Shown: positions 1 to 64,000 of the stretch, piece after piece
Layout of the letters: every line of letters starts with the position of its first letter
How positions within the stretch are numbered: the first letter of the stretch is position 1
NCBI GenBank assembly: GCA_032622095.1
Contig: CP136063.1
Location: forward strand, 218,629,982 to 218,693,981
DNA: 64,000 nt
From: Siphonodentalium dalli
Lineage: Eukaryota; Mollusca; Scaphopoda; Gadilida; Siphonodentaliidae
Direction of reading: 5' to 3'
The notes under the pieces: model-generated
The model's input: the letters and a program-made list of their open reading frames with translations, nothing else
What the model was told of the DNA's origin: nothing
Databases searched by the model: none
Made by a program: the position numbers and the translations under genes

Positions 1-129
1 AACCGCAGTATATATATTGTGATCACAACGGGCATATATAAAATGACTGATTTATTCAACGCCGAGGCCTTTCATGACTTTCCATTATCAATCATCGCGG
101 CGTAATGTTTCTTGGTAACGTTCTATGCG

Positions 130-1436
130 TCACTGGTTTTTGCTGCTTTCTATCCTATGACGTTGAAAACTTTGGTTGAAGACTTTAGTTGAAAACTTTG
201 GTTGAAAACGTTGCTGGAAATGGGTTTCCATACAAAGTCTCTGAGCAATGCCATCGTGTGCCATTTTGTAAAATGGGAAAGTAGAGAAGTTTCCCCTCCC
301 ACAAGCATCAAGATGTTGACTGAGTGGGATCTTTTGGTATACCTCATGGCGTATATGTTGACGGTGTATATGTATATGTTGACGGTGTATATGTATATGT
401 TGACGGTGTATACGCATCATTTCCGCCAGTTTACCAGTCTGTCCAATATAGGACTCTCTGCACGATGCGCATTGTATATTGTAGATGAAATTCTTTGACT
501 TGCAAATCATGACTGCATTAAGTGTTATGGTCTTGCCATTCTTGAGTGTGAGTTTCGATCCTGTGTGCAAATATTTGCAGGTTTTTGCAGCTTTTGTTGG
601 AACACTTTGTTACCGTATACTCTGTTTTCATCTTGAGATCAAACCTAGCACGTGTAAATAGTTTGTTGATGTTTGGGGCTGACGTTTGCTCTTTATCATG
701 TCTTCGCTCCCCACCAAATCTCTCATTTTCGGGCTCTTGTGTAGTATTGGCAACAATTATCTCGCTGCATTTGTTAGATATGGATTGTTAGGATTGTGAG
801 TTGAGACGTACGGGATTTGATTTTTCTTCTCGAATATTATTTTGTCTCTTAGTAACTCATCGCATGGTATTGCTCTAGCATTTTTATACCACATTCCACC
901 ACAGTTTTTGGATAACTTAGGTCTCTTAAGTATCTTTCTAGATCGAGAAGCCGTTTGTCCAGTAAGATTTTATCACTCACAATGGTGCATAGCCTCCTTC
1001 CTAGACCATATGGAATGTTCCGTTTGGTGTGTGAATGATGGCATGCTCCAAAGTTGAGGTACTGGTGGGTGTCCGTAGATTTATAAAACACGTCCGTATT
1101 TATTTGTGTTCCCGTTTTTAACACCGCTACATCTAAGAATGGTAATTGTTTGAGATCCGATTCCGTAGTGAATTGGATTGAATTGTTCAATGAGTTTATG
1201 AACTTGTGAAATTCCGTTAGTTCATCTGATGATTGTTCCCAGATTAGAAAACAATCATCTAGAAATCTTTTCCACGATGTCTTTACGTTTGTGGTGGTTA
1301 CATCATTGAATATATATATATATATATACAAAAAGTGGAATGAATGGTTGTACATAGGATTTGGCAGTAAACATAGTACATGCTTATAACCGTTGGGTAT
1401 GATTGACACAGCCTTCGGGTTTTCCCGCCAGTACAA
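130..1436 (-). mobile_element. Penelope-like retroelement remnant (RT plus GIY-YIG endonuclease)
   Basis: Read on the minus strand, 1436-849 encodes the C-terminal part of a reverse transcriptase. It has the catalytic FLDD box in the context WKRFLDDCFLIW, then FLDV, a THQYLNFGACH stretch and YPKTVVECGI. All of these are typical of Penelope-like elements. Reading continues at 849-640 with NPNNPYLTNAAR and SKRQPQ, after an in-frame stop near 757. At 600-130 follows the linker motif TCKYLHTGSKL and a GIY-YIG-type endonuclease start (NFIYNIQCASCRESYIGQTG). In the family, RT followed by GIY-YIG is the standard order. The copy is dead: stops and frame changes separate the blocks, a TA microsatellite near 1312-1327 lies in the RT, and the N-terminal RT is missing. 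Confidence 0.82.
351..412. repeat. Three-copy 21-bp tandem expansion inside the GIY-YIG ORF
   Basis: A 21-bp unit (gtatatgttgacggtgtat plus at) is repeated three times. On the minus strand this keeps frame and inserts HRQHIHI heptads into the endonuclease domain of the Penelope-like remnant. Confidence 0.8.
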
Positions 1437-2210
1437 TTCAATTCAATTTATTATTATAAACTCATCCTCCAATTTGACATTCGTGAGTACCATTGTCCTC
1501 ATTTACAAATGGAAGAATAATATAAATACATATCAAATATGGGGGAATACACAGAAGAAATATTACATTACTATAAATGTGAATATCATCGAGCGGGTGT
1601 ACATGTACATGTGCATGTAGAACTTCATATGAATATACATATGTGCATGATAACACTATAGTATAAGTATAAGTGCAATATGATGTATTTGGGACGATTC
1701 CCTGTATATATGTTTATAAGGGTTGGTATTTTTCGTTGGGCCTCAGGAGTGAATCATTAGTGTTTGGGTCTTTTTTAGATATATTAATCGATTTACTATG
1801 ATCTCTCTGTTTTTTGTACCGAAGAGCTCATGAAATTTAATTGTGTTCGGTCGGTTGTGATAGTAGGCTTTCAAATATTTCGTTCTGATGGCAGTTAGCT
1901 GAGGAGAGGGAGGTACTCATAAATGAGTCAGCACTTGTCCCCCAATCCCATTGTCTGTATCAAAATGGTCTGTAGTATTGAATTTAGACAAATAAATGTG
2001 TTTAAACTAAGTTAGCTAAGGGCAGTTCATAACAAGGTGGTATTCATCGCCAAGTTCCTACATACAAAGAGTGCATCTTCGTTCTAAGTATGGGGTGTTT
2101 GTCCAAGAACCAGCCATCTCTTACAAATATTAATTATAGACTGGTAAGTGCAGAAGACAGACCCAAATATTATCTAACGTTATTGTTCTTGAGCTGCAAA
2201 ATTTACAGGG
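1437..2210. other. Intergenic stretch with no recognised feature
   Basis: AT-rich sequence upstream of the RT fragment. I see no ORF with a recognisable motif and no clear repeat structure. Confidence 0.5.
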
Positions 2211-3145
2211 CCAGGAACCTACGTCACTAGTGTACTTTCTAAAGAGTCGTTTTAGTCTAGGCTGTGCTGGGGGGGGGGGGGGGGGGGGTGATCGGCGCAC
2301 ATCGGGGGAATTTATGCGACCATCATTTTCTTATGGGAAAATTACTCTAGTTTTCGAATTCAGAGGGCGCCGAGCCGAGATAGGTGACAAAATATAACTT
2401 TTCACTATGTTTCATAGGGTACCCTACCTAAAAAATGACATATTTTCAAAGGTTAACAGGCAATAGCCAACTGGTTAACAGGGCAGCAACATCGGAAAGA
2501 TTGTAAACATATTTGCCAAATAAGGAACGAATATAGACACTTAATCAGATTCAACATCGTTTTCCTGCTTTCGTTCTGATTTCGTGACGTCATGGTAAAA
2601 TATGTAGCGTCATTTTTTAGGTAGGGTACCCTATGAAACATAGTGAAAAGTTATATTTTGCCACCTATCTCGGCTCCGCGCCCTCTGAATTCGAAAACTA
2701 GAGTAATTTGCCCATAAGAAAATGATGGTCGCATAAATTCCCCCGATGTGCGACGATCACCCCCCCCGCACAGCCTAGACTATTTCAGGCGTTCGGATAG
2801 TCGATATCACAGGACCAGTAACTATCACCACTAATGCACCGACGTCACTAATACAATATCTAAACCGTCGATTCAGACGTTCATGAACATACGTCACTAA
2901 TATAATATATAAACTGTCGCTCCAGACGTTCAGGAACCTACGTCACTAATATAATCTCTAAACTGTCGCTTCAGACGTTCAGAAACCTACGTCACTAATG
3001 TAATCTCTAAACTGTCGTTTCAGACGTTCGGATAGCCGCTATCTCAGGAACGGGAACTTACGTCACTAATGCAATATATACTTCATCGCTTCAGACGTCC
3101 AGGCAGCTGCTATCTCTGGGCCAGGAACCAACGCCACTAATGTCT
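2211..3145. repeat. Degenerate tandem array with cgtcactaat units, interrupted by a foldback element
   Basis: Units of about 51 bp (some about 74 bp) share the order ggaacctacgtcactaat, then aatctctaaactgtcg, then cagacgttc. At least five units lie at 2840-3140. A diverged unit at 2211-2254 is separated from its continuation at 2781 by the inserted element at 2255-2780. Confidence 0.7.
2255..2780. mobile_element. Foldback MITE, TA target site, poly-G near one end
   Basis: The two arms are inverted copies of about 175 bp each. The left begins gtctaggctgtgc and the right ends gcacagcctagac, each flanked by TA. Inside the arms, ctctgaattcgaaaactaga and ggtagggtaccctatgaaac are matched in opposite orientation. 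The left arm has a G run of about 20 bases, the right only about 7 C. TA duplication with long inverted repeats fits a Tc1/mariner-type MITE. No coding capacity is visible. Confidence 0.7.
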
Positions 3146-3149
3146 TCCC

Positions 3150-4035
3150 TGAACTTAAATTACCTTGCTAATAATAATCAATTAATCACTGCTACGTCAA
3201 AATGTGTCCACCCTCGGCGATATGTTTACAGTCCCTCTCAGAGATGAAGGTGGCGTCAATGACGGTTCGTCGTAACATAATTAGACAGAATACAACGCTC
3301 ATCTTAATCGAGAATCTTTTATCGAATGAGTTGCGGATGGCCCAAGGATATATTTCGCGAAAGCGTAGCTCGAACGAAATGTAACTTAGCGCCGTCCGCA
3401 ACGAGTTCGATAAAAAAATCGAGATTATGATGAATGTTGTGTTCTCTATTTATTGTACACCGTTCAGTCAGATAAGTTCAACCAATGACTGTCCACCATC
3501 ATTGATACTATAGCTACCTTTATCATGAGATATGTCTGATGAATAACCAGTAATTATAAGGGGATCACCGGAAACGGATGATGGACGTAATGTACGTCAT
3601 CTTTCTTGGCGACAACGTCAACAAGAATAGTTCCGACGTGTATTCCACTAGAGGTGTACATTAATATGTATTCAATGGCAGGGATTCCGTTGAAAACATG
3701 TGCCTCACGTCAATGTGTGTGACATAAACGGAACAGAAACGCTGACCGGAATGGATTGGACTAGAATTAAATGATGGTATATCTCCTTAGTGTGTCTGGG
3801 CAGGGGCGACTTCGCTACGTCGCATTTTGCCATTGAACGCCTCCCGGTGAGTAATTGATTGGTGGATTTAATGATTCCCGGGGAGTAATTGATGACAATA
3901 GCATGCAATTTACGCGAAATCTATTACTGGTATAAGAACACAATTTGTATATTATATTATATTCTTTCTGTTTATGGCGTTTTTTAACGAATGTGACTAT
4001 TTAAACTACATCACCCACCGCCAACGCTTACCATA
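3150..4035. other. Unassigned stretch with one imperfect inverted repeat
   Basis: Short ORFs here carry no recognised motif. An imperfect inverted repeat with arms of about 31 bp lies at 3308-3340 and 3391-3421 (ttatcgaatgagttgcgga against tccgcaacgagttcgataa). Nothing else is recognised. Confidence 0.5.
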
Positions 4036-4037
4036 TC

Positions 4038-7000
4038 TATTTGTATTTTTTAGATTAACTTGACCATGAATCTCTGGACAGATAGCAGACTACAACTCAC
4101 TAGTTAAATTTGCATTTTGCAGATTAACTTGACCATGAATCTCGGGACAGATAGCAGACTAAGATTCGCGTGTTAAATTTGTATTTTGTAGATAAACTTG
4201 ACCATCAATCTCGGGACAGATAGCAGCCTAAGATTCACTAGTTAAATTAGTATTTTGTAGATTAACCTGACTATGACTCTCGGGACAGATATCAGACTAA
4301 GACTCATTAGTTAAATTTGTATTTTGTATATTAACTTGACCATGAATCTCGAGACATATAGCAGACTAAGACTCACGTGTTAGATTTGTATTTTGGAGAT
4401 TAACTTGACCATGGATCTCGGGACAGATAGCAGACTAAGATTCACTTGTTAAATTTGTATTTTATATATTAACTTGACCATGAATCTCTCTGGACAGATA
4501 GCAGCCCAAGACTCACATGTTAAATTAGTATTTTGTAGATTAACTTGAACATGAATCTCTCTGGACAGATAGCAGCCCAAGACTCACATGTTAAATTTGT
4601 ATTTTGTAGATTAACTTGAACATGAATCTCTCTGGACAGATAGCAGCCCAAGACTCACATGTTAAATTTGTATTTTGTAGATTAACTTGAACATGAATCT
4701 CTCTGGACAGATAGCAGCCCAAGACTCACATGTTAAATTTGTATTTTGTAGATTAACTTGACCATGAATAACGGGACCGATTGCAGCCTAAGACTCACAT
4801 GTTAAATTTGTATTTTGTAGATTAACTTGAACATGAGTCTCTCTGGACAGATAGCAGCCCAAGACTCACATGTTAAATTTGTATTTTGTAGATTAACTTG
4901 ACCATGAATAACGGGACCGATTGCAGCCTAAGACTCACATGTTAATTTTGTATTTTGTAGATTAACTTGACCATGAATAACGGGACCGATTGCAGCCTAA
5001 GACTCACGTGTTAAATGTGTATTTTGTAGATTAACTTGAACACGAATAACGGGACCGATTGCAGCCTAAGACTCACGTGTTAAATTTGTATTTTGTAGAT
5101 TAACTTGACCATGAATAACGGGACCGATTGCAGCCTAAGTCTCACGTGTTAAATTTGTATTTTGTAGATTAACTTGACCACGAATAACGGGACAGATAGC
5201 AGCCCAAGACTCACATGTTAAATTTGTATTTTGTAGATTAACTTGAACATGAATCTCTCTGGACAGATAGCAGCCCAAGACTCACATGTTAAATTTGTAT
5301 TTTGTAGATTAACTTGAACATGAATCTCTCTGGACAGATAGCAGCCCAAGACTCACATGTTAAATTTGTATTTTGTTGATTAACTTGAACATGAATCTCT
5401 CTGGACAGATAGCAGCCCAAGACTCACATGTTAAATTAGTATTTTGTAGATTAACTTGACCATGAATAACGGGACCGATTGCAGCCTAAGACTCACATGT
5501 TAAATTTGTATTTTGTAGATTAACTTGAACATGAATCTCTCTGGACAGATAGCAGCCCAAGACTCACATGTTAAATTTGTATTTTGTAGATTAACTTGAA
5601 CATGAATCTCTCTGGACAGATAGCAGCCCAAGACTCACATGTTAAATTTGTATTTTGTAGATTAACTTGAACATGAATCTCTCTGGACAGATAGCAGCCC
5701 AAGACTCACATGTTAAATTTGTATTTTGTAGATTAACTTGAACATGAATCTCTCTGGACAGATAGCAGCCCAAGACTCACATGTTAAATTTGTATTTTGT
5801 AGATTAACTTGACCATGAATAACGGGACCGATTGCAGCCTAAGACTCACATGTTAAATTTGTATTTTGTAGATTAACTTGAACATGAATCTCTCTGGACA
5901 GATAGCAGCCCAAGACTCACATGTTAAATTTGTATTTTGTAGATTAACTTGAACATGAATCTCTCTGGACAGATAGCAGCCCAAGACTCACATGTTAAAT
6001 TTGTATTTTGTAGATTAACTTGACCATGAATAACGGGACAGATAGCAGCCCAAGACTCACATGTTAAATTTGTATTTTGTAGATTAACTTGAACATGAAT
6101 CTCTCTGGACAGATAGCAGCCCAAGACTCACATGTTAAATTTGTATTTTGTAGATTAACTTGAACATGAATCTCTCTGGACAGATAGCAGCCCAAGACTC
6201 ACATGTTAAATTTGTATTTTGTAGATTAACTTGACCATGAATAACGGGACCGATTGCAGCCTAAGACTCACGTGTTAAATTTGTATTTTGTAGATTAACT
6301 TTACCATGAATAACGGGACCGTTTGCAGCCTAAGACTCACGTGTTAAATTTGTATTTTGTAGATTAACTTGACCATGAATAACGGAACCGATTGCAGCCT
6401 AAGACTCACGTGTTAAATTTGTATTTTGTAGATTAACTTGACCATGAATAACGGGACCGATTGCAGCCTAGGACTCACGTGTTAAATTTGTATTTTGTAG
6501 ATTAACTTGACCATGAATCTCGGGACCTATAGCAGACTACAACTCACGTGTTAAATTTGTATTTTGTAGATTAACTTGAACATGAATCTCTGGACAGATA
6601 GCAGCCCAAGACTAACATGTTAAATTTGTATTTTGTAGATTAACTTGACCATGAATAACAGGACAGATAGTAGCCCAAGACTCACGTGTTAAATTTGTAT
6701 TTTGTAGATTAACTTGACCATGAATAACGGGACCGATTGCAGCCTAAGACTCACGTGTTAAATTTGTATTTTATTGATTAACTTGACCATGAATAACGGG
6801 ACCGATTGCAGCATAAGACTCACGTGTTCAATTTGTATTTTGTATATTAACTTGACCATGAATAACGGGATCGATTGCAGCCTAAGACTCACGTGTTAAA
6901 TTTGTATTTTGTAGATTAACTTGACCATGAATAACGGGACAGATAGCAGCCCAAGACTCACGTGTTAAATTTGTATTTTGTAGATTAACTTGACCATGAA

Positions 7001-7390
7001 TAACGGGACCGATTGCAGCCTAAGACTCACATGTTAAATTTGTATTTTGTTGATTAAGTTGGCCATGAATCTCGGGACAGATAGCAGACTAAGACTCGCG
7101 TGTTAACTTTGTATTTTGTAGATTAACTTGACCATGAATCTCGGGACCTATAGCAGACTACAACTCACGTGTTAAATTTGTATTTTGTAGATTAACTTGA
7201 ACATGAATCTCTGGACAGATAGCAGCCCAAGACTAACATGTTAAATTTGTATTTTGTAGATTAACTTGACCATGAATCTCGGGACAGATAGCAGCCTAAA
7301 ACTCACATGTTAAATTTGTATTCTGTAGGTTAAGTTGGCCATGAATCTCGAGACAGATAGCAGACTAAGACTCACGTGTTAAATTTGTGT
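4038..7390. repeat. 69/71-bp minisatellite with two interleaved unit types
   Basis: About 48 head-to-tail units share gttaaatttgtattttgtag and attaacttga. Two versions of the middle alternate: type A reads aacgggaccgattgcagcct (69 bp) and type B reads tctctctggacagatagcag (71 bp). B units form runs around 4490-4740 and 5230-6180; A units dominate 6230-7030. Edge units are more diverged (tctcgggacagatagcagac). Short ORFs across the array arise from the repeat and are not genes. Confidence 0.95.
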
Positions 7391-7473
7391 TTTGTGTTTT
7401 GTTTTGACCATCTCTGGAGAGATAGAGTCGATCTGGTTCTGTTCCTCTCAGATAGACGACACCGCTGACCGAC

Positions 7474-7649
7474 CTGACGCTCATTGTTTCTAACCCCCTA
7501 GCATATATCTGGCTCAGCCTCGTATATAATGGGGCTATGTCTTTATCCATCGCAACCTCGAACTCTGCGTGAATACTGCCTTGTCTCAGTGAAAGTATTT
7601 GTATGTCCAAGATTCCGCGAAGGTTTTGTGAATCGAATACCACGAACAG
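7474..7649 (-). CDS. SEA-domain exon (C-terminal half) of an EGF-SEA protein
   Basis: Minus-strand exon starting after a good acceptor (ccttttcag, then CTGTTCGTGG). It encodes LFVVFDSQNLRG, then ILSLRQGSIHAEFEVAMDKD and a helix-like LYTRLSQIYARGLE. The strand-turn GS followed by a hydrophobic strand is the SEA signature. In SEA mucins cleavage occurs within G-S-V-V-V; here the motif is G-S-I-H-A, so Gly-Ser is kept. The exon starts in phase 0, matching the phase-0 donor of the exon at 13112-13221. The 3' border is a guess: a donor GTCAG/GTCGGT sits at 7474, and the frame stays open to about 7365. A following exon is not recognised; the 69/71-bp array follows downstream. Confidence 0.7.
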
Positions 7650-7706
7650 CTGAAAAGGAAGTATGACGTAATTTTTTTAATGCACCAATCTGAAATAAAC
7701 ATTTAG

Positions 7707-8336
7707 TAGATCATGTCACGAACCTCAACTCTACACCCGTAGTGAGCCTCACATAGATGTAATATCTATTCCTGACTGTCGTCTATTCATGACTGTTAGG
7801 GGTACCATACGGGTGGTATCAGTTAGCTGTCGTGTCATACGTCTCTATTTTGGTTACGTCCGTAGAGATCAAACTCCACCAGTTCAAAACCTGGGAACGT
7901 TTTGATAGTCTGACAGGGACGTTTATACCCTAAACAAAACGTTGCAGGTAATATACTTCCAGTTAACACCCGTTCCTTAATAATGTATTTCACAGAACTG
8001 TAGGTGAAGCCCCCAGTACGAGAGTGTACGAACTATGTGACTTTCTTGAGCTGATTTTGATTTGCATTGCTTTCAATCATGGAATTTCTACCGGGCAATA
8101 ATTCAATGTTTATTGCGATATCGACTTCCAAAAAATACTACAATCTCGAGCAGAGACCACCCCGGTTGTGAAATAGATTAGAAGGAACACATATTAACAA
8201 ATCAATATAATGCGTTGTTTGTTTGATTTTATAAAGTTCCCCGTCAGAACAGGTAGAACATGAACAATTCCCAATTTAAAATTGTGGAATATGATATCTA
8301 CGGGCGTGGCCAGAGTAGAGACTCTGGCATAATCTA
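7707..8336. mobile_element. Foldback element, tagatcatgtcat family, copy A
   Basis: The left end tagatcatgtcacgaacctc is mirrored at the right end (ctctggcataatcta). The subterminal block aaaacctgggaacgttttga is related to those of copies at 24255-24762 and 26024-26779. No ORF of note and no clear target duplication in this copy. Confidence 0.6.
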
Positions 8337-8356
8337 CCTCTGGGTTCCCTACCAAT

Positions 8357-8623
8357 TAGGGCTGCAACGATACACAACGATGTGACAATGCGATACGTAT
8401 CACGATACATGACCAACGATACGATAAGTATCACGATACGCAAAAACCATGTTTCCGAGGATTTTCTACCTAAATTGCTAAAAAAAACACAGTTAATATG
8501 GGATATTTTCGCATTCGATGACCTAAAATTGTGACATTTGTGTATCGCGATACACTTCATACGATATGATACGCGTGAAAGCGTATCGTGATACATCAAT
8601 TACGATGAATCGTTGCAGCTCTA
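8357..8623. mobile_element. hAT-type MITE with 8-bp target duplication
   Basis: A 267-bp element begins tagggctgcaacgat and ends atcgttgcagctcta, near-perfect terminal inverted repeats. It is flanked by ctaccaat (8349-8356) and ctatcaat (8624-8631), an 8-bp duplication with one mismatch. The 8-bp duplication and the gggctgcaacgat end are typical of hAT non-autonomous elements. Internal sequence is rich in gtatcacgatac palindromes. Confidence 0.82.
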
Positions 8624-8649
8624 CTATCAATGCAAACATTTGTGCCGAA

Positions 8650-11600
8650 CAAAGACGATATCGGTGTGATACGTACGATAAAGGTTGTATGTAGTATAGT
8701 GGTACTGTGGTTTGGTAATACACAAAATAATACACACGGTCGAGCGGCCGTATCAGTGTGATACGTACGATAAAGGTTGTTTGTATTATAGTGGTTTGGT
8801 AATTCACAAAATAATACACACGGTCGAGCGGCCGTATCAGTGTGATACGTACGATAAAGGTTGTTTGTATTATAGTGGTTTCGTAATACACAAAATAATA
8901 CACACGGTCGAGCGGCCGTATCAGTGTGATACGTACGATAAAGGTTTAATGTATTATAGTGGTACTGTGGTTTGGTAATACACAAAATAATACACACGAT
9001 CGAGCGGCCGTATCAGTGTGATACGTACGATAAAGGTTGTTTGTATTATAGTGGTTTGGTAATACACAAAATAATACACACGGTCGATTGGCCGTATCAG
9101 TGTGATACGTACGATAAAGGTTGTTTGTATTATAGTGGTTTGGTAATACACAAAATAATACACACGGTCGAGCGGCCGTTTCAGTGTGATACGCACGATA
9201 AAGGTTGTATGTAGTATAGTGGTACTGTGCATGGTTTGGTAATACACAAAATAATACAAACGGTCGAGCGGCCGTATCAGTGTGATACGTACGATAAAGG
9301 TTGTTTGTATTATAGTGGTTTGGTAATACACAAAATAATACACACGGTCGAGCGGCCGTATCAGTGTGATACGTACGATAAAGGTTTAATGTATTATAGT
9401 GGTACAGTGGTTTGGTAATACACAAAATAATACACACGGTCGAGCGGCCGTATCAGTGTGATACGCACGATAAAGGTTGTATGTATTATAGTGGTACTGT
9501 GCATGGTTTGGTAATACACCAAAATAATACAAACGGTCGAGCGGCAGTATCAGTGTGATACGTACGATAAAGGTTGTATGTATTATAGTGGTATTGTGAT
9601 TTGGTAATACACAAAATAATACACACGGTCGAGCGGCCGTATCAGTGTGATACGTACGATAAAGGTTGTATGTATTATAGTGGTACTGTAGTTTGGTAAT
9701 ACACAAACTAATACACACGGTCGAGCGGCCGTATCAGTGTGATACGTACGATAAAGGTTGTTAGTATTATAGTGGTTTGGTAATACACAAAATAATACAC
9801 ACGGTCGAGCGGCCGTATCAGTGTGATACGTACGATAAAGGTTGTTTGTATTATAGTGGTTTCGTAATACACAAAATAATACACACGGTCGAGCGGCCGT
9901 ATCAGTGTGATACGTACGATAAAGGTTTAATGTATTATAGTGGTACTGTGGTTTGGTAATACACAAAATAATACACACGGTCGAGCGGCCGTATCAGTGT
10001 GATACGTACGATAAAGGTTGTTTGTATTATAGTGGTACTGTGGTTTGGTAATACACAAAATAATACACACGGTCGAGCGGCCGTATCAGTGTGATACGTA
10101 CGATAAAGGTTGTATGTATTATAGTGCTACTGTGGTTTGGTAATACACAACATAATACACACGGTCGAGCGGCCGTATCAGTGTGATACGTACGATAAAG
10201 GTTGTTTGTATTATAGTGGTTTGGTAATACACAAAATAATACACACGGTCGAGCGGCCGTATCAGTGTGATACGTACGATAAAGGTTGTTTGTATTATAG
10301 TGGTTTCGTAATACACAAAATAATACACACGGTCGAGCGGCCGTATCAGTGTGATACGTACGATAAAGGTTTAATGTATTATAGTGGTACTGTGGTTTGG
10401 TAATACACAAAATAATACACACGGTCGAGCGGCCGTATCAGTGTGATACGTACGATAAAGGTTGTTTGTATTATAGTGGTTTGGTAATACACAAAATAAT
10501 ACACACGGTCGATTGGCCGTATCAGTGTGATACGTACGATAAAGGTTGTTTGTATTATAGTGGTTTGGTAATACACAAAATAATACACACGGTCGAGCGG
10601 CCGTTTCAGTGTGATACACACGATAAAGGTTGTATGTATTATAGTGGTACTGTGCATGGTTTGGTAATACACCAAAATAATACAAACGGTCGAGCGGCAG
10701 TATCAGTGTGATACGTACGATAAAGGTTGTATGTATTATATTGATACTGTGATTTGGTAATACACAAAATAATACACACGGTCGAGCGGCCGTATCAGTG
10801 TGATACGTACGATAAAGGTTGTATGTAGTATAGTGGTACTGTGGTTTGGTAATACACAAAATAAAACACACGGTCGAGCGGCCGTATAAGTGTGATACGT
10901 ACGATAAAGGTTTAATGTATTATAGTGGTACTGTGGTTTGGTAATACACAAAATAATACACACGGTCGAGCGGCCTTATCAGTGTGATACGTACGATAAA
11001 GGTTGTTTGTATTATAGTGGTATTGTGGTTTGGTAATACACAAAATAATACACACGGTCGAGCGGCCGTATCAGTGTGATACGCACGATAAAGGTTGTAT
11101 GTATTACAGTGGTACTGTGCATGGTTTGGTAATACACCAAAATAATACAAACGGTCGAGCGGCAGTATCAGTGTGATACGTACGATAAAGGTTGTATGTA
11201 TTATATTGATACTGTGGTTTGGTAATACGACAAAATAATACACACGGTCGATTGGCCGTATCAGTGTGATACGTACGATAAAGGTTGTTTGTATTATAGT
11301 GGTATTGTGGTTTGGTAATACACAAAATAATACACACGGGGGAGCGGCCGTATCAGTGTGATACGTACGATAAAGGTTGTGTGTATTATAGTGGTATTGT
11401 GGTTTGGTAATACACAAAATAATACACACGGTCGAGCGGCCGTATCAGTGTGATACGTACGATAAAGGTTGTATGTATTATAGTGGTATTGTGGTTTGGT
11501 AATACACAAAATAATACACACGGTCGATTGGCCGTATGAGTGTGATACGTACGATAAAGGTTGTATGTATTATAGTGGTATTGTGGTTTGGTAATACACA

Positions 11601-11800
11601 AAATAATACACACGGGAGAGCGGTCGTATCAGTGTGATACGTACGATAAAGGTTGTATGTATTATAGTGGTATTGTGGTTTGGTAATACACAAAATAATA
11701 CACACGGGAGAGCGGTCGTATCAGTGTGATACGTACGATAAAAGTTGTATGTTTTATAGTGGTTTGGTAATACACAAAATAATACACACGGGAGAGAAGC
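8650..11800 (+). repeat. Satellite derived from C2H2 zinc-finger codons (84/92-bp units)
   Basis: About 36 tandem units. The core unit is 84 bp, exactly the 28-codon size of one C2H2 finger plus linker. Read on the plus strand it gives HTVERPYQCDTYDKG followed by CLYYSGLVIHKIIH. Against the C2H2 consensus, the linker TGEKP, first Cys, Leu and both His are recognisable, but Cys2 is Tyr and the core Phe is Cys, so a unit should not fold around zinc. Many units carry an extra 8 bp (gtactgtg), giving 92 bp and a frameshift; some carry gtactgtgcat-type insertions. Blocks recur about 444 bp apart (near 9583 and 10027), showing higher-order amplification. Long minus-strand ORFs here are composition artefacts. 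Confidence 0.9.
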
Positions 11801-11916
11801 CGCATCAGTGTGAGTTATGTGATAAATCGTTTGCTCAGCCCGGGAGTCTGAAGATCCATAGGAGGACCCACGCCGTGCATTTATGCAGTTTGCATGCACT
11901 TTTCAGCTTATTTTAA
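11680..11916 (+). pseudogene. 3' end of a C2H2 zinc-finger coding region with one intact finger
   Basis: An open frame runs from the last satellite units into a finger with all consensus residues: HTGEKPHQCELCDKSF then LKIHRRTH (C-x2-C, Phe, Leu, H-x3-H). It then ends as AVHLC...FSLF and a stop at 11914. The unit just upstream is intermediate: linker HTGERSY but still CDTY and SC. Thus fingers decay in the 5' direction and the 3'-most copy is nearest the ancestor. No promoter, start or upstream exon is recognisable, and the region lies inside an intron of the minus-strand EGF-SEA gene. It could be a dead ZNF gene fragment or a transposon-captured finger exon. Confidence 0.55.
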
Positions 11917-11967
11917 TAATTTTGATTTGTTAAAATGGCATAAAGCTCTGGTTGTTTTCATGCGATA

Positions 11968-12122
11968 TAAAAGATCTTCAACTCGTTATGTTGGAATATA
12001 CAAAATTTTGAAACTCGTTTGATGAATTTCATTTACAACTCGTCTACGACTCGTTGTGAACCAAATTTATCAAACTCGTTTCGTAAAATCTCATATTCCA
12101 ACATAACGAGTTGGAGATCTTG
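11968..12122. repeat. Palindromic element with actcgt motifs
   Basis: Inverted arms: gatcttcaactcgttatgtt at the left and aacataacgagttggagatc at the right, with actcgtctacgactcgttg near the centre. A diverged copy lies at 44683-44830, including the same centre, so this is a dispersed family of about 150 bp. Confidence 0.75.
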
Positions 12123-13111
12123 ACTGACCCTCTATACCTTATACTCCTAGTTGTACCTGCTATTGAGATGCCAACATTATTTCATTGCACGTCCTTAATC
12201 ATCGAAGAGAGGGTGTATCGTTATTGTAATTGAAGTATACACGGCTTCCGTCCACTTGAATCGAAACAGTTCCTTTACGGCGTAAAAGGTATGACAAAAG
12301 ACCAAAATAATACCACTCTTTTTATATTTAATAACCCAATGATACAAAGTTAAAACAAAGCGTTTTTAAAAAACCATAATGAAATCAAGAAGCACCACAA
12401 ATCATGTCTCATTGCCGACAATCAACTTCAGATTTTTCTGCGACTTCTAGCATATCGAGTTCGGAATACGGATGGAACAACAGCCCCATTGTAAAACTTT
12501 GTGCATCAATTTCACGCTTATTTGTATGTATTCTTCAGATACATTAACCTTTGCTATACTAAAATAGTAGACCATTCGGGTACACATCTTTTAACTGACA
12601 GGGATATTCAATTTAGTTTAAAAAGGGTTAATATACGCTAAATGGGACATTGCTCATTCGATCTCATAAATTATTCTACTTAATTTCGATGGAGGTCTAT
12701 ATATAAGACAGGTTGACAAATAGACGGCATATTGTTATACCGGCTTCATATGCTCTTACCATGGTCACAGCAATTTTCCATCCGTCCTCAATTTTTCGCA
12801 CACAAGTGAAACGAACGCTCTCTTCTATACACCATATCAGGTATATGCCTCTTTGTCCCATGCTGTGCAAATTGCTGTTTTTTTAGTTTGTGACCCAAAC
12901 ATTGTGTTCAAAGTTGTATTGTTTGTTACTTCAATGTGTCTTTATGTTGTAATGTTCGTAGAATGGTAGCTAAAGTATATATCGACCTATAATATATTGA
13001 TACCTGGACAAAATCAAAAGCGAATATTATTTGGCGTATTTTGGATCGCAACCCGTCATATGGCTTTGAAGTAACAGTATGTGTATGTGCATTGGTATGC
13101 GTATGCCTTAC
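12123..13111. other. Intron sequence without recognised features
   Basis: This lies between the satellite and the SEA exon at 13112. No ORF with domain signal and no clear repeat was recognised. A short TG/CA-rich tract sits near 13076-13106, just inside the intron after the donor. Confidence 0.5.
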
Positions 13112-13221
13112 CGCATCACGAACTCTCTGTGCGAACTCCACGTAGACATCACTATCCCGGTCAGTTAAAGCCTTGTCGTAGTTGTGGTCAAGTGTAAGCG
13201 CTCCATGGAAGAATTGAGCAG
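13112..13221 (-). CDS. SEA-domain exon (N-terminal half) of an EGF-SEA protein
   Basis: A 110-bp minus-strand exon with strong borders: acceptor tttttttccag before CTGCTCAATT, and donor GATGCG/GTAAGG. The peptide AAQFFHGALTLDHNY then LTDRDSDVYVEFAQRVRDA matches the start of SEA domains (a first strand F-x-G-x-L-x-L, then a helix S-x2-Y-x2-F/L). It begins in phase 1, accepting the single G left by the EGF exon (G+CT gives Ala), and ends in phase 0, matching the next exon at 7649. Joined, the two SEA exons give about 95 residues, near the usual 100-120. The intron downstream is 5.5 kb and carries the zinc-finger satellite. Confidence 0.78.
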
Positions 13222-15340
13222 CTGGAAAAAATATATCACTATTAATCCTTTGTATACTGAATGGATTCTCCCACTCAGTTGTAAAAGTATACACTGGAAT
13301 GTTCAGAAAGTATAAGCAGACGACATACACTAGAAAGTGCAGAAGGAGTCCAAATAATTGGTGGGGAATGTTCAGCTAATAAACTCAACAAACGATTCGT
13401 CGATAAGTATTTTGAATGCGTGATACTCATCAACTCAAAACCATGTGATTACAGTGTTCGCGCTGCCACTTGCCAAATTTGCCAATGGCAAAAATAATTC
13501 ACATTTGACAAAAATATTTTCATTTGGCAAAAGTTTTGTCAAGTCAATTTTTAATTCCTTAATAAAGTTGAAAACATATCGGTCAATCAATACCATTCAT
13601 TTTAGGAAACTGTTACAATAGAATTATATTAGTGGTGTTTTATATGGTTTCGGAAAAGTTAACACCTCCATTAAGATGCAGTTAATCTGGTAACATTATT
13701 ATCGATGGGTGGATTGATTACCAATATTTAGTGTTTACATAGCTAATCTTCTTGTGATGTTCCCTTGTGATGACTCTTCTACCATTTTATTGTTCGGTGA
13801 TTGTTTATTTTTGTAAGATAAACCACAACAGAGATGCGAGTATAATTATTAACTAACTGCTTTCCTATCAATATCAAACGTTGTTCAAACCGCGAGTGTC
13901 GAAACATAAAACTCAAACAAGGTTGAAGAAAATATAACAACAAAACAAAGCTTCAAGTCGCGAAAGTTACATTTTGACGCAATAAAAGAACAGGTGACTA
14001 ATAAAAATAGTCCATACATTAAAAGTATAAATATGAGACCAAGAGTTGGATCTGTCTGTCTGAACGGATTTTTCTCCCTGACTGCTGGTCAGATTAAAAA
14101 CAAATTGGTTTGGTGACTCGGTGTACCCTGGTGAAGGTTATAAAGTCGTTAAGTAAATAAAAAACAAAAAACAAATACGCTCAGTATGGGCCCATTTCAG
14201 CACCAGATGTACACTCTTTGTATATGTGCTTTCATTGTGGCCCCCGCCATCCAACAACATAACGGGTATAAGTTCACGATGGGCTTATATCAGAACAAAA
14301 TAAGTCCAATATGAACCAAATTAAAATGTCAATATTTAGGTCCAATATGAACCTATTTGCCCGAGGATATATTGAAGTATCATAATAATATGATCGATAT
14401 ATATATCAAAGAGTAGGATCTGCATGTCATATGCACGAAGCGTACAAAGGGGCCACATGCCCCTAACACACAAATGGGGCCACATGCGGCCCGACGCTGA
14501 ATAAGGGCTCCCGAAGCCAGCCTGTGTCAGCTAGTTTCTTATATTTATACAGGGTTTTCCTTATTAATTTCTGTAAAATCAGATGAATATATTACACCAC
14601 ATAGCTCTTTTCGTTAGCCCAATATTCTACCTGCGAATTATCAATAGATTACTAATTATGGTGGATGCACTTAGAAAACACGCTCAGTTATTGTATCGAC
14701 CACTTTATTCATCTAGGTCAACCAGGTAAACATCGGTTCGTGTGACGGTGTGTTTTATTGGGATATGAGACGCATGCCCAAATTGGCAGTTGACCAATCA
14801 CGAAACAGGATTTAATGTATCACACACCGTCCATGTACATATTAAAATGAAAAGAGAATAATATTTTGAAACAACGGTCGCATTCCTGGCATATTTCCAT
14901 TGAGTTTGTCATATTTATAAAAAAAAATTGCTGTCTTGTCATAGCGGGGAAATTTGAGATATGGATTAACAGGGCTGTGGGGTTGTGGTAACTCACCCCA
15001 TCCAACTTTGGTAAGAATGTCCAACAATTGGACTCTTCATGCCTACACGACACAACATACTTGTAAGATTGAAATTTTACACCAAATATAGGTTGAAATT
15101 GTTCTGATAGATCGATTGTCCAAACAGTAATTAATGGCGAGTGTGTAGTTTGTATAGACTGTTAAGATCAACATTCATATAAGTTCGTATGTTTGGACTG
15201 AAATGAACATCGGTTGAAAATTCTCCAAACTTAGACCATAGGTGGTGTCCGGTTGGGAAAGCTTGGTGTATATATAAACCAGTTGTAAAATTCAAAACTC
15301 AATGGGCAATGTTGCAATTGGAATTGTGTAAACTAGGGAG
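13222..15340. other. Intron with no recognised genes
   Basis: AT-rich sequence between two exons of the EGF-SEA gene. Short ORFs on both strands, including a 77-residue minus-strand frame at 14820-15053, show no domain signal. Near 13470-13540 there are repeated ttggcaaaa-like words. Sequence at 15070-15260 resembles parts of 42780-42910 (attttacaccaaatataggt), suggesting an old dispersed repeat. Confidence 0.5.
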
Positions 15341-15349
15341 TTTTGTCTG

Positions 15350-16306
15350 GTACAAGGGGGCGGGCAGTCTCTTTGAAAAGCCGACGAAAATCCTAATATC
15401 CCTTTACCCAACAGAAGGGCCTGTGCCAATGCATTCTCTTATATATGCGAGTCGACCATAGGTCGCCTCGCATATATAAGAGAATGCATTGGCTTAACAC
15501 ATTAAAAATTATAAAATTGTTAAAGAATGTAAGAAAAAATAGTAAAAAGTGTTAAAAAAAAGATTTTTTTTAGGCCAATGCATTCTCTTATATATGCGAG
15601 GCGACCTATGGTCGACTCGCATGTATAAGAGAATGCATTGGCACAGGGCATAACTGTAACTATCACACTGTGGTCAAGGAGTCGGTTCCAATGATATCCA
15701 TATTTTTATGGTTCTATTGAGACAGACCGAAGATATTTTAGGCTGTTGAATCTTTATTTGGCCGGTTTTGGCCGTTTGTTGGGTAAAGTCTCTTTGAAAA
15801 GCCGACGAAAATCCTAACGGGTTCTCTAGATTTATCCATTATATTTCTATGACGGCCCGGCATTCCCAACCTGACGTAATAAACCGTTTCCAAATATAGA
15901 GTGCATTCCTGTGGCGTAGTAGATGTTTGTGAGAATCGTAGTATTTCGAAATAGTTATAAATACAACAAGATGCGAAAAAAATTAGTCGGTCATGAATAT
16001 CGTTAAAATGATAAAAACCTGAAGATGGTGTCTATTATATTGCGATGAGTATAATGAATTATGGATCGCTTGTATTCGGTTTTCCAACAATAGTTGAGTT
16101 TGACAATGCGTGGGCAAATTGTCAACACGTCATTGACCTCCGATCTGTGAAGTGATCTATTATGCCATACACCAATGAAATCGCGCCACTATCCAATGAA
16201 ATGGAGGGAATCCCTTAAATACAGAAACTAATTTTAATAGCTAGATCTAGAGACGTACATCCGTTAGGATTTTCGTCGGGTTTTCAAGAGACTTGGGGGG
16301 GGGGGT
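15350..16306. mobile_element. Foldback element containing a nested piggyBac-type MITE
   Basis: The left boundary gtctctttgaaaagccgacg is mirrored at 16262-16300 (gattttcgtcgggttttcaa), next to G runs. The same left sequence occurs again at 15788-15818, directly after the nested MITE, so the MITE is bracketed by about 29 bp of direct repeat. That is longer than any normal target duplication and suggests a local duplication around the insertion. Confidence 0.55.
15400..15788. mobile_element. piggyBac-type MITE, long version, copy 1 (inverted)
   Basis: About 390 bp, starting ccctttacccaacagaaggg and ending with the reverse complement of the block found at the start of the copies at 41027 and 61497. 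It contains two near-perfect palindromes of about 70 bp built on ccaatgcattctcttatata and gcgag. This copy lacks the TTAA at both flanks that the other long copies have, and its last bases (ttgggtaaag) are slightly short. Confidence 0.75.
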
Positions 16307-16309
16307 GCA

Positions 16310-16609
16310 GTTGGAAATTTAAATATCACCACCGCAAATAGAGACTTCAAGCCACGTCCCTGCTGATAACAAATGTGAAACCACCACTAGACAGTCACAT
16401 CGACCCTAATGTTATACCCCATTAGCCACACGTACGTGTAAATTGTAACGTGCGCTGCTATGCTATTGCTATGGGGATGCATGCACTTGCCGGGAAAAGT
16501 CACATGATGTTTATGTCACCAAACGTACACGTTTATACGCGTAGATAATGTGTGCGCAACCATGTAAGCAATAGTCGGATGTGAAGACAAGCTCCTGTCA
16601 CCGATATGC
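16310..16609. other. Intron sequence, nothing recognised
   Basis: Short interval between two mobile elements. At 16345-16365 it carries agccacgtccctgc, a short word shared with 23735-23755 and 24930-24950, probably the edge of an old poly-G element family. Confidence 0.4.
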
Positions 16610-16613
16610 TTAA

Positions 16614-16851
16614 CGCTTCCGTGACTGGACTTTTGCGAAAACCGTCTGCCAATGCATTATCATATATATGCGAGACCCCATAGGGAGCCTCGCATATATA
16701 AGAGAATATATTGGACTAACAATATTTACTTGACCTTGCAAACCAGTGAATTATCTTATATAAGCGAGGCTCCTTATGGAGGCCTCTCATATAGAATGCG
16801 TTGGCGCAGGGTATTTAACGCTGCATCAGCGCGGCTCCCGCCATGAAAGGG
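16614..16851. mobile_element. piggyBac-type MITE, short version, TTAA target
   Basis: A 238-bp element between TTAA at 16610-16613 and TTAA at 16852-16855. The right end is ccatgaaaggg; the left is a decayed version (cgcttccgtgactgg). It contains two palindromes related to tgcattctcttatata with the variant centre ccccatagggagcc. Confidence 0.78.
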
Positions 16852-16855
16852 TTAA

Positions 16856-17683
16856 TATAAATATTAATATGAATAATAATAAAATATTAAGTTCTCCCCG
16901 CTCATCCATGCAAATTGTATTGTCATACTACCTCCATAGCGTTTGTAGCTCATTCGGGTATTGGAAAAGGCGTCTAAACTGTTTGACCATGTAGGTTACG
17001 TGTAGGCCGAGTGGTCACGTGTGTAACATGACTTCCGTTGGCAATGGTAACACATGCGCGTTACAAGTTACACGTATGTGGCTAAACCTGGCTATCATAT
17101 AACAGTGTACGAAACATACAATTCGAAATATTGACCGCGATACACTAATTCCTGTTTGTTCATTGGTCAACTGCTAATTTGGTCACCCGGTTTACATCCC
17201 AATAATGCAGAGATCTCTCGAGTGTAACACGAACAGGAAGTTACAAATTGTTCACCTAGTCTGACCTAATCACTAAACGCGATCAGCAGAATAATTGGAC
17301 GTGCTTTTCAAAGTTCAGTCGAATTGCTTCTGAAGCCAGTTATTTATGTCGATCACGTTATCGTAGCTAAGAGTTTGGAAATCTTATATCGGGCTGACTT
17401 AATGTGCTGCGTGGGCAGGTTCCAAATTATCGGTCATTTTGTGAAAATAAACAAGAATACACGCAGCTTTTTATGGGAATAAATCATCTAAAATCCATAT
17501 AAATATAAGCGAGTTTGTGTGTTATTGGGGGGGGGGGGGCACAACGCTGTGGTCGTTGGGGTACATTTAGTGTAAACCACAATGTAGCCCTACGACCAAC
17601 GCGCCGTATCCCACAATAACACACAACCACAACATTCATTTATTAAATATCACTGATTTCTTAAATATCACTGATTGACTCAC
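16856..17683. other. Intron sequence downstream of the EGF exon
   Basis: No coding signal. A 13-base poly-G run lies near 17527-17539 between two acaca-rich stretches (gttattgggg and cacaataacacacaa), a possible small foldback. Otherwise nothing recognised. Confidence 0.45.
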
Positions 17684-17950
17684 CCATGCAGTTGCCTGTA
17701 TCCAAGGACCGAAGATATCCCGATGAGCATGTGCAGAAACCTAGCGATGAACACCTCTCGAATGAATCAACGTCACACCCTTCGTGTGTGTCTATGATAC
17801 ACGTCGATTCGCTCATGCTGCCGTTTATATCGGACTCTTTATCGTCCACCCATGTCTGAGTTACGTTGGTGACTTCAGAGTCTACATACGACTGGTTACC
17901 GTCATCCATTGTTGTTACTTCGATGCCGTTAAAAAGCCGGAATTTATCAT
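17684..17950 (-). CDS. Linker plus EGF-like domain exon of an EGF-SEA protein
   Basis: A 267-bp minus-strand exon with acceptor gttgatttcag before ATGATAAATTC, and donor TGCATGG/GTGAGT. The first 50 or so residues are acidic and Ser/Thr-rich with three N-glycosylation sequons (NQS, NVT, NGS). Then comes a six-cysteine module with spacing C-x7-C-x7-C-x5-C-x-C-x12-C, including CSSLGFCTCSSGY, a standard EGF-like pattern. It opens in phase 1 and leaves one G (phase 1), which the SEA exon at 13221 accepts exactly. EGF followed by SEA is common in extracellular membrane mucin-like proteins, so a cell-surface role is likely but inferred. The upstream partner exon is not identified, and a MITE sits 45 bp upstream of the acceptor. 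Confidence 0.78.
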
Positions 17951-17995
17951 CTGAAATCAACATGAACACTTTTATTATGATTACAGACATTTTAA

Positions 17996-18243
17996 CCCTT
18001 TCATGACTAGAGCTTCCGGATTCTTTTGCGAAAGAACCCTGTGTCAATGCATAGGGCGCCTCACATATATAATAGAATGTATTTGCCTAACAATTATAGT
18101 TACATTGATATTGTAAGGCAATGCATTCTCTTACATAATTATGCGACAATGCGAGGCTCCCTATGAGAGACTCGCATATATAAGAGCATGTATTGGAACA
18201 GGATATTTAATGCTGCACTAGCACAGCTCTCACCATGAAAGGG
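17996..18243. mobile_element. piggyBac-type MITE, short version, next to the EGF exon
   Basis: A 248-bp element between TTAA (17992-17995) and TTAA (18244-18247), beginning ccctttcatgac and ending accatgaaaggg. Internal palindromes again use tgcattctctta. It occupies the intron immediately upstream of the EGF exon acceptor, leaving only 45 bp between the element and the exon. Confidence 0.85.
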
Positions 18244-18247
18244 TTAA

Positions 18248-18785
18248 AAGCACATAATACCTTCGCAGTAGGTATATGCGACGAAACATAAAGTTCTGTA
18301 ACACTATCACCACCACGCAGGAAAGATATTGAAATAATAAGACATTACTGATTGTTCTTTTTCTTCTTCTTATTATTATATATACATTTAAAACGCATTC
18401 TACAGTAAATTAGTTTCAATGCGCTTACATCAATCAATACAAATACAAATATACAAGGTAAGAGATAAAAAGTAGTAAATGAGCATTAAAAATTCATAAC
18501 GACCATCTGCATGTGACTAAGAAATTACTAAAAAACAAAAACAAAAGTAAAAAACCAACGACCATAAGCATGCGACTTATAATTAAAAAAAAACATAATT
18601 AAAAATAGTTCAAATTATGAAAAAGCTTATGGCTAAAAATTAATTAAAAAAGAAAAACAGACAACAAGGTTAACCAAAGAATAGATACAAAATACTATCA
18701 ACAAAATTAAATGAATAAAAAAGTAACGGAAAACAGTCACAAGTAAGTGAAAGATTAAAAATCACAGTTAAAATGTCAGTTAAAA
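18248..18785. other. A-rich sequence, possibly 3' tail of the CR1/L2-like fragment
   Basis: Very A-rich on the plus strand with many aaaaaac tracts; no ORF. It lies directly 3' of the LINE fragment (which reads on the minus strand), so it may be its untranslated tail. This is inference. Confidence 0.35.
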
Positions 18786-18789
18786 TGGA

Positions 18790-19640
18790 GTAGTAGGTTA
18801 ACACCGAAGCAAATTATGAACAGGTGAGTCTTGAGAGCGTTCTTAAATTTTTCGAGAATTTTCGCTTTTCTGAGAGTAAAGGGTAGTTCATTCCACACAT
18901 TTACTGCTTTCTGTTGTGCACAATCCTCTCCGTACTTTCATTCTGGCTCCCGCGTGGTGTTTTTTCAGGTCAAGACCACATGTGCTTGATCTAGTGACAC
19001 GCCCACCGATCTTAAGTCACATGTGTAAGATGGTAGATGTCCCTTTATGGCCTTGTACACAGTTATTGCACACTTATATTTTACACGAAATTCGAATGAC
19101 ATAATATGCAGATCAAATCTAGCTTGAGATATATGGTCATATTTGGACACGTTGGCGATAAGTCTGGTACAGTTGTTTATCAGAATGTCAATTTGTCGGA
19201 TGTTATCCTTTGTGATATGTGTCAAGAGAATATTCAAGCTGTCCACGCGCGATAGAATCAAGGACACAACGGCACGTTTGATAGCTTCCTTGCTAAGATG
19301 ACATCGAACCTGCGTAGTACTCTGAGTTGGAAGTCGCATGTCCGTAGCATATTGGACACCATAACGTTCATATTCATGTTCGAATCAAAATATGCACCAA
19401 GATTCCTCAGGTTGTTACAAGATTTAATTTCTGAACGTGCCAAATGTACAGAAAACTGTTCACTATCGTTGCCGTTGATTTGATGTGATAGTAGATTTTA
19501 AAAATGTTTTGTGCCTATTACAATAAACTCGGATTTATCATCATTCAATTTTAATTTGTTCATCTGCATCCAGTGTTTCACGTCCAGACAACAACTCTCT
19601 AGCCGACTTATCGCCTGATGGTATGCACCCACGCTTGGTA
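18790..19640 (-). mobile_element. CR1/L2-like non-LTR retrotransposon fragment (RT C-terminus)
   Basis: Minus-strand frames give, in order: MQMNKLKLNDDKSEFIVIG, then NLRNLGAYFDSNMNMN, then CDFQLRVLRRFD, then the thumb region (CTRLIANVSKYDHIS, YKAIKGHLPSY), and finally NVWNELPFTLRKAKILEKF with ALKTHLF. This is the canonical order at the end of CR1/L2/Jockey-type polymerases. The pieces lie in different frames with a stop after GTKHF, so the copy is dead. The catalytic YADD half is absent; the fragment stops where a piggyBac-type MITE begins at 19646. Confidence 0.85.
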
Positions 19641-19645
19641 TGTTT

Positions 19646-19765
19646 ATCCCTTTCATGACGGGAGCTTCCTAATTTTTGTGTGAAAACCCTGCTTTCTCTT
19701 ATATATGCGAGTCCCCCACCGGTCGCCTCGCACATATAAGAGAATGCAGTGGCATAACAAATTTG
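19646..19765. mobile_element. Truncated piggyBac-type MITE
   Basis: Starts ttatccctttcatgacgggagc and contains tttctcttatatatgcgag with its inverted partner cgcacatataagagaatgca. The matching right end is not seen. It abuts the LINE fragment. Confidence 0.65.
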
Positions 19766-20288
19766 ATATTATTTTTTATAATTGTTAAAGACTGTTAGAA
19801 AAATAGATACAAAATGAAATGTTGATACATGATGGTATCAACACGCGGGTGCATTAATTTGAACATTGGAGAGTTATCAATTTTTAAAATAAGAACAATG
19901 TTTATCAATTTCTCCAAAAAATTTTTTTTGGGATTTTCTGTGACTTTTTATAACTTTGTACATGTAGCCACAGCTATGACTTTATGATCATTTAATCATA
20001 AACTATACATGTCAATAAAATAACCCTGTTTGTTCTACATCCAGTCTCACGGTTGTGTGTGTGTGGAAAGTTAACTCGGTTAAAGATGCCCTGTCAGATT
20101 TGATACATCAAACCGCCATGAGTACATATTCGATTCCAGACACTAATTAGAACTGACCCATGAGTCCATTAATAGGAGGCTTTAATGGCGAGATATCGAC
20201 TTCGAAAAGAGGAAGTTTTGACAAGTTTTGAAGTTTTGTCAGGCTAGGACACGTTCCAATTACCGACGCTCACCGAAGCTCACAAAAG
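19766..20288. other. AT-rich interval, nothing recognised
   Basis: No ORF or repeat structure stands out before the first long direct repeat. Confidence 0.4.
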
Positions 20289-20746
20289 GATTCAGGGAGC
20301 TAAATGTGTTCTAGAGTCGGGGAGCGAGTACACCGTGGAATACTAAAGGTGAAGGTAACTGAAGAATGACCTTCACCTGATACACGCGACACGTTATTAA
20401 AGGATGACATCGCGTTTATTTGATTTGTACATAATATCTAAATAATTTAAACTGGTAAATGAATGGGGGAATGGATTTTTGTGAGCGGGAAATTTATTTA
20501 ACTAGCTGCTGTAGTTCTGGGTTTTTCCAGATCAAATTTGGCTGTGAGATAGCCCTGTCGTAGACTTGGGGATTTATTTTAAAAAGTAAACACATGACCT
20601 ATGATTTTTCTTGCATTTTCGTGATCAACTGGTGTCAATCTAGCTGGGTAAACATCACTGGTATGGCCTGCAGGCTTCAATTCAGTGAATTTGGCCGAAA
20701 CGTTAACACTGTCGCCTATGGGAAACCATTTAGTTCAGTGATTCCT
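20289..20746. repeat. Long direct repeat, copy 1 (LTR-like)
   Basis: About 458 bp, starting tcagggagctaaatgtgttc and ending ttagttcagtgattcc, almost identical to 21632-22093. Outer ends ggattca/tgattcc are short inverted repeats. Contains the small palindrome aggtgaaggtaactgaag/cttcacct. It could be an LTR pair of a short element, or two copies of one MITE; no protein is encoded between them. Confidence 0.75.
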
Positions 20747-21631
20747 ATAAGAAAAAATTGAATTTTACGAAATTTTACGTCTCACCATGATAAGTTGTTA
20801 ATTCCATATTTTCTTATTTTCAAATGATAATGACCACATTTTGGACATATTTAAAGAAGAAACCCATGGATTCGCCTGTAGATAGTAAAGAAAGTGATAA
20901 ATCTGGGAATTTTGCATGGAGATCAGGTACCATTAGGGGGTCAGGGGGTCTAAAGCCCCCTCCCCACAATTTTGAGGAGTGTTAGCCCCCCCGCCTCATT
21001 GGGAAAAGGTGACAGTTGACCAAATTAAGCTTTTCCGGCACCCAGTAGTCTTATCGGGGACCATAGCCCCACCCCAAGTCGGGGGGGGGGTGATGGCATC
21101 ACCACTAGAGTTACTGTCGTGCAAAATTGTTATGGCAGGTTTGTTAAAGAGACAGTATGCCCTGCCATCTGGTAAAATTTCACGCCTGAGGCTGTATCTG
21201 ATGTTGTATCATTATGTTTAGATATTTAAATTGACTTAGGGTTGCTTATATTGCTATTAAAGTATTTTTTATTTTAATTTTCTGTTAATTTTGGTAAATG
21301 TTTATAATGAATTGCCAAATTCTGCATGAAAAGTGTTTAAAATTGGACAAGATATCCCTCACAAAATGTATATAAACATTTCCTCTTCAATTTAGTAATA
21401 TTATGGTATATAAGGGCATACTTCAGTTATACGAGATGCATCAGCTAGTAAAATTGAAAAAAAATATCTAAATTTTTTGGCTTTATTTTGAGGATTGACA
21501 CTAATTTTCAGGATGCCTCATATTGGAAAAATAAACCACTCCTGCTCGATATAATCCATTTCAGTAAGGTCTATATTTTGATAAAATACTATAAGAAACG
21601 CTGTGTTTCACACATATACATATATATAGGA
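20747..21631. other. Spacer between the two long direct repeats
   Basis: 885 bp without a convincing ORF. It holds a patch with poly-G and aagccccctcccc-like words (20930-21100) and AT-rich sequence ending in a tatatata run. If the repeats are LTRs this would be the internal part of a non-coding retroelement; no primer-binding-site match was established. Confidence 0.4.
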
Positions 21632-22093
21632 ATCAGGGAGCTAAATGTGTTCTAGAGTCGGGCAGCGAGTACACCGTGGAATACTAAAGGTGAAGGTAAC
21701 TGAAGAATGACCTTCACCTGATACATGCGTACACGTTATTAAAGGATGACATCGCGTTTATTTGATTTGTACATAATATCTAAATAATTTAAACTGGTAA
21801 ATGGATGGGGGAATGGATTTTTGTGAGCGTGAAGTTTATTTAACTAGCTGCGCATGCTGTAGTTCTGGGTTTTTCCAGATCAAATTTGGCTGTGATATAG
21901 CCATGTCGTAGACTTGGGGATTTATTTAAACAAATAAACACATAACCTATGATTTTTCTTGCATTTTCGTGATCAACTGGTGTCAATCTAGCTGGGTTAA
22001 TATCACTGGTATGGCCTGCAGGCTTCAATTCAGTGAATTTGGCCGAAACGTTAACACTGTCGCCTATGGGAAACCATTTAGTTCAGTGATTCC
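21632..22093. repeat. Long direct repeat, copy 2 (LTR-like)
   Basis: Same orientation as 20289-20746, with only scattered substitutions and small indels (for example gcgcatgctgtag against gctgtag). High similarity implies recent duplication relative to the other decayed elements. Confidence 0.75.
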
Positions 22094-22206
22094 AAAAAGC
22101 GTCCGTGCTTCCGTCGTCCAAAAGCGGTAGATAATAATCGTTCTCATTTATGGCATGTTGTACGTAAATATGTATGCAAGTATTTTTCATTTTCTTTTTG
22201 CCTGCA

Positions 22207-22722
22207 CTCTAAATCGCGTTGGGTAAAATTTAACCTAACACAATGGTGCATATATAGCACCACGCGACTGTTGGGCAATGTTTTTACTAAACTAGGGTAA
22301 CAATTTGCCCAATATTAATTTCCCCTCTGCGTTGGGTGATATTTTCTACCCGAACATTTCTGTGAATACTTTACTTAATTATTGGGTAAAATCAATTTCC
22401 CCACATATTTTCTGAGCTGATAATAAACGCACTTCATTGATCGTTTATATTAAACTAATTTATTAGCTCCCTTTTAAGTCATCTGAGATCAAAGACACAA
22501 TGTCATATCCAAATATGTTCCCCTGGGCATGATACCCATGTGTACCAATGTTCCTACATATCGCCTAAGCCTAAGCCCACCCAACGTATAATTGAAATAA
22601 ATATTGGGTAAATGGATACCCTGCGTTGAGTAAAACATTGCCCAGCATTGGGTAAAATTTACCCAACGTTCGCGTGGTGCTATATGCATCATTGTGTTGG
22701 GTAATTTTGTTCCAATTTAGAG
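22207..22722. mobile_element. Foldback element, ctctaaat ends, TGCA target, copy 1
   Basis: Begins ctctaaatcgcgttgggtaa and ends ttccaatttagag, flanked by TGCA on both sides (22203-22206, 22723-22726). The interior repeats gttgggtaaaatttacccaa palindromes. A second copy occupies 38643-40003. Confidence 0.75.
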
Positions 22723-22855
22723 TGCATGCAGTAATCTGATAATTATATGTAACTTCCAAAATTTTGACTAATTTGGTGTCAAATCTTACAAGGTATCGTT
22801 AAAAGTAATTTATTTTATTAATTTGATACTAAATTATATACTAAATCCGACGCAG

Positions 22856-23458
22856 CGTCCTCAAATACCTTCCTCGAGTGTTTATACGCTGGCAAATACC
22901 TTCCTCGAGTGTTTATACGCTGGCATATACCTTCCTCGAGTGTGTATACGCTGGCAAATACCTTCCTCGAGTGTTTATACGCTGGCAAATACCTTCTTCG
23001 AGTGTTTATACGCTGGCAAATATCCTCCTCGAGTGTTTATACGCTGGCAAATACCTTATTCGAGTGTTTATACGCTGGCAAATACCTTCCTCGAGTGTTT
23101 ATACGCTGGCATATACCTTCCTCGAGTGTTTATACGCTGGCAAATACCTTCCTCGAGTGTTTATACGCTGGCAAATACCTTCCTCGGGTGTTTATACGCT
23201 GGCAAATACCTTCCTCGAGTGTTTATACGCTGGCAAATACCTTCCTCGAGTGTTTATACGCTGGCAAATACCTTCCTCGAGTGTTTATACGCTGGCAAAT
23301 ACCTTCCTCGAGTGTTTATACGCTGGCAAATACCTCCCTCGAGTGTCTATACGCTGGCAAATACCTTCCTCGAGTGTTTATACGCTGGCAAATACCTTCC
23401 TCGATTGTTTATATACGCTGGCAAATACCTTCCTCGAGTGTTTATACGCTGGCAAATT
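22856..23458. repeat. 31-bp minisatellite
   Basis: About 19 nearly identical units of tttatacgctggcaaatacc plus ttcctcgagtg. Since 31 is not a multiple of three, all three plus-strand frames stay open and read as rotated versions of one peptide. These ORFs are not evidence of a gene. Confidence 0.97.
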
Positions 23459-23697
23459 AGCCCGACATTTTGGTTGCAATTCGTTTCAAAGAGATATATA
23501 TATATAGTCTTCCAGGGCATGAACGACACATTACTTATAAAATGTTTACCGAGTCCTATCATTTATATATGGATGCCCGCGAATGAACCAGGCTTCAATT
23601 CACTTCCATGTATTTGTTGTAGTCTATAAGTTACATGTAATTATTAAGTATATATTTATGTCATCTGATTTCCTTTTCGCGGCAGTTTGAAAGTTCT

Positions 23698-23990
23698 ATG
23701 TGGACCCCCCCCCCCCCCAAGGAAACCCTCTAGCCACGTCCCTGGCCGGATAGTCAGTACACGGAGTCATGGACTTGTCACGAGGAATATATGTTGCTTA
23801 AACCTAATACAGTAACACATATAAACACGGGGGGGGGGGCTTGATGCACTGCAGTGCATATATATGTTCCCGGAGAGTATGTTCATGTCACACTATCAAT
23901 TAATGTTTGTCCTCCTTTGAGCACACGGAACATAAACCGATGGTGGACAGATCCTGAGGGAAGTGTATGCCATTAAAAAAACAAAACAGC
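23698..23990. repeat. Segmental duplication, copy 1
   Basis: Starts at a poly-C run followed by ccctctagccacgtccctgg, then acggagtcatggacttgtca, a poly-G run with cttgatgcact, and cctcctttgagcacacggaa. The same order recurs at 24902-25225, so this is an old local duplication of about 1.2 kb period. Confidence 0.7.
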
Positions 23991-24254
23991 GTAGGTAGTA
24001 TATCAATTAGTTATTACCTGTTCCTTAATAATATTTTTCATAGTATAGGTGAAGGCCGGTCAAAATTACACGATTCAAGTGAAGTTCGTAAGCAATTTTT
24101 GATTTGCGTCTCTTACAAACTTAGAAGGTATCTAATTAAGTCATAGATTACAAACTTACAAACTTAGAAGGTATCTAATTAAGTCATAGATTATCACAGG
24201 AACAAGTATCTGAACAAAGAAATATATTCCCTGTCTTAATTGTTAAATGTTATA

Positions 24255-24762
24255 TAGACCATGTCATTAATCTCTACTATAACTAACGCCCGTCGAGATC
24301 ATATTCCACCAGTATATACAAAACCTGGGGACTTTTTGAAGTATTGACAGGGAACCTTATAAAATCAAAAAAAATAACGCAGGGAACATATTTCTTAGTT
24401 ATTACCTGTTTCTGTAGGTGAAGGTCCCAGCTCGAGATTTCACGATTTAAGAGACTTTGTGCGCGATTTTGCTTTGCGTTGCTTATACTTATTGAATTTT
24501 TCCAGGGTAATTAATTTGATGTTTATTGTGATATCGGCTCATAAAAGTCACAGAAAAAAACATGCAATTTCGAGTTAGGACCTATCACTATAGTGAAGTA
24601 CATTATTAAAGAACAGGTATCAACTAAGAATTATATTCCCTGTGTTATGTTTTCGATTTTATAAGGTTACCTGTCAAAACTTCAAAAAGTTCCCAGGTTT
24701 TGTACTGATGGAATATGATCTCTACGGGCGTTGGTTAGAGTAGAGATTCATGGCATGATCTA
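24255..24762. mobile_element. Foldback element, tagatcatgtcat family, copy B, 9-bp target duplication
   Basis: 508 bp with ends tagaccatgtcattaatctc and gagattcatggcatgatcta. Both sides carry aatgttata (24246-24254 and 24763-24771), a perfect 9-bp duplication. Long subterminal inverted blocks contain aacctggggactttttgaag and its mirror. A 9-bp duplication is known for Mutator-like elements; assignment is inference. Confidence 0.75.
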
Positions 24763-24901
24763 AATGTTATAAAGCTCCCCGAACGTACAAGAACAGCAAA
24801 CAATTCACAGGTTTCGTACTGATGGAACATGATCAAAACGGCTTTGCTAGAGTAGATATTCATGACATGATTTACTTCAAAGGTCTGTAGACTGAAATTC
24901 C

Positions 24902-25225
24902 AATGTGGACACCCCCTATCAGGGAAGCCCTCTAGCCACGTCCCTGGTCGGAGAGTCGGTACACGGAGACTGGACTTGTCATGGGGAATTTATGCTGCTA
25001 AAAACTAATACAGTGACAAATATACGCGCGGTTGGGGGGGGGGGGCTTGTTGCACTAAAGTGCATATATATGTTCCCAAAGATTATATCCTAATCAGCTC
25101 ACTGCATATTTGTGTTTGTTTCAGCGGAAAAACTCGACATTAGGTTCATGTCACACCTTCAATTCATGTTTGCCCTCCTTTGAGTACACCGAACATACAA
25201 ATAGTGTGCCTGTCATTAAAATTTT
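24902..25225. repeat. Segmental duplication, copy 2
   Basis: Diverged copy of 23698-23990 with the same landmark order: ccctctagccacgtccctgg, acggagactggacttgtca, poly-G then cttgttgcact, and ccctcctttgagtacacc. It lies just after foldback copy B. Confidence 0.7.
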
Positions 25226-25305
25226 GCAGAATGAGGTCCCCAGAAGGTGAATTTAGTGGTTTTATCCCGCAACACCAAATTGACCATCTGGGGACCTCAT
25301 TCTGC
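25226..25305. repeat. Short palindromic element, gcagaatgaggtcccc family, copy 1
   Basis: Begins gcagaatgaggtccccagaa and ends ctggggacctcattctgc: inverted arms of about 20 bp around a 40-bp loop. Confidence 0.75.
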
Positions 25306-25505
25306 TCAGGCTTCATCTCCTGGGAAGTATTTATAATCGCAAACTAACATCGTTTTAGTTACTTGTTCCCTTATGGGAAGTTTCTATATCCCCCTAATTT
25401 GCAGAGGATAAAATGCATAATCGAGGTTAATAATTGGTGAACATCACCAACGTCAACCGGGGAACTCAATCTGATCCTTTTTCTCCCATAGCAGTGGAAA
25501 CATAA

Positions 25506-25598
25506 GCAGGATGATGTTCCCAGAGGGTAAATTTGGTGATGCTAGCCCGTCGTGCGGGATAGCGTCACTAAATTAACCCTCTGGGGACCTCATTCTGC
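25506..25598. repeat. Short palindromic element, gcagaatgaggtcccc family, copy 2
   Basis: Begins gcaggatgatgttcccagag and ends ctctggggacctcattctgc. Slightly diverged left arm; same organisation as 25226-25305, with a further decayed relative near 25440-25490. Confidence 0.7.
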
Positions 25599-26023
25599 AA
25601 TTGGCAGACACACTATTTGCTGGCTTGAGCACACCGAGCATAAACCGACGGCAAACAATTCTCATCCAGCGCGATGTACTCAGGTTTTCGAAGCAGATGT
25701 CGACCCTCGGTAAACACATGTTTGTGGATGAAGAGCAAATATCGTATTGACAACACTCCCGATTTGTTTCGGAATGAGTCACCTGTGTTTTATGCTCACA
25801 ATAGTGATAGATAATTATGTTCAGCTCTCTGTCATTGTACTCGTCTTCCTGTATATACGTTAACTAGATATATAATTTCCTTTCATCTTCACTCCCTCTT
25901 AATTATCTGCAAACTCGTTATCGTTGAAATTGGGTCACGTGTGCTTATATAAGAACCCATCATCACTTACCTACACATGGTAATGCCGCCTGTTTAACTC
26001 TACATATATATTATACACACTGC

Positions 26024-26779
26024 TAGATCATGTCATGAATAACTACTCTGTAATCATGCCCGTAGGGATCATATTCCACCAGAAAAAAACCTTGGAACTT
26101 TTTGAAGTTTTGACAGGAACCTTATAAAGTCGAAACAGTAACGCGGGGAATATATGTCTTAGTTATTATCTGTTCCTTAATAATGTACTTCACTCTATGT
26201 GAGGGTCCCAACTCGAAATTTCATGCTTTACTTTGACCTTTCTGAGCCGATATCGCAATAAACATTGAATTAATTATTCATGAGAAATTCCATAATTGTA
26301 TGCGACGCAGAGAAAAATCGTTCACAAATTCAATTAAATCGTGAAATTTTTAGTTAGGACCTTCACCTGCCGTGAACTACATTATTACGGAACAGATAAT
26401 AACTAAGAAATATATTCCCCGCGTTATTTTGTCAACTGCACAAGGTTCCCTGTAAAAATAAAAAAAAAGTTCCAAGGCTTTGTAATATGGTCTTTATAGT
26501 GTGGTCTTCGGAGGGTTAGACCCAGAAGAAATTGGCAAAGAAGCGATCTTGGTGTCATACAGTCATTCAACGCGGGAGATTCTCTGCTACAACATATCCA
26601 AAATCCGCTAAAATCCGCTTTGGGGAAAATCCAGGATCTAAGATGGCAGAGATTCTCCCGCGTTGAATTACACCAAGATCGCTTCTTTACCAATTTCTTC
26701 TGGGTCAACCACCTTTTTTGCGTACCACGACCACACTATTACGGGCGTTAGCCAGAGTAGAGATTCATGACGTGGTCTA
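26024..26779. mobile_element. Foldback element, tagatcatgtcat family, copy C, hosting a nested MITE
   Basis: Ends tagatcatgtcatgaat and attcatgacgtggtcta are inverted. Subterminal aaccttggaactttttgaag is mirrored by agttccaaggctttg. Both flanks carry tacacactgc, offset by a TA run on the right. A 242-bp element is inserted at 26497-26738. Confidence 0.72.
26497..26738. mobile_element. Nested MITE with TTA target duplication (PIF/Harbinger-like)
   Basis: Begins tagtgtggtcttcg and ends cacgaccacacta, flanked by TTA at 26494-26496 and 26739-26741. Removing it and one TTA restores atatggtctttacgggcgtt, which matches atatgatctctacgggcgtt in copy B. Inner inverted arms contain cgcgggagattctctgc and gcagagattctcccgcg. 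A 3-bp TTA duplication fits PIF/Harbinger. Confidence 0.8.
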
Positions 26780-26899
26780 TATATACACACTGCGTGCATC
26801 TATCATTTACAGGCTCAGCAAATTGTCACGGGTGTCACATAATACTCACATTCTCTTCCCGAATCATAATTACCAGTTAAAAGAGAAGCGAATTGCTTC

Positions 26900-27654
26900 T
26901 GTGAGCGTGAACAAATTATAATTTCTTACCGAAATGGCCACGTATCGATCGAAATTGCATATTGAGATATCCCTCAACTCAGATAAAGCTTGAAATTCGG
27001 TCCCAAAAAAGATACATCAGAGTTATGGATGCACGGACTCAGTATAATTATATGGGTATTCATTTCTTCATTATTATGTGCTTAATTCAGTGAGCGTGAA
27101 CAAATTCTCATTTCTTATCGACTGGAAGGCACATTGAGATGTTCCTCAACTCAGATAAAGCTTGAAAATGTGTCCCCATTTCGCCCATTTACTGACGCGA
27201 TACCCATATATCAACATACATGTATCGACCATATTAAAACTTTCCGACCAATATTCATATATTTTATTTCACTGAAATATGCTCCCGCGTGGGGAATGCT
27301 ATAACATAAAAGTATCACATCGGGTACTTGGGGACGTTTACTATATTGTTCTAAACATATTCACCTGCAAATAGTTTCAGTGATATTTTCTCCTTATAAT
27401 TTACCTTTATGATCCTGAACTAAATGCTATTGTGACCGGTAAAAGGGCTTGCTGAAAAGTCGTACACGAACTGAACACAATCGTTTTGTGTGTATCTTCA
27501 GGAATAAGTTGTCGCCGGTTCTCATAAAACAACTAATTGAACACCGGTATCACCTAAACGTGATAGTTTACGTCATAGCCCCCCCCCCCTCGTCATAATT
27601 TACGTCACAGCCCCCTCCGAAATCGTCATTTGGACTGATAAATAATCAAAATAA
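26900..27654. other. Interval with a short duplicated segment
   Basis: A block of about 90 bp is present twice: 26903-27005 and 27090-27180 share gtgagcgtgaacaaatt and tcaactcagataaagcttga. The rest shows no gene. A poly-C run lies at 27581-27589, close to the satellite start. Confidence 0.5.
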
Positions 27655-30600
27655 ACAGGCAGTGTGAAAAGACCACCAATCATATCACACAGGGAGCGCG
27701 TAAAGACCACCAATCATATCGCACAGGGAGCGCGTAAAGACCACCAATCATATCGCACAGGCAGTGTGAAAAGACCACCAATCATATCACACAGGCAGTG
27801 TGAAAAGACCACCAATCATATCACACAGGCAGCGCGAAAAGACCACCAATCATATCGCACAGGCAGTGTGAAAACACCACCAATCATATCACACAGGCAG
27901 CGCGAAAAGACCACCAATCATATCGCACAGGAAGCGCGAAAAGACCACCAATCATATCACACAGGCAGCGCGAAAAGAAGACTGCCAATCATATCACACA
28001 GGCAGCGCGAAAAGACCACCAATCATATCGCACATGAAGTGTGAAAAGACCACCAATCATATCGCACAGGCAGCGCGAAAAGACCACTAATCATATCGCA
28101 CATGAAGTGTGAAAAGACCACCAATCATATCGCACAGGCAGCGCGAAAAGACCACCAATCATATCGCACATGAAGTGTGAAAAGACCACCAATCATATCG
28201 CACAGGCAGCGCGAAAAGACCACTAATCATATCACACATGAAGTGTGAAAAGACCACTAATCATATCGCACATGAAGTGTGAAAAGACCACCAATCATAT
28301 CGCACATGCAGCGCGAAAAGAAGACCACCAATCATATCGCACAGGCAGCGCGAAAAGACCACCAATCATATCGCACATGCAGTGTGAAAACACCAACAGT
28401 CATATCGCACAGGCAGCGCGAAAAGACCACCAATCATATCGCACAGGCAGTGTGAAAACACCAACAGTCATATCGCACAGGCAGCGCGAAAAGACCACCA
28501 ATCATATCGCACAGGCAGTGCGAAAAGCCACCAATCATATCGCACATGAAGTGTGAAAATACCACCAATCATATCGCACATGAAGTGTGAAAAGACCACC
28601 AATCATATCGCACAGGCAGCGCGAAAAGAAGACAACCAATCATATCGCACATGAAGTGTGAAAAGACCACCAATCATATCGCACATGAAGTGTGAAAAGA
28701 CCACCAATCATATCGCACATGCAGTGTGAAAACACCAACAGTCATATCGCACAGGCAGCGCGAAAAGACCACCAATCATATCGCACAGGCAGTGCGAAAA
28801 GCCACCAATCATATCGCACATGAAGTGTGAAAAGACCACCAATCATATCGCACATGAAGTGTGAAAAGACCACCAATCATATCGCACAGGCAGCGCGAAA
28901 AGAAGACAACCAATCATATCACACATGAAGTGTGAAAAGACCACTAATCATATCGCACATGAAGTGTGAAAAGACCACCAATCATATCGCACATGCAGCG
29001 CGAAAAGAAGACCACCAATCATATCGCACAGGCAGCGCGAAAAGACCACCAATCATATCACACAGGCAGTGTGAAAAGACCACCAATCATATCGCACAGG
29101 CAGCGCGAAAAGACCACCAATCATATCACACATGAAGTGTGAAAAGACCACCAATCATATCGCACATGAAGTGTGAAAAGACCACCAATCATATCGCACA
29201 GGCAGCGCGAAAAGACCACCAATCATATCGCACAGGCAGCGCGAAAAGACCACCAATCATATCACACAGGCAGTGTGAAAAGACCACCAATCATATCGCA
29301 CAGGCAGCGCGAAAAGAAGACCACCAATCATATCGCACAGGCAGCGCGAAAAGACCACCAATCATATCGCACATGCAGTGTGAAAACTCCAACAGTCATA
29401 TCGCACAGGCAGCGCGAAAAGACCACCAATCATATCGCACAGGCAGTGCGAAAAGCCACCAATCATATCGCACAGGCAGCGCGAAAAGACCGCCAAAGAT
29501 ATCGCACAGGCAGTGCGAAATGACCACCAATCATATCGCACAGGCAGTGCGAAAAACCACCAATCATATCGCACAGGCAGTGCGAAAACCACCAATCATA
29601 TCGCACAGGCAGCGCGAAAAGACCGCCAAACATATCGCACAGGCAGTGCGAAAAGACCACCAATCATATCGCACAGGCAGCGCGAAAAGAAGACCACCAA
29701 TCATATCACACAGGCAGCGCGAAAAGGCCGCCAAACATATTGCACAGGCAGTGTGAAAAGACCACCAATCATATCGCACATGCAGTGTGAAAACACCACT
29801 AATCATATCGCACAAGCAGTGTGAAAAGACCACCAATAATATCGCACAGGCAGCGCGAAAAGACCACCAATCATATCACACAGGCAGCGCGAAAAGACCA
29901 TCAATCATATCACACAAGCAGTGCGAAAAGACCACCAATCATATCGCACAGGCAGCGCGAAAAGAAGACCACCAATCATATCGCACAGGCAGTGTGAAAA
30001 GACCACCAGTCATATCGCACAGGCAGCGCGAAAAGACCACCAATCATATCGCACAGGCAGCGCGAAAAGACCACCAATCATATCGCACAGGCAGTGTGAA
30101 AAGACCACCAATCATATCACACAGGCAGTGTGAAAAGACCACCAATCATATCGCACAGGCAGTGTGAAAAGACCACCAATCATATCACACAAGCAGCGCG
30201 AAAAGACCATCAATCATATCGCACAGGCAGTGTGAAAACACCACCAGTCATATCGCACATGCAGTGTGAAAAGACCACCAATCATATGGCACAGGCAGTG
30301 TGAAAAGACCACCAATCATATCACACATGCAGTGTGAAAAGACCACCAATCATATCGCACAGGCAGTGTGAAAAGACCACCAATCATATCGCACAGGCAG
30401 CGCGAAAAGACCACCAATCATATCACACAGGCAGCGCGAAAAGACCATCAATAATATCGCACAGGCAGTGTGGAAAGACCACCAATCATATCGCACAGGC
30501 AGCGCGAAAAAACCACCAATCATATCGCACAGGCAGTGTGAAAAGACCACCATTCGAATCGCACAGGCAGTGTGAAAATACCACCAATCATATCACACAG

Positions 30601-33600
30601 GCAGCGCGAAAATACCATCAATCATATCGCACAGGCAGTGTGAAAACACCACCAGTCATATCGCACAGGCAGTGTGAAAAGACCACCAATCATATCGCAC
30701 AGGCAGCGCGAAAAGACCACCAATCATATCACACAGGCAGCGCGAAAAGACCACCAATCATATCGCACAGGCAGTGTGAAAAGACCACCAATCATATCGC
30801 ACAAACAGCGCGAAAAAACCACCAATCATATCGCACAGGCAGTGCGAAAAGCCACCAATCATATCGCACATGAAGTGTGAAAAGACCACCAATCATATCG
30901 CACATGAAGTGTGAAAAGACCACCAATCATATCGCACAGGCAGCGCGAAAAGAAGACAACCAATCATATCGCACATGAAGTGTGAAAAGACCACCAATCA
31001 TATCGCACATGAAGTGTGAAAAGACCACCAATCATATCGCACATGCAGTGTGAAAACACCAACAGTCATATCGCACAGGCAGCGCGAAAAGACCACCAAT
31101 CATATCGCACAGGCAGTGCGAAAAGCCACCAATCATATCGCACATGAAGTGTGAAAAGACCACCAATCATATCGCACATGAAGTGTGAAAAGACCACCAA
31201 TCATATCGCACAGGCAGCGCGAAAAGAAGACAACCAATCATATCACACATGAAGTGTGAAAAGACCACTAATCATATCGCACATGAAGTGTGAAAAGACC
31301 ACCAATCATATCGCACATGCAGCGCGAAAAGAAGACCACCAATCATATCGCACAGGCAGCGCGAAAAGACCACCAATCATATCACACAGGCAGTGTGAAA
31401 AGACCACCAATCATATCGCACAGGCAGCGCGAAAAGACCACCAATCATATCACACATGAAGTGTGAAAAGACCACCAATCATATCGCACATGAAGTGTGA
31501 AAAGACCACCAATCATATCGCACAGGCAGCGCGAAAAGACCACCAATCATATCGCACAGGCAGCGCGAAAAGACCACCAATCATATCACACAGGCAGTGT
31601 GAAAAGACCACCAATCATATCGCACAGGCAGCGCGAAAAGAAGTCCACCAATCATATCGCACAGGCAGCGCGAAAAGACCACCAATCATATCGCACATGC
31701 AGTGTGAAAACACCAACAGTCATATCGCACAGGCAGCGCGAAAAGACCACCAATCATATCGCACAGGCAGTGCGAAAAGCCACCAATCATATCGCACAGG
31801 CAGCGCGAAAAGACCGCCAAAGATATCGCACAGGCAGTGCGAAATGACCACCAATCATATCGCACAGGCAGTGCGAAAAACCACCAATCATATCGCACAG
31901 GCAGTGCGAAAAACCACCAATCATATCGCACAGGCAGTGCGAAAACCACCAATCATATCGCACAGGCAGCGCGAAAAGACCGCCAAACATATCGCACAGG
32001 CAGTGCGAAAAGACCACCAATCATATCGCACAGGCAGCGCGAAAAGAAGACCACCAATCATATCACACAGGCAGCGCGAAAAGGCCGCCAAACATATTGC
32101 ACAGGCAGTTTGAAAACACCACCAATCATATCGCACATGCAGTGTGAAAACACCACTAATCATATCGCACAAGCAGTGTGAAAAGACCACCAATAATATC
32201 GCACAGGCAGCGCGAAAAGACCACCAATCATATCACACAGGCAGCGCGAAAAGACCATCAATCATATCACACAAGCAGTGCGAAAAGACCACCAATCATA
32301 TCGCACAGGCAGCGCGAAAAGAAGACCACCAATCATATCGCACAGGCAGTGTGAAAAGACCACCAGTCATATCGCACAGGCAGCGCGAAAAGACCACCAA
32401 TCATATCGCACAGGCAGCGCGAAAAGACCACCAATCATATCGCACAGGCAGTGTGAAAAGACCACCAATCATATCACACAGGCAGTGTGAAAAGACCACC
32501 AATCATATCGCACAGGCAGTGTGAAAAGACCACCAATCATATCACACAAGCAGCGCGAAAAGACCATCAATCATATCGCACAGGCAGTGTGAAAACACCA
32601 CCAGTCATATCGCACAGGCAGTGTGAAAAGACCACCAATCATATGGCACAGGCAGTGTGAAAAGACCACCAATCATATCACACATGCAGTGTGAAAAGAC
32701 CACCAATCATATCGCACAGGCAGTGTGAAAAGACCACCAATCATATCGCACAGGCAGCGCGAAAAGACCACCAATCATATCACACAGGCAGCGCGAAAAG
32801 ACCATCAATAATATCGCACAGGCAGTGTGGAAAGACCACCAATCATATCGCACAGGCAGCGCGAAAAAACCACCAATCATATCGCACAGGCAGTGTGAAA
32901 AGACCACCATTCGAATCGCACAGGCAGTGTGAAAATACCACCAATCATATCACACAGGCAGCGCGAAAATACCATCAATCATATCGCACAGGCAGTGTGA
33001 AAACACCACCAGTCATATCGCACAGGCAGTGTGAAAAGACCACCAATCATATCGCACAGGCAGCGCGAAAAGACCACCAATCATATCACACAGGCAGCGC
33101 GAAAAGACCACCAATCATATCGCACAGGCAGTGTGAAAAGACCACCAATCATATCGCACAGGCAGCGCGAAAAGACCACCAATCATATCGCACAGGCAGC
33201 GCGAAATGACCATCAATCATATCGCACAGGCAGTGTGAAAAGACCACCAATCATATCGCACAGGCAGCGCGAAAAGACCACCAATCATATCGCACAGGCA
33301 GTGTGAAAAGACCACCAATCATATCGCACAGGTAGTGTGAAAAGACCACCAATCATATCGCACAGGCAGCGCGAAAAGACAACCAATCATATCGCACATG
33401 CAGTGTGAAAAGTCCACCAATCATATCGCATAGGCAGTGTGAAAAGACCACCAATCATATCGCACAGGCAGTGTGAAAAGACCACCAATCATATCGCACA
33501 GGCAGTGTGAAAAGACCACCAATCATATCGCACGGGCAGTGTGAAAAGACCACCAATCATATCGCACAGGCAGTGTGAAAAGACCACCAATCATATCGCA

Positions 33601-34424
33601 TAGGCAGTGTGAAAAGACCACCAATCATATCGCACAGGCAGTGTGAAAAGTCCACCAATCATATCGCACAGGCAGCGCGAAAAGACCACCAATCATATCG
33701 CACAGGCAGCGCGAAAAGACCACCAATCATATCACACAGGCAGCGCGAAAAGACCACCAATCATATCGCACAGGCAGTGTGAAAAGACCACCAATCATAT
33801 CGCACAGGCAGCGCGAAAAGACCACCAATCATATCGCACAGGCAGTGTGAAAAGACCACCAATCATATCGCACAGGCAGCGCGAAAAGACCACCAATCAT
33901 ATCACACAGGCAGCGCGAAAAGACCATCAATCATATCACACAGGCAGTGTGAAAAGACCACCAATCATATCGCACAGGCAGTGTGAAAAGACCACCAATC
34001 ATATCGCACATGCAGTGTGAAAAGACCACCAATCATATCACACAGGCAGTGTGAAAAGACCACCAATCATATCGCACAGGCAGTGTGAAAAGACCACCAA
34101 TCATATCGCACAGGCAGTGTGAAAAGACCACCAATCATATCACACAGGCAGTGTGAAAAGACCACCAATCATATCGCACAGGCAGTGTGAAAAGACCACC
34201 AATCATATCGCACAGGCAGTGTGAAAACACCACCAGTCATATCGCACAGGGAGCGCGAAAAGACCACCAATCATATCACACAGGCAGCGCGAAAAGACCA
34301 CCAATCATATCACACAGGCAGTGTGAAAAGACCACCAATCATATCACACATGCAGCGCGAAAAGACCACCAATCATATCGCACAGGCAATGTGAAAGGAA
34401 AATCAGTCATATCGCACAGACAAT
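27655..34424. repeat. 34-bp satellite array, about 200 units
   Basis: Head-to-tail units of gtgtgaaaagaccaccaatc plus atatcgcacaggca. Frequent variants are gcgcg for gtgtg, cacac for cgcac, catgaa for caggca, and a 3-bp longer form with gaagac. Units run without spacers. Many ORFs on both strands (IISHRQREKTTNHIAQ-like) rotate through frames because 34 is not a multiple of three, so they are not genes. Confidence 0.97.
28490..33160. repeat. Higher-order tandem duplication (2324/2357 bp) inside the 34-bp array
   Basis: The variant order in about 28490-30813 is repeated in about 30814-33160. Matching landmarks are 2324 bp apart up to about 29560 and 2357 bp apart afterwards, so the second copy gained 33 bp (the extra gaaaaaccaccaatcatatc unit near 31890-31920). 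Almost no other differences are seen, so the duplication is recent. Confidence 0.85.
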
Positions 34425-34572
34425 TTTTGGAACCTGGGTAACTTTATCTCAAATAAACGATGAGAGTGACCAATTCAGCTGTGTTGTCTGCCGCTTTTGG
34501 ACGACGGGTGTATGGCGCTCTTTGAAAGGGACGATTGTTGGATTATTTACTAGGCTGGCACACATTCATTAG

Positions 34573-35160
34573 TAGACCAAGTCTTCTCGGTCCAAAACAG
34601 CTGCGATTATAGGTTGTGTTTATGTTGTTTTGGTCAGAGTCCCGTCTCGTTACTCTTCTGTAACGGATTTTCTTTAAAAAGACGTACTACATTTACAAGT
34701 GGAGGCCGGGCATTCACGTGAACCTCTGAATGTGATTAATCATCTGACATGTCCGCGATGAATCTGCCTTCAAAATGATATATAATTTAGCATGACAGAA
34801 AAAGCTATATTAATGATGATGCGATCATTTAATGTATTGTTTACATGCATTTTCTGATAGCGCGACAAATCGAAATTCTGTGGAAAAAAGGCTTTGTTTA
34901 AATCTCGTTGCTTTGACATTCAACGGGCCTGTGTTATACGAATGTTTGATACCATCATGCTCGGAAAAGGAAGCCATCAGTGTTCATATACGCAACGTAT
35001 CCATTCGACCTAATCCGAAGACATGCAAGCAAGACAACTCCCGCCCACGATTCGGAGCGTAACATCCGTTATAGAGGAATACCGGGATGGGGCTCGGTCC
35101 AAAAATAGCATCAACCCTACTGATATCACAAGCTTTTTTGGACCGAGAAGACTTGGTCTA
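34573..35160. mobile_element. Terminal-inverted-repeat element, about 590 bp
   Basis: Begins tagaccaagtcttctcggtc(caaaa) and ends with the exact reverse complement (ttttggaccgagaag, then acttggtcta). A 76-residue plus-strand ORF inside has no recognisable domain. No target duplication could be fixed. Confidence 0.65.
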
Positions 35161-36125
35161 ATTCAAAAGGAGTTAAACCTTACTCTTTAGAAAGTTATTT
35201 TGAGGCGCAGAACAAGTGGAAAACGTCGTTTTATGGTATCACACCGCGCAATGCACCTTTAACAGACATGTGCATATTGGCCAACAATTTCACACTAACA
35301 ATTGACATTTACCGCTGCTTTTCCATGCTTTTCTTTGTGTATTTTAGACAAACTTCATCCGCCTTCTTTATGTTTGTTAACCATATTGGCAGTAAGAAGA
35401 CGATCAGCTACGCTGATCTTGTAAATATACGTACATTTACTTGTCCATCACATTTTGTGCTATCATTGTGTTATTGTACAAAATAAAATCAACCAGTCAA
35501 CAAACGTACCAAAAAAGACATGTTGAATACCAATATACATGTATATTGTACATGTTTCCAAAGAGGATATTCCGGCATGTCGAGATTTACCAACTAAAAC
35601 GTTTAGTGGAGACCGAATTTAAAATTACATTTAATGACATAGTATGGACTTGTTCGGGTGCGAGAAACTGATAATTTAGTATCCATGCGCTATGCTAATT
35701 GGAGGGATGTAGCATTCTACTAACGTCGCCGAAAATCTCAAGCACATCGACAGTACCACTCCATAGAAATTATCATCTGAAATACGATCAATTGTAAATA
35801 TTTACTTCTCCATTCGGGATGTAACTATTGGCGATACACATACGAAAACGATTTCGGCACCTAGAATAACTGTATTTAATTAATATATACGAATGACGTT
35901 GTGGGTTATCAATTCTAACATAATATTTTTTTAAATAACTACTTTAAGCGAGATTATTCTCCATTATATTTTATCACTCTATACGGAGTGTTTCACATCA
36001 CTTTAACACGTGTAGTTCAATACTACATTCTTTCAACCTGCATACAACTGGGTACCAACTTGGGCGCACCAAATATCATTAACGTGGAGAGGTTTTTGTT
36101 TCGGCGAAAAATATATTTCTTCGAA
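35161..36125. other. Interval without recognised features
   Basis: AT-rich, with short plus-strand ORFs of 72 and 76 residues that lack motif or splice support. Confidence 0.45.
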
Positions 36126-36129
36126 AGCA

Positions 36130-36490
36130 AGACAGGGACTTGAAGACAAGGGGTTGGGGTTGGTGGCAGGTGAGTGTCAGGGACGTGGCGAAAGGGCGTT
36201 GGGGTTGGTGAATCTGATAAAGGGGTGGCGACAGGAGGTCGTGAGTCTGAGACAGGGGCGTTGTGACATTGGGTGGTGAGTATGAGACAGGGGCATGGTG
36301 ACATTGGGTGGTGAGTCTGAGACAGGGGCGTGGTGATATTGGGTGGTGAATCTGAGACAGGGGCGTGGTGACATTGGGTGGTGATTCTGAGACAGGGGCG
36401 TGGTGACAGTGCGTGGTGAGTCTGAAACAGGGGCATGTGACATTGCGTGGTGAGTCTGAGACGGGGGCGTGGCGACAGGGGAGTTGGGGT
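36130..36490. repeat. 35-bp minisatellite
   Basis: About ten degenerate units of gtgacattgggtggtgagtc plus tgagacaggggcgtg. Minus-strand ORFs rich in Pro, His and Ser rotate through frames because of the 35-bp period and are not genes. Confidence 0.88.
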
Positions 36491-36494
36491 TGGT

Positions 36495-38535
36495 GAATCT
36501 AACCCCGACAATTTTGCCCAAATTTTCAACAGTTGGAAATTTCATTCCTGAAGTTGAGTTTGTTGTGATATTACAGCCAGCTTGGAATCTGCTGTCCTTG
36601 GACCAAAAGTCGAATATAACCCTAAACTTTCGGACAATGTTCTGCACTGCAATAGCTTATGGCTATCAGTTGAAATTACCAACCACAATGGGTGTTAGGT
36701 AGGAACTGAGCTAGTTTATGTGTGTTATATGTATGTTTTGTATGACGAAATGCAGTAGGCGTGGGCGAAACGACACCAAGGACATGACACTGTTCAATAC
36801 CTCTATAGTGCATTTATATTTACCCACTTTACATGTGGAGAAAATAACACAATGTGTTACCTATACGACCAATGGTTTGGCGATAATTGCCTAACAAGAA
36901 CTTTCTACATTTAAATTTCTAGTTCTTTTGAGATGATTCCTTCCCAAGACCGCATGAAAAGGGTTTAGTCACCATACTTTTATTTTAGTACAGGCTGGTA
37001 AGCGGTATAGGAAAACAAACATTTTGTATTTCTGTTATGTTTGTGTTGGCCCTGGCTCTAGTGTAAACACAATCAACATGCATGTTTATGCCGATTTGTT
37101 GCTGGGTGTGTTTAATATGGACGATTATCTTGACAAAGTAACATAAAAATGAAGACAAACGAAAATAGCATGAGCATATAGAATAATTGGTTGATTTATT
37201 TTAAAAAGTAACAGAAAATGGAGCAGGTAGATAGATAGAATGTGCTAGAGAGGATGAGATCGAAGATGAAAGAGAGGTGGAGAGAGTAGGAAGAGGAGAA
37301 GCAGACCATTACACCCGTCCTTGTTTCATACGATTACTGATATATGCCAACGACGTGATAATATAGGAGAGATTTATTTGTTTATTTATATACTTGAACT
37401 TATTATCTGAACATGTATCTATTTAGAGTGTCACATCTGTAGCTAACAGCACAAACCCCTATAATTGAACAGTGTTCTGCTTTGTTCTCTTGAAAACCAA
37501 ATGTGGCATACGAAACAGACCTCTAAACATCAAATAATATCACTTTGTTATTGAAAAATTAACAAAATAGTTTTGGTGCCTCTCTAAGGGTTAGTTTACA
37601 TTACTGTAGATCTGTATACAGCTATACACGTATACTAGTGTAAACGGGCTGATATAGAAATGCCCACAGAAAGAAAACGGTATTCGTTCGTGTGAGCAAA
37701 ACTCGTGTCCGTTATAAGTCACGGTCAACACCGAGGCATTGCGACAGGCAAATCTCAATTGATTAATTGTTACTCTGGTCTGGCGAATGTGCTTAATCTT
37801 TCTTTGTCATTTCAACCCATGTATTTCACACTGTGTGGTGACAAAGTACTTAAAGTAAAGTTTTTACTATATACATATATCTTATTAACATTTGTTCTTC
37901 CTGGAGTTTGGTAATACATTAGTATACTCAGTGAACAACAGGGCGACCGCAAAAGCATAGCACAACAAGGCCTCTATCACTGACGTTGACTAGCGCATCA
38001 TATAATCTAGGTCATTTTGTTATTATATGCTCACAAAGTTGTGATTAGATGTGAAATTCCGCACATTTCTGTGATATGGGTCGTAGATTAAGTAGCCATA
38101 TATCTATGTGTGTACACTGTTGTTTGTTTTGTATTCCTGTGTGATTTGTTCTCATGCGACTTCCATTCTGTCTTCGAACCATTATCAACTGGTGTGAGAA
38201 TAAACTGCTTTGGTCTGCTGATAGTTAGATTTTGTTGTCTGGCCTAAACTGACACGACGCATAGTGAATTGTCAATTACCAGAGTACTGATGAGCGCGCG
38301 TTCACTATCAGTAATCATATTGTGACTAAACTTTAAATCTACGACACGTGACTTCACACAGATCTGTATACAGATCTACATCAATGTAAACTGGCCCTAA
38401 AACATCGTTAAGGCGTTTACATAAATAGACAATTAAAAATAAAACGAAATAGCGCGTTTAGTTTAGCACTTCCGTTGCAAACATTCTATTCCATACACTA
38501 TACAACTGAAATGAAAAGAAATTATGTTTCATAAA
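36495..38535. other. Long interval without recognised genes
   Basis: At 36520-36610, caacagttggaaatttcatt and nearby words resemble 42930-43000, an old dispersed repeat. A purine-rich stretch lies at 37215-37305. No convincing ORF on either strand. Confidence 0.45.
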
Positions 38536-38539
38536 ATTT

Positions 38540-38640
38540 TCCTGGAACCCTCATTAGAGTTTATGACAACCCGCCATCATATAGTGTCTCTTTTATGAAA
38601 TAAGTGGATGTATACAACGTACACTCTGGAACAATAACTG
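38540..38640. repeat. Triplicated segment, copy 1 (others at 40768-40880 and 41720-41850)
   Basis: The three segments share acccgccatcatatagt, gaaataagtggatgta and gtacactctggaa with increasing divergence. A second duplicated block links 40260-40470 with 42350-42545 (agacatcctttgaaat, ggacccttaatttgtgtcat). Together they indicate old tandem duplications of about 2 kb. Confidence 0.65.
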
Positions 38641-39154
38641 CACTCTAAATCGCGTTGGGTAAAATTTTCCAAACACAATGGTGGATATAGCACCACCCGA
38701 ACGTTGGGTAAATTTTACCCAATGTTGGGCAATGTTTTTACTCAACGCCGGGTTAACAATTTACCCAATATTAATTTCCATTATGCGTTGGGCGATTATT
38801 TGTAGGCTTAAGCGATCTGTAGGAAATTGGCACACAGGTGTCACCTGACCAGGGGAATAAAATTGGATATGTGCCTTTGATCTCAGATTACTTAAAGGGG
38901 GGGGGGGGGGTAATGAATTGTTGTTTGTTGTAACATAGTTGATCAACGAAGAGCATTTATCAGATCAGAAGAAATGTGGGGAAAATTGATTTGACCCAAT
39001 TAAGTAATTATTCACCAAATGTTCGGGTTCTAAAGTCGCAGAAGGGAAATCAATATTGGAAAAATTGTTACCCTGCGTTGAGTAAAAACATTGCCCAACA
39101 TTGGGTAAAATTTACCCAGCGTTCGCGTGGTGCTATATATATGCACCATTTTGA

Positions 39155-39966
39155 CAGGGGGGCCGGAAAAAAACTGCGGGACACAACGTACCGGGGGGTG
39201 GGGGGGGGGGGGGGTACCTAGGCGTCACAAATTTACACGTACATTTTTTCCTTATTCATTTAGGGGGGGGGGCGTTGTCGGAAAAAATTTGCATGTAATT
39301 TTTTTCCAAATATGTATTTTCAGACTCACAACTTCAATTTTCTCTCATTTTATAGAATATGGATTAACCTTAATATCTAAATCATATATACATGAGTAGT
39401 ACAATCCACCTAAAACAATTTTGGGCAACCACTGTCTTGGTTTAAATGTGATATTGACCCCATTAACCCTCTTAATAATGCGGACTATGTCAGTGTCTAC
39501 CAGTCGAATGCAGAATTCTACCCTGCGATCGCTTATCTGGCAAATTTTTACTGCAGAACTATCCCATGTATTAAACAATTTCTCCTCCAACGGTATCAGA
39601 AAACAGTTATATGCTGGTATCTCACTCATCTCATTTGCATATTTTTCAAAGTCGAGGTAATGACTAGTTGTCATTTTTTAAAGTGCATACAAAGCGTTGC
39701 GATCACCAATATACATGTTTGTACATGTCATGACATCACGAGGTACAAATCTGCGTTCTACTGGCAGACAATGACCATTTTAGTCATAATAATCTAAACT
39801 AAGTTACCAAGCACCTTCTCGTGAATTGTATGCTCCGGTGTTTTTTTCGGTTTCCGGTAACTGCAGTTTTTGCTGTTTTGGGGGAGGGGGGGGGGGGTAA
39901 CCAAACCGAAGAAAACAGTTTTTTCCACCCTGTGTCTGCAGTTTTTTTCCGCCCCCCCCCCCCCTG
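39155..39966. mobile_element. Nested hAT-like element with CAGGGGGG ends
   Basis: Starts caggggggccggaaaaaaac and ends ttttttccgcccc through cccctg, with attttga duplicated at 39148-39154 and 39967-39973. CAGGGG ends are a hAT feature; the visible duplication is 7 bp rather than 8. Several further poly-G/poly-C stretches followed by cggaaaaaa or its complement lie inside. It carries a 109-residue ORF on the minus strand. Confidence 0.68.
39345..39674 (-). CDS. 109-residue ORF of unknown function inside the poly-G element
   Basis: An ATG-started minus-strand ORF (MTTSHYLDFEKYANEMSEIP at the start, ending DIKVNPYSIK and a stop). It is not a by-product of a tandem repeat and its composition is protein-like, with mixed charged and hydrophobic residues, one WDSS, RRVEFCIRL and FKPRQWLPK. 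No transposase motif, signal peptide or membrane segment is seen. It occupies about 40 percent of the element, centrally. It may be an ORF of the element, a captured gene piece, or chance. I do not recognise it. Confidence 0.3.
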   Translation of the reverse strand: MTTSHYLDFEKYANEMSEIPAYNCFLIPLEEKLFNTWDSSAVKICQISDRRVEFCIRLVDTDIVRIIKRVNGVNITFKPRQWLPKIVLGGLYYSCIYDLDIKVNPYSIK

Positions 39967-41026
39967 ATTTTGATGGTAATTTTTTACCTAACGCGATTTA
40001 GAGTGTAACTATATATATATATGTTTATCCGAGATGGAAAGAACTTCAAATAAGTAAATAAACCAAATGTGAAATATAAACCAGACCTATTAATTCCAAA
40101 TAATAACTCTCTTACTAAAAATAAACAAAATTGTTGTTGCCTATAAAACATCGGAACTATATTATAAATAAATACATAGAAAATTCTACTATATATAGTC
40201 GCAAATGCTGAACTTATATGTATATTCGATATAGAATATGTGCAAAAATACAAACGATTGCGCTCTCAACGCACTTTGACAGAGACATCCTTTGAAATAA
40301 AAACAAGACAAAATACAAAAAACAAATAGGCTTTTACGCAGTCCAAAATTTAGATGCAGAAACGAAGAGAACCCAGTTCACAGGTGAAATGTGGACCCTT
40401 AATTTGTGTCATGCATGAGAGTGATTCATGATCAATAGAAAATGTTTCGCCGTCCACGGAATGTATTCAGTCATGTATTCGGTGTTCCAGACCTTCGGTT
40501 AAAGAGGTACTATACATAAAATCGGGAAATTTATTTTTATAATCAACAGAATATATGCAATAAATGAATGAATGTGAGCCGTGGCTGAGTGAAAAATACT
40601 CATGTTCTCTATGAACGATGCAAACAACATGGTAATTATAATGAAAATGAATTTATTACTGAAATGAATGTATATATAACTCAACACCTAAAATATCTGT
40701 CGTGTAGCGCATTACTCGTACCAAATATATTATTTTATACAGTATAATCTAAATGGAAAGTAACATATGTTTCTTTTCACCTTGACTACATCTTTAAACA
40801 AACCGCCATTATATAGTATTTCTTAATTGAAATAAGCGGATATACATGTATATGCAAAGTACACTCTGGAAGAACTAACAACTACACTGATAAAACATTG
40901 AATCGTCACAAGCGTTATCAACCGTTAGTGCGTTTATATGGTATTCAAAATCTAAACGCAACGTTTTAGTTTTTGATGGATTGCGTGTATGCGGTTCAGT
41001 CTGTGTGTTAAAGTTTGCCCTTTTAA

Positions 41027-41418
41027 CCCTTTACCCAACAAACCGGCCAAAACCGGCCAAATAAAGCTTCAACAGCCTAAAATATCTTCGGTCTGTCTCA
41101 ATAGAACCATACAAATATGGATATCATTGGAACCGGCTCCTTGACCACATTGTGATAGTTACAGTTATACCCTGTGCCAATGCATTCTCTTATATATGCG
41201 AGTCGACCATAGGTCGCCTCGCATATATAAGAGAATGCATTGGCCTAAAAAAAATCTTTTTTTAACACTTTTTACCATTTTTTCTTACATTCTTTAACAA
41301 TTTTATAATTTTGAATGTGTTAAGCCAATGCATTCTCTTATATATGCGAGGCGACCTATGGTCGACTCGCATATATAAGAGAATGCATTGGCACAGGGCC
41401 CTTCTGTTGGGTAAAGGG
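41027..41418. mobile_element. piggyBac-type MITE, long version, copy 2
   Basis: 392 bp flanked by TTAA (41023-41026 and 41419-41422), ends ccctttacccaaca and tgttgggtaaaggg. It contains two inverted palindromes of about 70 bp (ccaatgcattctcttatata, then gcgagtcgaccataggtcgc) separated by a T-rich spacer. TTAA target and CCCTTT ends are piggyBac hallmarks. Confidence 0.88.
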
Positions 41419-42699
41419 TTAAAGACCATTATATATTTCTTGTAACTATCGGCAGTGTATGTGAATCTATAGACCATATACACGCATTATTCGGCTGTAT
41501 AGACAATGTCCTCAACGTCAAGTTGAAGCCCATTATTACGATTTAATACGTGTATTTGGTTAAGATAGCATTGAAGTGTTTAAAATAATTCCTGTATTAT
41601 GCAGTATTATGTATAAATAAAATTGTCACATATATTCCTCATGCCCGCTTCTGCTGGTAGATAGTCAACTTCTATGTTCATGTGTGTCGTGTGTGGTTCT
41701 ATAGATGTAATTTCTGAACATATGTTTCGTATCAATTTACCTTGACTACATGTTTCAATCAACCCGCCATTATGTAGTACATGTTTTTATTAAGTGAAAT
41801 AAGCGGATATGTACATATATGCAAAGTACACACTGGAAGAATTAACAACTAGACGCAATTTCTGAACATATATGTAGCACCTAAAGCACGACACCTAACG
41901 TGTGATAAAACGAAGATCCGTTTCATTCCCCTCCCCTCCGTCATCCCCTCCCCTCCGTCACCCCCTCCACCTGCGTCTTCTTTTCTTGAATTCTCCTCTT
42001 ATTCTTAATACCCAAAAAATCCCAGAACCCATGTAATATCCGAGTTATCTATCTACTGTCCCGTCCCGATATTTACGTATTGAATGCCAGGATGATTTAT
42101 ATATAGATTTTACGGGGGGCTCTTGGTGATACATGGCGATAAAGACACCCGAAAGGCCATGTGCTTACTGTCGTTCTCCCTTTCTACCAGGTATATAGCA
42201 TATTACCATATCAATTATAGCAATTCCTAATGTATTTCCATGTTCTATATATGTATCTTATGTAACATAATTATATATGTGGTGTATAAATAAACAATGT
42301 TTAAACCAACACATATATATATTGCTGAAGTAGAATAAGCTCGAAAATACAAAACGCTCGCAACTCACTTTGACTGAGACATCCTTTAAAATCAACGAAA
42401 ACAATCCAAAACAGATACGCTTTTACGAAGTCCATATTTTAGCAGAAACGAACAGAAACCAGTTCACAAATGTGGACCCTTAATTGGTGTCATGACTGAG
42501 GGTAATTCATGATCAATAGCAAATGTTTCTTCGTCCCTCGGAATGTCTCGTTCTACGTTAACATGGGATCTGTACAAACAATTCATTTGGCTGGCTCATT
42601 TCGTAAATAAACTGTGGTCCTCTCATCCAACGCAGATGTGAGAGCGGCTCGATTCGTTTGTACCATACACGTATACATCCGTCCAGTAACATGGCGACA

Positions 42700-43095
42700 T
42701 GGGACGGATGGAGGAGTGGCTACCCCCCCCCCCCCAAACGTTAGTCAAAATTCAGTTGGAAGCTTCATACCTGACACAATATTACTTGGAAATTTTACAC
42801 CACATATAGGTTGAAATAGTTTAAATAGTTCTCATTGTTTTATTTTCAAACCAGTAATTAGTGGGGAATTTGTTGTTTTTAGACCAAAAGTAGCATATTT
42901 GTTTTACTTTTCGTGAACAATTTGGTGTGAAATGGCCATCAATTGGAAATTTCCTGCAGCTAGAAAGAATGTAGTTCCAGTTGGAAAGTTCCATTCAAAG
43001 AGGGTGCCCACCTGTGAGTTTGGTCGGGGGGGGGGGGGTGCTGCAGTTAGAAATATCAAGGAGAAAAACCCTCTATAACCACGTACCTGCATGGA
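42700..43095. repeat. Poly-C/poly-G bounded dispersed repeat
   Basis: A poly-C run at 42722-42735 and a poly-G run near 43027-43039 bound sequence with recurring ttggaaattt words (attcagttggaagcttcata, atcaattggaaatttcctgc). The exit aaccctctataaccacgtac resembles accctctagccacgtccc at 23730 and 24930. Ends are not exact, so the type is uncertain. Confidence 0.45.
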
Positions 43096-43149
43096 TCGAT
43101 GTACGTGTAACGGTTTAGATACACAAGCGAGGTTTTGCAAAATTCACAG

Positions 43150-43875
43150 AGTTACGACTACGCTTAGAATACTATAATATAAATTTAAGGTAATACAATA
43201 CACGTTTATGGTACTATACCATATGTTATGGTACTGTAGTATACTTTTATGGTACTATAATACACATGTAATATAATATATGTTTAGGGTACTGTAATAT
43301 ACGTTTATGGCACAATAATATACGTTTATGGTACTACAATACACGTTTATGGTACTACACTATTCGTTTAGGGTACTACAATACACGTTAGAACACTATA
43401 ATATACATTTAGGGTACTACAATGCAGGTTAATAGTACTACAATATACGTTTACGGTACTAGAATACACGTTTGTGCACTATAATATACGTTTAGGGTAC
43501 TACAATATATGTTTAGATTACTGTAATATACCTTTAGTGTACTATATTATAGTTTATGTTCTATACTATACGTTTATGGTACTATAATACACGATTAGGG
43601 TACTAACATATATGCTTAGGGTAGTATACTATGTTAGGGTACTATACTATACGTTCAGTGTACTATACTATACGTTTAGGGTACTATAATGTTCGTTTAT
43701 GATACTATAATATACGTTTAGTGCGCTATACTATACGTTTAGGGTACTGTAATATATGTTTAGGGTACTATATTGTATTTATAGTACTATAATATACGCT
43801 TAGGGGGGTACTATGATATACGTTTAGGATACCATAATAACGTTCAGGGTACTATAATATACGTTTAGGGTACCT
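43150..43875. repeat. Degenerate 20-21-bp minisatellite
   Basis: Some 33 loose copies of ggtactataatatacgttta, with cac, gtt and length variation. Starts soon after 43150 and ends at 43873. Confidence 0.9.
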
Positions 43876-43879
43876 GGGT

Positions 43880-44680
43880 TGTCGGCACTTGGTTGTTTTG
43901 ACCAAAGCACCTGGACTTTATTTGTGACATGATTATCGTATATGCAATAGAATAGTTATATAGCTATAGTCATGCAACAATATTATTGTTGAACGGAGAA
44001 GGCAATCCCAATCGAATCTGACAGACGCAACGAACACATGATCCAGCTACATACTATGAAACTGTAGTTAATGCTATTGTATGCTTCACAATGTAGTTCA
44101 GATAGGTTCAGAATTCGCACGCGTGTATATGTGCATACATGTTTATAGGCTGGAGCCTCAAGAGGACTCATATGTTACTACTTGTATATAGCGAATTTCG
44201 TATGTTTTCTCAATGTTTCCACGTTGTGGGTTCTGAATAGTGCTGCTAATTTCAGTACTTGTCGTCTTGTGAGAAATCTGGTTCAAGATAATTTGATATC
44301 CCATGAAACACATTTATATCATTAAAAAGCCATTATATATTTCCTTGTATCTCACTAGTGATGACTAGGCGCCTGCTTCCCGGGATATTTGGCATCGCGC
44401 TAACAAAATTACCGCACGAATTAATACTATTTCGAAACGCCGCGCTTGACACCAACACCAGACGTTGCAAAAATGATTTCTTTGTTCTTTAAAATAAAAT
44501 TCTTGCCCAACTTCGTAGCACTAACGAAAATAGTCACAAAAACAAACTATATTTTTCGTCGACAGCGAGAGCGCGCAATACTATCGTATACGGTTGTGGT
44601 GCGTCTCTGACAACGCCGTACATGTATGCATGCATTTTTTAGATTCTTTTGAAGAGTTTGAAAAGCTCTACCTTTTTTCA
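43880..44680. other. Interval without recognised genes
   Basis: No ORF or repeat with support. Confidence 0.4.
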
Positions 44681-44682
44681 TG

Positions 44683-44830
44683 TGATACACTATATCTTCG
44701 ACTCGTTATTTTAGGATATAAGATTTTATTAATCTCGTTAGGTAAATTTGATTCCCAACTCGTCTACGACTCGTTGTGAATCAAATTTATCAAACTAGTT
44801 TCATAAAATTATATATTCCAACTCGTTGGA
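44683..44830. repeat. Palindromic element with actcgt motifs, copy 2
   Basis: Shares atcttcgactcgttatttt, then actcgtctacgactcgttg and tgaatcaaatttatcaaact with 11968-12122. Its arms are more diverged. Confidence 0.7.
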
Positions 44831-45586
44831 AATCCACCATATCTTATGTTTCTGATATGTGACACAAAGCATATGCAAATTCGCAATTTCGATGTTGTAA
44901 GATAAACAAAAATGTGTTTTGTAGCTTTGTCATGATGCCGCATACATTAAGCGACAACCATTTTATATCGGTACGACATTTTGAGACGGACTGTTATTAG
45001 AACAATATAAGTTGATTTGAATGGAGCACGATTTATTGACAACGAGAGTAAAATGCGTCACCGCGCTGCCACGAGTCGTGTAATCGAGTTAGTCGGAACG
45101 CTGTTTTCAATAGACGCGGTTAATAAGAAGTGGTTCTGGTGAACACATGGAACGTATCAATAAATTTGATCACCGAAAATTTAAAAGCATGTCACGTCGA
45201 TAAAAATGGCTTTCCGTGCAGTTTCATTTTATTCATTTGTTTTCGAATTGCAATACAGATAAAGTTACACTCTTTCGTTGGATATTCGGGAAATCGAGAA
45301 TAAAACAGTTTGTGAACTCGCCTGCAAGCCGATGAGTTCGCTGAACCCCAGCGGTTAGGTGCGAACTACAATCCGAGTCTCAATTCAATCCAATTCGATG
45401 CCACGACAATATGCTGCACCCAGTTGGTTGTTTTACATAACTCATTTGTCGAGGAAAATGTCACAATACGTTATACTTTGTACAAGAAAAGACCATACGA
45501 TATAAGCGATAATTAACGACCATGTGTAAGCTATATGCATATGAATAGCAATTATTATAAATTATAACCATTAATAATTTAATAAT
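44831..45586. other. Interval without recognised genes
   Basis: AT-rich; nothing recognised. Confidence 0.4.
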
Positions 45587-45594
45587 ACTATGAC

Positions 45595-47194
45595 CAGGGG
45601 GGGTCAGGAAAAATATTACGGATACAACGTGGAAATTTTTTGTTTTTCAGTTTTGGGGACCCACCACCCCGGAAGCGTAAGTTTTTTCCACCCAGGTCTG
45701 GGACACCCACCCGGGGCCGTAAGTTTTTTCCACCCAGGTCTGGGACACCCACCCCCAAAATTGATGAAAATATTGTAAATTCTACTAAATAATGTGTTGA
45801 GTCTGCACCCGAACTGAGAGAACGCTGATCAAGTACAGCCACACAAAATAAACAAACAAAGCACATGGATGAAAATTATGCCAACAAAACCAGTGACAAA
45901 ACCTTTAAAAACCCAAATATTTATGGTTATAAAGGTAAAATACCCACTTTAACAGGATAGTTGTGTCCATTATTAGCAATAGGTTAAAATATGTGCATGT
46001 GTAAAGTAAAAACACCACCAATTTGATTAAATAAACACAGTTCCAGTCCTCTCCATGTGGGAAATCACTGGTGAGAAATGAGGAGCTCCCCTTAAAATAA
46101 TTATAGGCGAGTGGCGAGTAGCTCTCCTACAAAATGTCGAGGCGAGTAGTATCCAAGCAGGAGATGCCGAGGGCGAGAGTACGGGAGGGGGTCAGGGGGC
46201 TTCTCTCGGACAATTTTGAAAATTAGATGCTCTGAGATTGAATCTGGAGCCTTTTAATGCTCCAATCAGTGAACAACACGTTATTATGTGACTTAAGTCA
46301 CTGTAGTCATGTATCGACATCGACCATGTACTTCGACCACGTGGTCACTGTATTTATCGTTTATTTAATATCTTGACTGATATCATTAATATAAACAAAT
46401 GAGGCCAACGGTTTTTCGGCTTTTTGACAGCTGACCACATTGCTAATAGTACACACGCAAGTAAGTTGGTATATTTGAAATAAAGTTATCTGATATGTTA
46501 CGCACAATTGAAGAATGTGTATTCTGAGTTATCGAGAGTATTTTATTGAACCACGTGGTCTCTCTGTTTGTTGTGCAGAAATTGTATTGCCGATGTGAAT
46601 CGGAATCAGTTAGATTTGAATTAATTCCTCGATCTATTTTAGTAAATAGCGCATATAATAAAAAGAAAACCTTCGTGTTTTGAGTGAATACCGGAATTAC
46701 CTCATTCGTGGTCACAGTGATATACTGGAATCATCACTCGTGGCCTTAAGGCCACTCGTGATGATTTCAGTATATCACTGTGACCCCTCATGAGATACTT
46801 CCGGTATTCAGTCAAAACACGCAGGCATCCTCTATGTATAATAAGTTTAAAAAGCCATGATAAACTATTAGAAAAGATGAGAATGGATTTTTTTTTCATT
46901 GCAATTTGTTTCCTCGACCAAAAACCGGACCCACCCCATGGTTTCAACTGTTAAAGGGAGAAATTGTGGACACAAAAATAAAATATAGAGCGCCCCATCA
47001 CTTGTATAAGGCTATATCATGCACTACTATATGAACCTGATTGTTTCAATTCATTTTGAAGCTGTAATTTGTCTTAGAAATGATTTTGGAAAAAAATTGC
47101 ATGACATCAGACAAAATCTTCATTCCGGGCTCGGGGACACCCACCCACCCGGTCCTTGTATCCTGTAATGTTTTTCCTACCCCCCCCCCCCCCT
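45595..47194. mobile_element. hAT-like element of about 1.6 kb with CAGGGGGG ends
   Basis: Left end cagggggggtcaggaaaaat followed by attacggatac; right end gtatcctgtaatgtttttcc then a C run. Flanks actatgac (45587-45594) and attatgac (47195-47202) form an 8-bp duplication with one mismatch. Internal repeats include gtaagttttttccacccagg twice. A 92-residue minus-strand frame over these repeats and a 90-residue frame at 46443-46715 show no transposase motif. Confidence 0.62.
46675..46825. repeat. 150-bp near-perfect palindrome
   Basis: Arms read gtgttttgagtgaataccgg and ccggtattcagtcaaaacac, meeting at gtggccttaaggccac near 46748. Only a few mismatches and no spacer. It sits inside the element at 45595-47194. 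Confidence 0.85.
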
Positions 47195-47199
47195 ATTAT

Positions 47200-48681
47200 G
47201 ACCCTATAAATATACGCTAATCAACTACCCACATACAGCTAAACCACATGTATCCTAAAGATCTCAGATTTTGTTCTGAAATTCATATCAAACTTACTTC
47301 ATATATCTATATAATTATATCAAATCCATGTGTTTGTCTGTGTGTGTCACGATTTTAGCGCGTTAAAATGTATATTACGCCTCAAAAATATATATCACCC
47401 TAATGTCAGATTGGACCCAAATTGTTACCATATCCTGCGGCACATCCTAGAATACGACACGTACAATTTCAGGCCAATCTGTGCAAGACAACCTGAAATA
47501 TAACGCGTTTTCCCAAACATTGTCAAGGCGATGTATGTATTAATATAATGCGTTCAAGCCGAAAAAAAACGAATGTGGTTTCAGCGGCGTCCGTACCAAA
47601 GCTAAATTCCGGACAAACTCCGCGCACCGTTTTCAGGCTTTCTTTATATCGTTATTTGCGGTGCAGCGGTGGCGTTATTTTCTTGCAATCATGTTTGTCG
47701 TCCGTCATTTTTGACCCCATACGACCTAAATGGGCACACATGAGCAATAATGAGCGTTCCTTGTAAGCTTATAAGATATGTAGGAAAAGTGGTACACATT
47801 ACCAGGGGAATATCGTGGGATAGGCGCCATTGGCCCCAAATGACTACTTAAAGGGAGAGCCTTTTTTAACAACTTAAAAAGATAGATGGTAACTTTATCC
47901 GGAAAGTGTCATGCAATAGTCGATGTTTACCTCATGTGACTAATAATTATTTTAAATTATTTGAAGGGGCACTAATAATTTACTAATTCTTCGCACGATT
48001 TTCCTGCAAGTCATATTTATCATCCATCATTTTTGACGGGCAACCCGCTGGTATATATATAAACACATCCTCTTCTCTTTGGAAATATGGGAAAATTATG
48101 TAGACGCTACTTGCAGTGGGCGGGTACTTTATTTCTCAGATCATTCGCCTCCTGCTACAATTGTTACCGATTCCATGAGCAATATTCCACGTAACTCTCT
48201 CTGATTCAGTATATTAACAAAAGGACTTGTTACAGAGCTCTTTGACAAGAGATGCTCTTTGTTGATAAAATTTATATCAAGAGCCTGGCCCAGATGTCTA
48301 GAAATATGTTAAATTCGAAAGCAATATTAAAAAAAAAACATTACAAAATTCGAAATATTTGAAGTTTTAAAATTAATAAGAAAATATATATTTTTGAAGT
48401 TTTTAAAGTTATAAATTTGTTTTCAAATTCTTTTTTTTTTTTAAATCACCGATTCCATTAACATTATTCCACAGACTACGTTGACCCTGGTGTACGAACG
48501 GAGATAAAATCGTGGTCATGTAGTGATTTTTTACTGACAATTGGATGGGGACATTCGCTCATAATTAGTATTATAGGGTGATAATTGGTACCGATTCCAT
48601 GAGATATATTCCACATAACACTCTAGGGATAAGTCTATGAGGACGAGGAATTCTTACAAAGTTCTTTGGAATAATTTTCAG
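47200..48681. other. Interval with short repeated segments upstream of a possible exon
   Basis: The word accgattccatgagnaatattccac occurs at about 48166 and 48590, with a partial copy at 48449. The first and last are followed by similar ttacagagctctttgac / ttacaaagttctttgga. No coding region is recognised before 48682. Confidence 0.5.
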
Positions 48682-48825
48682 TATAGTCCAAACGGCTTTG
48701 ACTTTAAGAGTATGATTACAATGGGCGGTATCAACAGAGAATATATGGGTGGTGCTCAAGCTGCAAACAGAGTTCATTCCGCTATCTGCGCTATGTCTAA
48801 CTGCTGGCGGCAAGAGTATCCTTAA
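48682..48825 (+). CDS. Possible terminal exon of an unrecognised gene
   Basis: After an acceptor-like tract (tctttggaataattttcag) an open frame of 47 codons runs to TAA: YSPNGFDFKSMITMGGINRE, then YMGGAQAANRVHSAI and CAMSNCWRQEYP. It is polar, has two Cys and no membrane segment. Downstream sequence (48836-49035) is duplicated at 58125-58325 together with a decayed copy of this exon. An aataaataaatga stretch lies at 48953. The upstream part of the gene is not identified. I cannot assign a family; a paralogue of the neighbouring claudin-like gene is possible but unproved. Confidence 0.35.
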   Translation, partial: YSPNGFDFKSMITMGGINREYMGGAQAANRVHSAICAMSNCWRQEYP

Positions 48826-48835
48826 TTAAACTAAC

Positions 48836-49035
48836 ATCAAGTGTTTTGTCAGTTACAATTCATTCTGGCTTGATCTTGACAATTTTCAAATGAATATGGA
48901 CAGTTCAGTTTCTCAGAATAATGCAGAATGAATTGTAACTTACAAAAGTCTCAAATAAATAAATGAGTGATTTCTTCACATTATGTGTAGGTGCTGGTTG
49001 CGGTAAGTCCCGTGTAGGGGGCTGAACTTGGGATG
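48836..49035. repeat. Duplicated segment, copy 1 (partner 58125-58325)
   Basis: Shares gtgtttt/cgtcagttacaat, gacagttcagtttctcagaa and caaaagtctcaaataaataa with the partner. It contains its own foldback (cagttacaattcattctg against cagaatgaattgtaact). Confidence 0.8.
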
Positions 49036-49180
49036 GAACAGTTATTCATCAGAATACATATTTACTGAAGTATATCCATATCGTCCACACATCAGGGGGT
49101 ATTAGACTGAATTAAATCAAATTGTGTCATTTGAGCCGGAAACTGATCAAACGTTGTGTAATGCTGTGCTATAAAAGCAT

Positions 49181-49495
49181 GGGAGAATGCATTGGCCTAA
49201 CAATTTTTGTTTATCATTTTTTCTTACATTCTATAACAATTTTTTATTTTGTCTTATATTCGTTAACAATTTCATAATTTGTTCTTACATTCTTTATAAA
49301 TTTTATAATTTTTTATTACATTCTTTATCAATTTTGTTCATTTTTTATCATTATTTCCTACATTCTTTAACAATTTTTTTATCATTTTTTTTTACATTTT
49401 TTCTAACATTTTTTCACAATTATAAAGAATAATATAAAATTTGTTAGGCCAATGTATTCTCTTATATATAAGAGAATGCATTGCCACAGGGCTGA
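49181..49495. mobile_element. Degraded piggyBac-type MITE
   Basis: Starts with gggagaatgcattggcctaac and ends ccaatgtattctcttatata, then agagaatgcattgccacagg. Between them is the T-rich spacer, expanded into repeated acattctttaacaatttt units. Outer ends are missing. Confidence 0.65.
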
Positions 49496-49499
49496 GTAT

Positions 49500-51240
49500 A
49501 TGGCATGCAAAAATCGTCACTGCGTACTGGCAATTTTGTTGATTCCTGGATACCAGTTAAATTGAACATAGATGTACATGTATGAATCTCAAGTACCAGT
49601 TATCAAAGGGGTATGAAACCAGCATGCCGCCTGAAAATGGCTTGAATCCCACGCGTATCCTCCTTCTGATACACTATACTATTCTAACTTGAATTTGATA
49701 AATATGTTGCTTTACACATATATCTAATTAATTGTACATTTGATATAATTAGCAGTTTTCATACCAATGTGTAAGTTTAATGTTTGATATTTTCAATTGG
49801 CATTTATGTGTTCATTATCTAAATAGGTGTGCTCCATTTGTTGCTCGGGACATTTTTATTCAGTATATTTAATTATTTATTAGCAATTTTATTTAAATCA
49901 TGCATGGTTCGTTCTCATTATTTGTTCACTTCCATTTGCACATTCATTATTCCCACTTTCATTTCATCTCCCATCTTTATTCACGTTGTCTGTTTCACTT
50001 TCATCGTGTCATTTCATCTCTCGGCATCATCTTATAACTTGCTTCATATCATTTATCCACCTGCATCTCACATTCATTCATTTCACAAGCATATGGGCGT
50101 AATTAGTTTTATATTTATTTATTTAAATGCTTTACTATATTTTATCCTATACTATTTTATCATGGTTTGGTATGTTATTTCTCATTCATTTGGAGTGGAT
50201 TATATTCACATGTGTGTGGTCTGAATAGTTTATTTTTTGTAACATGCAAACGGATATTATTCTGATGTTTACAATTTTGTCATTTTAGTTTAAAACCTGC
50301 AATAAAGCATGTTAGAACCTTGTTGTGGTTAGATTACTCCGGAAACATTTGGGTCCCAAACAAATATCAGTCACGTGCGCGGCATTGAACAGAAAAGAAC
50401 GTCCCGTGTTAGTATTATATTTCTGATATGGTAGAAATTTAGTGATGTTTATTTCCTCCGATGATTATATAAACAAAATAACCTGGCCACGACTGTGTGT
50501 GTGGGATTAAATGTTGCACATTTTGTGCTTTGTAAGCAATTCATGAGATTCAGGGTTCTCTACAATTTTATTTATACTAATTTTATTTTTGACTGGCTAA
50601 AACTGCTCTGACGGCAGACTGTCTGTTCATCATTAGCGGAATGTAAGCTTCCGGTGAGCAAGGCAGTGTACCTTATTTGTAGGCACAGGACACTGTGACA
50701 TCACCCATTGCTCATTCTGAATATGGGCACCATAAAACACTGATATGGTAGAAATATAGTGATGTTTATTTCCCTTCTCTGCGAAAAATTGTAATGTGTG
50801 TATTGGTCAACCTATCTTATACGTACTGCCAAATTATTCCAAAATGTGGAAGCTCGAATGAGCCGTGTCCGTTTACTGAGTATACTATAATGTATATGTG
50901 TTTACAGTGCTGTACATTACAACGCAATCATGTCAACAGATGTGCATGTTCTGCGGCCAGATTGCGATAACTATCGATGGTCTACAAAGAACGATGCGGA
51001 CACGTAATTGCATAACAAACAAAAAACACAGTCAGAAATGGTAACGCCCTCAATATGATATTATTAGGCATATTATAGTATAAAATATATTGGTTTCACC
51101 AATGGGCCAACTAATCCTTCAAAAATTACAACAATTACGGCTTATTAATGCAGGTATTTCATTCACCACACAGAAACCCTCTATATTCGGACCAAAAATC
51201 TACTTATCGGATTAAATACATGCCCGTAACTTCGCAATAC
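49500..51240. other. Long interval without supported genes
   Basis: A 131-residue plus-strand ORF at 49829-50224 is T-rich and very hydrophobic (Phe, Ile, His, Ser) without domain signal; it is probably compositional. The phrase gatatggtagaaat(t/a)tagtgatgtttatttcc occurs at about 50426 and 50742, a short duplication. Confidence 0.45.
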
Positions 51241-51245
51241 GACTT

Positions 51246-51600
51246 TTATTCTACATTCCAACTGAGACATACTTCATCAGCAAAGTTAGCTGTTATATTA
51301 TGCATTGTGTTGCCGCAATAAAATCTTAAAGAGTGGTCGCCATCATTGTTCATACCTAAATATCGAAACCAATTAACGCAACAATGAGACATCCGGGAAG
51401 ATACATCCTCGAAAACCCGAAATATGTTGTCTGCGAGATATACCCATCGCTCCACAGTTCCATTGACACGGCCATAGCATCCTTACTACAGTTTCCTAAA
51501 ATAACTCGCATCGCGTGAAACCCGAAACGTGTTGTCATGCCAGATATCCACATCGCTCCATTGGTACGACCAGAACAGCGAAGCAGTAAACACCCATACT
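51246..51600 (-). pseudogene. Possible decayed coding segment with an internal duplication
   Basis: One minus-strand frame reads VERWVYLADNIFRVFEDVSS, then SHCCVNWFRYLGMNND up to a stop at 51246. Just upstream in minus-strand order, a diverged duplicate reads WSDVDIWHDNTFRVSRDASY followed by two stops. The W-x-D/Y-V-x-x-x-DN-x-FRV-x-x-D-x-S pattern is kept in both, which suggests a real but dead coding repeat. Family not recognised. Confidence 0.25.
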
Positions 51601-51964
51601 ATGGACGTACTAAAAGCCATGCGTACATCTCAAAATACAAGTGTGTGTCATGCTTGTAAGCATAATCAATTTGAGAAACTTTAACAATGTACTTCCTATG
51701 ACGACGCCCTAAGCTCGATAATGGATACATGCATTTCTCTATACAGCATTATTTAATCAATGCCACTCAGCTGGAAACATCTGTTATAAGCCTTATTGAT
51801 TAACATATGTCTTGTGAATGCACACACCCATTTCCCGCGTCCATCATTCAAGATATACATAAATAGAACAAACTCATCAAGTGTGAACAATAGCTGAACA
51901 ATTCGCCGATAATTCCATTACCATTAAAACGTATTACGTGAGTGTCTGTCAACCCAACATCGCA

Positions 51965-52722
51965 AAAGGGTGTATACATCGTGTGTATATATATCCGACG
52001 TTAAGACTGCATGGTTTACACATGGAATCGTGTGCATATATATCCGACGTTTAAATACACCTGGAATAACGGACGCTTAAATACACCAGGAGTCGTGTGT
52101 ATATATCAGACGTTAAGACTGATTTGCACCTGGAATCGTGTGTATATATCGGACATTAAGACTGGTTTATATCTAGAATCGTGTGTATATATCGGACGTT
52201 AAACTGGTTTATACCTGGCATCGTGTGTATAATTTCGGACGTTTAAACTGGTTTATAACTGGAATCGTGTGTGTATCGGACGTTAAAAAACTTGATTAAG
52301 TTTGGTTGACACCTGGAATCGTGTGTATATATCGGACGTTAAAACTTGATTTTACCGGTATATATCGGACGCTTAGACCGGTTTACACCCATAATCGTGT
52401 GTATATATAGGACACTAAGACTGGCTTACATCTGGAATCGTGTATAGATATCGGACGTTAATACTAGTTATATGTGACGTTGATACTGGTTTATTCGTGC
52501 ATATATATCGCTTGTAATTGTGGATATATATCTGCTAGAATCGTGTGTATATATATTGGACGTCAAGACTGGTGTACCCCCGTAATCGTGTGTATATATC
52601 GGTTGGAATCGTGTGTGCATATCTGCTGGAACCGTGTGTATACATCTGCAGGAATCGTGTGTGTATATCGGACGTTAAGACTTGTTTACACATCGAATCG
52701 TGTGTGTATATCGGACGTTACG
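51965..52722. repeat. Degenerate repeat of about 43 bp directly upstream of a start codon
   Basis: Loose units of ctggaatcgtgtgtatatat and cggacgttaagactggttta, roughly 15-18 copies, with length variation. The last unit (atcgtgtgtgtatatcggac, then gttac) touches the ATG at 52723 of the claudin-like exon. Confidence 0.85.
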
Positions 52723-52961
52723 ATGTGTTGCTCTCCTATAGTGGTAGCATTGCTGTCATCAATCGGCTCAATATCAGCCGTCGTGTCCATCGCGTTACCA
52801 TACTGGATTTACTTCTCATTTAATTTCTTGGTTTCCATGACTATTAATTTTGGATTATGGCAATACTGCAGCAACGTATTACCAGAATGCGTTGTCCTCA
52901 AGTCGACGATGGGCTTTAATAATGCTTTTACCTCAAACTCACAGATACAAAACAATCTCGG
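52723..52961 (+). CDS. Claudin/PMP22-like membrane protein, first coding exon
   Basis: ATG at 52723 opens a frame of 79 codons plus 2 nt, closed by donor CTCGG/GTAAGC. Residues 5-27 form a transmembrane helix (VVALLSSIGSISAVVSIALP) ending in PYW, as in claudin/PMP22/EMP proteins. The first extracellular loop then has GLWQYCSNVLPEC, the W-GLW-C-C signature that defines this superfamily. No signal peptide is expected, since helix 1 serves as the anchor. Phase 2 at the donor fits the exon at 63050. The start choice rests on the first Met just before the helix; 5' to it is repeat DNA. Barrier or adhesion function is a family expectation, not shown. Confidence 0.7.
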
Positions 52962-52967
52962 GTAAGC

Positions 52968-53501
52968 AAGAGTATTCTGTCGACATGACCATTGCATGTA
53001 ATTTGTAAATTGTAATTGACTCTATTTAATTACATTTTGGCAAATAATTGTTAGTAAATAGTAATTGAGCAATTATTAAATTATCAATTGTATGTAATTA
53101 AAGGCACATTTAAGCGGTTTGCGCTCCAAAGTACACCTAATAATAATCGCTTTGAATGTTTCACGGTATCGAAGTACGGCGATAAATTCCTTTCCACGAT
53201 CATTATATGTCACAAATTGATACATTGAAGTCATACAAAGTACAACTTTGAACACGATGATTTGGTTTCAATAAAAAACAAACAAACATAATTTTGAAAC
53301 TTCACGCACGACTTTCTCTTCGTTTTTATCATCACACTTATGAACATGCTTTAGTACCATAAACATTTGAGTGCAACGGCAGCACAACGTTTTCTTCCCA
53401 TGGTCTACAGTTGCAATGTGTAGGTGGCCGTCGACAAAAATTGAACCAGCTCTTAAAGGAAACGATCTCAAATTTATCGGGTGTGTTTCATGCAAAGCAT
53501 G
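52968..53501. other. Start of the claudin-like intron, nothing recognised
   Basis: AT-rich intron sequence. A 78-residue minus-strand ORF at 53268-53504 (CCRCTQMFMVLKHVHKCDDK region) has Cys/His but no finger spacing; not called. Confidence 0.4.
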
Positions 53502-56500
53502 CACTGTTAGAAAAACTATCGTCGTTTTAACGGTCTGAGACCGCGCAACATCGCTGCCAACATTTGACCGTTAAACATACTGTCAGACCGTAGCATGTTC
53601 CACGGTATAAAACCGTTTAAGTAACTGGCAGACCGTAACCAATAACTGTCAGACCGTTGTATTTTTTACGGTTCAGCACCGTTTAATTAATATCAAGACC
53701 ATAACTAATAAAGGTCAGACCAATGGTATTTTTCATGGGTCAACACCAATGTTTTGCTCTTAATTTGCTAATTTACTATATAATTAGCCAGTTCCCATGG
53801 TGACAATATGATTTCCCGGTAGGCATTACGATTCTTATGTTTTTGAATGGTCGAAACTAGTATTATTCGTATCTGAAAAATACATCTTAGTTCTTATGTT
53901 ACGATCATAGTTTTGATGCAATGTAAATCCTCAATCCATAAAGTGATAGACAATACTTATGAAACTTTGAAGTTTGCAGAGGATCAAGGTTGTTATCTGC
54001 CTCGTAGAATTTAATCCGGAAATGGCTGCGCACGCGTAATGTGTTCGCCTTTCACTAACTACTGTATAAATATGGCTGTACATAAAAAACGATACTAGTA
54101 ATAGCTGATAAGCCAACCCATTTCTATTAAGTTATGAGAAATACTAATTTCGACCATTCTAAAACATGAATCGGCATGCCATTTTGAGCCATAAAAAGAA
54201 CAAATCTACATGTTTCACAGCTAAAACTGAAATTTATGTACATGTAAACGTAAAATATCTTAATGGCATACTTTTTGGTAACATGTAAGGCGTGAAATTG
54301 TCCAGTGACTTGTAAACACAGTTTGTGTTTTAACAGGTGAATCCGTACATCATGACAATAGAGAACCAGTCAGAAGAAGTGGTATTTTTAGGCGCACCTT
54401 TATTGTGATATTGAGCGTGCTTAATTTAGAAAAAGGCGTGATTATAGCACACTACCAAAAATCTGTCGCGCTTATTATTGCAATATTGAACGCAAAATAA
54501 TGCGATACTAAGCCCGCTAAATTTCATACAGACCCGATAGTGTTATATTTATATTTGATAAATACTGTGCATATAGTGTACATATAGTGTACATATAGCA
54601 TTTACAACTATAATTATATACATATCTAAAACATTGTCTCTATTTATACAATAAACAATATAGAAGAAGCAATAATTTGATTTAAATGTCACAATTTTGA
54701 GCGCAAGATGTCGCAATATTAAACGCAAAATATTGCCATAATATCACAAGCGACATGCTTATAAGCGTTTCCACTTGAAATATTATAATACACGACTTCT
54801 TTTGACTGGTACTGTATATCAATAGCAGCTAGTTGGGATTGGATCCTTCAAGACAACAGCAGATCCCATAATAACTGTGCGCAATGACTTGGCGACAATG
54901 TTCTCCTGTAGTCGCACATTTTCCATGAAATTTTAAAGCATGATGCGTCAAACTGTGTACTGGTACCACAACCACTTAGTATCAATATCAGTGAGTCAGC
55001 CAAAGATAGTTTGATAAGAACATCCAACTAACTTGACGATAACATGGCGAATGATGACAATGTCTCATATCCACATGTTTCAATGAAAATTGATGAACAC
55101 ATGATGAATTGGTCCGTCACTGCGCGGCGTCAGTTCATTATTTACGGTGTTATTGTTGACACGGAAGCTCTTGTGGATTACACTGGTGCATACGGTACAT
55201 GTTTGTGTGGAGCTCTGGGGTCCAGTGGTTAGCGCGTTGGACTTGTCTTCGCTGTCAACACAGCGAGGCGAGGTCGCAGCCGGCTGTTGGTCTATTATGA
55301 GTTTTCACACAACAGTGGCTTGGCCGCTTTGAGCGATGTGCAATTGTAGGATTGTACACTGTTTTAATCTCCCGCCAAGTTGTGACCCTTGAGCAAGGTC
55401 GCTCGAACTGTATCATGCTGTATCATGCGTTATAAGGGTACCTGGTAATGAGCAGCGAAAGATCTTGTCAGTATGCTAGCCACGTGGTATCCTGGCATAC
55501 TCTCGGCTGTACCTCCCCCTGTCCCCGGGGAGCAATAGATGGTTACTGAGTGTTTAGCCTGATCAGGGTAATAATTGTAATATATTGAGCGCTTTGGGCC
55601 TCATGGGAAAGGCGCATACAAATGCTATACATTATTATTATTATTATATCCTCTCTTGTAAATGTACATGCATGTGCTTTGAAACAATCAGATTCAGAAC
55701 ACTGTCAACTGGATTGTCAACATTATAATAGTAATAGCTGCTCGTTGAGTCGTTGTTGTTATTAAGTTATTGTCACTATTGGTTGACATCGAAGCTTGTG
55801 TAAATTGTACCTTTATCATATTGTGTCAGTAAATGTGCCAGTGTTTTGATAATAAGTCACAACACTGTCAATTTCAACATCATCACTGAGTCGAATGGAG
55901 TCAGACCCCCGATCATGCCATGAATTATTGGCATGATGATGATGAATCTCTGCTCTCTAATTTAGTGGAAATTGTCAATGATTTTCGCTTTAGCACTAAG
56001 ATAATTTTTTCGCCATTTGTATTTGGCGTTGTATATTTAATCGCAAATTATTATTTTTTTGGGAAACTGTTACCTTTTCCATTGTGGATAGTCTGATTTC
56101 GGTTCCTTTGATAACCGGACAAGTTTCAATTCTGCGAATATCAGGTATCGACTAGTCGACGGAACGCGACTTTTGGGCCTCGACTAGTCGACTCTGAAAT
56201 TCACTAATCGTTTCAACACTAGAACTAAACATTACCTTATAAAATAACGGCATGAGAATTACGTACTCATCAATATACGTACCGACCCGATTAACACAAA
56301 ATGAACGCCGATATTATATACATATTAAATATCAGCAGAGTAAGATTCAGTCATACTGTATGGAGTCATTGCCGTATATAATATGGTCGCCGATAAATAT
56401 ACTATTGAATTTTGACGGCATGACTTTGAATCACGAAAATATTTAATTTAGACAATTTTCATGGGCACATAACATAACGGTAAAACACTGTCAAACTGAT

Positions 56501-56567
56501 GAAACGGTATGGGACCGTCGATTATGATGGCCGGAAACCGTCGAACCGACAGTAACTTCTAACAGTG
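53502..56567. mobile_element. Putative 3-kb TIR element with subterminal accgtt repeats
   Basis: Left end cactgttagaaaaactatcg and right end acagtaacttctaacagtg are imperfect inverted repeats. Both ends carry clusters of gtcagaccgt/aacggt words (53535-53700 and 56480-56550). Outside, gggtgtgtttcatgcaa and gggcgtgtttcgtgcaa flank it in direct orientation, offset from the ends. No transposase is recognised inside; the interior has a SINE. Confidence 0.45.
55210..55648 (+). mobile_element. tRNA-derived SINE with (ATT)n tail
   Basis: The head ggggtccagtggttagcgcg then ttggac looks like a tRNA D-arm with an A box; gaggtcgcagccggctg stands where a B box belongs, degenerate. The 3' end has gagcgctttgggcctcatgg and gaaaggcgcatacaaatgct before an (att)n tail at 55631-55648, the L2/CR1-type tail organisation. 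About 440 bp. Confidence 0.75.
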
Positions 56568-56758
56568 TGTAATGGTGTTTGTATTGGGCGTGTTTCGTGC
56601 AATAATATATTAGTGTTCGTGAGCTTGATCTGACAAAATCATCAGAAACAATAGTGACTTTCTTGCATGTTCAGTTCAGGCCATTCTTATATAGGAGTAC
56701 ATATAAAATAAATACTTAATCGGAGGGGTGATTATATATTATACATTTGTTGCATGGT

Positions 56759-56812
56759 TTCGAGGTTGACATAAGGATTTATCAGCATGATGAATCCTCA
56801 TGTCAACCTCGA
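56759..56812. repeat. Hairpin
   Basis: ttcgaggttgacataaggat pairs with atcctcatgtcaacctcgaa around a short loop. Perfect except for two positions. Confidence 0.75.
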
Positions 56813-57236
56813 ACCACCCAACATGTGTTTTATTATGATTGATCTCGGGACATTCTTTACCTTGCAGCCCATTATAGAGTAACAGAGACAAATATGTTCA
56901 ACAAACAACAAATTTAATGAAACTCTCGTCCGCAAATCAACAACAAATGAGTTATGCACACGCAATTTTGATTGGCTGGTTGCAAACGATGTGCGTAATG
57001 TGATTGGCAGCAATCTAACGCGTGACGTAACAAATAGTTTGTTATTAACCACACGTCGGGTTAGTATCGTGATTTATCAACCCGACCACACCAATCAATT
57101 ACTATGTGGTTTGCGGGAGAAAATTAATTATCATAGATCTAATAATGTTTAATATCTAATCCATACCACAAAGGACACTCATGCCTGACCACTTTATTAA
57201 ATATAGATATATTGAGATATTTTAATTATGCAAAGG
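56813..57236. other. Intron sequence without recognised feature
   Basis: A cgtcgggttagtatcgtgat / tatcaacccgacc mini-palindrome lies at 57053-57088; nothing else. Confidence 0.4.
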
Positions 57237-57720
57237 ATAATATCCAAAATGGCTACCGGTGGCCAACTTTTTTCAACGATATTTTGAAACATTTGATAGC
57301 TCTCATCGAGAGGTTATCCCGTATATTCATATAACGTTTGGTGTTGACTAGACGAGGGATGTGGCCTCTATGGTGTTCCAAAGGATTTAGTCATGCAAAT
57401 ATTGAAATCCAAGATGGCTGCCGGCTGCCATGTTTTTCATCGAAAATCGATCCGAATCAATAGCTCGATCACGTCTAGTGGTGATCCCAAACATACCTGC
57501 AAATTTTCAAAACATTTCCCCCATAATTGTGGGATGCAAAGTGTGTCGATGGATTCAAACGTGAAATCCAGGATGGCCGCTGGCGGCCATGTTTTTCAAC
57601 TCCTCGAAAAACATGGCAAGCTCCCATCTAGAGATAGATCACCCGTGTATCAATATGAAGTTGCTGTGGTGACGATCGGATGAGGGATGTGGCCTGTAGG
57701 GTGTACCAAAGGACATTGTT
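57237..57720. repeat. Degenerate tandem repeat, units of about 150 bp
   Basis: Units begin with atatccaaaatggctaccgg, aaatccaagatggctgccgg and aaatccaggatggccgctgg at about 57245, 57406 and 57565. They are followed by catgtttttca(a/t)c and, at two places, gagggatgtggcctntagg with gtgttccaaaggat. A 96-residue ORF over it (KSKMAAGCHVF, KSRMAAGGHVF) is a product of the repeat. Confidence 0.7.
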
Positions 57721-57989
57721 GACGAACACACGGACCGACTGACGCCAACCCATGGAAATAGTTGACTGTGTCAGGTTGAGCTAATAAAATTACTTCGTCC
57801 GTTATGTGCCCTTGTTGGTGTATACATAGTCCGATCGAGTCTACTGATCCATGATAATTCAACAAAATATTCTCAATTGTTGTGACAAATATGCAAAAGC
57901 ATAATTTTCTATTTCCTGTTTTTTAGTTCACTAGGGCCAAAAATATATGTTGTTAACATCATTTTTCCTGAACAATACATATTAGGGTA

Positions 57990-58325
57990 CCAAAGAAGTT
58001 AAGTTATGGGGGATGCACGAGGGGTCCTACCAGCTCATGGACTAATAGTGCAGTCCCTTCGCTACGCTATGTCTGATCGCTGCCGAAATGTGTTTTTTCT
58101 TAAACAAATATAACATTTTTATTGAAGTGTTTCGTCAGTTACAATGCATTCTGACTTGATCTAGACAATTTACAAATGAATATGGGCAGTTCAGTTTCTC
58201 AGAATAATGGAGAATCAATTTTAACATACAAAAGTCTCAAATAAATAAATGTGCGATTTCTTCACATTATGTGTGGGTGCTGGCAGCGGTAATTCCTGCG
58301 TAGGGGACTTAACTCTGCATGGAGC
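57990..58325 (+). pseudogene. Decayed copy of the exon at 48682 with its 3' flank
   Basis: 58025-58100 (gctacgctatgtctgatcgc and neighbours) aligns with the end of the exon at 48682-48825 (tgcgctatgtctaactgctg). 58125-58325 aligns closely with 48836-49035. The frame is degraded: it reads through a shifted GPTSS...RYAMSDRC version. It lies in the intron of the claudin-like gene. Confidence 0.5.
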
Positions 58326-58472
58326 TTGTGCAAATGTATGGAAGATCGAGAATGTTAGATTTGTTCTTACACCCGGAACATATCATACCAGACATACCCG
58401 GATTTTTATACCGCGAAATACACAGCACTGAGATCTTCATAAAAGTAGGATCTCCAAAGAGTTCCCGTCCAG

Positions 58473-58579
58473 TTTATAGCAAAATGTACAAAACTCGTCC
58501 AGTAATGTAGGTCTGTACCGAGCTTGTGCCGAGATCCAGACCTAACATAGTGGACGAGTTTTGTAAATTTCGCTATAAC
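58473..58579. repeat. Palindrome of about 105 bp
   Basis: tttatagcaaaatgtacaaa then actcgtccagtaatgtaggt pairs with acctaacatagtggacgagt then tttgtaaatttcgctataac. The loop is about 25 bases. Confidence 0.8.
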
Positions 58580-60070
58580 CTAGGGAATAGTTGAAGAAAC
58601 TACTTAATACTTGAACCAAAACATCCATAAAATCCATAAAAGTATATAACTTATATGAGACAAGAAACGAAAGCGTTCAAGCCGAACGTAACACGCTTTG
58701 AGGGATTTAGTTACTTAAATTTAATGAACAATTTGTTCCAACTGAATCAACAATGTCACAAATATCGAATAAGCGGAATGTAAACATACGACGGAAGCCG
58801 GAAGTCAACTGTCATGTTTTCGCGCAAAAATACATTTCATTACACCTGGCGCTACTTCCAGTTATCCAACGATCGTTGATTAACGATATTATATAATGGG
58901 TTTATACAACGACGGATGGGTGTAATACAAATAATTCTTTGTCAAACATGCATAATGACAAAGACCATTCAATATCGATCGAATCTGGCATGGCGACAAT
59001 TTTCAATCATATAGCTTAGGTCTTGCCATACAATACCTGTTCATATAACATAGTTAAATGAGTTCCCTGTGTGGTCAAGATACGATCATTAAAATACTAC
59101 TAACCAGTTAATGATTGATTTGGCCGTAAAGTCGAACCAAACGAAGCAAGGCCCACAGGCTCTTCATACTTGGAGGTCAATAAACAATAAATACATACCA
59201 AAACAAACATGACAAATAATAGGCTACACATGTTAGAGCAATACACATTGTAAGTAACTCGACAAACTATATTCATACATGGACACACAAATAAACATAA
59301 TAAATAAGCAACTGAAGGACACGCAACGGTTAATTAAATAATGCAGTAATCTGTTGGGGTAAAGACTATTTATTCCCAATACAAATACAAGATTAACATT
59401 ATTACAAAATGATAATGGATTATTGTGGGTGATTGGAATGGGATGAGACAACAGGCCTATTGCGACTTATGTGTAAGTCCTCTCCAATCTGATATGGTGT
59501 CGGTGGATTCAAAGGATCGGCTTAGAAATTCTGAATATAGCAGTATAAGGTTTCCAAGCTAGCTGGTGACGGTTTTCGTTTGAAATATGTGCAAAATAAT
59601 AAATATGCCCGCCATTGAAGTTCGTGGTTTCTATTTGTTCTTCTGCAAGGCTATCTTGGTTGACAGTTTGTCTCACACTTTAACTGTGAAAGTTCACGAC
59701 CTACCATAAAATCAACACTTTTGGTGATGAGGATCATCATTCCATCTTGATAAATGATCGGCCAGTCTATTTTCACGTCATTTTACATGAACCAATCGGA
59801 TTTCAAATTCACTGAGAGCTGCTATAAAAAAAGTATCTTAAAAAGGATTGTGGGAAGGCATTTCTTGTTGAACCCTTATTAACAATTGCCACAGAAATTT
59901 GATTGTCACAATTGCCAACATTTTTATTTCGTTAATGTTCAGAGACTGCCGAAAAGATGTATTGTGGAAACATTGTATGTCAATAATGATTACAACACAA
60001 TGCACCACACACTGTCGGTGTGGCACCTGACGAAATTATTTCATCGGGTTGTGACCAATATTCCCATTGC
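58580..60070. other. Intron sequence without recognised feature
   Basis: Short ORFs only, none with a domain signal. Confidence 0.45.
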
Positions 60071-60074
60071 ATCA

Positions 60075-60380
60075 TATAAACCCCATTGTATGAGGGGAGA
60101 AAATGTTTCCACCAAACTAAATCCTTCTTCGCAAACTCTGGAAGGTGCAAGGAAATACTCTTGACCGCACCAAATAATCTCAACTATACACGAATTCTCG
60201 AAATGAACACTCTACCAGCTCTCACACAAGCAGTGTTTCCATGGCGTCATAGGAACCCCATTGTGAAAGGGGAGGCAATGTTTCCACCAAACGCAATCCT
60301 TCTTCGAACGCTCCTGAATGTCCAAGGAAATACTCTTGTTCGCCCAAAATAATCTCAAGAATTCTTGAAATGAAAACTGG
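60075..60380. repeat. Two-copy tandem duplication, about 160 bp each
   Basis: The order ccccattgt, aatgtttccaccaaac, atccttcttcg, aaggaaatactcttg, aataatctcaa and ttctcgaaatgaa/ttcttgaaatgaa occurs twice. An 88-residue plus-strand ORF across both copies changes frame between them, so coding is doubtful. Confidence 0.7.
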
Positions 60381-60384
60381 ATTA

Positions 60385-61490
60385 GGTCTCACGCAAGCTG
60401 CTGCAAATGTATTGGACCTCCCTCAATGTGCATGCCATTTGTTCGTTCCAACCAACCAACTTTATCAGATTGATCTAATTTAGAGTGTTGTCTGCCAGCT
60501 TCCAAATAAGACTTCCTCTTGCTCAGAAGTGAACACCTTCGCCAATGGATTCAATGTGACTTCTTTAACCGCAACAATGTGTTGTTGTCAACTAAATGTT
60601 CCTGATTCAACTGAACTTCTGACAAAGAAATGTTTTCGGTCGAAAAAGGCGTATTTCTTATGCAAGCTGAATTTTAGAATCTGAATTACTGATTTTGAGA
60701 CCACTCAGAGGGCTTGAGGTGTTACTGCTTTCCCATTTTACGCTCAATTTCTACCGAACCATCCTTTGTCATATACATGTACTCGGGATAAAACATATTT
60801 GCTGCTGGATTTAATTCCGCAGTCTTTAATTTTGAACATTGTTATCTTGTCACCTTGTCTAAGGGGACAAACGTTGGACGACTCTGCATGAAAGGCCTTT
60901 TCTCTTTTGACAAATGGCAAACAAATGTTGCCCTCCTAACAGATCCAGGATGTGGAGCCTGTGTAACAAACTTCCCCATGTTGTTCATTGAACACAACCA
61001 AGATCCGTGTGACTTACTCTAGAATTTTGACTTTGAGACGATGCTAGAGTTATCCCACGTTGGCCTATAACTTTGACTTTGATACATCACCAACAAAGTT
61101 ACCCCACTTAGGTTTAGTCCTCACATATTTGGTGAGAATAGCCGTTTCAATAATAGCAGGGTCGTCTGCCCATGGGTTTGCCCCTAACTCTACTCTACAG
61201 AGTCAGTCTCCATAAAATGATATTAAGACCTTTCATTCATGTGTTGTATGATAATACACAATTTTAATGAGCCAGATTAATCGACCCCTCATTTCAATGT
61301 CTTGTATTACTGCTCGCTGAATAGTCTCCAGTTCCCTCGCAACACTTCGTTGGAAGGGCAAGTCTTTCAATGTTATGTCCATCCCCACGTACTCATGTTG
61401 TAATGATGCGTGAGGGGAAATATGAGGGAATTATACTATATCACTTACTCTAGCCTCTATTCCAGATCTGAGAACTACCCTCGAACTTGA
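60385..61490. other. Intron sequence without recognised feature
   Basis: No convincing ORF or repeat. Confidence 0.45.
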
Positions 61491-61496
61491 AGTTAA

Positions 61497-61888
61497 CCCT
61501 TTACCCAACAAACCGGCCAAAACCGGCCAAATAAAGCTTCAACAGCCTAAAATATCTTGGGTCTGTCTCAATAAAACCATACAAATATGGATATCATTGG
61601 AACCGGCTCATTGACCACATTATGATGGTTACAGTTATGCCCTGTGTCAATGCATTCTCTTATATATGCGAGTCGACCATAGGTCGCCTCGCATATATAA
61701 GAGAATGCATTGGCCTAAAAAAAATCTTTTTTTAACACTTTTTACCATTTTTTCTTACATTCTTTAACAATTTTATAATTTTTAATGTGTTAAGCCAATG
61801 CATTCTCTTATATATGCTTGGCGACCTATGGTCGACTCGCATATATAAGAGAATGCATTGGCACAGGGCCGTTCTGTTTGGTAAAGGG
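61497..61888. mobile_element. piggyBac-type MITE, long version, copy 3
   Basis: 392 bp, flanked by TTAA (61493-61496 and 61889-61892), with ends ccctttacccaaca and tttggtaaaggg. Almost identical to 41027-41418, including both palindromes and the T-rich spacer. Confidence 0.9.
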
Positions 61889-61892
61889 TTAA

Positions 61893-62088
61893 AGCCGCAT
61901 GGGACTGTTGATTTTTCATGCGTTTCCTGTGACTTTGAAATATGTTCAATTTCATCACTAAAACCACCAGACTCGTTGTATGATAAAAGTGTGTTGAATT
62001 GGGAGTCCACTTTATTAGCCAAACTACCACACTTCCTCAAGTGATCCAATTTTAATTTTGACTCTGTAAATTGAATTTTTAGAAACCT
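61893..62088 (-). CDS. Possible exon fragment, unknown protein
   Basis: On the minus strand, after acceptor-like ataacag (62089) or tttacag (62064), a frame reads SKLKLDHLRKCGSLANKVDS, then FNTLLSYNESGGFSDEIEHI and a charged tail. It runs into the MITE at 61888, so its end is lost or interrupted. It lies just 3' of the ORF at 62124-62477 but in another frame. A 47-bp GT-AG interval would join them in phase only if the stop at 62124 were absent. Low confidence. Confidence 0.25.
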
Positions 62089-62123
62089 CTGTTATAAATT
62101 AAATTTTCACCTCGAACTCGTAA

Positions 62124-62477
62124 TCAGCCTGTATGCTGCTCATTATATCGCAACCGATTGATTTCCAACTGTTTCTTCTCATCTGCCAACGCGAGCGTCA
62201 CCTCCAGAACCTTAGAACTCAATATGTCTATCTCAATGTCATCACCCCAGTCGCCATCGAAGCCATGTTTGCTTGCTGTCGCATCGACAATACACTCTAA
62301 CCCACCATCTTTCTTTTCAAATTTGAAGCCATCCACGTCTAAATGGCCCTGAAGCACGGAACGCGTTCCTTTTTCATTAACGGTCAATTTATTTGGATTC
62401 TTTCCTTTATTGTGTGCATCGTAAACGATAGCTTTTGTTTCCCTTCTGGGTCGAGAACGTGGCGGCGAATCCGGCAT
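62124..62477 (-). CDS. 117-residue hydrophilic protein, unknown function
   Basis: ATG at 62477 in good context (acaacATGCC), stop at 62124. The protein starts MPDSPPRSRPRRETKAIVYD, is basic at the N-terminus and acidic in the middle (DGDWGDDIEIDILS). It ends in a heptad-like stretch (LEVTLALADEKKQLEINRLR) likely to be a coiled coil. No Cys beyond one, no signal peptide, no membrane helix. It sits antisense in the claudin-like intron. A basic head plus coiled coil recalls small nucleic-acid-binding or transposon accessory proteins, but that is speculation. It could also be the first exon of a longer gene. Confidence 0.45.
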   Translation of the reverse strand: MPDSPPRSRPRRETKAIVYDAHNKGKNPNKLTVNEKGTRSVLQGHLDVDGFKFEKKDGGLECIVDATASKHGFDGDWGDDIEIDILSSKVLEVTLALADEKKQLEINRLRYNEQHTG

Positions 62478-62479
62478 GT

Positions 62480-63049
62480 TGTTAGGCCAAACCAAAAATG
62501 TGGTTTGTTATTCTACAAAAGCGGCAACGCTGCTTCTCTGGGCTATCAGACACAATTCGGTTATTTCAATCAAATAAAATCGGAATTTTGCAACTAGCCC
62601 GAATAGGCCATAAAATTGGTAGACCTTGCTAGGTTGGAGTCAATTTACTGAATGACCATACAAAGAATTTGCGCGAAAACTAGACGTGACCAGCTCATTA
62701 TTTAACTGTGTCAATAATTTCCTCGATAAAAGTAACAATGAGCGATTGGATAGCACTCTCTTAGTATATCTAACTCTAAGCGTGACGCTTTTCGGGTACC
62801 TTTCTTATTTATGTTTCTATTACCTAAACCACATGGAAATTACGTAATTTGTAAACAAATACTACCATCTGCGTTCCAAGTCAACTACATCTATCGGACG
62901 CGAACTGGAAGTTACTGACCGTGAATTCGAACCACGAAATTAGTGACTTTTTCGCCCAATTTACAGCTTGACCGTAACCGTTTGAACTTGTATAGTTCGC
63001 AACCTCTCCATGCATTTTTCAAATGACACGTTGAAGCACATTATTTCAG
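62480..63049. other. Intron end before claudin-like exon 2
   Basis: No feature recognised except the presumed 5' region of the minus-strand ORF. The acceptor tract at 63039-63049 (cattatttcag) belongs to exon 2. Confidence 0.45.
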
Positions 63050-63213
63050 GGACCTGGTTGAGACGTCTGACATGATGACTGTAATGCGAGCAACTGGTGT
63101 GGCGGGCTGTGTCGTGGGCTTCATCAGCTCGACTTGCTGCGTAATAGATGCTATTAATGGACGGAAATCATCGTGGCCACGGATTGTCAGCATGCTTTTG
63201 CACGGCATTGCAG
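63050..63213 (+). CDS. Claudin/PMP22-like membrane protein, second exon
   Basis: A 164-bp exon between acceptor cacattatttcag and donor GCATTGCAG/GTTTGT. Its first G completes the GG left by exon 1 (phase 2 to 2), giving Gly. The frame reads DLVETSDMMTVMRATGVAGC, then VVGFISSTCCVIDAI, a second transmembrane helix. A short loop NGRKSSWPR follows, then the start of a third helix (IVSMLLHGIAG). Exon 1 leaves about 32 residues from the second loop cysteine to helix 2, normal for the family, so no exon need be missing between them. It ends in phase 1; the remaining exons (rest of helix 3, helix 4, tail) would lie beyond 64000. Confidence 0.65.
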
Positions 63214-63457
63214 GTTTGTTCATTAAAGGCCCCTTTAATTTTCGAGTCACCGATTAGTTTTTATAGTGCCTTGATATACGGTTCTAATAACAGTTTATGC
63301 AATAAAATAGTACTAACATACTATAATTCTTCACCATTTGGAACATTTGTGTCTCAGAAGGTGCCCATAGAGTAATAGAAAATAGCTGAAATCATAAAAT
63401 CATTCCCCCCGTTATGGCTCTCAGAATGCAACAGAATTCAAACTCTAGTTTATTTTC

Positions 63458-63507
63458 AATGGAAGGGGAATAACTCTATATCTAAATATATAGAGTTATT
63501 CCCTTCA
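63458..63507. repeat. Hairpin in the intron after exon 2
   Basis: gaaggggaataactctatat pairs with atatagagttattccctttc-type sequence; loop about 5 bases. Confidence 0.75.
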
Positions 63508-63746
63508 ACAGACGAACAGACGTCGATATCTCAACAAAAATAACATGTTCACAGTTTATTACCTCGAATGAGTTGAAAATTCAATGTTTTGTAGCTTCCT
63601 CATTCAAATGGTATATAACATGACATACATTTTATAAAATGTGATCTGGGGGTTCGAGAATTAAGTGGGCCTTTAAAAGCACGACCGGGAATCTATGTTT
63701 TACTTTGCTCGAATGTGACGGCAAGATATCACGCCATGCAATTTAA

Positions 63747-64000
63747 CCCTTTCAGTGCCAGGTCCGATTTTTGTATCAAACCATATACCCTGTGCCAATG
63801 CAATCTCTTATATATGCGAGTCGACCATAGGTCGCCTCGCATATATAAGAGAATGCATTGGCCTAACAATTTTTCATCATTTGTTATTATTTTTTACAAT
63901 TTTTTACAATTTTAATAATTTTTTCTTATATTCTTTAACAAACTTATTTAGTAGGTTTAGTGCCAGGGAATCTTACGTTTTTCATGGGCATCAAAATTTG
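63747..64000. mobile_element. piggyBac-type MITE, cut by the window end or truncated
   Basis: Begins ccctttcagtgccagg after TTAA (63743-63746). It has the palindrome ccaatgcaatctcttatata with gcgagtcgaccataggtcgc, then the T-rich spacer. A tttagtgccagggaat stretch at 63957 may be part of the mirrored end. Confidence 0.7.

Follow-up and report, generated by a model that had tools for sequence, protein, structure and literature searches.

The window examined here, a 64,000-nucleotide stretch of Siphonodentalium dalli contig CP136063.1, contains a tandem array whose unit derives from the codons of a C2H2 zinc finger and which runs at its 3' edge into one intact finger. We consider it likely that a finger module was freed from coding selection and homogenized by unequal exchange, becoming a minisatellite that no longer codes and whose edge still bears an intact sister finger. 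The features of the array and the finger are as follows.

8658–8732, plus strand: U00, the truncated first unit; profile match from model position 18, linker part lost or degenerate
8733–11784, plus strand: 34 complete decayed finger units, U01–U35, of 84, 92, 93, 96 or 97 bp
8733–9256, plus strand: units U01–U06, near-identical to U17–U22, a block duplication within the array
10158–10682, plus strand: units U17–U22, second copy of the six-unit block, by comparison with U01–U06
11609–11784, plus strand: U34 and U35, nearest to U36; canonical linker start HTGE, in U35 also DKS
11785–11868, plus strand: U36, intact C2H2 finger (zf-C2H2), C-x2-C-x12-H-x3-H, TGEKP linker
11668–11916, plus strand: 82-residue open frame running from the last part of U34 through the whole of U35 and U36 into a non-finger tail

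Organization of the array

Anchored splitting at the core resolved 35 head-to-tail modules (8658–11784, the first partial) and an intact C2H2 finger from 11785, and Tandem Repeats Finder reported a period of 92 bp with 32.6 copies and 90% matches over 8875–11813. The partial module is named U00, the 34 complete units U01–U35 (U24 and U25 were merged and the number U25 is unused) and the finger U36. Among the 36 modules, U36 included, 18 are 92 bp long, 13 are 84 bp, three are 97 bp, and one each is 96 and 93 bp. Mean pairwise identity of U01–U35 is 95% with gaps ignored, and the units are head-to-tail, homogenized and non-coding, as in minisatellite or satellite DNA. The original prediction had placed the array at 8650–11916; the array itself is real, but it starts at about 8658, and 11872–11916 is the tail of an open reading frame without a finger.

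An nhmmer search of the 64-kb window for further units returned two matches (E 2.3 and 3.3), none beyond chance, and a 25-base unit core had 0 exact matches in viral, bacterial and archaeal contigs, a collection that says little on an animal satellite. The array (8651–11784) has no CpG depletion: its observed/expected ratio is 1.85, compared with 0.94 in the window outside 8301–12000; 192 of the 204 consensus CpG cells are kept, five have become TG or CA, and seven are otherwise changed.

Zinc-finger origin and loss of coding sense

In translation, the consensus unit gives HTVERPYQCDTYDKGC(M/L)YYSGLVIHKII, one C2H2 finger plus linker in canonical spacing. It retains 10 of the 13 C2H2 anchors used for scoring, a list taken from general background, compared with a maximum of 6 when it was shuffled 3000 times and every frame and register was considered, and five further tandem arrays in the window scored only 2–4 of the 13. 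The identification of the 84-bp unit with a finger and its linker thus stands far above both shuffled and in-window controls. Comparison of U36 with the unit consensus gave 46 of 84 identical bases at the true register, a value that none of 2000 shuffles equaled at their best register (maximum 42). Two array ORFs spanning several units scored 66.8 and 53.4 bits with Pfam zf-H2C2_2, above its cut-off of 40 bits; two in-frame units scored 39.7 bits, just below the cut-off, and a frame-broken unit 15.7 bits (E 0.02). Casein also passed on one array ORF (27.4 vs 23 bits, E=4.6e-06), with no single stretch passing, which indicates that repeats inflate such Pfam scores.

Cys1, Leu and both His are still encoded in the consensus, as had been claimed, with exceptions in a few units: Leu has become Phe in U02, U13 and U18, and the first His has become Gln in U07, U10, U23 and U29. 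Cys2 and the core Phe are absent from the consensus and gone in 35 of 35 units, so that none has the two Cys and two His ligands and core Phe of a C2H2 finger. The replacements first described, Tyr for Cys2 and Cys for Phe, hold for most units (31/35 and 30/35, respectively), the remainder having His in place of Cys2 (U06, U09, U22 and U28) or Leu in place of Phe (5/35).

The lengths of 20 of the 34 complete units are not multiples of three, and stops fall within the first 57 columns in U00, U06, U12 and U24. The longest plus-strand open stretch in the array is 108 residues, and no single frame runs through it as in a PRDM9-type coding minisatellite. As a check on coding constraint, polymorphic sites before the indel were counted by codon position in place of a dN/dS fit, and their distribution was flat (7/20, 7/20 and 8/19 at positions 1, 2 and 3). 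The frame-breaking lengths and the flat variation give no sign that the array is translated, in agreement with the predicted loss of coding constraint. Minus-strand open stretches across the array extend up to 182 residues and were taken as stop-poor repeat. The prediction had also attributed the broken frames to 8-bp insertions in 92-bp units; the frames are indeed broken, but the inserts measure 8, 9, 12 or 13 bp.

Unit exchange and length variants

The block U01–U06 differs from U17–U22, located 16 units away, at 1, 0, 0, 1, 0 and 3 columns in the successive units, and several distant units are identical (U02=U13=U18; U03=U14=U19; U05=U21; U17=U20). The recurrence of identical distant units and of the six-unit block points to block duplication and bears out amplification by unequal exchange.

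In trees rooted on U36, from which U00 was excluded, as it was from the U01–U35 statistics, U31 and U34+U35 split off before the other 31 units, with 95% support in the first tree; in the second tree this early branching was supported at 87/85 and was not starred, the bootstraps being unsettled. According to the authors of PMC3890296, Prdm9-type repeats cannot be placed meaningfully on trees, and since exchange distorts repeat trees, we used the branching order as a guide only. Within U01–U35, it is U35 that resembles the remaining units least (mean identity 0.918). The left edge has no such gradient, U01 being typical of the interior (0.959) and U00 low (0.812, its degenerate start included). 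The linker Gly is kept only in U31, U34 and U35, and the finger Ser only in U35; the concentration of three such units among the last five gave p 0.0015 in a test that was chosen post hoc and used 35 units, though U01–U35 comprise 34. Boundary units of amphioxus repeats escape homogenization, as stated in PMC3087553, and both the divergence of U35 and the early branching of U31, U34 and U35 agree with such an escape.

Apart from the insert, the 92-bp unit U15 is identical to the 84-bp units U17 and U20, and the 92-bp unit U30 to the 84-bp units U05 and U21. Most 92-bp units carry GTGG-TACT-GTGG or GTGG-TATT-GTGG at the insert, and slippage between the two GTGG words would delete exactly 8 bp. 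The tree needs 7 insert changes, at least 3 of them forced by starred branches; shuffled insert labels average 10 changes, and a count as low as 7 came up in just 11 to 20 of 500 shuffles, so the label is clustered. A single clade of all twelve 84-bp units, U35 included, was rejected (p-AU 0.0008), whereas one of the 11 interior 84-bp units alone was not (p-AU 0.173), two sets of identical rows having been left free in both tests. Clustering of the label and the latter result suggest that most interior 84-bp units may share one origin. Many of them are probably 8-bp deletions rather than the ancestral core, which makes the idea of an 84-bp ancestral core doubtful for the interior units.

The intact finger at the 3' edge

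U36 encodes HTGEKPHQCELCDKSFAQPGSLKIHRRT followed by His, the last His lying at 11869–11871, and has both Cys, both His, the core Phe and Leu and a TGEKP linker. Its ORF matched Pfam zf-C2H2 with E=7.3e-07 (29.7 bits, cut-off 25.2), which confirms that the 3'-most unit is a normal finger. A search of the PDB with the U35–U36 peptide recovered zinc-finger proteins, with ZNF568 at the top and PRDM9 and CTCF near the top among the best 60 of 202 matches. In a six-frame scan of the window, U36 was the sole match to the core pattern C..C...F.....L..H, and a looser finger pattern gave four other matches, three with internal stops and one (17571–17639) without the core Phe and Leu. A local profile placed all other candidates under 0 bits; its 14 rows included U36, whose 37.2 bits are therefore partly by construction.

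U36 shares 50–57% identity with U01–U35, and U35, at 55%, stands no nearer to it than interior units do. Over columns 1–28, 29–48 and 49–84 the mean identity is 81%, 50% and 36%, and that of U35 is 86%, 50% and 33%. Along the 34 units, C2H2-likeness shows no upward trend (Spearman 0.02, p 0.90). An overall decay gradient toward the finger, as originally envisaged, was rejected on these last results and on the distance of U35; what survives of it is the linker Gly in three units and the Ser in one. Because U35 is overall no closer to U36 than the interior is, U36 is probably a sister finger rather than a recent parent copy. Judged by the C2H2 consensus, U36 keeps an older state: both Cys are present in it, as is the Phe lost from all 35 units. 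The claim that the intact finger is ancestral rather than derived is favored to this extent by the consensus, and the trees, for which U36 was our chosen root, are no proof of it.

Probable host gene and neighboring elements

The array lies between two probable exons on the opposite strand.

13112–13221, minus strand: probable exon with the first SEA half (AG before, GT after)
7650–13111, minus strand: inferred host intron of 5462 bp from the exon model, with the array antisense inside
7376–7649, minus strand: probable exon with the second SEA half; it shares its 3' end and donor with a 69-bp array

Both exons are preceded by AG and followed by GT and join in phase. Singly, the two ORFs had no Pfam match at E up to 0.1; joined, they matched profile positions 2–93 of 106 of PF01390 (SEA) with E=8.6e-04, the score being under the Pfam cut-off (19.8 vs 26.4 bits), and the joined sequence had no significant match in the PDB (best E 0.63). 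The host is thus probably a minus-strand SEA-domain gene, and the predicted gene model supports the earlier view that the array sits within the intron of a gene on the minus strand. A minus-strand ORF at 17664–18086 had no convincing Pfam match; we take its cysteine pattern to be EGF-like, and it may represent a more upstream exon of the SEA gene. A second minus-strand stretch (53427–53456, LRAGSIFVDGHLHI), which presumably looks like a second SEA half, had no Pfam match. The sequence at 12879–13055 is, in inverted orientation, 69% identical to 53115–53278, which adjoins this other SEA-like stretch.

The 69-bp array (4039–7395, about 48 copies) extends into the inferred SEA exon at its 3' end and carries repeated copies of the exon's 5' splice site, with 40 exact GTGAGT on the minus strand over 4039–7415 (3377 bp); this exact count was used because a fuzzy split of the array yielded 12 anchors only. 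Its unit spans a host intron–exon border if exon 7376–7649 is real. Other elements flank the zinc-finger array within the predicted intron.

8357–8623, no strand assigned: MITE, left of the array; 18-nt terminal inverted repeats, 89%
11971–12121, no strand assigned: foldback repeat, right of the finger; arms 74 nt, 78%

The MITE, which we presume to be hAT-like, has an 8-bp target-site duplication, CTACCAAT/CTATCAAT, read by eye and matching at 7 of 8 positions. The segment 11942–12102 has a relative at 44662–44822, and the intron segment 7856–8336 is a dispersed repeat with relatives at 24286–24762 and 26024–26482. Elsewhere in the window, a 34-bp array (27655–34419, about 198 copies) has strong strand asymmetry, with an AT skew of about 0.5, and minus-strand ORFs at 133–1442, which had no match in Pfam, resemble a Penelope-like reverse transcriptase with a GIY-YIG end. 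Searching the window with Rfam at gathering thresholds and scanning it for tRNAs returned nothing.

Proposed history and alternative explanations

On the favored reading of a finger module turned into satellite, a C2H2 gene fragment with at least two different fingers would have come to lie antisense in the intron of the SEA-domain gene. One finger would have lost Cys2, the core Phe and its reading frame, and unequal exchange or slippage may then have multiplied this decayed finger, in blocks of up to six units, into some 35 copies arranged head to tail. Interior units would have been homogenized to decayed types, while units at the 3' edge and the sister finger would have escaped and kept older states. 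Units would switch between 92 and 84 bp as 8 bp are gained or lost between the short GTGG repeats, and the array is presumably without function. Since U36 differs strongly from the units, the founder may also have been other than a neighbor of U36.

A mirage-type origin, in which tandem duplication was seeded over a zinc-finger intron–exon boundary and U36 is the leftover part of the exon, seems unlikely to us. The adjoining 69-bp array does span and repeat the inferred SEA exon end and donor, like the mirages of PMC3087553, and the duplication process may be active in the same host gene; the 84-bp unit, however, is a whole finger with anchors in both halves, so that it looks exonic throughout, and inspection of U36, short of a systematic search, identified no splice boundary there. 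We find it improbable as well that the array is what is left of a gene whose zinc fingers multiplied while still coding, in the manner of PRDM9, and decayed later. The 84-bp modules and retained linker are as in coding minisatellites, and PRDM9 repeats are likewise 84 bp long, with first-position repeats differing from the rest (PMC3890296); yet neither Cys2 nor the core Phe survives in any of the 35 units, so the losses either predate amplification or were spread by later homogenization, and unit-by-unit decay alone is insufficient.

That the resemblance is due to chance, an intact finger happening to stand beside an unrelated satellite, is very improbable. The low identity of U36 over columns 49–84 and the passing of the unrelated Casein family would fit it, but the anchor count in canonical spacing lies well beyond the shuffled maximum and the array enters the finger in frame and in register. 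Returning to the satellite reading, we suggest, as a tentative possibility only, that a zinc-finger codon block and, in the 69-bp array, a splice junction of the same gene feed one minisatellite process, with the edge finger as a fossil of the source.

Comparison with known systems

The array resembles that of PRDM9, which has 84-bp finger units in tandem with turnover of copy number and first-position repeats distinct from the others (PMC3890296). It is unlike PRDM9 in that the latter is translated and varies at contact residues, whereas here zinc ligands and frame are lost, and Pfam scans of chosen ORFs near the array found no PR/SET domain. KRAB zinc-finger gene clusters reportedly also contain decayed finger modules beside intact ones. 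Here, by contrast, one decayed module type has been amplified and homogenized, and the ORFs scanned with Pfam had no KRAB match.

Amphioxus mirages, as portrayed in PMC3087553, are likewise gene-derived minisatellites with boundary units outside homogenization, but no intron–exon border was found in the 84/92-bp unit, and the 69-bp array is the better fit. In transposon-seeded satellites, a source sequence reportedly became head-to-tail repeats (PMC4079207 and PMC7004042); here the source is instead a protein-coding finger. Among the literature matches listed, as represented by titles and abstract openings, none described a satellite founded by zinc-finger codons. Coding minisatellites, and satellites that other sequences have seeded, already exemplify the principle itself.

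The origin of many satellite families is obscure as the starting sequence is lost; here the module is recognizable by its codon anchors, and an intact finger is present at the edge. The array is thus a small, clear example of a gene fragment becoming satellite DNA and a test case for edge escape and for indel switching between repeat units, and it illustrates a possible fate of a PRDM9-like 84-bp minisatellite once selection on the protein is gone.
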